DNA from: a virus | Reading direction: 5' to 3' (one strand) | Length of the DNA: 27,331 nucleotides | IMG/VR virus record: IMGVR_UViG_3300031250_000121 | Coordinates: 1-27,331 of that record | Shown here: in pieces, positions 1 to 27,331 of the stretch | How positions within the stretch are numbered: the stretch's first letter is position 1 | How the letters are laid out: the number at the start of each line of letters is the position of its first letter | Translations under genes and position numbers: made by a program | The notes under the pieces: model-generated | The model's database searches: none | The model's input: only the letters and a program-made list of their open reading frames with translations | What the model was told of the DNA's origin: nothing

Positions 1-517
1 CGAAGAGCGCGCCATTGACGAAGAGCTGCGTCAGCGCGCCGAGCGCCTCGTCGAGGCTCTCGCCGAGCAGCACGGGCGACGTCCATGTCACCTGCCAGAG
101 CGCGACGCCGGCGTTCTGCGAGGCGTCGGAATATTCATTCGCCCCGCGCAAATTCTCCGGCTGAAAGACGCCCTCCAGCCCGAAGCGATGGCCGGCGACG
201 GCGAGCGCCACAGCATTGGCGATGAGCAGCGCCGCCGTGTCGCGCCCCACCTTGTCGCCTTCCTGCATGGCGTCCTTGGCGACGACGACGGCGGCGAAAT
301 GCACGGGCAGCCGCAGCATGCCGCTGGAATGGCGCTCGACGCGGTCGAAGCCCATGCAGGCCACGCGGATCGCTGGCGCGAGCGTCGCGAACTTCTTGAC
401 CTCGCCGTCGTCGAATGTCCCGCCATGCGGCTCGATCGAGCGCAGGCCGGGGATCTTCGCGCGCAGCCGCGTGACGACGGCGGCGCGCAGATTGACGAGA
501 TCGCCGACGCCGCTCAT
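1..517 (-). CDS. DUF1834 (Mu gp37-like) tail protein, cut by window edge
   Basis: Reading leftward from the ATG at 517 there are about 172 codons with no stop before base 1, so the C-terminus is missing. The translation begins MSGVGDLVNLRAAVVTRL and has the pattern of the DUF1834/gp37 family. This is a tail-region protein of Mu-like phages of roughly this size, whose precise role in the tail is not established. The start overlaps the gpG stop by four bases (ATGA, 514-517), indicating translational coupling. Probably only a short C-terminal tail is lost. Confidence 0.82.
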   Translation of the reverse strand, partial: MSGVGDLVNLRAAVVTRLRAKIPGLRSIEPHGGTFDDGEVKKFATLAPAIRVACMGFDRVERHSSGMLRLPVHFAAVVVAKDAMQEGDKVGRDTAALLIANAVALAVAGHRFGLEGVFQPENLRGANEYSDASQNAGVALWQVTWTSPVLLGESLDEALGALTQLFVNGALF

Positions 518-996
518 TGCAGCACCGTGGTCAGGAAGCGCTCGGCCGTGCGGATCATCTCCTCCTCATTGGCCTTGGAAAGCCCGACATAGCGGCGCGC
601 CGGAATGGTGACCTTGCCGGCGAAGACCTCCTTGCCGCCGATCTTGAAGACGAGCGCCTTGCCGTTCACGGGATAGATAGTCGCGCCGAGCTGATGCACG
701 CGGGCTCCGATCCAGCCGGAGCCCCAGCGCGCCTCGGTCTCGCCGGCGATATAGTCGATGTGGCGCGCCAGATGCTCGCCCTTGACGAAGAGCGCGGCGC
801 GGCCATCGATCGTCGGTTTCCAAGGCTTGCCTTCCGGCGTCGTCTTCTCGACCTCGAGGCGATGGCGCGTCTGCTCCTGGCCGCGTCGCGCCAGGCCTTC
901 CATCAGCTCGTGCTTCTCCAGCGCTGCTGCGCGGTTGAGCCGCGTCAGCGCGGCGGACATGCCGTTCACATCCATGTGGAAGGAGACGCCGTCCAT
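514..996 (-). CDS. Phage virion morphogenesis protein (Mu gpG-like)
   Basis: 160 residues. In the gpG family (phage virion morphogenesis / tail completion) the protein is needed to finish the tail and join it to the head. Visible features are a charged helical N-terminus with an RRGQEQTRHRLEVEK stretch, a GKPWKPT motif typical of the family, and a C-terminal IPARRYVGLS motif, which is the common family ending. An in-frame ATG at 1002 sits one base after the AAGGAG ribosome site, too close. The ATG at 996 has a spacing of seven and was chosen. In Mu, gene G follows F; here it lies between gp36 and gp37, as in some other Mu-like phages. Confidence 0.85.
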   Translation of the reverse strand: MDGVSFHMDVNGMSAALTRLNRAAALEKHELMEGLARRGQEQTRHRLEVEKTTPEGKPWKPTIDGRAALFVKGEHLARHIDYIAGETEARWGSGWIGARVHQLGATIYPVNGKALVFKIGGKEVFAGKVTIPARRYVGLSKANEEEMIRTAERFLTTVLQ

Positions 997-1009
997 CAGC
1001 ATGCTCCTT

Positions 1010-1456
1010 TCACATCGCCCTCAAACGATTGCGCGAGAACTCGCGGTCATTGGCGGCGACGATCGCCTCATTGGGCGACGGCACGGCGGCCGCTGGCGCG
1101 CCCGGCGGCGGGTTCTGCGGAATGTCGGCGAGCCCGCGCGCGACGTCGGAGAGGAATTTGCGCGCGGCCTCGACGGCGTCCTTGACGATGTCGTTGCGCG
1201 CGCCGGGCGTGTTGGACAGCTCGCCCATGGCGAGATCGCAGCAGAGATTGCGCAGCAGCGTCACGCCATCCGGCGCGGCGTCGATCGGCAGAGCGTAGCG
1301 CTTGGCGAAATAGCCGTTCATCACCGCGCTCGCGCTGTCGAGCGCGGCTTCTATGCGCAGCGGGTCGCGCGCCTGCGTCGCCCCGTCGAAGGCGGCGAGG
1401 TCCACCTGCTCCGCGCCCCACTTGCGCACGAGATCGGCTTCGGTGGCGTAGGACAT
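1010..1456 (-). CDS. DUF1320 (Mu gp36-like) protein
   Basis: 148 residues starting MSYATEADLVRKWG. This is the typical opening of DUF1320/gp36, a head-tail connector-region protein of Mu-like phages resembling head-completion adaptors. The family core is visible: an acidic N-terminal helix, the ALDSASAVMNGYFAKRY segment and a Cys-Cys pair in LLRNLCCDLAMGEL. The C-terminal third is Pro/Ala rich and probably disordered. A strong ribosome site (AAAGGAGAA) precedes the ATG. Directly upstream lie a GC-rich hairpin and a tRNA gene, so the 5' end of this coding segment on the processed late transcript may be created by tRNA maturation. Confidence 0.88.
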   Translation of the reverse strand: MSYATEADLVRKWGAEQVDLAAFDGATQARDPLRIEAALDSASAVMNGYFAKRYALPIDAAPDGVTLLRNLCCDLAMGELSNTPGARNDIVKDAVEAARKFLSDVARGLADIPQNPPPGAPAAAVPSPNEAIVAANDREFSRNRLRAM

Positions 1457-1471
1457 GAGTTCTCCTTTGCA

Positions 1472-1500
1472 GGGGGCGCGGGTTTGGACCCCGCGCCCCC
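1472..1500 (-). promoter_or_regulatory. 11-bp GC-rich stem-loop between tRNA and gp36
   Basis: GGGGGCGCGGG (1472-1482) pairs perfectly with CCCGCGCCCCC (1490-1500) across a seven-base loop. It lies 29 bases downstream of the tRNA 3' end and just upstream of the gp36 ribosome site. No run of U follows on the minus strand, so it does not look like an intrinsic terminator. A role in protecting the downstream mRNA end after tRNA excision, or in attenuation, is inference. Confidence 0.6.
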
Positions 1501-1529
1501 GCCGCGGTCTTGCTCTCGGGGGTTATGGT

Positions 1530-1604
1530 TGGGTGCGGGGGACGGACTCGAACCGCCGACCTCCTGGTTATGAGCCAGGCGAGCTGCCGCTGCTCTACCC
1601 CGCA
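1530..1604 (-). tRNA. tRNA-Met (CAU), elongator-like, with encoded CCA
   Basis: The minus strand folds into a complete 75-base cloverleaf. The acceptor stem TGCGGGG/CCCCGCA has seven pairs. The D-stem is GAGC/GCTC with a seven-base loop. The anticodon stem CCTGG/CCAGG carries loop CTCATAA (anticodon CAT). There is a five-base variable loop. The T-arm is GGCGG-TTCGAGT-CCGTC with one G-T pair, followed by discriminator C and encoded CCA. Position 1-72 is a normal T-A pair, and the anticodon stem lacks the three consecutive G-C pairs of initiators, so this is not tRNA-fMet. Elongator Met is favoured; an Ile tRNA with modified C34 cannot be excluded. It lies seven bases after the upstream gene, inside the late operon and on its strand, so it must be cut out of the late transcript. 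Confidence 0.93.
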
Positions 1605-1611
1605 AAACTCG

Positions 1612-1839
1612 TCAGGGGCGCGAGAGGCGCAGCTCCGGATCATTGGCGATCGCCTCTTGCTCCGCCTCCGTGAGCGTCGAGACGTCGACCAGGGTCGGCT
1701 CTGGCGTGAACTTTCGGCCGGCGCGCCAACGTCCGCCGGCCGGTCCGGTCACGGCGACGACGATGCCTCTCGGCTCGCCATCGACCGGCGGTTTCCCCTC
1801 TTTGTCGCCGTCGAGCGGCGTTTTGGATTTCTCGGCCAT
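1612..1839 (-). CDS. FluMu N-terminal-domain (gp35-like) protein
   Basis: 75 residues. The C-terminal half (GGRWRAGRKFTPEPTLVDV followed by an acidic LTEAEQEAIANDPEL segment) matches the pattern of the short FluMu_N/HI1506 domain found next to the major head gene in Mu-like prophages. That domain has an R(R/W)AG core, a hydrophobic turn and a 'L..DP.L' ending. The N-terminus is Lys/Asp/Pro rich and probably disordered. Start chosen at the ATG preceded by GAGGAGGACGGA. Function is unknown; position suggests a virion or head-assembly accessory. It ends seven bases before the tRNA gene. Confidence 0.75.
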   Translation of the reverse strand: MAEKSKTPLDGDKEGKPPVDGEPRGIVVAVTGPAGGRWRAGRKFTPEPTLVDVSTLTEAEQEAIANDPELRLSRP

Positions 1840-1867
1840 TCCGTCCTCCTCTTTCGATTTGCCGTGC

Positions 1868-2758
1868 TCAGTCGAGCCAGGGGACGTTGACGATCTCGAC
1901 GAGCTTGTAGAGCGTGTTGCTGGTCGCATCGATGACCTGCGCCTCGATGAGCGCGCGGGCGGCGAAGTAGGTCGAAGGACCGCACGCCATCACCTGCGGC
2001 TTGACGCCCAGCAGACGCCCTTCGTTAGACTTGAGCTGCGTCATCGCCGTATAGGCGGCCTGGACATTGGTGCTGTTGATCGTCTGCCTGCTCGCATAGG
2101 CCAGCTGCCAGAAGCCGTAGCCGAAGCCCGCGCGCAGATCGACGCCATAGGTGTATTCATTGCGCATGAAGACTTGGTCGCTCGAGCGGGCGTCGACCTT
2201 CGAGACGAACTCGGGCTTCTTGCGCGTCTGCAGGATCAGCGGCTTGAGGCTGCGCGAGAGATCGAGCAGGAACCAGGCGGGGCCGGAGCCGCCGCCGAAA
2301 TTCGAAACCGTGACCTCCTCTCCCGGCATCCCGACCGGATGATCCGTGTCGAAGAAATACTGGCCATCGAAGCATTTCGTCGCAAAGCCCGCATTGAGCA
2401 GGGCGAACAGCTCCTCGTCGTTGAAATAGCCGGCGGAGGAACCCATCGCCTCCATCAGCGGCCCGTAGACGTTCCACTGATCGTCCTCGATCGCCGGCCG
2501 CGGGACAGAGACCGTCGACTCGAAGGGCTTGTTCGAAATCTCGTAGCCGTCGGCGCGCAGGCTCTGGATCACACGATCGCCGATCCATTCGCGCAGCTTC
2601 GGAAATTGGCCGAGCCAGGCGTAGACATTCTTCGACGTCGAGGACGGCACCTCTGTTGCGAAGCGTCCCCACATGGGCGCGACGCCGCCGAGCGCTCGCT
2701 GGAAGTTGGCGCGATAGGCGGTATTGAGAAAATCGATATTGGCCTGATTGATGATCAT
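1868..2758 (-). CDS. Major head subunit (Mu gpT-like)
   Basis: 296 residues, close to the roughly 305 of Mu gpT. It forms the icosahedral capsid shell. Family hallmarks: the N-terminal MIINQANIDFLNTAYRANF segment, the MWGRFATEVPSSTSKNVYAWLGQFPKLREW block, and the middle FFDTDHPVG stretch typical of Mu-like prophage major head proteins. An upstream in-frame extension to 2950 exists but has unrelated low-complexity codons and overlaps the preceding gene, so the ATG at 2758 was chosen. It lies 32 bases downstream of the decoration-protein gene, as usual in head clusters. Confidence 0.95.
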   Translation of the reverse strand: MIINQANIDFLNTAYRANFQRALGGVAPMWGRFATEVPSSTSKNVYAWLGQFPKLREWIGDRVIQSLRADGYEISNKPFESTVSVPRPAIEDDQWNVYGPLMEAMGSSAGYFNDEELFALLNAGFATKCFDGQYFFDTDHPVGMPGEEVTVSNFGGGSGPAWFLLDLSRSLKPLILQTRKKPEFVSKVDARSSDQVFMRNEYTYGVDLRAGFGYGFWQLAYASRQTINSTNVQAAYTAMTQLKSNEGRLLGVKPQVMACGPSTYFAARALIEAQVIDATSNTLYKLVEIVNVPWLD

Positions 2759-2790
2759 GGCGCGCGCCCTCCCGGCGCAGAACGGTTGCG

Positions 2791-3186
2791 TTACGGGGTG
2801 ACGATCCAGACGCCGTCGGCTTCGACCTGGAAGATGGAGCCCGCCGCCGAGCGGCCGGTAGCGGTCTTGGTGACCGTGGCGTCGTCGAGCACATAGGCCA
2901 CGGCGCCCACATCGGCGGCGGCGAGCGCGTCGGCGCCGTTGTTCAGCCATTTGAAGACGCCCTTGCGCACCTTCACGGTCGCGACGCCGTCCGCCAGCGC
3001 GGTGGCGTCGACGGTCTCCTCGGCGCGGCCGACAACGACGAGGCCCGTCGCCGCATAGCCGGGACGCGCAAGGCCGGAGGCGAGCACCACGAGCGCGCCC
3101 TGAAAGATTTTCACGCCGCCTTTCACGCCGAAGACGCGAAAAACGCCTTCCTCCTGTCGCGTGACGCGGGGTCCGGTGAGAGCCAT
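2791..3186 (-). CDS. Probable capsid decoration/cement-like protein
   Basis: 131 residues, beginning MALTGPRVTRQEEGVF. The sequence is beta-rich (GALVVLASG, GLVVVGRAEE, VKVRKGVFKW, GAVAYVLDD, IFQVEADGVWI) with small residues at turns. This fits small capsid decoration or stabilisation proteins encoded beside the major head gene in Mu-like phages, with the recurring 'G.a..Gl.vvGRaeEtVD' and 'V.V.rGvF...N' pattern. Strong ribosome site AGAGGAG before the ATG. It sits between protease/scaffold and major head protein, where decoration proteins are normally found. The assignment is by pattern and position; the exact family name is not certain. Confidence 0.65.
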   Translation of the reverse strand: MALTGPRVTRQEEGVFRVFGVKGGVKIFQGALVVLASGLARPGYAATGLVVVGRAEETVDATALADGVATVKVRKGVFKWLNNGADALAAADVGAVAYVLDDATVTKTATGRSAAGSIFQVEADGVWIVTP

Positions 3187-3214
3187 GACGAACTCCTCTT
3201 TTGCGAGCGGCCGA

Positions 3215-3718
3215 TCAGGCCGTCACGGGCACGGGGCCCAGGGCCTTGGAGGCGAGATATTCGGCCTCGGTGATGTTGGTCATGGCGAGCAACGCCCGCT
3301 CCTCGGCGTTGAGCGCCGTCTGCGTTCCGCCCGCAGGGTCCTTCTTGCTGGGGTCCGATGACGTGAACATGGACGGCGCGGAGGCGGCGAAGGTCTTGAA
3401 ACGCTCGAGTCCGCCCTCGGCGCGGCAGCTCGCGAGGTGATAGTCCTTCGAGGCCGGCGCGACCTTGCCGGCGGCGACGGCCTCGTCGACCAGGCGCACG
3501 ATCTCGGCTTCACGCGCGGCCTGCGCGGCTTGCGCGATCGACTGCTCGGCGTTCTGAGCGCGCGCTGCCACGGCGTCATAGTCGGCGCGCGGCACGTAGC
3601 GCGAGAGATCGGCGGAGTTCGTCGCCGATGTCGCGTTCATGCGGTCGATCGCGGCGAGAACCTCCGCGAGCGACGCATTCTCGGCGAGGCCGAGCTTCTT
3701 CAGCAGTTCCTTGTCCAT
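3215..3718 (-). CDS. Internal-start scaffold protein (Mu Z-like), in frame in protease
   Basis: An in-frame ATG at codon 170 of the protease gene (MDKELLKKLGL) has an AAGGA ribosome site seven bases upstream, better than that of the full-length gene. It would give a 167-residue helical protein equal to the scaffold domain. In Mu, scaffold gpZ is made from an internal start within gene I, and the layout here is the same. Production of the short form is inferred. Confidence 0.68.
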   Translation of the reverse strand: MDKELLKKLGLAENASLAEVLAAIDRMNATSATNSADLSRYVPRADYDAVAARAQNAEQSIAQAAQAAREAEIVRLVDEAVAAGKVAPASKDYHLASCRAEGGLERFKTFAASAPSMFTSSDPSKKDPAGGTQTALNAEERALLAMTNITEAEYLASKALGPVPVTA

Positions 3719-4225
3719 CGAGGAGTCCTTCTGTCTGGAGTTGAGCGCGACCATCCCGAGGTTCGGGCGGTTCACGAGGCCCGCCCCGGCGAGCGAGACG
3801 ATCACGCCGCTGGCGCGGTCGAAGAGGAAGGTCGGAGAGAGGAAGCGATATTCACGCGTCTCGATCGCGGCTTTCGCCTTGTCGGTCCAGGAGACACGGC
3901 CCCAGGTCTCGCCGTCGCGGGTCTCGATGGCCTCGATCCATCCGGCGGCGGGCGCCGGATGGCCCTGCGGCGCGAGGCGATCCTGGCCATGTTCCCAGTC
4001 GATCGCGAGCGGACCGCCATGGGCGTTGAACGCGGAGACGAGCGCGCCGACGTCGGGGAGCCGCCATTTGCGGCCATCCCGGCCTATGATGTCCGGGCCC
4101 TTGGGCAGCAGCTGAACCCACTCCGGCGCGCCGCCTTCGGAGGCGAGCGCCAGAGCCTCGCCCTCGAGGGCGAGAGAGGCGTCATCACAGAGCGCGATGG
4201 AAAGGCTTGCGTCGGGGCTGATCAT
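3215..4225 (-). CDS. Prohead protease with C-terminal scaffold (Mu gpI/Z-like)
   Basis: 336 residues. The N-terminal half (about 1-165) is the Mu gpI protease: GAPEWVQLLPKGP near residue 32, LAIDWEHGQD near 75 and the conserved VSLAGAGLVNRPNLG near 145-160. The C-terminal half (170-336) is Ala/Glu-rich and helical (scaffold), with RYVPRADYDAV and a terminal LNAEERALLAMTNITEAEYL segment typical of this family. The protein cleaves prohead components and itself during capsid maturation. The gene begins the second late block, 37 bases downstream of a palindromic operator. No clear ribosome site precedes the ATG, which coincides with the transcription start predicted from the operator position, so translation may be leaderless. 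Confidence 0.92.
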   Translation of the reverse strand: MISPDASLSIALCDDASLALEGEALALASEGGAPEWVQLLPKGPDIIGRDGRKWRLPDVGALVSAFNAHGGPLAIDWEHGQDRLAPQGHPAPAAGWIEAIETRDGETWGRVSWTDKAKAAIETREYRFLSPTFLFDRASGVIVSLAGAGLVNRPNLGMVALNSRQKDSSMDKELLKKLGLAENASLAEVLAAIDRMNATSATNSADLSRYVPRADYDAVAARAQNAEQSIAQAAQAAREAEIVRLVDEAVAAGKVAPASKDYHLASCRAEGGLERFKTFAASAPSMFTSSDPSKKDPAGGTQTALNAEERALLAMTNITEAEYLASKALGPVPVTA

Positions 4226-4441
4226 GCGGGCACTATGCCCTGCGCCGCTCTGCTGGCAGCCGGAGACAGTTGTCTCCCTTGCGCCCCGATCTCCCCTTCG
4301 AATGATAATTGTATCGGCGCCGCCCGCGAGATGCGGGCGTTGAAAGGCTATTTTAAGCCGTGGGCGCGTTATTCCGATTTGCAGGGACGATGGCGGCCGA
4401 TAGGGGCTCGGGGCGCTCCACGGGCCGTTTCTGCGGCTCGC
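4226..4441 (-). other. Non-coding gap between two late gene blocks
   Basis: The gap of 216 bases separates the gpF-like gene from the protease gene. It holds the late operator (4262-4277), a 7-bp hairpin CGCCCGC/GCGGGCG (4321-4339, loop GAGAT) with no U-run on the minus strand, and an AT-rich patch around 4302-4314. I see no gene in it. Confidence 0.7.
4262..4277 (-). promoter_or_regulatory. Late-promoter operator 2 (upstream of protease)
   Basis: GGAGACAGTTGTCTCC is a dyad with 7-bp arms (GGAGACA/TGTCTCC). The same 16 bases with one centre change occur upstream of the endolysin gene at 12311-12326, and GCC precedes both. A TAG-containing hexamer starts about 26 bases downstream, which puts the dyad centre near -44, the position where Mu-type Mor/C activators bind. 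It would be the counterpart of Mu PI. The binding protein is inferred to be the Mor-like product of 12370-12771. Confidence 0.72.
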
Positions 4442-5605
4442 CTATTCCTCGCTCTCGAGCCCGTCGAGATAGACCGCGGCGCCGTCCCGCTCCACGCGCA
4501 TCGTCAGGCGTCGCCACAGCCCGCCGATCTTCGCCTCGACGCTCCGCGCCAGCGCCTTGCCGCGATCGAGGATCGTCTGCGCCAGCCCATAGGCCTCCGG
4601 CGTCGCGCCGATGCGCGCTGCGTCACGCACGGAGAGGCGCAGCGTGTGCGAGCCGGCGCCGGCGGCCTGCGCCTTATCGGCGGGGATCGAGGCGAATGGC
4701 AGCGATATGTCGCCGCGCGCGATCATGTCGGGATCGGTCGATGTCGGATCGAAATTCACGCCGCTGCTGGCGATGTGCCGAAACAGCGAAGAGCCGGCGA
4801 GATCGGCCGATGCGATGCGCCGCGTCGTCTCGTCCATCGCGTCCAGCTTGCCGGCGATGAAATCGGCCGCATTGCGCATGCGGAACTTGCCGGGGTTGTT
4901 GTTCCAGCCGGGGTCGATCCCGTTCGGCACGCGCGTGACCTCGCCCGTGCGCTTGTTGACGAAGACGGAAAAGCCGAAATCCTCCGGCCGATCGCCGAAG
5001 CGCGGACGGCCCTTCGCCTCCTCTTCGGAGAGCTGTCGCACGCGGCACTGGCAGAGCCAGCCATTGGGCGGATAGTGATCGTCCCACCAGATATCTTCGA
5101 CCTCGAGGATGGTCCCCACCCAGGTGAGATGCTCCTCGCGCTTATGCAGCGCGGTCGAGATCAGATATTCGAGATAGGGCAGCACGCGGCGCGTGCGCCA
5201 CGTGCGCTCCCATTCGCCGGCGGCATAGGCCGTATTCACATTTGCCCAATAGATCGTCTGTAGCCGGCGGACCGAGCCGAGCTGCACTTCGACGGGCTTG
5301 CCGGTGAGCGGGTCGAGCTGCTGCGCGTTGCCCCACCAGCCCTTGGCCTTCAACAGCGGTTCGAGGCCCTTTTTAAAATCGTCGAAATCCTGGCGGCCCT
5401 CGATCGCCTTCTGCAGCGCGCCATGGATATCGGCGAGGACGTCATAGCCGGCGCTCTTCGCCACGGTGAAGGCGTGCGCATGCTCGTCGAGCATGACGTC
5501 TTGCCAATGGAAGGACGGCTTCAGCGCCTTCTGGTCGAAGTAGCGAGTGACCTCGTTCGGCGGCTTCTTGAACGCCTCGGGCGCGAATGGGTCAGCGTCC
5601 GCCAT
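4442..5605 (-). CDS. Head morphogenesis protein (Mu gpF-like, SPP1 gp7 family) with C-terminal extension
   Basis: 387 residues. The N-terminal domain (about 1-235) is the Mu F / SPP1 gp7 minor head protein. It shows PPNEVTRYFDQKALKPSFHW near the start, YWANVNTAYAAGEWERTW at about 129-146, and the family signature R.EH..W.G......D.WW....PPNGWLCQCRVR near 158-192, with two Cys. A separate region (about 300-387) contains TLRLSVRDAARIGATPEAYG, LDRGKAL and a final WRRLTMRVERDGAAVYLDGLE. This resembles the phage Barnase-EndoU-ColicinE5/RelE-like (PBECR) nuclease modules often attached to such proteins. The core call is firm and the nuclease call tentative. It overlaps the portal gene by 14 bases. 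Confidence 0.9.
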   Translation of the reverse strand: MADADPFAPEAFKKPPNEVTRYFDQKALKPSFHWQDVMLDEHAHAFTVAKSAGYDVLADIHGALQKAIEGRQDFDDFKKGLEPLLKAKGWWGNAQQLDPLTGKPVEVQLGSVRRLQTIYWANVNTAYAAGEWERTWRTRRVLPYLEYLISTALHKREEHLTWVGTILEVEDIWWDDHYPPNGWLCQCRVRQLSEEEAKGRPRFGDRPEDFGFSVFVNKRTGEVTRVPNGIDPGWNNNPGKFRMRNAADFIAGKLDAMDETTRRIASADLAGSSLFRHIASSGVNFDPTSTDPDMIARGDISLPFASIPADKAQAAGAGSHTLRLSVRDAARIGATPEAYGLAQTILDRGKALARSVEAKIGGLWRRLTMRVERDGAAVYLDGLESEE

Positions 5606-7304
5606 TGGCGTTCCCCAGGCCGCGCGCCTTCATCTGCGCAATGGCGAGGCGATGAGCCAGCGCATCCGTGTCGAGATCGCCGGCGAGCTCGGCGAGGCGC
5701 TGCTTGAACTCCTCGAAGCTGGAGGAGGCCTCGGCCGCCTCGAGGATGGAGGCGACGATCGGCTCCATCTGCGGCTCCCAATCGGCGGCCTCCTCGGCGC
5801 CGATCGCGTCGACCTGGTCGACGCCGTCGCCGGCGGCGTTGAGCGCGACCTCCTCGGCCGTGAAGCTCTTGCCGCAGCCGCAAGGGCATTTGTAGAGCGC
5901 CGGCCGCTGGCTGTTCACCGCCTCGCGCAGCGCCTGCTTGGTGACCGGATCGGCCTTCTTCTCCGGCGCGGCCGTCTTCGGGGCTTCCAACAGCTCGTCG
6001 TCCTTATCAGGCTCCGACAGGCCGAGCTTGTCACGCACCTCGGCCTGTTTGACCTTGAGGCCGAGAGGCACCAGCGTGCCGAGCGCCGTCGAGAGGACGG
6101 CTATGTCCTCCGGCTCGGCGATCGGGAACTTCACCCAGGGCGTCTTGGCGTTGTCGCCGAAATTCACCTGGACGAAGGGCGCGATCAAATGGCGGTTGAG
6201 CGTGACGGCGAGCTGTCGCGCGTCTGCCTTCAGCAGGTCCAGCCGCACCTGATTGTGGACCTTGGCCTGGGCGAGCGAGCCGCCATTCTCGACCGTCATC
6301 GTCTGGCCGAGGATCATCTTCGACATTTGCTCGTCGAGGAATCGGGCGAGCCCTTCGAAAGGTGTCGTGCCGCTGCTGCTGCCCTTCGCTTGCAGGAACT
6401 CGATCATCATGGATTCGGGAATGATCGCCGCCGCGTCTGACGCGATGCTCATCACCGCCTGCAGCAGCTTGCGGCGCTCATCGCCCGTCGCGCTCGGATG
6501 ATATTTTCCGACGCGGATCGGCATGCCGTAGACGTCGAGGAATGACGCCCAATCTTTCAGGCTGAAAGACTTGAACAAGAAGGCCCAGGCGGCGAAGCGT
6601 GCGAAACCGCCGCGGATCGGAATGCCGCTCTTCTGGCGCGGCTTATGGACGATGTATTTGAACGGTTGCAGCTCGAGGCCGTCGATCGTGCCCAGCTCCT
6701 GCAGCCGCACCTCGCTGCGCGAGATATGGTCGAAGGTGAAATATTTCTGATCGCGCCAGAGATAGGCGAATGGCCACCACTTCCCGTCGCGCTCGGTCCA
6801 GAGGATTTCGACGACGGAATAGCCCTTGCCGAGGCCGTCCATCAGATCCTCGACCAGGTCGGGGAGCGTCGGCTCGTCGAGCAGCTCCTCGACGCCCTCG
6901 ACGATCTTCTTGTCGACGCCTTGCGCCTTCTCCTCGTCGATCGCCAGCTCGATGGAGGAGAGCGCGCGCTTTCTGGTGCCGAGCACGGAGAAATAATGCG
7001 CGTCCCGCTCCTCCATCTCCTCGGCGAGTTCGAGATAGAGCCGATGATCGCCGCGCACGGCGCCGCGCAGGATCGTCGCCAGCCGCTCCGGCGTGAGGCC
7101 GGAGGCGATGGATTGATCCCATAGCGTGCGCACGCCGATCAACTCCGGCCGCGCCTCCTCCTCCGAGAGCTTGCGCCGCTCGGAGGGCGCGAGCGAATGA
7201 CGGATCGGCTCGCCATCCGGCCCGAGCAGGCGCGTCGGGCCATGCATGCCGATGCGATCCTGCTCCGCCTCCAGCGCCTGGCGCGCGGTGAAATCGTCGA
7301 CCAT
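5592..7304 (-). CDS. Portal protein (DUF935, Mu gp29-like)
   Basis: 570 residues, forming the dodecameric DNA gate at the capsid vertex. DUF935 features include GPDGEPIRHSLAPS near the N-terminus, YSVVEILWTERDGKWWP, KPRQKSGIPIRGGFAR and SFSLKDWASFLDVYGMPIRVGKYHP. A FLDEQMSKMILGQTMTVEN stretch follows about two-thirds along. The C-terminal 120 residues add a CPCGCGKSF cluster, possibly metal binding, and a helical acidic tail. The ATG at 7304 shares its A with the terminase TGA. A TTG at 7307 is better spaced from AGGAAGG and could be the true start, adding one residue. Confidence 0.93.
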   Translation of the reverse strand: MVDDFTARQALEAEQDRIGMHGPTRLLGPDGEPIRHSLAPSERRKLSEEEARPELIGVRTLWDQSIASGLTPERLATILRGAVRGDHRLYLELAEEMEERDAHYFSVLGTRKRALSSIELAIDEEKAQGVDKKIVEGVEELLDEPTLPDLVEDLMDGLGKGYSVVEILWTERDGKWWPFAYLWRDQKYFTFDHISRSEVRLQELGTIDGLELQPFKYIVHKPRQKSGIPIRGGFARFAAWAFLFKSFSLKDWASFLDVYGMPIRVGKYHPSATGDERRKLLQAVMSIASDAAAIIPESMMIEFLQAKGSSSGTTPFEGLARFLDEQMSKMILGQTMTVENGGSLAQAKVHNQVRLDLLKADARQLAVTLNRHLIAPFVQVNFGDNAKTPWVKFPIAEPEDIAVLSTALGTLVPLGLKVKQAEVRDKLGLSEPDKDDELLEAPKTAAPEKKADPVTKQALREAVNSQRPALYKCPCGCGKSFTAEEVALNAAGDGVDQVDAIGAEEAADWEPQMEPIVASILEAAEASSSFEEFKQRLAELAGDLDTDALAHRLAIAQMKARGLGNANGGR

Positions 7305-8938
7305 CAATAGAGCCCTTCCTGCGGGAGCTTCATGTCCGCGGCGTCGGCGGTATCCTCGCCGCGGTTCGACTCGCGTAGCGTGCGGGCGCTCTCATAGTCG
7401 TAGAGCGCGACCAGCGCCCGCGTCGCCGCATAGGCGAGCATCAGCGCGACGGCCGCGTCTCCGTGGCGGTTCTTCTGCTCGCCGGATTTGAGCGCGGGAA
7501 TGAAGGGCACGCCGCCTTTCGTCTTCACCAGCCGCAGATCCGAGTGGATCTCCGAATCCGCCGGAATCTCGATCGCGTCATCCTCGAAGGCGGTTTTCAC
7601 GGGCTGGGCGTTGTCGCGATACCAGGGAATGTTGAGCGCGACCGCCTCGGTGCGCTCCAGCCCATATTGCTGGACCGCGTATTCCGCGATCGACATGCCG
7701 AGGCCGGTCGCGTCGTGCTTGGAGGCCGAAAAACGCGGCAGGCGGTCGCAGATATATTTGAGCACCTGCTTTTGCTGATCGAACGGAATGCGCCGCATCT
7801 CGACGACGAAGGGCGTGATGCGCCGCGTGGTGCGCGAGATGGCGAGCGGCCAGAGCACGGAGAGATCGCGCACGCGCCCATAGTCGCCGCCGAGGAAATG
7901 GCCGAGGTGCGAGTCGAGCGTGCGGAGGATCGGCAGCAGCTCGCGCTCGCACCAGTCGTTTATGTCGGCCTCGCGCAGATGCGCCGGCCAATAGGTGAAG
8001 CTCTCGGGCCGCTCGAGGCGCAGCACGGGAATGCCCTGGCGCGAGCGCGCTTCGATCAGCGGAGCCAGTAACCAAGCGCCGCCGCCCTCGGAGGGAATGC
8101 AGAACAGCTCCTCGTCGGCCGCCTCGCCGTAGAAGGCGACAATGTCGGAGCGCCACTTCGCCTCTTTCTCGACGCTCCACTCCTCGCCCTTGACGAGGCA
8201 GACGCGCTCATAAAGGCCTTGCTTCAGTGCGTCGTCGAAGTCGATGCGCAAAAGCGCATAGGGCTTGCGGCCGCCGCGAATGTCGAGGATCAGCCGATTA
8301 TAGGGATTGTCCGTGCCGTTGTGGGTCGAGATGATCAGGACCTTGCCGCCCCAGATCAGCAGAGCGAGCGCCGCCTGCAGCACGGCGTCGAGATCGTCGT
8401 GGAAGGCCGCCTCGTCGATGATCACATAGCCCTGACGGCCGCGCAGCGAACGCGGGCGGGAGGCGAGCGCGACGATCTCGAATCCGGAGGCGAAACGGAT
8501 TCGGAACGCCTGGATGAATTTGTCCGGCTCGCTCTCGAACAGGAAGTCCTCGACGCCGGCGACGGTGACCGCCTTGACGAAGGAGCGCGCCCACATGGCG
8601 CAAGTGTCGATGAACTCGCGCGCCATATCGAGATTGTAGCCGATATAGAGCGTATCCATGCCGCCGGCCGACTTCTCGGCGGCGGACGTTAGCACGGCGT
8701 CCGCGCCGGCCGCCCAGGTCACCCCCGTGCGGCGGCTCTTCTCGACGACGGTGACGGCGTTTGTCGCCGTGGTGGCGAGCAGCTGCGACTGATAGGGGAG
8801 GAGCACAGCCGGCATGCCGCCGGCTGTCTCCAGCTTCTCGGGTGCCAGCGCCAGGCTGTCCAGGCGATGGCGCTTCCACTCCGCCTCGGTGATGAGGCGG
8901 GCGGACTGGATTTCTTCATAGGACGGGAGCACGGTCAT
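7304..8938 (-). CDS. Terminase large subunit (Mu gp28-like)
   Basis: 544 residues; the ATPase/nuclease motor that packages phage DNA. An adapted Walker A (EKSRRTGVTW, about 66-75), Walker B (YVIIDEA, 171-177) and a coupling motif (IISTHNGTDNPYN, 202-214) define the ATPase. The nuclease half has acidic FLGGDYGRVRDLSV, KHDATGLG and a late HGDAAVAL, consistent with an RNase H-like fold. Length and order (small terminase, then large, then portal) agree with Mu-like phages. The start overlaps the methyltransferase stop by four bases. Packaging is expected to be headful from integrated copies with flanking host DNA. Confidence 0.93.
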   Translation of the reverse strand: MTVLPSYEEIQSARLITEAEWKRHRLDSLALAPEKLETAGGMPAVLLPYQSQLLATTATNAVTVVEKSRRTGVTWAAGADAVLTSAAEKSAGGMDTLYIGYNLDMAREFIDTCAMWARSFVKAVTVAGVEDFLFESEPDKFIQAFRIRFASGFEIVALASRPRSLRGRQGYVIIDEAAFHDDLDAVLQAALALLIWGGKVLIISTHNGTDNPYNRLILDIRGGRKPYALLRIDFDDALKQGLYERVCLVKGEEWSVEKEAKWRSDIVAFYGEAADEELFCIPSEGGGAWLLAPLIEARSRQGIPVLRLERPESFTYWPAHLREADINDWCERELLPILRTLDSHLGHFLGGDYGRVRDLSVLWPLAISRTTRRITPFVVEMRRIPFDQQKQVLKYICDRLPRFSASKHDATGLGMSIAEYAVQQYGLERTEAVALNIPWYRDNAQPVKTAFEDDAIEIPADSEIHSDLRLVKTKGGVPFIPALKSGEQKNRHGDAAVALMLAYAATRALVALYDYESARTLRESNRGEDTADAADMKLPQEGLY

Positions 8939-9513
8939 TCCGCGGCCTCATCGAACTTGGTGGCCTCGTCGCCCCAATTGCTCCAGCCGGGCCGCGTCTG
9001 CCGCGAGAAGAGATCGAGCTTGCGCACGCCGGGAAACATGCGCTCGCACTTCTGGTAGATTTCCTCGGGCTTGCGCGAGTGCTCGCGCAGCGGCGCCTCG
9101 ATCAGATTGCGTTCACTGTGCGAGACGATCTTCGGCTCGCCGATGGCGCCCCAGAGATAGGCCTCCGCCGCCGAGCGCTCCCAATAGCCGAGACCGAACG
9201 CCCATTTCGCGCCCGTGGCGCTGCGCTTGCCCCAGACGCCGTAGGATTTGTAGGCGAAGCCCCAATGCAGCATGAGATCGAGCTGCATGGGCAGCAACGG
9301 CCCTGTCGTCCAGAGGCACATTGCGCAATTGGGCGCCGCGAGCCTCCAGACCGGGAGCGCGTAGAGCTGCTCGCGGGTCATGGTGCGATAGTGGCGGCTC
9401 GCGCTCTTGGCCTGCCCCTTGTCGCTGCGCGTGGCGTAGCTCCACGCCGGATCGGCGAGGATCAGCCCGAAGCTCGACGGCTCCAGATTGCCGAAGGGCC
9501 AGTCCTCGCTCAC
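8935..9513 (-). CDS. MT-A70 family adenine methyltransferase
   Basis: 192 residues. The MT-A70 (Ime4-type) fold is recognised by the catalytic LILADPAWSY motif at about 17-26, HYRTMTREQLYALPVW, CAMCLWTTGPLLP, and the later REHSRKPEEIYQ and KLDLFSRQTRPGWSNWG motifs. It would transfer a methyl group from SAM to the N6 of adenine in DNA, perhaps protecting packaged DNA from host restriction. The usual DPPW is DPAW here, a change that may be normal in phage members of the family. It sits between the two terminase genes with four-base overlaps on both sides, so it is made together with the packaging machinery. Confidence 0.9.
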   Translation of the reverse strand: MSEDWPFGNLEPSSFGLILADPAWSYATRSDKGQAKSASRHYRTMTREQLYALPVWRLAAPNCAMCLWTTGPLLPMQLDLMLHWGFAYKSYGVWGKRSATGAKWAFGLGYWERSAAEAYLWGAIGEPKIVSHSERNLIEAPLREHSRKPEEIYQKCERMFPGVRKLDLFSRQTRPGWSNWGDEATKFDEAAE

Positions 9514-10076
9514 GCCTCCCTCCGCACGCCGAGGATCTCTGCGCGCAGCGTGGCGACGGTCTCCTCGGTGAGGCCCTTGGCCTTGCCGACCTTGGCGACG
9601 GCCTCGCTGGCCTTCTTCTCGAAATCGGCGACGAGCTTCGTGCGCCGCTCGGCCGAGAGCTTCTGGCCCTGGATGGTGGCGAGATAAGCGCGCGCCATCT
9701 CCATGCTGTTCTTCGGCGTCAGCGCGCCGGGCTCGTCGTCGAGCAGCTCGGCGATCAGCATCTTGATCAGCTCGCCGAGCACGATATTCGACTCGTCGAC
9801 GCGGTCCGGCGTGAACTGCGGGGCGATCCCCTCGAACAATGCACGTCCCTCGGCGATCCTGCGCGCGGCGTTCGCGAGGCGCATCGAGCGGCGATTGAAG
9901 GCGCTTTTGGAGATGAGCTCCAAGCCCTTGTCCGCGAGCCGGCCGTTGAGGTCGGACAAAATCTCCGCCTGCGTCCGCTGGCGCCTGTTCAGCTCGGCCA
10001 TCGCCCAGGCGATATCTTCCTGCGCTTCTTCGGGCAGCGTGTCGATCGAGGAGAGACGGCCGCGTCCCGTCGCCAT
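9510..10076 (-). CDS. DUF3486 protein (Mu gp27-like, probable small terminase)
   Basis: 188 residues. DUF3486 proteins occupy the small-terminase position in Mu-like phages. Visible are the N-terminal RGRLSSIDTLPEEAQEDIAW (typical GR.S.ID.LP), an HTH-like segment around RTQAEILSDLNGRLADKGLE followed by SKSAFNRRSMRL, and a long helical C-terminus ending in the family-typical LRAEILGV. It probably recognises the phage end and brings DNA to the large subunit. There is a one-base gap from the upstream gene and a four-base overlap with the methyltransferase. Confidence 0.88.
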   Translation of the reverse strand: MATGRGRLSSIDTLPEEAQEDIAWAMAELNRRQRTQAEILSDLNGRLADKGLELISKSAFNRRSMRLANAARRIAEGRALFEGIAPQFTPDRVDESNIVLGELIKMLIAELLDDEPGALTPKNSMEMARAYLATIQGQKLSAERRTKLVADFEKKASEAVAKVGKAKGLTEETVATLRAEILGVRREA

Positions 10077-10077
10077 G

Positions 10078-10371
10078 TCAGTGCGCCGGCCGAGCGACGC
10101 CGCTGATGACGATCCGGCCGCTCAAATGGTCCAGCCCCTTCTGCGTGAGCATGGCGATCAGCACGGAGGCATGTTCCTGGAGCGCGACCGCGCCCATTTC
10201 GGCGAGCCAGCGCAACTCGTCGTTCACCCACTCTCTCGGCTTGTTGATCGCGGACCGCAGCTCGAGGTCCTCCCGCAGCTGGACGCTATTCCAGCGCTGA
10301 TCCGGCTGTTCGGATATTCCGCGCAGAATGGCGAGGCGCGCATACTGGCGCTGGACTTCGATCGCGCTCAT
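10078..10371 (-). CDS. VpaChn25_0724-family phage protein
   Basis: 97 residues with a winged-helix-like layout: an N-terminal helix (RQYARLAILRGISEQPD), a middle helix pair (SVQLREDLELRSAINKPREWVNDELRWLAEMG) and a C-terminal LTQKGLDHLSGR....GV.RP ending. This is the pattern of the VpaChn25_0724 family seen just upstream of DUF3486 in Mu-like phages. Its role is unknown; a DNA-binding part in packaging or late expression is possible. Overlaps neighbours by four bases upstream. Confidence 0.8.
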   Translation of the reverse strand: MSAIEVQRQYARLAILRGISEQPDQRWNSVQLREDLELRSAINKPREWVNDELRWLAEMGAVALQEHASVLIAMLTQKGLDHLSGRIVISGVARPAH

Positions 10372-10730
10372 CTCGCCGCCGCCTCCGCCTGGATCGCGCG
10401 ATCCTCCGCCCGCTCATACTGAGAGACGAGCGTGTCCAGCTTGTAGAGGACCGAGTCGAATTTCGCATCGAGCTTGGTGATTTGCGTGTGCAACTGGTGG
10501 AACTCATCCTTCGTCGGCAGATGTTCCACCTCCACTTCGATCTTGCCGAGCCGAACCTCGACGCCGTCGACGCGCTCGAACAGGCGTCGGAGATCGGATT
10601 GCGCGCCGTGGACGTCACGCTCGACGCCTTCGAGCGCCTTGTCGCTCTTCTTCGAGAACGCCGCCCAGACCCCGAGAGAGATCGCCGTCGCCGTCCCCGC
10701 CCATTGCGCCGCCGTGCCCCAATCCATCAC
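10368..10730 (-). CDS. DUF2730-like membrane-anchored coiled-coil protein
   Basis: 120 residues. An N-terminal segment (about 7-26, WGTAAQWAGTATAISLGVWA) can span the membrane. The rest is a long charged coiled coil (residues 30-115) with heptad-like spacing of V/L/I. This fits DUF2730, a Mu-like phage family lying between the lysis genes and the terminase genes. Start GTG at 10730 overlaps the upstream stop (GTGA); the ATG at 10727 is the alternative. The function is not known. Confidence 0.72.
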   Translation of the reverse strand: MMDWGTAAQWAGTATAISLGVWAAFSKKSDKALEGVERDVHGAQSDLRRLFERVDGVEVRLGKIEVEVEHLPTKDEFHQLHTQITKLDAKFDSVLYKLDTLVSQYERAEDRAIQAEAAAR

Positions 10731-10837
10731 CAGAACCTTCCTTCAAAGAGATATGAGGCCAGCACGATCAGCGCCGGCGACGCGCCGATGACGACGGCGA
10801 CGACGACGCCGATCGCATCGCGGGTCTCCGGCTTCAT
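10727..10837 (-). CDS. 36-residue single-span membrane protein
   Basis: A very short gene with one hydrophobic span (residues about 10-29, IGVVVAVVIGASPALIVLAS) between a charged N-terminus (MKPETRD) and a short aromatic tail. Reality is supported by four-base overlaps with both neighbours in an otherwise gapless operon. Its place next to the lysis genes makes a holin or antiholin accessory possible, but nothing in the sequence proves this. Confidence 0.6.
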   Translation of the reverse strand: MKPETRDAIGVVVAVVIGASPALIVLASYLFEGRFW

Positions 10838-11094
10838 CGCTTGCCCCCGCAGGCGTCGCGCCAATTTTGATTGTTCGCGGCGACGGCGCGCACGAAGCGA
10901 GAGAAATCGACGCAGATCGGATCGGCCGATGTCTCGCCATGCGGGCATGTCTGCTTGATCCAGGCTTTCAGCGCCGGCGACGCCGGGGCCTCGACGATCC
11001 TGTCGCAGGTCTCGTCGATATAGACGGGACCGCCCATGGCGAGCGCTTCAGAGCTTATCGACAGCGTCGCCAAAATCGCCAGCGTCAGTCGCAC
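10834..11094 (-). CDS. Exported small Cys-containing protein, overlaps spanin-like gene
   Basis: 86 residues from a GTG preceded by AGGAGGT with a five-base spacing. Residues 1-19 are a signal peptide (LTLAILATLSISSEALA, cleavage after Ala). The mature part has four Cys (ETCDR, QTCPHG, PICVDF, DACGG), which could form two disulfides in the periplasm. The first 47 bases overlap the upstream spanin-like gene in another frame, an arrangement reminiscent of Rz/Rz1. There is no lipobox, however, so it is not a standard Rz1 lipoprotein. A lysis or superinfection role is inference. Confidence 0.75.
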   Translation of the reverse strand: MRLTLAILATLSISSEALAMGGPVYIDETCDRIVEAPASPALKAWIKQTCPHGETSADPICVDFSRFVRAVAANNQNWRDACGGKR

Positions 11095-11278
11095 GTCGCA
11101 CCTCCTCGGCCTTGCGCGCGTCGGCCAGCTGCTTGCGCGCGGCCTCGGCGTTCTGCTTCTCCTCGGCCGCGCGCTGCGCGTCCGCTCCTCCACGCCTCAC
11201 CGCGCCGATCACGGCGAGGCCGAGGCTGACGGCCACGATCGCCCCAGCGGCGATCGCGGCCCAGGCGTAGGGCGACAA
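11048..11278 (-). CDS. Small membrane-anchored coiled-coil protein, i-spanin-like
   Basis: 76 residues. A single N-terminal membrane span (about 4-26, AWAAIAAGAIVAVSLGLAVIG) is followed by RR and a charged Ala/Glu/Lys coiled coil, the layout of Rz-type inner-membrane spanins. It is shorter than lambda Rz. The start is TTG at 11278, five bases after the holin stop. Spanins link inner and outer membranes in the last step of Gram-negative lysis. The call rests on topology and on its place directly after holin. Confidence 0.65.
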   Translation of the reverse strand: MSPYAWAAIAAGAIVAVSLGLAVIGAVRRGGADAQRAAEEKQNAEAARKQLADARKAEEVRRATDAGDFGDAVDKL

Positions 11279-11282
11279 GGCC

Positions 11283-11759
11283 CTACGCCGCCTTTGTGGA
11301 GCCGATCGCCTTGGAGGCTTTGATGCGCCCCCAAATGGCGACGAGGCCGCCGAGGAGCGATCCCGCGCCGGCGACGAGGCCGCCGATCTGCGTGACGCCG
11401 TCGACGAGCGCGGCCTGATCGGCCGGCGTCACCGCATAGCCAGCGAGCTGTGCTGCGCCGGCGACGGCGGCGACGGCGCCGCCCAAAATGCCGCGCGAGA
11501 GATACCAGGGCTTTGTTTCATCCATGACGCTTTGCTCCATCACTGCCAGTAGGCCCGGCGCGGGTTGCTTCGCGACCGGGTATTCACGTTTCAAGTCCTG
11601 CAATAGGCCGATCCCGTAGTAGATGATCACGGCGAGCAGGATGAGGATTCCCAGCGCGATGATGCGCCGGTCCGGATGCGGGACGGCGAGGTGAAACAGC
11701 CACGCCGCGAACAGGCCGACGACGATCGTGCGAAATAGGACCGCGATGAGCTGCCCCAT
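11283..11759 (-). CDS. Holin-like membrane protein
   Basis: 158 residues with four probable membrane spans: about 4-24 (IAVLFRTIVVGLFAAWLFHL), 33-52 (IIALGILILLAVIIYYGIGL), 90-108 and 121-143. The C-terminal part (KPWYLSRGILGGAVAAVAG, then a TPADQAALVDGVTQIGGLVAG stretch and WGRIKA) closely follows a common phage holin pattern. It appears joined to an extra two-span N-terminal part. It would form the timed membrane lesion that releases endolysin. Located directly after endolysin, with two bases between them. Confidence 0.8.
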   Translation of the reverse strand: MGQLIAVLFRTIVVGLFAAWLFHLAVPHPDRRIIALGILILLAVIIYYGIGLLQDLKREYPVAKQPAPGLLAVMEQSVMDETKPWYLSRGILGGAVAAVAGAAQLAGYAVTPADQAALVDGVTQIGGLVAGAGSLLGGLVAIWGRIKASKAIGSTKAA

Positions 11760-11761
11760 GG

Positions 11762-12253
11762 TCAGGACTCCTTCGCGCCGGAGACCGCGGCCGTCTTCAC
11801 GCCCGCGGCGCTCGCCGTGGGGATTGCGACGCCCATCGGCCAGCGGAAGGCGACGATCTGCGCGCGCGGAATGCCTTCAATGCAGACGCGATCGTTCTGA
11901 TTGCCGCCGAGCGCATAGACGGTCTTGGCGTCGAAGCCGGCGATGAAGAAGACATGGCCGCCGCCCGTGCGCTTCTTGACGCCGATCGCGCCGACGAGCG
12001 GCTTTTTCAGCGCCTGGCCGTATTTGGCGTAGTCCAGCGCCCAAAGCGTGCCGCTGTTGGGCAGGCCGGCCTCATGCAGCACGGCGCCGACGAAAGCCGC
12101 GCACCAGGGCGTGCGGTGATCGTTCTTCACCTCGCCGTGGCCGGACTCCAGGAAGAACTTCAAGACGGTCGGATTGGCTTTGAGGTCCGTTCCCTCGTGG
12201 ACGCCCATGTAGGAATGGGCGATCTTCATCCAGGGAAGATCGGTCGCGGTCAT
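11762..12253 (-). CDS. Endolysin, CHAP-like (TIGR02594 family)
   Basis: 163 residues. A CHAP/NlpC-type cysteine peptidase or amidase: the catalytic Cys51 is in DHRTPWCAAFVGAVL, the His100 in TGGGHVFFIAG, and a polar residue follows in LGGNQND (about 116-121). This is the TIGR02594 pattern common in phages. It would cut peptidoglycan at the end of infection. There is no signal peptide, so release depends on the holin. First gene of the late region, 58 bases downstream of a palindromic operator, with a GAGGGGG ribosome site before the ATG. Confidence 0.9.
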   Translation of the reverse strand: MTATDLPWMKIAHSYMGVHEGTDLKANPTVLKFFLESGHGEVKNDHRTPWCAAFVGAVLHEAGLPNSGTLWALDYAKYGQALKKPLVGAIGVKKRTGGGHVFFIAGFDAKTVYALGGNQNDRVCIEGIPRAQIVAFRWPMGVAIPTASAAGVKTAAVSGAKES

Positions 12254-12369
12254 TGTCGCCCCCTCGTTCGGAATGATCCGAAGCTAGGGCCCGCGCCGTC
12301 CCGAAATGCCGGAGACAGCTGTCTCCGAGGGAGAGATTCCGTTCGCCGGACTATGACGCGCGGCGCGCG
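12254..12369 (-). promoter_or_regulatory. Late promoter region (Plys-like)
   Basis: This 116-base gap separates the Mor-like activator gene from endolysin. It holds the perfect operator palindrome (12311-12326), a TAGCTT -10 candidate starting 24 bases downstream of it (12282-12287) and no -35 match, as expected for an activator-dependent promoter. A TTCGGA/TCCGAA hairpin (12267-12282) overlaps the expected transcription start near 12274. Confidence 0.68.
12311..12326 (-). promoter_or_regulatory. Late-promoter operator 1 (upstream of endolysin)
   Basis: GGAGACAGCTGTCTCC is a perfect 16-bp palindrome. It is repeated with one base change at 4262-4277 upstream of the protease gene. It lies directly downstream of the activator gene and 58 bases from the endolysin ATG. 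The inferred ligand is the Mor/C-like dimer. Confidence 0.78.
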
Positions 12370-12771
12370 TCAGAACAAGCGGCCCTGGCGCTTGTCGCCT
12401 TCGTCGCGCATGCGGGCGCGATGTCGCTGCACCGTGCGCATGTGGATGCCGAGCTCGCGCGCCACTTCCTCGCGCGTCTTGCCGGCCTCTGTCAGCTCGA
12501 CGCAGCGGCGGCGCGCGCGGGCGTAGAAGTTCTTGGGGCCGAGCGGCACCAGCAGATAGATGCCGCCGTCCGCCGTGGAGCGGAAATGCGCGCAGAGCTT
12601 GTCCGCCGCCTCGCGGCCGACGAGACGCGGCAACCAATGCGCGTCGCCGGCCCGCGCCGGAAAATGCACGCGCGTGCCGCCCTTCTCATGCGCGATGGCG
12701 AGCGCCGCCGGCAGGCCTGCGACGTCCGCGATCTCCCGCAATATGCCGTGGAGATAGTGATAGTCGTTCAC
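12370..12771 (-). CDS. mor: Mor/C-family late transcription activator
   Basis: 133 residues. Mor-family features: an N-terminal dimerisation helix (HYLHGILREIADVAGLPAALAIAHEKGG, start to about 32), the G...YLLVPLGPKNFYARAR segment near 69-86, and a C-terminal HTH (GKTREEVARELGIHMRTVQRH, about 97-117). In Mu, Mor turns on the middle promoter and the related C protein turns on late promoters. Only one such gene is seen here, at the end of the early operon and next to the palindromic operator, so it probably acts on the late promoters directly. The GTG start overlaps the upstream stop (GTGA). It binds as a dimer, fitting a dyad site. Confidence 0.88.
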   Translation of the reverse strand: MNDYHYLHGILREIADVAGLPAALAIAHEKGGTRVHFPARAGDAHWLPRLVGREAADKLCAHFRSTADGGIYLLVPLGPKNFYARARRRCVELTEAGKTREEVARELGIHMRTVQRHRARMRDEGDKRQGRLF

Positions 12772-13013
12772 GGACGCTGCTCCAGCAGAAACGGCTTATC
12801 GGATTTCGCGATCATCGTGACGCAGACGCCGTTCTCGACGACAAAAATCATGCCGTCCATCTTCACTGTGTAGCGGCTCTGCCCGAGCGCCAGGGCCGCG
12901 GCCGAGGCGTCGGTCAGCGCGGCCTGCATCTGCTTGCGCAGCGTCTCCAGGTCGAAGCCGCCGGCGCGCGAGAGAAAGCGCAAGAGCGCATGGTCGGAAA
13001 CGCCGATCGTCAT
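12768..13013 (-). CDS. Hypothetical 81-residue protein
   Basis: Begins MTIGVSDHALLRFLSRAGGFDLETLRKQM. The 'S.HALLRFLSRAGGFDLE' opening and the later SRYTVKMDGMIFVVENGVCVTMIAK block suggest a small alpha/beta protein that recurs in alphaproteobacterial phages near the end of the early operon. The pattern of helix, helix and paired strands with an N-terminal His resembles BrnT/RelE-like small folds, but I cannot assign it to either. Four-base overlaps on both sides show it is a real part of the operon. Confidence 0.65.
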   Translation of the reverse strand: MTIGVSDHALLRFLSRAGGFDLETLRKQMQAALTDASAAALALGQSRYTVKMDGMIFVVENGVCVTMIAKSDKPFLLEQRP

Positions 13014-13225
13014 TGCTCCATCCTCTGCTTGATGATCCGCTGATCCTTGTCCAGCCAGCGCAGCAGCTCGACGATGCGCTTCTGCCGCGCCTCGTGGACG
13101 GCGCCGTGCTGCATTTTGGAATAGGGCTTGAAGCCGAACTTGCCCTGGCCGATCTCCAGCATGCGCTCGGCCTCCTCCAGCGCGGCGCGGATCGACGGAC
13201 GGCGGTCTTGCGGTCGCTCGCTCAT
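13010..13225 (-). CDS. Hypothetical 71-residue helical protein
   Basis: Charged, mostly helical: MSERPQDRRPSIRAALEEAE then a GKFGFKPYSKMQHGAVHEAR turn and a C-terminal basic helix (RQKRIVELLRWLDKDQRII). No family is recognised. Overlaps the genes on both sides by four bases, so it is translated as part of the early operon. Basic residues would allow nucleic acid contact, but no DNA-binding motif is clear. Confidence 0.6.
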   Translation of the reverse strand: MSERPQDRRPSIRAALEEAERMLEIGQGKFGFKPYSKMQHGAVHEARQKRIVELLRWLDKDQRIIKQRMEQ

Positions 13226-13566
13226 TGGTCCTCGCTCCTCGCCATTCTCTCGGCGGCGCGCGCCAGGCGCTGCGCCGTCGCTGCGTAGCGTCGCCAGCGA
13301 CGCTCGGCATGGGCGCTGCGCCGCGCGGCCTGCTTGGCCTCCTCGAAGAGGCGGCGATAGGTCTCGCCGCCGCCCAGCGTCAGCAGATGATCGCGCGCCG
13401 CGCGGCAGGCGGAGACTGATTGCGCCGCCAGCACGAGGCGCTCCTCGTTCTCGCGCGCCGCCGCCTCGGCCGCGATGCGCGCCTTCGCCTCGGCGATCTG
13501 CCGCGGCGTCGCATAGCGCGCCAGGCGCTTCAGCTCCGTGCGCGAGCAGTCGTCGAGGGAGAGCAT
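13222..13566 (-). CDS. Hypothetical 114-residue coiled-coil protein
   Basis: Starts MLSLDDCSRTELKRLARYAT. Rich in Ala, Arg and Glu with long helices; a likely coiled coil covers about residues 20-60 and 75-110. The first 30 residues (SRTELKRLARYATPRQIAEA) look like a small helix-turn-helix. No function is recognised. It begins one base after the upstream stop and overlaps the downstream gene by four bases. Confidence 0.6.
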   Translation of the reverse strand: MLSLDDCSRTELKRLARYATPRQIAEAKARIAAEAAARENEERLVLAAQSVSACRAARDHLLTLGGGETYRRLFEEAKQAARRSAHAERRWRRYAATAQRLARAAERMARSEDQ

Positions 13567-13567
13567 G

Positions 13568-13771
13568 TCAATTCTCCGCCGGCGCGCGCGCCGCGAGTTC
13601 CATGAAATAGTCCGCCGCGGCGAAGGCTGTGCGCCGCCATGCGGAACGGCATTCGGGCTCCATCGCCTCGAGCGCTTCGCTCGCATCCGGCATTGGCCGA
13701 ACGAGGCCGTAATTGGCCTCGCAGAGCCTGACAGCCAATTCCTCCGTATCGATTTCGATGAGCTTCTTCAT
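13568..13771 (-). CDS. Hypothetical 67-residue acidic protein
   Basis: Translation MKKLIEIDTEELAVRLCEAN and on, ending in a helical DYFMELAARAPAEN. The ATG at 13771 shares its A with the stop of the nuclease gene (TGATG) and has GGAGG upstream; GTG at 13774 or 13783 is less likely. The C-terminal half, with R..W...A..A.DYFMELA, recalls small phage proteins of unknown function placed in early operons. No catalytic or binding motif is seen. Confidence 0.6.
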   Translation of the reverse strand: MKKLIEIDTEELAVRLCEANYGLVRPMPDASEALEAMEPECRSAWRRTAFAAADYFMELAARAPAEN

Positions 13772-14313
13772 CACCGCCTCCACATGGCTTCGAAAGCCGT
13801 TTGAAACGCGCTTATCGCCCGCTCGCAGTCGATCGCGATCAGGTCATTGTCCTGGCGGCGCAGGCCGCCATGGGTGAAATTGCCGGCGCCCGTGCGCAGC
13901 AGGCGGCCGTCGATCGAATAGGCCTTCAGATGCATGAAGGGCGCGGGGCTCGGCTTGTAGCGCACCTCGACGTTGCGCTCGGCCGCGAGCTGGTCGATCG
14001 CCTCGGCGAGCCGGCGCGGCTGGTGCGCGTCGCGCCCGTCGCGATAGACGCGCACCACAACGCCGCGCTGCGCCGCCCGCGTGAGCGCGTCGATGACCGG
14101 CGTCGAGGTGAGCACATAGGCGGCGAAGTCGATGCGCTCGCGTGCGCCGTCGATCAGCCGCACGTCGATCGCCTCGAGATCGTCACCCGGCGCGAAGCCC
14201 TGCTCGAGCACATGGCAGGACTCGCCGGCGGCTGCCGGCTGGACGTTAATTTTCGCGGCCACGAATGAGGCCGAGAAAATTAACGCGAGGGGGAGAACGA
14301 GAATGGGTCTCAT
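13771..14313 (-). CDS. Exported phospholipase D-family nuclease (Nuc-like)
   Basis: 180 residues with a signal peptide (about 1-20, ILVLPLALIFSASFVAA). The domain is a single-HKD PLD/Nuc type: H128-x-K130-x4-D135 in FMHLKAYSIDG, followed by GAGNFTHGGLRRQDND, as in plasmid Nuc endonucleases, which act as dimers. A YVLTSTPVIDAL helix and VVVRVYRDGRD strand precede it. It probably acts on DNA (or lipid) in the periplasm. An exported nuclease in the early operon could degrade DNA of competing phage or host, or act in exclusion; this is inference. Overlaps the upstream small membrane protein gene by four bases. Confidence 0.88.
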   Translation of the reverse strand: MRPILVLPLALIFSASFVAAKINVQPAAAGESCHVLEQGFAPGDDLEAIDVRLIDGARERIDFAAYVLTSTPVIDALTRAAQRGVVVRVYRDGRDAHQPRRLAEAIDQLAAERNVEVRYKPSPAPFMHLKAYSIDGRLLRTGAGNFTHGGLRRQDNDLIAIDCERAISAFQTAFEAMWRR

Positions 14314-14489
14314 GCCCGTCGGGTCCTCTCAAACGCATCTTTCAGCGAGTCGAAGATCGCGTGCGGAGCAATCATCGCCAGGAGGCCACAACTGATCAGC
14401 AGCACGCTGAAAACGAGACGGTCGAGCACCGCCATCAGGATGCCGAGGACCGCGTTCTCGAGCATTTCGAGGATTTGCTCCCGCGTCAT
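14310..14489 (-). CDS. 59-residue single-span membrane protein
   Basis: A hydrophobic segment (about residues 12-43, from AVLGILMAVLDRLVFSVLLI through CGLLAMIAPH) lies between a charged N-terminal helix and a basic C-terminus (DAFERTRRA). It spans the membrane once, or twice as a hairpin. Coupled by four-base overlaps to the winged-helix gene upstream and the exported nuclease downstream. It could help nuclease export, immunity or exclusion, but nothing specific is seen. Confidence 0.65.
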   Translation of the reverse strand: MTREQILEMLENAVLGILMAVLDRLVFSVLLISCGLLAMIAPHAIFDSLKDAFERTRRA

Positions 14490-14953
14490 TGGCGCATCTC
14501 GAAAGAGCCGTCCGGACGGCGGGCGAAGTCGATCGCTCCCGCGACGGGCGGGCGGCGGGCGAAGATCGGCGCCAGCGTGCGGCCGACGCCATAGCGGCGC
14601 GCGACGTCGCCCAGCCACTCGCCGATGCGGATGGAGCCGCCCTGCATGAGGCTGCGCGGCAGCTGCGGCGCCGGGGCGACGATTGCCGGCGCGGCGGTCC
14701 GCTCCGGCGGCTGGGCGAGCGCATAGCCGACGCCGCGCTCGGTGATGATGGTGGCGCGGGCGCCGAGCTTCTTGCGCAGCGCGCCCACGATCGCCGAGAG
14801 GCGATCCGTCTTCGGCCGAGGCCGGCCGGCATAGACGGCGGCGAGCAGCTGCTCGCGCGTCGCCGCTCGCGGCGCGGCCGCGACGAGCCGCTCCATCAAT
14901 CGCCCCTCGCTGCGCGTGAGGCCGAGGCTTTTGAAATCGGTTTCAATAGACAT
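14486..14953 (-). CDS. Winged-helix DNA-binding protein (OmpR/PhoB C-terminal type)
   Basis: 155 residues. Residues about 10-80 match the transcriptional regulatory C-terminal (winged-helix) domain of response regulators: LTRSEGRLMERLVAAAPRAA, REQLLAAVY, an SAIVGALRKKLGARA recognition helix and IITERGVGYALA wing. There is no receiver domain. The remaining C-terminal part has a Pro/Ala linker and an IRIGEWLGDVARRYGV segment. Upstream is the best ribosome site in the region (AAGGAGGAG) after a 13-base gap, so translation is started afresh here. It is likely a phage regulator of unknown target. Confidence 0.82.
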   Translation of the reverse strand: MSIETDFKSLGLTRSEGRLMERLVAAAPRAATREQLLAAVYAGRPRPKTDRLSAIVGALRKKLGARATIITERGVGYALAQPPERTAAPAIVAPAPQLPRSLMQGGSIRIGEWLGDVARRYGVGRTLAPIFARRPPVAGAIDFARRPDGSFEMRQ

Positions 14954-14966
14954 GTCACTCCTCCTT

Positions 14967-15212
14967 TTATTCGGCTGTATGCCGCCCCAGTCTCGTCGGC
15001 ACGCCGCGCGGCATCTGCCGGACGCGAAGCTGGTCCGGCAATTCCGCAGGATCGGCGCCGACACGGTCGTTGAGATCATGAAGCCTTGCGAGAAGGCTTC
15101 CGAGTTGCTTCACGAAAATTGCGACGCCATTGCTTCGCCCCATTGAATGAGATCGAGCGCCCATTCGGGAAGTGTGATTGGTCCAGCCGATTCCGCTGTT
15201 CTCCCCCATCAC
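14967..15212 (-). pseudogene. DUF5131 (phage Gp37/Gp68) gene with large internal deletion
   Basis: An 81-codon frame whose first residues (MGENSGIGWTNHT) match the conserved start of DUF5131 proteins (usually ..T.IEWTd.T.NPW.GC). Its last 48 or so residues (GVAIFVKQLGS, then DRVGADPAELPDQLRVRQMP) match the family's C-terminal end. DUF5131 proteins are about 250 residues or more. The centre, including the CTKVSPGCxxCYA-type Cys cluster, is missing, so the product cannot have the family's activity. The frame stays open and coupled (GTGA at 15212; ATG at 15209 also possible), which suggests a recent loss or selection to keep the operon translated. Confidence 0.7.
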
Positions 15213-15562
15213 AGCAGCCCTTTCATCTTTAGGGCCTTCCGATCATTGGCGAACGTCGACGGCGTGATGCAGAGGAGATCGACGATCTCCGCGCGATTGC
15301 GCCCCTCCCGCAACAGCTCGGCGATTCTACTTTGCCGAGCGGAGACGGACTCGTGTTTGGGTGGTTCCGGAATCGGCGCCGCTGCTTCGACTGCAGTATC
15401 CAGCGGCTCCTTTTCCGTCGCTGCCGGCGCGTCGCTCGGCCAAACGCCCTCGCTGGCGCAATAGAGGCGGCGCACGAAATCGTCGAGCTCGGCCTCGCTG
15501 TCCAAGCTTCCGGCGACGTCCATGCCGTCGAGCCTCATTGTGATCGCATGCCCGCCCATCAC
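15209..15562 (-). CDS. Hypothetical 117-residue protein with C-terminal HTH
   Basis: The N-terminal 40 residues (GHAITMRLDGMDVAGSLDSE, then DDFVRRLY) form a small alpha/beta unit, followed by a Pro/Glu/Ala linker. The C-terminal 45 residues (SARQSRIAELLREGRNRAEI, then LLCITPSTFANDRKAL) look like a helix-turn-helix. DNA binding is plausible; no family is recognised. GTG at 15562 overlaps the gemA stop; ATG at 15559, seven bases from GGGAGG, is an equal candidate. Confidence 0.65.
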   Translation of the reverse strand: MMGGHAITMRLDGMDVAGSLDSEAELDDFVRRLYCASEGVWPSDAPAATEKEPLDTAVEAAAPIPEPPKHESVSARQSRIAELLREGRNRAEIVDLLCITPSTFANDRKALKMKGLL

Positions 15563-16251
15563 GCCGCCTCCCGCATCTTGTCGCCGATCTGCTTGCGCAG
15601 CCGCTGGCCGAGCCAGTGCATCAGCCGGTCGTAATCCTCCGGCTCATAATGGCCGAAAGCGGCGGCCAAACCGCGCTGCTTGCCATAGGCCTCGAAGTCG
15701 CTCGGCCATGCGCCCTCGAATCCGCTTTCGCGTACGAAGGGCACGAAGGCGCCCGTCTCGACGCAGCGCTCGGCGATGGCCCGCAGGAGCGCCCGCTTGC
15801 GGGCGATCACATCCTCGCCGCGATCCGCCGGCCAGTCGACGCCGCCGGCGCGCGCCATCCATTTCTTGAGGCCCTCGATCGCCTTGCGGGCGTCGGCGGG
15901 GTCGTTGAGGAAGCGCGTATGGGCGAGGCCGGTCTGCCGCTCGACGAAGGAAAGCAGCGCGGCGTCGTCGCGGCTGCGGGCGAGGCCGAGATTATAGGCG
16001 CCGATCCACAGCGCGCGCAGGATCGGCGCATATTTGCCGGACGCCGTCTCCGCCGGCCGGCGGCCGGACTGCTGCCCGGCGAGGCCTTTCAGCAGATCGA
16101 TGAGGCGGATCGCCTCCCGCTCCGTAAGGTGCCGCGACGAGCTGCGCCCGCCGAATTCGCGCGCGATGAGCGCGCGATAGTCCTCGTCGGAAAAGGTGGA
16201 GATGGTCTTGCGGATCGCATGGATCGCGCGGGTTTGCGAGGCTGTGGTCAT
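15559..16251 (-). CDS. gemA: GemA / DUF1018 regulatory protein (Mu gp16-like)
   Basis: 230 residues. The DUF1018 pattern is clear: RAIHAIRKTISTFSDEDYRA, then LIAREFGGRSSSRHLTEREA and LIDLLKGLAG at the N-terminus. A helical middle follows with KYAPILRALWIGAYNLGLA and the C-terminal FEAYGKQRGLAA and HWLGQRLRKQI. In Mu, GemA modulates host gene expression and DNA topology. This protein is longer than the shortest family members, with an extra domain after about residue 85. Overlaps neighbours by four bases on both sides. Confidence 0.88.
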   Translation of the reverse strand: MTTASQTRAIHAIRKTISTFSDEDYRALIAREFGGRSSSRHLTEREAIRLIDLLKGLAGQQSGRRPAETASGKYAPILRALWIGAYNLGLARSRDDAALLSFVERQTGLAHTRFLNDPADARKAIEGLKKWMARAGGVDWPADRGEDVIARKRALLRAIAERCVETGAFVPFVRESGFEGAWPSDFEAYGKQRGLAAAFGHYEPEDYDRLMHWLGQRLRKQIGDKMREAA

Positions 16252-16706
16252 GATGCGCGAGCCCTGTCTTTCTGAGATTGGTCCATCGCGTCTTGAAGGA
16301 GGGAATCGCCCCAGGCCACTCGCGCCGTCTCGAGGAAATCCGGCAGCGCCATCGGGCCGCCGAGACGTGCGGGACTGGTCGCCAGCACCGCTGCGAACTC
16401 GAGGTATGCGCACGCGAGCAGAGTGAGGAATGCGCAGCTATTTTCGCCGCGCATGGCCTTGAAGCCGGAAAGGAGATCGGCCAGCCTTTCGTCCACTTCT
16501 TCGGCATGGCTCTCGACGAGCGCATTTACCGCCGGCGAGAGGAGCCGTTCGAGCACATCCGGGTCATGCCAGACGCCATTCTCGCGCTCCTCGAGATATT
16601 GGGCTGCGAGGCGCAGCTCGTCGGCGTCGTTTATACGGCCTATCTGGCCGAGATAGCTCGAGATGCGTCGCAGCTCGGCGGCGTAGTCTTTCGCAATGGT
16701 ACTCAT
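16248..16706 (-). CDS. Hypothetical 152-residue helical protein
   Basis: Opens MSTIAKDYAAELRRISSYLG and continues as helices, with LRLAAQYLEERENG near 32-45, a moderately hydrophobic stretch (SCAFLTLLACAYLEFAAVLA, about 90-109) and a Gln/Asp-rich C-terminus. There is no signal peptide, and the hydrophobic stretch may be a buried helix. No family is recognised. Four-base overlaps with both neighbours. The start at 16706 was chosen over longer upstream frames because it gives the overlap with the preceding stop. Confidence 0.65.
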   Translation of the reverse strand: MSTIAKDYAAELRRISSYLGQIGRINDADELRLAAQYLEERENGVWHDPDVLERLLSPAVNALVESHAEEVDERLADLLSGFKAMRGENSCAFLTLLACAYLEFAAVLATSPARLGGPMALPDFLETARVAWGDSLLQDAMDQSQKDRARAS

Positions 16707-16900
16707 AGACGCCCCCGTTCGATATGAGCGGCGGCGACCTCGTAGAGCCGCTCCGCGATGATGGTGAGGCCGCGCCACGGCGCCAGGAAGGCGGCGCTGA
16801 GGACGATTCCCGCGGTCCCGGTGAGATCGAGCGCGAAGGCGACCGGCACGAGCGCCACGCCGAGCGCGAGATGAGGGAGCTTTTTCGCGGTCGCGATCAT
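16703..16900 (-). CDS. 65-residue membrane protein
   Basis: Two hydrophobic stretches (LPHLALGVALVPVAFAL at about 8-24 and GTAGIVLSAAFLAPWRGLTI at about 28-47) make a membrane hairpin, followed by an amphipathic helix ending HIERGRL. No known family. Four-base overlaps at both ends place it firmly in the early operon. Confidence 0.65.
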   Translation of the reverse strand: MIATAKKLPHLALGVALVPVAFALDLTGTAGIVLSAAFLAPWRGLTIIAERLYEVAAAHIERGRL

Positions 16901-17169
16901 GAGCGCGCTTCCTCTTCGAGAAGGTGCTGCTCTTCGGAGGTGACGGTGAAGCCGACGCCCAGCTCGTCGAGCGGCCCATAGCCTTCGACGCGGTCGCCTT
17001 CCTCGACGATCCCGCGGGCATGGAGCCACGCGAGATTCTCGACGTGCTCCTCTACCGTGTCATAGTTCGTGATCGCGGCCGCGAATTCGGCCATGAACTC
17101 CGGAGTGAATTTCGTCTCGTCGACGGTGACACGCACGACGATCACCACTTCGACCTCTCGCGTGATCAT
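16897..17169 (-). CDS. Hypothetical 90-residue acidic protein
   Basis: Starts MITREVEVVIVVRVTVDETK, a beta-strand pair, followed by FTPEFMAEFAAAITNYDTVE and HVENLAWLHARGIV, then a charged tail. The pattern 'V.V..d...fT..fm.ef.......d.v.eH...LA.L.a.G' recurs in short Mu-like and Rhizobiales phage proteins of unknown function. Strongly acidic. Overlaps the upstream gene by four bases (ATGA, 17166-17169). Confidence 0.68.
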   Translation of the reverse strand: MITREVEVVIVVRVTVDETKFTPEFMAEFAAAITNYDTVEEHVENLAWLHARGIVEEGDRVEGYGPLDELGVGFTVTSEEQHLLEEEARS

Positions 17170-17399
17170 GCCGCCGCTCCCTCGTCTTCGGCCGGCTCGA
17201 GGTTATCGAGGGCCGCGCTATAGAGATTGCCGTCGTCGTCGCGAATGCTCGCTCTGGAGCCGCGAATTGCTTTGATCGTCGCCTCGAACTCGGCGACGCC
17301 CGCGCCGACCACACGCACGCGCTGCTCGGGCTCGAAGCGCGGCTTCGCCGGCGCGTCCTCGTCTTCGAGCATTGCGCAAACATGTCCGATAGTGCTCAT
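17166..17399 (-). CDS. Hypothetical 77-residue KOW/SH3-like protein
   Basis: Reads MSTIGHVCAMLEDEDAPAKP, then FEPEQRVRVVGAGVAEFEAT, IKAIRGSRASIRDDDGNLYS and ALDNLEP. The spacing of strands with 'G..VrVvg.g...G.v..i.g..a.V.d.dG..y.a.l.nLe' suggests a small beta-barrel of the KOW/SH3 type. The start at 17399 is supported by GAGGTGA upstream, after a 10-base gap from DUF3164. Role unknown. Confidence 0.62.
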   Translation of the reverse strand: MSTIGHVCAMLEDEDAPAKPRFEPEQRVRVVGAGVAEFEATIKAIRGSRASIRDDDGNLYSAALDNLEPAEDEGAAA

Positions 17400-17409
17400 T
17401 GTCGTCACC

Positions 17410-18039
17410 TCACGCATTGGCCAGATCGATGGTGATGGAGCGCCACGGGCCGTCCGGCTCGTCGCGCTCGGCGAAGCGCACATAGGTGCGCGAGCCGATG
17501 ATGCGCATGCTGTCGCGCACCGCTTTCATGCCGCGCTGCCAACGCTCGTCCTCGATCTCGACGCGCAGCAGCATGAAGATTTCGCTGCGGTTGATCTTGC
17601 CCTGCTGGTCCACCTGGAAGGCGCGCGTCACCAGGGCGCGGATCTCCGAGCGAGACTCGGAGGCCCAATCGGTCAGGCATTCGTCGACGAGCCTCTTAGC
17701 CGCCTGCAGCTCGGGCCCGAAGTCGATCTGATCCTGCACCTGCACCTGCACCTTCTGAAGGCCGTCGAAGCTGGTGAGCGTGAGATTGCCCTTCTGCCCG
17801 CCGAGCGGCGCGCCATATTCCTGCGCGACGAGCGCCTGCAGGCTGCCGATGTCGTCGAAAGTGTGGCCCTTGAAGCGGGCGATCTGCGCGGAGAGATCAC
17901 GGGCGTGGTCCATGATCTTGCGGACCTCGCCGTCGACGAGGAGGTCCATTGGCTTGATGGATTCGACGGGCACGAAGGCGCCGCGCGCATCCTTGCGATA
18001 GGGCTTGTCGTTGATAATGGTTTCGGCTGCGTCAGCCAT
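17410..18039 (-). CDS. DUF3164 family protein
   Basis: 209 residues, a good match to DUF3164, common in the early regions of Mu-like phages. Key segments are the K.yrkD..G..vPve.iKpmD opening, VRKIMDHARDLSAQIARFKG, the GAPLGGQKGNLTLTSFDGLQKVQVQV core (about 76-101), LVTRAFQVDQQGKINRSEIF and a DERWQRGMKAVRDSMRIIG block, ending in a YVRFAERDE strand. Its function is unknown. It overlaps the DnaA-like gene by eight bases. Confidence 0.9.
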   Translation of the reverse strand: MADAAETIINDKPYRKDARGAFVPVESIKPMDLLVDGEVRKIMDHARDLSAQIARFKGHTFDDIGSLQALVAQEYGAPLGGQKGNLTLTSFDGLQKVQVQVQDQIDFGPELQAAKRLVDECLTDWASESRSEIRALVTRAFQVDQQGKINRSEIFMLLRVEIEDERWQRGMKAVRDSMRIIGSRTYVRFAERDEPDGPWRSITIDLANA

Positions 18040-18523
18040 GTGCGGACTCCAAATGCTGTTCGAAAGAGGGGCGCGCGTCGTCGGCCGCGAGGACGGCCTG
18101 GCAGAGCGCGTGGATTTCGTGAATGGACGCCATGCCGGCGGCGCGTTCTCCGCCGGCGAGGATGCGCTCGGCGATCGAGCGCGGATCGAGGGACGGGGCG
18201 CGCGGGTTCATCCCGAGCGCGCGCAGGCGGGCGATGGCGAGGATCGCCGTCTCGACGCCGTCCATCATCTCGCGGAAGGCGGGACTGCGCCGTCGCGCCT
18301 CGACCGTCGCGAAGCACGTCTGCGCTCTGTGCTCGTCCCAGCCGAGCGCCTCGCCGACCTCCGCGAAGGTGAGGCGAGCGAGGCTCGCGCCGAACCAGAA
18401 GGCGAGCATGCGCGCCGACAGGACGAGATGGTCGCGCCGATGCGACGAGAGCAGGCCGGGCTCGACCGCGTAATGCGTCGCGCAGCCGGTGATGACGTCT
18501 CGCATGATGACGGAGGCGCTCAT
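18032..18523 (-). CDS. DnaA domain IV-like DNA-binding protein
   Basis: 163 residues. The first 75 resemble the DnaA C-terminal DNA-binding domain: an initial helix (MRDVITGCATHYAVEPGLL), the S..RR..LV..AR..AFWF core helix (about 26-44), a second HTH helix pair (LTFAEVGEALGWDEHRAQTC), and a following helix. The DHST signature is degenerate (DEHR). No AAA+ domain is present. The rest is helical (AFREMMDGVETAILAIARLR and beyond). It may recognise DnaA-box-like sites or act as a competitor of host initiation; this is inference. The start overlaps the upstream stop by four bases. Confidence 0.75.
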   Translation of the reverse strand: MSASVIMRDVITGCATHYAVEPGLLSSHRRDHLVLSARMLAFWFGASLARLTFAEVGEALGWDEHRAQTCFATVEARRRSPAFREMMDGVETAILAIARLRALGMNPRAPSLDPRSIAERILAGGERAAGMASIHEIHALCQAVLAADDARPSFEQHLESAHG

Positions 18524-18756
18524 AGCTCGTCTCCCGGCTCATCCCAGGCGACCTGGAACTCTTCGGCGTCCTCTTTGACGTCGCCGATACGATCCTCGGC
18601 CTTGGAGACGATCGACTGGTCGATATCGCCCCAGATCAGCGCGATCTCCGCATAGAGATTCGCGATCTTCTGAAGACGATCGAGCGTCGCCTTCTGCGCC
18701 CTCGGCGTCGACCATGTGCGCAGAGGCGCGTTCGCGTTGATGACGATCTCTCTCAC
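18520..18756 (-). CDS. Hypothetical 78-residue protein
   Basis: GTG-started (18756), giving (V/M)REIVINANAPLRTWSTPRA, a helix pair with LDRLQKIANLYAEIALIWGD and an acidic C-terminus (DVKEDAEEFQVAWDEPGDEL). The GTGA overlap with the upstream stop supports this start. No family is recognised. A basic N-terminus plus acidic tail is often seen in small phage regulators, but no motif proves that. Confidence 0.62.
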   Translation of the reverse strand: MREIVINANAPLRTWSTPRAQKATLDRLQKIANLYAEIALIWGDIDQSIVSKAEDRIGDVKEDAEEFQVAWDEPGDEL

Positions 18757-19100
18757 GCCGCGCCTCCGTGCATGGTTGCGGCGAGGGCGCGCTCGCGCTC
18801 GAAGACGGTGACGAGATCGATGACGCCGCCGGCGCGCACGCCGGCGCGGATCGCCTCGAGCCGCGCGAACTCCTCGCCGAAATCGCGCTTGGTGAACCAG
18901 CGGCGCATGACGGCGATCTGCTTCTCGAGCGAGGCGCGCTCCTCGTCGATCGCTGCGCATCGCTGCGCGATGTCCTCGAGCGTCTCGGCGATCCAGGCTG
19001 CCTGCTTGGCGGAGAGCGTCGTCTCGCCCCGCGCGGCCTTGCCGCCCATTAGCGAGGCCACGAACAGCAGGTCCGCGGAAAGAGTGGTGCGCTCATACAT
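18753..19100 (-). CDS. Hypothetical 115-residue protein with coiled coil
   Basis: MYERTTLSADLLFVASLMGG is followed by a helical, probably coiled-coil region (ETLEDIAQRCAAIDEERASL, then EKQIAVMRRWFTKR) and a C-terminal FERERALAATM helix. No recognised family. It overlaps the upstream zinc-finger-like gene by eight bases and the downstream gene by four. Confidence 0.62.
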   Translation of the reverse strand: MYERTTLSADLLFVASLMGGKAARGETTLSAKQAAWIAETLEDIAQRCAAIDEERASLEKQIAVMRRWFTKRDFGEEFARLEAIRAGVRAGGVIDLVTVFERERALAATMHGGAA

Positions 19101-19506
19101 TCGCGCCTCCCTTGATCCGCGAGTGCGCGCAGCCGGCGCGGCAGGCGTGGAAGAGCGCCGTGCGCGTCGCCGATGTGCCGATGTGCTTCATCTTCTGCTC
19201 GGCGAGGCAGCGGTCGCGGCCGATCTCGCCGAGCACTGGGCATTCGACGATCGCGCCCATGAAGGCGCCGCGCACCTTCGCCTCCACCTTGCCCCAGTCG
19301 CCCTTGTAGTTGCCGCGGCAGATGGAGGAGACGACGGCAGTGGAATAGTCGATGCGCCTGGCGACAGCCGTCGCGGTCGAGCGATTGGCCTCCTGCGCCA
19401 GCGTCTCGATCCAATCGGGCAGAGCGTCGCCGAAAGCCTCGCGCGCATTCTCCAGGAAGTCGACGTCCTTGCGAGACGAAATATTAAGGTTAACGGCGGC
19501 GGTCAT
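19093..19506 (-). CDS. HTH protein with C-terminal Cys cluster, Mu-like early gene
   Basis: 137 residues. The middle (about 25-70, DALPDWIETLAQEANRSTAT, VARRIDYSTAVVSSICRGNY, then KGDW) is a helix-turn-helix of the kind that reads 'S....S..L.G.Y.GD'. The C-terminus holds ECPVLGEIGRDRCLAEQ and a further ACRAGCAHSR, four Cys with nearby His that could bind zinc. This combination recurs in Mu-like phages of Proteobacteria just after gene B. It may regulate early transcription; no target is known. Four-base overlap upstream (ATGA). Confidence 0.75.
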   Translation of the reverse strand: MTAAVNLNISSRKDVDFLENAREAFGDALPDWIETLAQEANRSTATAVARRIDYSTAVVSSICRGNYKGDWGKVEAKVRGAFMGAIVECPVLGEIGRDRCLAEQKMKHIGTSATRTALFHACRAGCAHSRIKGGANV

Positions 19507-20153
19507 GAGCGCGCATCCTCTGCGATCGTCTCTCCGACGATGCGGTTCTTGTTGGGATCGAACACGATGGACGCGGAGAACACTTTCGGCGCCTGCGGGC
19601 CGGTGTCGGCGGATTTCTGCAGACGGAACGTCCCGGCCTTGGCGCCGGTCTTTCCGCGCATGCCGGGCGGCGCCTTCGCGCCCTTCTTGTAGGGCTCGAT
19701 GATCGCCACTACGCCCGCCTTCACGAGGCGGCGGACATAGGTCTCCGCCGTGCGCGTCTTGACCGGCGTCTCCTCGGTCGAGGCCGCGACCGCCAGCTCC
19801 GAGAGCGTGAAGCTCGGCAGCGTGCGCATGGCGCGCCAGAGCTGCTGCTGGATGCGGCCGCGCTCGCCGGTGAAGCTCTCCCGCCGCACGACGGGCGCTT
19901 TGCGCGACGGCTTGGCGATGCGATAGACGTCCGCGATTACATAGCCGTCCTTGCGCTCGCCGATTTTCTTGACGACGCCGTCGCGCAGCAGCGCCTGAAC
20001 GTAAGTTTTCACGGCCCAATAGGTGACGCCGTCCGAGCTGAGAGAGACGTCGCGGGTCGTGAAGCCCTTGGCGTCCAGCTCCTGCATCACTTTCCAGTAA
20101 TGCTCGGGGCCGCGCGGCAGGGAGATGTCGATCTGGAAGGGGCGCTGCATCAT
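19503..20153 (-). CDS. Winged-helix-like protein following gene B
   Basis: 216 residues from MMQRPFQIDISLPRGPEHYW. Two winged-helix-like units are apparent: residues about 10-75 (HYWKVMQELDAKGFTTRDVS, TYVQALLRDGVVKKIG, VIADVYRIAK) and about 95-150 (QQLWRAMRTLPSFTLSELAV, TAETYVRRLVKAGVVAIIEP). The C-terminus is basic. It overlaps B by four bases (or one, if the second ATG is used). DNA binding is likely; whether it regulates or helps transposition is unknown. Confidence 0.72.
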   Translation of the reverse strand: MMQRPFQIDISLPRGPEHYWKVMQELDAKGFTTRDVSLSSDGVTYWAVKTYVQALLRDGVVKKIGERKDGYVIADVYRIAKPSRKAPVVRRESFTGERGRIQQQLWRAMRTLPSFTLSELAVAASTEETPVKTRTAETYVRRLVKAGVVAIIEPYKKGAKAPPGMRGKTGAKAGTFRLQKSADTGPQAPKVFSASIVFDPNKNRIVGETIAEDARS

Positions 20154-20923
20154 GCCCTCCCTGCGACGATGCGGAGCCGGCCCGTGCGCGCCTTCGGCGC
20201 TTCGCCCGTGTAGATCGCGCCGCCGTAGCCGACCTTGGCAAGCGTCTTCACGCCCGCGTTGCGCGCCCATTCGCGGGCGTGATTGAGCGAGACGACGACA
20301 CGCCGCGCGCGGCCTGCGCCCTTGATGCGAATTTCGTCCAGCAGATCGTCGTCGATATGGACGCCTGCGAGGAAGATGTCGGCGAGCTTGCGACAGTCCT
20401 CGAGGTCACAGGCCTCCGCTCCGAACCAGGAGAGCACGCGATTGTGGACGCGCTCGAAGCGCGCCAGCTTGGTCGGCAGCTCCTCCTCGCCGATGAGCAG
20501 CACGGGCACCTGGCTGTGCTCGGCCAGCTCGCGCACGATCTCGATCAAGCCCTTGTCGACGAGCTTGTCGGCCTCGTCGATGAGCAGCGGACGGTCGCGA
20601 TCTTCGGCCAGCAGCTGAATGGCCAGCTGCACGAGATCGGCGGTGGAGCCGCGTGGCTCGGCTATGCCGCCCTCGTTGAGAATGGCGCGCACGAAGCTCT
20701 TGCGGTTCCAGCTCTCACCGACTTCGACGCGGATCGCGCCGGTCTTGTTCTGCACATAGATGCTGGCGTAGCTCTTGCCGTAGCCCGACGGCGCGTGCAT
20801 GACGCCGAGGTTGGGCAGATGCGGCCCGCGATCCTGCAGCATCTTCACCAGGGTGAAGAAGCCGGCCACGTTCTTCAGCGCGGCGAGGGTCGGCGGTTTG
20901 ACTAATGGCGTTGCTTCTGACAT
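20150..20923 (-). CDS. muB: AAA+ transposition target activator (MuB-like)
   Basis: 257 residues. It has Walker A APSGYGKS (44-51), Walker B RPLLIDEADK (111-120), a sensor-like LLIGEEELP (142-150) and the C-terminal DNA-binding helical part (about 175-230). MuB-type proteins bind target DNA with ATP, attract the transposase, stimulate it, and give target immunity. It is shorter than Mu B (312 residues) and starts almost at the AAA domain, so the N-terminal HTH domain of Mu B appears to be missing. The ribosome site (GAGAAG) is weak. A 66-base gap separates it from A. Confidence 0.93.
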   Translation of the reverse strand: MSEATPLVKPPTLAALKNVAGFFTLVKMLQDRGPHLPNLGVMHAPSGYGKSYASIYVQNKTGAIRVEVGESWNRKSFVRAILNEGGIAEPRGSTADLVQLAIQLLAEDRDRPLLIDEADKLVDKGLIEIVRELAEHSQVPVLLIGEEELPTKLARFERVHNRVLSWFGAEACDLEDCRKLADIFLAGVHIDDDLLDEIRIKGAGRARRVVVSLNHAREWARNAGVKTLAKVGYGGAIYTGEAPKARTGRLRIVAGRA

Positions 20924-20951
20924 TTTCTTCTCGCTTCTGGTTTTTGAAATC

Positions 20952-20980
20952 GGGTCGCCGCTGCAACGGCGGCCCTTTTT
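20952..20980 (+). terminator. Possible intrinsic terminator facing rightward, between A and B
   Basis: GGGTCGCCG (20952-20960) pairs with CGGCGGCCC (20967-20975) over a six-base loop, with one T-G pair, and is followed on the plus strand by TTTTT. That is a normal terminator for transcripts going right, against the phage genes. On the minus strand no U-run follows. It could stop antisense RNA before gene A. Confidence 0.55.
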
Positions 20981-20989
20981 CGTTGAGGC

Positions 20990-23134
20990 CTAACGCAACG
21001 CCGCCTCTCCGAAATCCTGATAGAGCTCACGCATGGCTCGATATTCGGGGCCTGTCTGATAGGCGCCGAGCCACATCGCGTCCTCGGTCGAAATCCTCTC
21101 GTTGTTGTCGATCCTCGCCTCCAGCTCGAGCGCGCGGCGGAAACGCTGCTGCTTGGTCTCGGGCAGCTGCGTGACGCGTGGCGACGGCGCCATGGGCGCG
21201 ACGCTCGCCAAATCCTGCTCGATCTCGGTGAGCGTCGCGCGCTGCTCTTGCGTCTGCGGCGCGGGCGCGGGCTGCTCGATCGCCGCTCGGGCGGCTTCCA
21301 GTGCGGGCGTTGTGTGTGTCTCCGAGGGGCGCGGGAACTCGACCAGCTTGCCGGCCTCGAGGGCCTTCTTGCGCACGACAACATCGACGAAATAGCGGCT
21401 GTGAAACTGCTTCATATCGGCGCGCAAGATGTCGCCGCCTTCCTTCATGTGGCGCTCACGCGCGGCGCGCGCTTCGGCGACAGCGGCTGCAGGATCGACG
21501 CCCGCCAGTTCTGGGCAAATCGCCTCGCCGACATATTCGGCGCCGTCTGCCGAGAACAGCCAGGCGTGGCCCATGTCCTCCGGGTCCATGCGCACGAAGA
21601 CGCGCGTCTCTGGGTCCACAGTGGGCGTGAGGTAATAGGAGCCGTCGACGCGCACGCCCTTCTTAGTGACGACGCGAATTCCATCGCCGCCGGCAGCCGG
21701 CGCCAGCAGCAGATCGAGCGCGCGGACGTCGTCTATGCGCTTCACCGCCCCCGCGAAGCTCGCGGCCATCTGGAACGGCGTGGCGCCGCCGATGCCGGAG
21801 TGCGGACGCTGCGCATAGCGGCCTGCGAACCAATCGTCGCAATAGCTCTGCAGCTCCTTAGAGGTCAGCTCGACGCAGAAGGCGCCCGCGTCATCCTGGC
21901 CGAGACGCGCCGAGAAGGCTCTACGCTCCTCGATCACCTTGCGGTCCTTGACGCTGTGGCCGATGAAGCCCGGCAACAGCGGGCAGAGATCGCGCTGGAA
22001 TGTGCCGACGGCGCGCTCGATATGGCCCTTCTGTTCAGGAGAGAAGGGCGCGGACAGCTCGACCTCGATCTCCAGCGCCTTGAACAGGCGTTGCGTCGAT
22101 TTCGCGGTGAAGTCGGAGCCATTGTCCGTCTTCACGCGCTCCGGCACGCCCCAAGCAAGAATGGCGCGGCGCATCAGCAGCGCGACGGCCTCGGCGCGTG
22201 GCGTGCGGCTCACATAGACGATGAGGCGACGCGAGAAAATGTCGACGCAGAGATAGACGGAATGACGGCCGTCGACGCAGAGCGCGTCGGCCGGCGAGGC
22301 GTCGATCATCCACAGCTCGTTCAACCTATCGACGGCGTGCGAATTCGTGCCGGAGAGGCGATATTTGCTCTTATAGGCGTCCGGATTGGTGATCTTGGTG
22401 AGGAGAACCTTGTCCTCATCCTCGATCCGCGCGCGCATGCGCTGCACCGTGCGCAGCGAGACCCCCACATCGGGGAACTTGTCCTCGATCAATTTGAGTA
22501 GATGATCGGCCGAAAGATGCGGCTGCTTGGCTATCGCGGCGGTGAGGAACGCGCGCACCTGACCCTCTCCGCCGCGATTCAACGCGCCTCTACCCCTACG
22601 CGCGGCGCCGCGATCGACGCCGAGCCCTGAAATTCCTTGGACGCGCTTGGTCGAGCGCCAGCGGGCCAGCGTGCGCTGCGACAGCTTCGGCACGGCGGCG
22701 CGCACGCCGGGCTCCACCTCTATGCGGCCGAGATTGTAGAGCGCCGCGAATGTGCGATCGGCCATGTTGCGCGAGAGCGTCGCGTTCCGCGCATAGAGAT
22801 CGGCGGCGGCGATGAGCGTGAGGCGCGCGTCGCGATTGTCGAGCGCGATGAGCGTGAGCCGCTTCTTGGCCTCCTCGATAGACGCAGCGGCGGCGTCCTC
22901 CGGCGCGAGGGCGACATCGCCGATGGCGCGCGCCGCATAGGCCGCGAGCGCCGCCGCCGGCAGCAGGTCGATCGAATATTCGAGGCCTCCGCCCCGGCCC
23001 TTGCGCAGACGGACCTTATCCGTGCGCTCGAGCCAGCCCTCGCGCTCGGCGTAGTCACGCCAGCCGCGCTCTGTCTCCGGCAAGCCGGGCAGAGAAAGGG
23101 CCGCGAGTTCGGGAGCGGAAAGCCAGTCGCGCAT
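20990..23134 (-). CDS. muA: Mu-type DDE transposase (MuA-like)
   Basis: 714 residues from MRDWLSAPELAALSLPGLPE. The N-terminal Mu-type DNA-binding domain occupies about 1-75 (WLSAPELA..SLPGLP....W..YA). A helical site-binding part (Ibeta/gamma-like) runs to about 245. The RNase H-like catalytic core has D278 (LWMIDAS), D337 (KTDNGSDF) and E373 (KGHIERAVGTF), followed by a beta-barrel and a C-terminal tail for B contact. It cuts and joins phage ends for integration and replicative transposition. The ATG shares one base with the ParB-like stop; an upstream in-frame extension lies inside the preceding gene. Confidence 0.95.
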   Translation of the reverse strand: MRDWLSAPELAALSLPGLPETERGWRDYAEREGWLERTDKVRLRKGRGGGLEYSIDLLPAAALAAYAARAIGDVALAPEDAAAASIEEAKKRLTLIALDNRDARLTLIAAADLYARNATLSRNMADRTFAALYNLGRIEVEPGVRAAVPKLSQRTLARWRSTKRVQGISGLGVDRGAARRGRGALNRGGEGQVRAFLTAAIAKQPHLSADHLLKLIEDKFPDVGVSLRTVQRMRARIEDEDKVLLTKITNPDAYKSKYRLSGTNSHAVDRLNELWMIDASPADALCVDGRHSVYLCVDIFSRRLIVYVSRTPRAEAVALLMRRAILAWGVPERVKTDNGSDFTAKSTQRLFKALEIEVELSAPFSPEQKGHIERAVGTFQRDLCPLLPGFIGHSVKDRKVIEERRAFSARLGQDDAGAFCVELTSKELQSYCDDWFAGRYAQRPHSGIGGATPFQMAASFAGAVKRIDDVRALDLLLAPAAGGDGIRVVTKKGVRVDGSYYLTPTVDPETRVFVRMDPEDMGHAWLFSADGAEYVGEAICPELAGVDPAAAVAEARAARERHMKEGGDILRADMKQFHSRYFVDVVVRKKALEAGKLVEFPRPSETHTTPALEAARAAIEQPAPAPQTQEQRATLTEIEQDLASVAPMAPSPRVTQLPETKQQRFRRALELEARIDNNERISTEDAMWLGAYQTGPEYRAMRELYQDFGEAALR

Positions 23135-23994
23135 CAGTCTGCCTGCGTTCCGGCGCGCTTCTTCGCCGACATCTCGGCGCCGATCATCTTCAGGAAGGCG
23201 ACCTTGGTGGGCTTGCTGGCCTTCTCCCAATTTTCGAGTAGAGCGGCGAGGATGCGCGCCTGTGGGTCGACGATCGTCGGCTTTGCGAGACCCGCGGCGA
23301 TCTTCGCCTGCACGACGCTCTTGGCCTCGCCGGATTTGATGTGTTGCGCGATATCGCGCTGCTGGCTATCGGGCAGCTCCGCGAGCTGGAACAGCTCGTT
23401 CTGGTTATTCTCGAGCGGCGTGCCGCGGATCGCGGCAATGGCGTCCTTGTCGAGCCGGCGGGCGAGCATGATCGCCTTCTGGATCGCGCTTTCGGAGTAG
23501 CCCGTGCGCTTGGCCGCGTCCTCGGTGAAGCGCTCGGAGAAATCCATTCGGAAAGATTCCGAACTGATCAGCTCCTTGAATTTCGTGCTCTTGCGGTCGC
23601 CGCCACGGCTATGCACGCGGCGCATTTCCTCATAGACGGATTTGCGCTCCAGCAGGAACAACGCGCGGTCGAGAGCGTTCAGCTCATTGCGTGCGATATT
23701 CTCGTCGATCTCAATGAGGCGCGCCTCCATCGCATCGACGTCGAGGACGCGCACATGCTGATCGACCGCCAGCTCTTTCCATCCGAGCAGTTGCACCGCT
23801 GCGGTCCGATGGCCTCCGACGATCAGCACGTAAGGCAAGCCCGGTCCGTCGTCTTCGGACCTCTTGCGAACGAGAACGGGCTGCGACAAGCCGCGCTGCT
23901 CGATGGAGGCTGCGATCAGCTCGGCTTCATGCGGATCGACGGGCCGCAGCCGCTTGCTGACGTCTATGTCTTCGATCCGAATTGTCTCTGTCAT
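23134..23994 (-). CDS. ParB/Spo0J-like nuclease-fold protein
   Basis: 286 residues. The ParB N-terminal domain is clear: VSKRLRPVDPHEAELIAASI at about 13-32, QPVLVRKR, the YVLIVGGHRTAAVQLLGW motif (55-72; GGHR in place of GERR) and IEIDENIARNELNALDRALF. The second half (about 130-230) has an HTH stretch (FTEDAAKRTGYSESAIQKAI). True ParA is absent, so a role in plasmid-style partition is unlikely. It may be a DNA-binding regulator or CTP-dependent clamp in transposition or host takeover. ParB-like genes are known in this position in some alphaproteobacterial Mu-like phages. Ribosome site GAGG six bases upstream. Confidence 0.88.
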   Translation of the reverse strand: MTETIRIEDIDVSKRLRPVDPHEAELIAASIEQRGLSQPVLVRKRSEDDGPGLPYVLIVGGHRTAAVQLLGWKELAVDQHVRVLDVDAMEARLIEIDENIARNELNALDRALFLLERKSVYEEMRRVHSRGGDRKSTKFKELISSESFRMDFSERFTEDAAKRTGYSESAIQKAIMLARRLDKDAIAAIRGTPLENNQNELFQLAELPDSQQRDIAQHIKSGEAKSVVQAKIAAGLAKPTIVDPQARILAALLENWEKASKPTKVAFLKMIGAEMSAKKRAGTQAD

Positions 23995-24059
23995 TTCCGC
24001 CTCTGAAAAAGGGCTTCAGCCGAACTCGGGGGGCACTCGGACTCGGAGTTAACCAATCG

Positions 24060-24386
24060 TTAAGCTGCGGATGGCCGGGGGCTCGACGCGGAGGAGCCGC
24101 GCGGGATAGGCTCGGCGTGCGGCCGCGGGCGCGGCAGCGGCGTCTTGGAGATCAGCTTGCCGTCCCCGTCGAACCACTGCGGCCAAATCGTCGATGCCGG
24201 CACGCCGAGAAACTCGGCGACCGCCAGATTGGCGCGCGCATGTGGGGAGATCATCGCCCAATACATCGACTGCGGAGCGAGCCCGATGCTCCTGGCGATC
24301 GACGCCAGATTCGAGCCCTTCTTGCGCACAGCCGCGAGGATATCGGCGCGGTGCCAGCCTTCGGCCTGCAAATCCTTCGTCTCCAA
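24060..24386 (-). CDS. ner: Ner/Nlp-like transcriptional regulator
   Basis: 108 residues. Residues 1-75 match Mu Ner and bacterial SfsB/Nlp: GWHRADILAAVRKKGSNLAS, then IARSIGLAPQSMYWAM as the HTH, and AVAEFLGVPASTIWPQWFD as the closing signature. In Mu, Ner represses the early and repressor promoters soon after infection. The C-terminal 30 residues are Pro/Arg/Ser rich. It uses a TTG start with GGAG seven bases upstream. First gene of the early operon, 22 bases from operator O1. Confidence 0.88.
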   Translation of the reverse strand: METKDLQAEGWHRADILAAVRKKGSNLASIARSIGLAPQSMYWAMISPHARANLAVAEFLGVPASTIWPQWFDGDGKLISKTPLPRPRPHAEPIPRGSSASSPRPSAA

Positions 24387-24407
24387 TGCCCGACTCCGTC
24401 GGAGTGA

Positions 24408-24419
24408 ACCAACATTGGT
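24408..24419. promoter_or_regulatory. Immunity operator O1
   Basis: ACCAACATTGGT, a dyad with 5-bp arms (ACCAA/TTGGT). With flanks it matches the reverse complement of O2 over about 15 bases. It covers the predicted start point of the early transcript. Confidence 0.78.
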
Positions 24420-24420
24420 T

Positions 24421-24450
24421 GATATAGGACCCTGCTTGCCGCGAAGTCAA
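24421..24450 (-). promoter_or_regulatory. Early promoter (Pe-like), sigma70 type
   Basis: On the minus strand TTGACT (24450-24445) is separated by 18 bases from TATATC (24426-24421), close to the sigma70 consensus. Transcription would begin near 24414, inside O1, and run into ner, parB-like and A. O2 touches the -35 element, so bound repressor would block the promoter from both sides. Confidence 0.75.
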
Positions 24451-24461
24451 CCAATGTTGGT
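24450..24461. promoter_or_regulatory. Immunity operator O2
   Basis: ACCAATGTTGGT, the same dyad as O1 in the opposite sense. The starts of the two operators are 42 bases apart, about four DNA turns, so two dimers could sit on one face. It lies just before the repressor GTG and overlaps the early -35. Confidence 0.78.
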
Positions 24462-24470
24462 CGTTGTCCG

Positions 24471-25196
24471 GTGAAAAAGGCAGTGGACCCGCGATTGGTC
24501 GAATTCGGCGAGCGCATCACGGCGCTGACCGATCCGTTAGGAAGCATCGCAAAGGCGTCTAAGGAGCTGAAAATTCCGGCAAATACTCTGAGCCGCCTTC
24601 GGCGAGGAGAGAATGAGCCGACGCCCGGCGTCCTGTTGGCGCTCGCGGACGGGCTGCACGTCTCGATGGACTATCTGCTCGGCCTATCCGACGAGCCGCT
24701 GGCTCTCCCACCCAAGGTTGGTCGGCCGCAGGCCGATCCGCTCGCCTTTGAACGCGTACCAAGGTTGGACGTCCGGGCGGCTGCAGGAGCCGGCTCGATC
24801 AACCACATGTTCGCGATCGACGGCGAGCTGCCTTTCCCGCATTGGATGCTGCAGAAGCTCGCTCCTCCAGGTGCAAAGCTCTCGTTTCTCCGCGCCAAGG
24901 GCGACAGCATGGAGCCGACCATCGTCGACGGCGCGCTGCTGCTCGTTGCCGACAGCAATGGCGATCTACGCGTCCCGGATCGACCTCCGAAGCCGAAGAA
25001 CAGGTCGGATGTCCAGGATATCTACGTGTTCCTGCAGGGCGACGATCTGCGCGTGAAGCGGCTTCGCAAGTCGAAGCAGGGCGCGATCTTCATCATGAGC
25101 GACAATCCGGCCTATGAGCCGGAAGTGCTTTTGAAAGACGATTTGAAGCGGTTCAAACTCTGCGGCCGGGTGATATGGTGGGATAATCGGTTATGA
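24471..25196 (+). CDS. LexA/CI-like phage repressor (HTH + S24 peptidase)
   Basis: 241 residues. An N-terminal HTH (about 12-70: SIAKASKELKIPANTLSRLR followed by GE and VSMDYLLGLS) joins an S24 self-cleaving domain. Ser146 is in RAKGDSMEPT and Lys196 in LRVKRLRK. Probable cleavage is at Ala-Gly within VRAAAGAGS (101-109). RecA-stimulated autocleavage would make the prophage SOS-inducible, unlike the Mu c repressor. Read divergently from ner. It starts with GTG, and no convincing ribosome site is visible. Two more operator-like sites lie inside the gene. Its stop overlaps the next gene by four bases. Confidence 0.92.
   Translation: MKKAVDPRLVEFGERITALTDPLGSIAKASKELKIPANTLSRLRRGENEPTPGVLLALADGLHVSMDYLLGLSDEPLALPPKVGRPQADPLAFERVPRLDVRAAAGAGSINHMFAIDGELPFPHWMLQKLAPPGAKLSFLRAKGDSMEPTIVDGALLLVADSNGDLRVPDRPPKPKNRSDVQDIYVFLQGDDLRVKRLRKSKQGAIFIMSDNPAYEPEVLLKDDLKRFKLCGRVIWWDNRL
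24711..24769 (+). promoter_or_regulatory. Two operator-like sites inside the repressor gene
   Basis: CCAAGGTTGGTCG (24712-24724) differs from the O2 stretch CCAATGTTGGTCG by one base, and ACCAAGGTTGGA (24758-24769) differs from O2 by two. They fall in different codon phases, so a protein repeat does not explain them. Spacing is about 47 bases. They may be auxiliary repressor sites or a transposition enhancer like the Mu internal activating sequence. Confidence 0.42.
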
Positions 25197-25696
25197 CAAT
25201 CTCGACTCGCTCCCTCTTGATCCTCGGATTGATTATCGCTGTGCCGAGTTTCTCCGGCGCTGAAGATCGATCGCGTTGGAAAGCCGAGAAATTGGCTCCG
25301 ATCGAGCAGCGGCAATGGATAGCGGCGCTAAAAGCTCATCGGACGAGAGACGGCTCTACTGTGCTAGAGGCCCTTCGGTTTGTCGAACAAATGCGACCGA
25401 GGGCTTTCAAGATCGGCGCCTTCGACATCGGCTACAATGGAGCCTCCGGCTTGGCCGACAGCGTCGGGGTCGGCTACTACATCGGCCTAAAACGAGCCCC
25501 GGTCGACGAGTTCTCTGCGTATTTTCTGGTCAGGCGCGCCGATGGCAAAATTTCTCTCTCTCTCGTCAATAACGACAGCGGCTTTCAGACAGCTGCAGAG
25601 GCGATCGAAGGCGGCCGCGACGGGCTGCTGCGTTTCGTCGACGAAGAGTACGGACGCCATTGCCTCGATGCTCAAACGCGGCAGCCTATTTGTTAG
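25193..25696 (+). CDS. Exported protein of unknown function (lysogeny gene candidate)
   Basis: 167 residues with a signal peptide (MTISTRSLLILGLIIAVPSF, then SGA, cleavage about residue 23). The mature part has an RQWIAALKAH helix, VLEALRFVEQM, a Gly-rich FDIGYNGASGLADSVGVGYY turn and a C-terminal DGLLRFVDEEYGRHCL. No family is recognised. The ATG overlaps the repressor stop (ATGA), so it is co-transcribed with the repressor and expected to be made in the lysogen. It is lower in GC than the phage late genes, typical of an added cargo (moron) gene. Confidence 0.75.
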   Translation: MTISTRSLLILGLIIAVPSFSGAEDRSRWKAEKLAPIEQRQWIAALKAHRTRDGSTVLEALRFVEQMRPRAFKIGAFDIGYNGASGLADSVGVGYYIGLKRAPVDEFSAYFLVRRADGKISLSLVNNDSGFQTAAEAIEGGRDGLLRFVDEEYGRHCLDAQTRQPIC

Positions 25697-25922
25697 TGTC
25701 ATATTGCTCGCGATGCTAGCGACGAATGCTTTCGGCCAAAGCTGCTCCGGCTGCGGCTGTAAGGGCGGTCCCGGCTATCGCAACCCCGCTACCGGACACT
25801 GCGTCGGCTGGCGTGCTCTGGCCCGCCAGTGCGGCAATCCACCCGCGTCTCGCTGCCAATACGAGGGCGCCCCAAAGGCCACTGCCGGCGGAAAACCAGT
25901 TCCGAGTTCACAGGATCGGTAG
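25668..25922 (+). CDS. Small exported Cys-rich protein
   Basis: 84 residues. A signal peptide (MLKRGSLFVSVILLAMLATN, AFG) is followed by QSCSGCGCKGGPGYRNPATG, HCVGW, QCGNPP and SRCQYEG, six Cys in about 40 residues. This Cys/Gly pattern is found in small secreted proteins of Rhizobiales with no known role. The first 29 bases overlap the upstream gene in another frame, suggesting coupling. It is the last gene before the phage end. Confidence 0.7.
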   Translation: MLKRGSLFVSVILLAMLATNAFGQSCSGCGCKGGPGYRNPATGHCVGWRALARQCGNPPASRCQYEGAPKATAGGKPVPSSQDR

Positions 25923-26090
25923 ACTATGGCCCCGAGTCGATCACTGCCTAGAGTTCGTTGGGCTTCGCCTCGATTATCGTCGGCGCGCCGGCTGGCGCCC
26001 TCGGTTCCGAGTTCTGGCTGTCCGGCGATCGGTGCGCCCCCGAATATCAATGGTTTCGCTCGCCGGCGCGGCCCGATTGCCGCCGTCTCA

Positions 26091-26108
26091 GTGCCATTTG
26101 ATTTGTCG
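26091..26108 (-). repeat. Transposase end site, inner copy (L2-like)
   Basis: GTGCCATTTGATTTGTCG matches 26207-26224 at 16 of 18 positions in the same orientation, 116 bases apart. Counting from the terminus at 26229 it occupies nucleotides 122-139, near the Mu L2 position (111-132). Confidence 0.7.
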
Positions 26109-26206
26109 CGGCTCTTCGGCTCTCATGCAGCCCGCGTCGCCCGCAGTCGCCCGGTTTCTCTGGCGTTTTCCCATTTGTCCCCGGTCGATCCCACCTAATC
26201 CCGCCT

Positions 26207-26224
26207 GTGCCATATGATCTGTCG
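26207..26224 (-). repeat. Transposase end site, outer copy (L1-like)
   Basis: GTGCCATATGATCTGTCG, followed by TTTCA. Read on the phage strand, the end is 5'-TGAAA then the site at nucleotides 6-23. Mu L1 also begins at nucleotide 6, and Mu right end starts TGAAG. This fixes the likely phage/host junction at 26229/26230. Confidence 0.75.
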
Positions 26225-26229
26225 TTTCA

Positions 26230-26855
26230 CACTCGCCGCCACATCCGCCGGCCTGCGCTGGTCGCTCGCCGAATGGCGCCTGCTGAAAATCCCCCTGCCG
26301 CGCGCGACACGGCCGCGGATCGAATGTTTCGAGAGCGACGAGGGCGAGCGCTTCGCCTTCGACATAGACGTCGCCTTTCCGATCGTCGGCCATGTCGTGC
26401 ATTACAAGGGCTCGCTGACGGAGACGCCGCAGGACGCGCCGATCTTCGTCTATGACGGCGTCTGCGCCCTCTGCGACTGGACTGTTCGCTATGTCATCGC
26501 GCATGAGATCACGCCGTCGATCCGCTTCGTCGCGATACAGTCCGAGGAAGGGCGCGCGCTGGCGCGAGAAGCCGATATCGACCCGGAGGCGCCCGAGAGC
26601 TTCCTCTTTATCGAGAACGGCCGCCTGATGAAGGATTCCGAGGCGCTGTTCGCGCTCGGCCGCCAGTTGCGCGGGCCCGCGCGCGCCGCCCCTCTCGCGC
26701 GACTATTGCCGCGCTTCGTCGCCGATGCGCTCTATCGCCTCGTCGCGCGCAACCGCTATCGCTGGTTCGGTCGAAAAACTGCATGCGCTCTCCCCGAAGC
26801 CTCGCGAGCTAAGCCCTATGACCACGCATTTCCGATCGATCGTCGAGCCGATTGA
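26230..26855 (+). pseudogene. Host gene 3' fragment: DUF4166-like plus DCC (DUF393) domain, split by prophage
   Basis: The frame crosses the phage end and can start at an ATG inside phage DNA (26214), giving a 213-codon hybrid. Host residues begin LAATSAGLRWSLAEWRLLKI and run through FDIDVAFPIVGHVVHYKGSL, the C-terminal pattern of DUF4166. A DCC thiol-disulfide domain follows: IFVYDGVCALCDWTVRYVI with the D-G-V-C-x-x-C motif, RFVAIQSEEGRALA and a C-terminal RLVARNRYRWFGR. The start of DUF4166 and anything before it is absent here and should lie beyond the other prophage end. The hybrid may still make the DCC domain. Confidence 0.78.
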
Positions 26856-27331
26856 ACGATCTTCGTCTTCTGGGAATCGCACCGACCACGGATTGCGTCG
26901 CGCGCTAACATGCTACAAATGCGCATGAAACCACTCGTCCAACATAGCCGGAGGTGATGCGGGGCCAACGACTTGCGCATTCTGGCTCCCCGGGGCGGCG
27001 TCATGAACGGAGACGGCGCGCGAAGCCGGGACGCCGAAGCCGCCTCGCGCGAGAAAGCGGAGGCCGGCACGGAGCTACTGAGCGTCCGGGTGCGCGGATC
27101 ACGCGCGCCGCGCCGCGCCTCGCCCCACAAGCCATAGAGCGCCGTCGCGCCGGAGTGCAGGACCCGCTGATCCTGTGCGCGTGTCCCCCGCCTGGTTCGC
27201 GGCCGGCGTCTTCGCGGGGCTCCCCGTCGACTATGACGAGGGCGGCGCCCCGACTTTGGCGGGACGCCGCCCAGACGGCGTCCGCGTGCCGGTCGCCGGA
27301 ATGAGCAGGCGCGCGTGAGCAAGTGTCGCTG
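26856..27331. other. Host flank, no recognised gene
   Basis: 476 bases. Several open frames of about 100-170 codons exist on both strands but consist mostly of Arg/Pro/Ser/Ala, as expected from GC-rich non-coding sequence. No ribosome site plus recognisable protein, RNA gene or clear terminator was found. A degraded gene is possible. Confidence 0.5.

Follow-up and report, generated by a model that had tools for sequence, protein, structure and literature searches.

Genomic context of the tRNA gene

The window, i.e., the whole stretch of DNA analysed here, consists of a virus record of 27,331 bases without a host genome. Its family matches comprise a MuA-type transposase, GemA, Gp27, a portal protein, gpF, a protease, gpT, gp36 and gp37. 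Since the MuA-type transposase (20990..23230, minus strand; PF00665, PF09299 and PF02316) occurs together with the Mu head genes in order, the window phage can be classified, from its gene content, as a Mu-like transposable phage. An MT-A70-type DNA methyltransferase gene (8935-9513) separates the large terminase from a Mu Gp27-like gene.

The head operon, encoded on the minus strand, contains the major head protein gpT (1868..2758; PF10124, 3e-110), a small protein of 75 aa counted from its ATG (1612..1839), a tRNA gene (1530..1604), the gp36 head-tail adaptor (1010..1456; PF07030, 4e-18) and a gp37/phage_tail_S-like neck protein (514..1002; PF05069, 1.4e-15). These neighbours and the transposase confirm the placement of the tRNA in the head operon of a Mu-like phage, as put forward in the initial annotation. 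Its location on the coding strand, upstream of gp36 (start at 1456), was also correctly described there, but the FluMu_N label given to the gene upstream could not be retained: PF17891 is unmatched by the corresponding proteins of the window and of the related loci L040, L041 and L076, and the protein of another relative, L240, falls just under the cut-off. The window gene occupies the position of Mu gp35, and its product (about 75-76 aa), devoid of any Pfam match, corresponds to phrog_27280/38659, both of unknown function.

The gene at 1530-1604, identified by ARAGORN as a tRNA-Met(CAU), is the single tRNA detected by this program over the whole window. It is 75 nt long, with a 7-nt D loop and a CCA encoded at 1530-1532, and reads TGCGGGG-TA-GAGC-AGCGGCA-GCTC-G-CCTGG-CTCATAA-CCAGG-AGGTC-GGCGG-TTCGAGT-CCGTC-CCCCGCA-C-CCA. 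The complete cloverleaf with encoded CCA that had been proposed is recovered by ARAGORN, by a full-length match to the Rfam family RF00005 and by the minimum-free-energy fold; the Rfam match passes the family cut-off with 62.6 bits for a gathering score of 29 (E 1.4e-11), which is far from the poor covariance score envisaged beforehand as a reason for doubt. The anticodon CAU lies at 1570..1572 (ARAGORN position 33, and alignment), in a loop CUCAUAA also found in hosts. A chance cloverleaf is ruled out by the Rfam score and by covariation in relatives, and a remnant of a tyrosine-integrase integration site by the MuA transposase of the phage and the internal position of the tRNA. The upstream gene, stop codon included, ends at 1612 and nucleotide 1 of the tRNA lies at 1604, which leaves a spacer of exactly 7 nt (1605..1611), in agreement with the seven bases counted initially; RNase P would be predicted to cut at 1604/1605. 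Around the window tRNA, neither a sigma-70-like promoter nor a minus-strand terminator with a U tract was found.

A strong hairpin, GGGGGCGCGGG-GUCCAAA-CCCGCGCCCCC, occurs at 1472..1500 (minus strand; fold z -4.4), between the tRNA and gp36 and directly upstream of the latter; it has no U tract and did not score as a terminator. L009, a relative without an intact tRNA, possesses an identical loop GUCCAAA on a stem with three compensatory changes, so that the hairpin is independent of the tRNA and an element marking the head/connector boundary exists without it. Hairpins devoid of a U tract were also observed before gp36 at L009:7225-7290 and L040:1310-1376, and the downstream hairpin, together with its flanks, is common to L040, which carries the tRNA, and L245, which does not. 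Possibly, the hairpin serves as a protector of the mRNA end or as an attenuator.

Initiator character of the tRNA

The features distinguishing initiator tRNAs include a 1x72 mismatch, three G:C pairs in the anticodon stem (29-31:39-41), G2:C71, C3:G70 and A11:U24, as reviewed in PMC7949028. Methionine determinants consist of A73 and the CAU anticodon, and formylation depends on an unpaired C1-A72, A73, G2-C71, C3-G70 and G4-C69 (PMC9976931). The window tRNA possesses A11:U24, i.e., the R11:Y24 pair of initiators, both the G2:C71 and C3:G70 formylation determinants, A72 and an fMet acceptor stem. In its anticodon stem, G30:C40 and G31:C39 are kept and the pair 29:41 is U:A; the alphaproteobacterial host initiators are also devoid of G29:C41 and exhibit A29:U41 instead. 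Two departures concern the end of the acceptor stem, where the expected 1x72 mismatch is replaced by a weak U1:A72 pair, and the discriminator, which is an atypical C73 instead of A73, followed by the CCA (1530..1533).

Judged from these features, the tRNA is initiator-type (fMet-like): the CAU anticodon reported in the initial annotation stands, but the generic tRNA-Met assigned on that basis does not. The terms initiator-like and initiator-type are used here because U1:A72 pairs where a mismatch is expected. U1:A72 and C73 may make the window copy a poorer substrate, and C73 may point to reduced charging or early decay.

Occurrence in related phages

The search of related prophages for a tRNA at the same place, suggested at the outset, was successful. 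Relatives were sought via gpT, via gp36 and via a pattern for the short D loop of the tRNA, and nine further loci whose head operon harbours a CAU tRNA were identified, distributed among IMG/VR contigs (L010/L012, L032, L040, L041 and L076/L095) and prophages of four alphaproteobacterial genomes (L216, L232, L240 and L263). L032, L040, L041 and L076 are finds of the tRNA pattern and hence a biased sample (L095, on the contig of L076, was also reached via gpT), and L010, L216, L232, L240 and L263 were found by protein searches alone. With gp36 as the only query, 60 genome loci were obtained, some of them copies within one genome; in these, ARAGORN detected four tRNAs, all with the CAU anticodon, and no other isotype. 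In each record or region scanned, the head-operon CAU tRNA is the sole tRNA. The carriers do not cluster on the gpT tree (130 rows), where seven of them need seven changes. A lone CAU tRNA in the head operon is a recurrent feature among distantly related viruses.

At 8 of the 10 loci, window included, the tRNA is located at most 11 nt from, or overlaps, the stop of the gene in the gp35 position. The distance from this stop to nucleotide 1 of the tRNA amounts to 4 nt in L240, 5 nt in L076 and L010, 7 nt in the window and L040, 9 nt in L232 and 10 nt in L041, and in L216 the upstream reading frame terminates within the tRNA, at nt 8-10. Elsewhere, the tRNA is separated by 94 nt from the upstream gene and by about 20 nt from gp36 (L263), or lies 11 nt past the gene preceding gpT (L032). 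L041, which ends before gp36, and L263 encode a different major capsid protein. The tRNA of L216 (784-860) contains the TAG stop of the upstream frame and displays A54 in its T loop. Its excision would, from the arrangement of the bases, leave the upstream mRNA without a stop codon, so that any one transcript could either be processed or yield the complete product of that gene, but not both.

The anticodon is CAU in all ten copies, G2:C71, C3:G70, G30:C40 and G31:C39 are invariant in the alignment, and R11:Y24 occurs in all copies but L232. The host-type anticodon loop CUCAUAA is found in six copies, including that of the window, and altered loops in the other four (CCCAUAA in L032; UUCAUAC in L076, L216 and L263). 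Position 1:72 is mismatched in L010, L032, L040, L232, L240 and L263. The discriminator is C73 in the window and L076 and A73 in the other eight copies; one base of the acceptor arm is missing in L076. The copy shared by L010 (4411-4520) and L012 (1003-1112), contigs of two metagenomes with an identical junction sequence, occupies the syntenic site and exhibits G1xA72 and A73; missed by ARAGORN in both contigs, it has a variable region enlarged by a 35-nt hairpin insert, and its T stem is broken, with only two pairs.

Structural maintenance and patchy distribution

Covariation was measured on eight phage tRNAs and one host copy, with 500 shuffles as a reference. Stem cells are paired in 96.8% of the cases vs 85.4% in the shuffles, 21 cells are changed on both sides vs 7.0, and the covariation score reaches 0.357, a value attained by none of the 500 shuffles, vs 0.125; column 1:72 is unpaired in 6 of the 9 aligned rows. 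Among the four prophage genomes, the host initiators hardly vary, with 73-78 positions matched among themselves, and each prophage tRNA matches the initiator of its own host at fewer positions (64 in L240, 60 in L232, 61 in L216 and 70 in L263). At least eight positions are different in all four genomes, which rules out a fresh host copy for these prophages with known hosts; identity to a host tRNA in one strain only, which had been raised as an objection, is contradicted by this divergence and by the recurrence of the tRNA. The covariation and the mismatch with the host genes indicate that the copies carried by the phages are of old origin, differ from the host gene and have had their structure maintained. 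At L299:1501-1577 (G350), apparently in another prophage of the same genome, a further divergent fMet-like tRNA was observed, with an AGCAGCG acceptor stem. The short D loop, encountered in none of 397 genomes of the order and in one of 150 genomes of the phylum (apparently a host gene), is rare in hosts but not exclusive to viruses and was rejected as a viral hallmark.

Most phages of the group are devoid of the tRNA. It is absent from the head regions fetched for the isolated phages Mu, RcapMu, RS1, ThpS-P1, RhkS_P1 and POA1180, and from L245 despite 85% gpT identity to the carrier L040. This pattern is compatible with gain, loss and exchange of the tRNA alike. Near position 6207 of L245, where L040 has its tRNA, the junction GCGCGG-CTGC-CCGCGC-GAACCA resembles an acceptor-stem minihelix with CCA, and may be a deletion remnant or due to chance. 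Among relatives devoid of the tRNA, remnants were suggestive at L009 and L245 only and overall did not exceed chance; the L009 score, matched by 1 of 100 shuffles, corresponds to the chance level among the 73 loci tested.

Possible functions

Codon compensation is the usual explanation of phage tRNAs. It is unlikely for an initiator-type tRNA, since the elongator tRNA decodes internal AUG codons. As best explanation, to which we assign a probability of about 0.5, RNase P would release a late-expressed initiator-type tRNA from the head transcript, and this tRNA would add to the initiator pool. The tRNA would be transcribed within the late head mRNA, RNase P would generate its 5' end, and its 3' end would be trimmed to the encoded CCA; once charged and formylated, it would enlarge the initiator supply at a time when numerous capsid and tail mRNAs need initiation, and the recurrent tRNA may in this way help late protein synthesis. 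Features that fit poorly with such a role are C73 in the window and L076, U1:A72 in the window, the insert and broken T stem of L010/L012, the patchy distribution and the existence of isolated Mu-like phages without the tRNA.

Some of these features would be expected from a decaying passenger, acquired by an ancestor, exchanged by recombination and at present weakly selected in the window phage, a rather unlikely reading which would account for the patchiness, for C73, the missing acceptor-arm base of L076 and the L010 insert, and for possible remnants at the L009 and L245 junctions. The compensatory stem changes across loci and the copies kept intact in most lineages argue against it, and the remnant test, with its L009 score matched by one shuffle in a hundred among 73 loci, lends it little weight.

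Excision of the tRNA would imply cutting of the head mRNA, and such cutting is plausible as a regulatory device. In its strict form, slightly less probable than decay, the tRNA would chiefly be a processing signal: cleavage of the late mRNA by RNase P and 3' nucleases would separate the abundant head genes from the connector genes and thereby fix their ratio, charging being irrelevant. The very near upstream stop at most loci (4-11 nt), the overlap with the upstream frame in L216 and the acceptor stem and CCA kept by copies with impaired identity elements (C73 in the window, the insert in L010) are consistent with this role, as is the stable hairpin that would shield the downstream mRNA at its 5' end in the window and L040. 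A processing signal has no need, however, for a CAU anticodon or an initiator signature, yet CAU and the GG/CC anticodon-stem pairs occur in 10 of 10 copies; the hairpin is present without a tRNA in L009 and L245, and most phages of the group dispense with the tRNA.

Replacement of a host tRNA-fMet destroyed by VapC-like nucleases is distinctly unlikely: enterobacterial VapC-type nucleases cleave initiator tRNA, phage tRNAs have been proposed to be resistant (PMC10264068), and the anticodon loop is altered in L032, L076, L216 and L263, but the host loop is retained in the six other copies, including that of the window, and phages tend to avoid encoding tRNA-fMet when it is targeted (PMC10264068). 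Least probable of all is a combined device, in which excision of the lone late initiator tRNA at the stop of the post-capsid gene would cut the head mRNA and its release raise the initiator level, so as to couple capsid transcription to translation initiation.

Under the preferred reading, a late supply of initiator-type tRNA, a phage whose sole tRNA is an initiator leads beyond codon compensation, internal AUG being the task of the elongator. Its recurrence at one late-operon site makes the control of translation initiation by phages via tRNA supply testable in inducible prophages, which also offer a test of whether a tRNA inside an mRNA serves to cut it.

Comparison with known systems

In the part of the literature covered, no description was found of Mu-like phages with a recurrent initiator-type tRNA between gp35 and gp36, of tRNAs within Mu-like head operons or of RNase P cutting phage late mRNA. 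RNase P-processed tRNAs are known to punctuate polycistronic transcripts, and the present arrangement resembles them by its tRNA within an mRNA and the cleavage expected at both ends. The host tRNA-fMet of Hyphomicrobiales (L173, L292-L295) shares with the window tRNA the acceptor GCGGGG/CCCCGC, G30:C40, G31:C39, A11:U24 and the CAU loop, but has C1xA72, A73 and a 9-nt D loop instead of U1:A72, C73 and a 7-nt D loop. In PMC12429752, phiLM21-like prophages of Sinorhizobium meliloti are described with a single CAU tRNA-Met/fMet, called fMet in four to five of them; they similarly represent alphaproteobacterial prophages with a lone CAU tRNA, but are of the tyrosine-integrase type, unlike the Mu-like carriers reported here.

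Phage tRNA-fMet genes as such are already known and common. The tRNA-fMet/tRNA-Met genes of mycobacteriophages, Caulobacter giant phages, Rhodobacter phage RcXuper and others are likewise of initiator type with a CAU anticodon and show 80-87% sequence identity; many of the top matches belong to phages of 56-378 kb, with no Mu-like phage among the matches listed, whereas the present case consists of a lone tRNA inserted between the head genes of a transposable phage.

Follow-up and report, generated by a model that had tools for sequence, protein, structure and literature searches.

A predicted one-step late switch in a Mu-like prophage, with matched dyads before the lysis and protease operons and a single Mor/C-type activator

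Bacteriophage Mu is the textbook case of a phage with activator-dependent late promoters, and it employs two sister activators in series. The dyad of the first activator, Mor, lies in the promoter Pm between -51 and -36, with its centre at -43.5 (PMC4287176), and Pm yields the second activator, C. Plys and PI are C-dependent late promoters (PMC4461284), and these two promoters, together with PP and Pmom, resemble the promoters described below in carrying a dyad upstream of a -10 element without a usable -35 element (PMC4461284; PMC4287176). The C-dependent system is also similar in that its sites precede the lysis and protease I genes, and in that one activator serves several late operons.

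Two named phages, Ochrobactrum phage POA1180 and Rhizobium phage RR1-B, possess activators of the same family as the one considered here, annotated 'late transcriptional activator', and share the layout in which a dyad precedes each late operon (three and four copies respectively), but they differ from the present case in the operator letters (CCTGACANTGTCAGG; CCGGAACCGRGTTCCGG). The paper on POA1180 mentions neither promoters, palindromes nor activators (PMC5492332), and a search of the open literature, with subscription journals outside its scope, found no paper on these operators.

The window, by which we mean the whole stretch of DNA that was analysed, is a 27.3-kb viral record (27,331 nucleotides) containing most of a Mu-like prophage, which probably resided in a methanotroph close to Methylosinus. 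Its early part comprises a repressor, a ParB-like protein, a DDE transposase, an ATPase and a packed early/middle operon, followed by a Mor/C-type activator; the late genes come after the activator, all on the minus strand, in the order endolysin, small genes, terminase, portal, F, protease and head genes (Table 1). A DNA methyltransferase gene (8935-9513, minus strand; phrog_359, E 2e-65) is located between the small and large terminase genes. The endolysin-type gene is the first of the lysis/packaging operon, and the protease gene is the first of the head operon; upstream of it a 216-nt gap adjoins the F-like gene, the last of the upstream late operon. The other main gap, of 116 nt, lies between the activator and endolysin genes, and the remaining junctions, with one exception, are shorter than 30 nt or overlap. 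The first-pass annotation of this DNA had described these as the only two large gaps of the late region, placed before endolysin and protease exactly as Plys and PI are in Mu. The two gaps and their Mu-like placement stand, but a third gap, of 155 nt, exists within the head operon, where it is filled by a tRNA gene with anticodon CAT (1530-1604, minus strand).

Table 1. Features of the window that bear on the predicted late switch
Feature	Position	Strand	Remarks
Mor/C-type late transcriptional activator, 133 aa	12370..12771	-	phrog_836 E 2e-27; HTH_23
Operator dyad of predicted lysis promoter (Plys equivalent)	12311..12326	-	GGAGACAGCTGTCTCC, perfect palindrome; predicted centre -44.5
-10-like hexamer TAGCTT	12281..12286	-	24 nt downstream of dyad; predicted +1 at 12274
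Endolysin-type gene	11762..12253	-	CHAP-like, below Pfam cut-off; phrog_9589 endolysin
Mu F-like minor head protein	4442..5605	-	Pfam Phage_Mu_F E 7e-10
Operator dyad of predicted protease (PI-equivalent) promoter	4262..4277	-	GGAGACAACTGTCTCC on minus strand; predicted centre -44.5
-10-like hexamer CATAGT	4232..4237	-	24 nt downstream of dyad; predicted +1 at 4225
Mu I-type head maturation protease	3215..4225	-	Pfam Mu-like_Pro E 1e-53; phrog_328 E 1e-78
Prophage repressor, S24-type	24471-25196		
ParB-like protein	23134-23994		

A pattern search that tolerated up to three mismatches finds GGAGACAGYTGTCTCC at only two places in the window, precisely those given by the first-pass annotation, one in each of the two gaps; the copy before the protease gene pairs at seven of its eight positions. 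Both copies are preceded on the plus strand by GCC, as had been noted, which in the direction of late transcription is a GGC downstream of the dyad. The same annotation had put a -10-like hexamer 24 to 26 bases beyond each dyad and the dyad centre near -44; on the minus strand the distance is identical at the two sites, the hexamers having A at -11 and T at -7. The promoter search detected no canonical sigma-70 promoter (a -35/-10 pair) at either dyad, and with starts placed by prediction both promoters have the layout of the Mor- and C-dependent promoters of Mu, namely a dyad near -43.5, a -10 element and no -35 element. The predicted lysis transcript would have a 21-nt leader containing a GAGGGGG ribosome-binding site, and the predicted start of the head operon coincides with the A of the protease ATG.

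The candidate activator matches PHROG 836 over its full length (residues 2-133 of 133 on profile positions 7-132 of 133), and Mor and C of Mu align with the C-terminal half of that profile; a profile comparison of the window protein with Mor and C gave 94.5%. Its score against the Pfam Mor model (PF08765) is 8.6 bits (E 0.04), below the cut-off of 24.9 bits, which the relatives in the L015 record and in RR1-B pass once neighbouring stretches are summed, and it appears to be a distant homologue of Mor that falls outside the membership certified by the Pfam model. In a sequence search of the PDB, Mu Mor (1rr7) came up at no better than E 0.08. For the AlphaFold model of the protein (mean pLDDT 73), Foldseek found nothing in the PDB at E 0.001 or better, and the matches from VIA-align were limited to common helix-turn-helix structures, among them chain 9l0x of Mu C (Z 3.9), so that the model seems to add little. 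The closest named activator, about 75% identical, is encoded on a contig of Methylosinus sp. Sm6, which is the basis for the probable host given above.

Each of 14 records (the window and 13 relatives) contains one strong match to phrog_836, and the same search finds two in Mu. Because there is a single match per record, and because no dyad stands upstream of mor in the window, the data argue against a Mor-then-C relay; no two-tier cascade was found, and the earlier proposal that a single Mor/C-type protein would act on all late genes is supported to that extent. An unrelated intermediate activator may also exist.

Relatives of the activator were gathered from viral contigs, bacterial genomes and named phages. 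The 5.4-Mb genome G208 encodes a Mor protein that is 73% identical to that of the window, within a syntenic prophage that is 85-94% identical to the window over long aligned stretches, and GGAGACARYTGTCTCC occurs exactly three times in this genome, always inside the prophage: 42 bp after mor, before the protease gene and upstream of a sheath-type gene. The check that had been proposed, a search for the 16-mer upstream of late gene blocks in related prophages, is thus borne out in G208, where all three exact copies stand at late operons. A looser pattern with a free centre matches at three more places in this genome, and these matches lack the centre-flanking letters common to the prophage copies. 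The window-type 16-mer was not found in the host genomes of three relatives, and a plasmid search with the dyad gave nothing relevant. The description of the two dyads as marking both late promoters holds for the two that are present but is probably incomplete, since in the closest intact relative a third copy stands ahead of the sheath gene, and the window does not include the tail sheath region.

Relatives that share the activator and lack the dyad at these gaps, which had been named as evidence that would count against the proposal, are not the general finding: more than 20 relatives have a pair of dyads in the two corresponding gaps, with letters that agree within a phage and vary between phages. 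The pairs include GGAGACAACCGTCTCC / GGAGACGCGCGTCTCC in L004, GCGGTCAGCTGTCCCC / GCGGACATGTGTCCCC in L003, AGAAAGTCTTCG / AGAAAATCTTCG in L010, GGTGACAACGTCACC / GGTGACAGTGTCACC in L042 and CCTGACACTGTCAGG / CCTGACAATGTCAGG in POA1180; the operator is CCGGAACCGAGTTCCGG in RR1-B and GAGACCGANNTCGGTCTC in L043, and GCTGACANNTGTCAGC or close forms of it are found in many relatives, among them L014, L022, L023, L034, L037 and L038. The misfits are L013 and L045, which have no clear dyad after mor, and L009, in which the motif after mor is degenerate. Three genomes retrieved after the hypothesis stood largely matched its prediction: G101 has three sites (lysis, protease and sheath), G038 has two sites, where the operator is a new one, CCGAACNNGTTCGG, and in G110 the sites for lysis and sheath are present but no exact copy precedes the protease gene.

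Complete or longer records show copies before the sheath gene. In POA1180 the third copy, at 19465, separates gp21 from the sheath gene gp22; further such copies belong to the records of L003, L014, L015, L021, L037, L038 and L042 and to the genomes G101 and G110. Four of the proteins encoded downstream of third sites were identified as sheath by PHROG 23. The third site of the L003 record has a different spacer, was missed by the first patterns and was found by reading upstream of the sheath gene, and no third site with the AGAAAATCT operator was detected in the searched part of the L010 record. L043 also has a third copy, again with an ATG about 44 nt away. The four copies in RR1-B follow the activator gene and precede the protease, tape measure and baseplate genes.

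The agreement of operators within phages was evaluated by a permutation of the within-phage matching, in which the observed value of 232 (permuted mean 126) was reached in 0 of 20,000 permutations, a result biased in favour of matching through the selection of some operators by eye. The operators concerned are those of the GGWCA and AGAAAATCT types, which were chosen from similarity within each record; the results based on patterns (the sheath-site searches, G208 and the genomes G101, G038 and G110) are free of this bias, and related phages do not in any case constitute independent observations. An automatic procedure that took the best near-palindrome pair of each record was rejected, as its scores were poor and dominated by GC-rich chance palindromes in coding sequence; it selected the right pair in several records.

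When the promoters are aligned on the dyad centre, an NANNNT hexamer is found at an offset of 31-33 in 17 of 21 protease promoters, 21 of 24 lysis promoters (a non-redundant set) and 6 of 7 sheath promoters, compared with roughly 1, 2 and 0.6 respectively expected from other offsets. The distance between the predicted -10 element and the dyad centre is thus fixed, at about 32 nt, across the relatives. In nearly all of them 44-46.5 nt separate the dyad centre from the protease ATG, the exceptions being L046 (100 nt) and L045 (56 nt). Because this spacing would put the transcription start within one or two bases of the ATG, a leaderless protease mRNA, beginning at or beside the A of the ATG, is predicted to be conserved in nearly all relatives.

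If the activator reads the dyad, the operator should shift with the recognition helix, and such a shift is seen, with exceptions. Helices with MR or IR accompany operators of the GAGACA class, ER accompanies CTGACA, RR accompanies GTGACA, SR accompanies GGWCA and QR accompanies AGAAAATCT. The residue before the conserved Arg is M or I in three of three GAGACA-type phages, R in all three GTGAC-type phages (L021, L042 and L045) and E in most CTGACA-type phages, the exceptions among the latter having Q, S or V (L017, L040, L044 and L015). A recognition code of the form "one residue, one base" was rejected, because the correspondence is only a trend.

Several other explanations of the dyads must be weighed against activation by the Mor/C-type protein. 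That the dyads are a chance repeat of a GC-rich palindrome has almost no probability once the relatives are considered, even though the pair by itself, within the window, is only modestly unusual and chance is not negligible there: 30 of 200 dinucleotide-preserving shuffles (15%) contain a near-palindromic 16-mer pair differing by at most one base. What makes the pair significant is where it stands, one copy in each gap, together with the comparison across phages; recurrence at orthologous positions in relatives, the location in both late gaps and the identical spacing refute a chance origin. Intrinsic terminators or RNA hairpins that separate operons, as opposed to DNA operators, would account for the position of the dyads between operons, and a stem of 6 bp with a 4-nt loop is possible. 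T-runs are indeed present in two relatives: RR1-B has four near-identical 17-bp dyads (L031 11533, 18997 and 26074, and record position 31111), of which three are followed by T-runs, as are some of the dyads of POA1180, and in these two phages the operators may double as terminators of the preceding operon. As a general explanation this is nonetheless very unlikely, since no terminator-like site (a GC stem with a T run) was detected at either dyad of the window, the AGAAAATCT class is unable to form a real hairpin, and a terminator does not need the fixed downstream distance of the -10 hexamer and the protease ATG.

The two remaining explanations assign the dyads to other DNA-binding proteins. 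Operators through which the prophage repressor or a host regulator silences the late genes are highly improbable: an S24-type repressor is present and palindromic operators would suit a dimeric repressor, but no copy of the dyad lies near the repressor gene or the early promoters of the window, the host genomes of three relatives lack the 16-mer, the exact copies in G208 are confined to its prophage and its late operons, and a position at -44.5 without a -35 element fits activation. Palindromes of 16 bp are also typical of parS, and a ParB-like gene is found in the window and in many relatives, so the dyads could in principle be parS-like sites for DNA organisation or regulation. Such sites would be expected only alongside a ParB gene, whereas the records L017, L021, L042 and L034 (possibly fragments) all have late-gene dyads and no ParB match; neither the fixed distance to the -10 element nor the shift of the operator with the Mor helix would be expected of them, and this explanation is extremely unlikely.

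The reading preferred here, and a very probable one, is a one-step switch in which the Mor/C-type activator turns on two or three late promoters by way of an operator particular to each phage. The sequences themselves show the dyads, how they are spaced, that they recur at the same genes in relatives, and that there is one activator gene; from this we infer protein binding, activation, start sites and timing, as follows. The activator, presumably produced from the early operon, would act at both dyads, most likely with one dimer on each 16-bp dyad, just upstream of and overlapping the -35 region, and would recruit or activate the host RNA polymerase at promoters with a -10 element but lacking a -35 element. 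The lysis/packaging operon and the head operon would then be transcribed from the starts predicted in Table 1, the latter as a leaderless mRNA, and a third dyad copy before the sheath gene is probably located in the part of the prophage outside the record, as in the closest relative. One activator would thus take the place of the Mor-then-C relay of Mu, and in related phages the operator letters would have changed jointly with the activator.

The predicted promoters are similar to Pm of Mu in their 16-bp dyad and in having a -10 but no -35 element, with the centre at -43.5 in Mu and at a predicted -44.5 here (PMC4287176), and the activators are distantly homologous. Pm yields C, whereas the equivalent protein here appears to act directly on the late operons. 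Compared with the C-dependent promoters, the present system differs in the third site before the sheath gene, in the apparent lack of a Mor-to-C relay and in a protease start that looks leaderless. The operator letters also look unlike those of the C site of Mu.

A broader reading is offered tentatively, as somewhat short of probable: among Mu-like phages, a widespread branch found mainly in Alphaproteobacteria may place all late genes under one activator, its recognition helix changing in concert with the operator, so that there are many activator-operator pairs, each distinct from the others, on a fixed promoter frame (centre about -44.5), with a leaderless head operon as a conserved rule (ATG as +1) and, in some members, a tRNA-CAT resembling initiator tRNA. 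On the preferred reading, a large group of Mu relatives probably manages with a single activator, and the two-step arrangement of Mu appears to be only one version of the switch. In these relatives nature also supplies a set of activators, each matched to its operator, while the rest of the promoter stays constant, and from this set the recognition rules of the Mor/C family could be read off and tested directly, with the named phages POA1180 and RR1-B as possible subjects, and the conserved spacing leads to the prediction of leaderless head-gene mRNA.

The tRNA in the head operon of the window resembles the initiator tRNA-fMet of E. coli in sequence. The L010 record (L061 2159-2235) and the G110 prophage (L083 14885-14961) carry similar tRNAs, and G208 has an altered copy; a tRNA search of the relatives found no such tRNA in POA1180, L014, L042 and several others, and because of this distribution the tRNA is not tied to the leaderless starts. 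In L056 (L016 record) an in-frame fusion links a sheath gene to tape-measure-like sequence, which looks like the outcome of a deletion between two tail genes during decay of the prophage. The Methylosinus sp. Sm6 contig (L024) ends inside the dyad directly after mor, and the genome of this strain contains two additional, distant activators.
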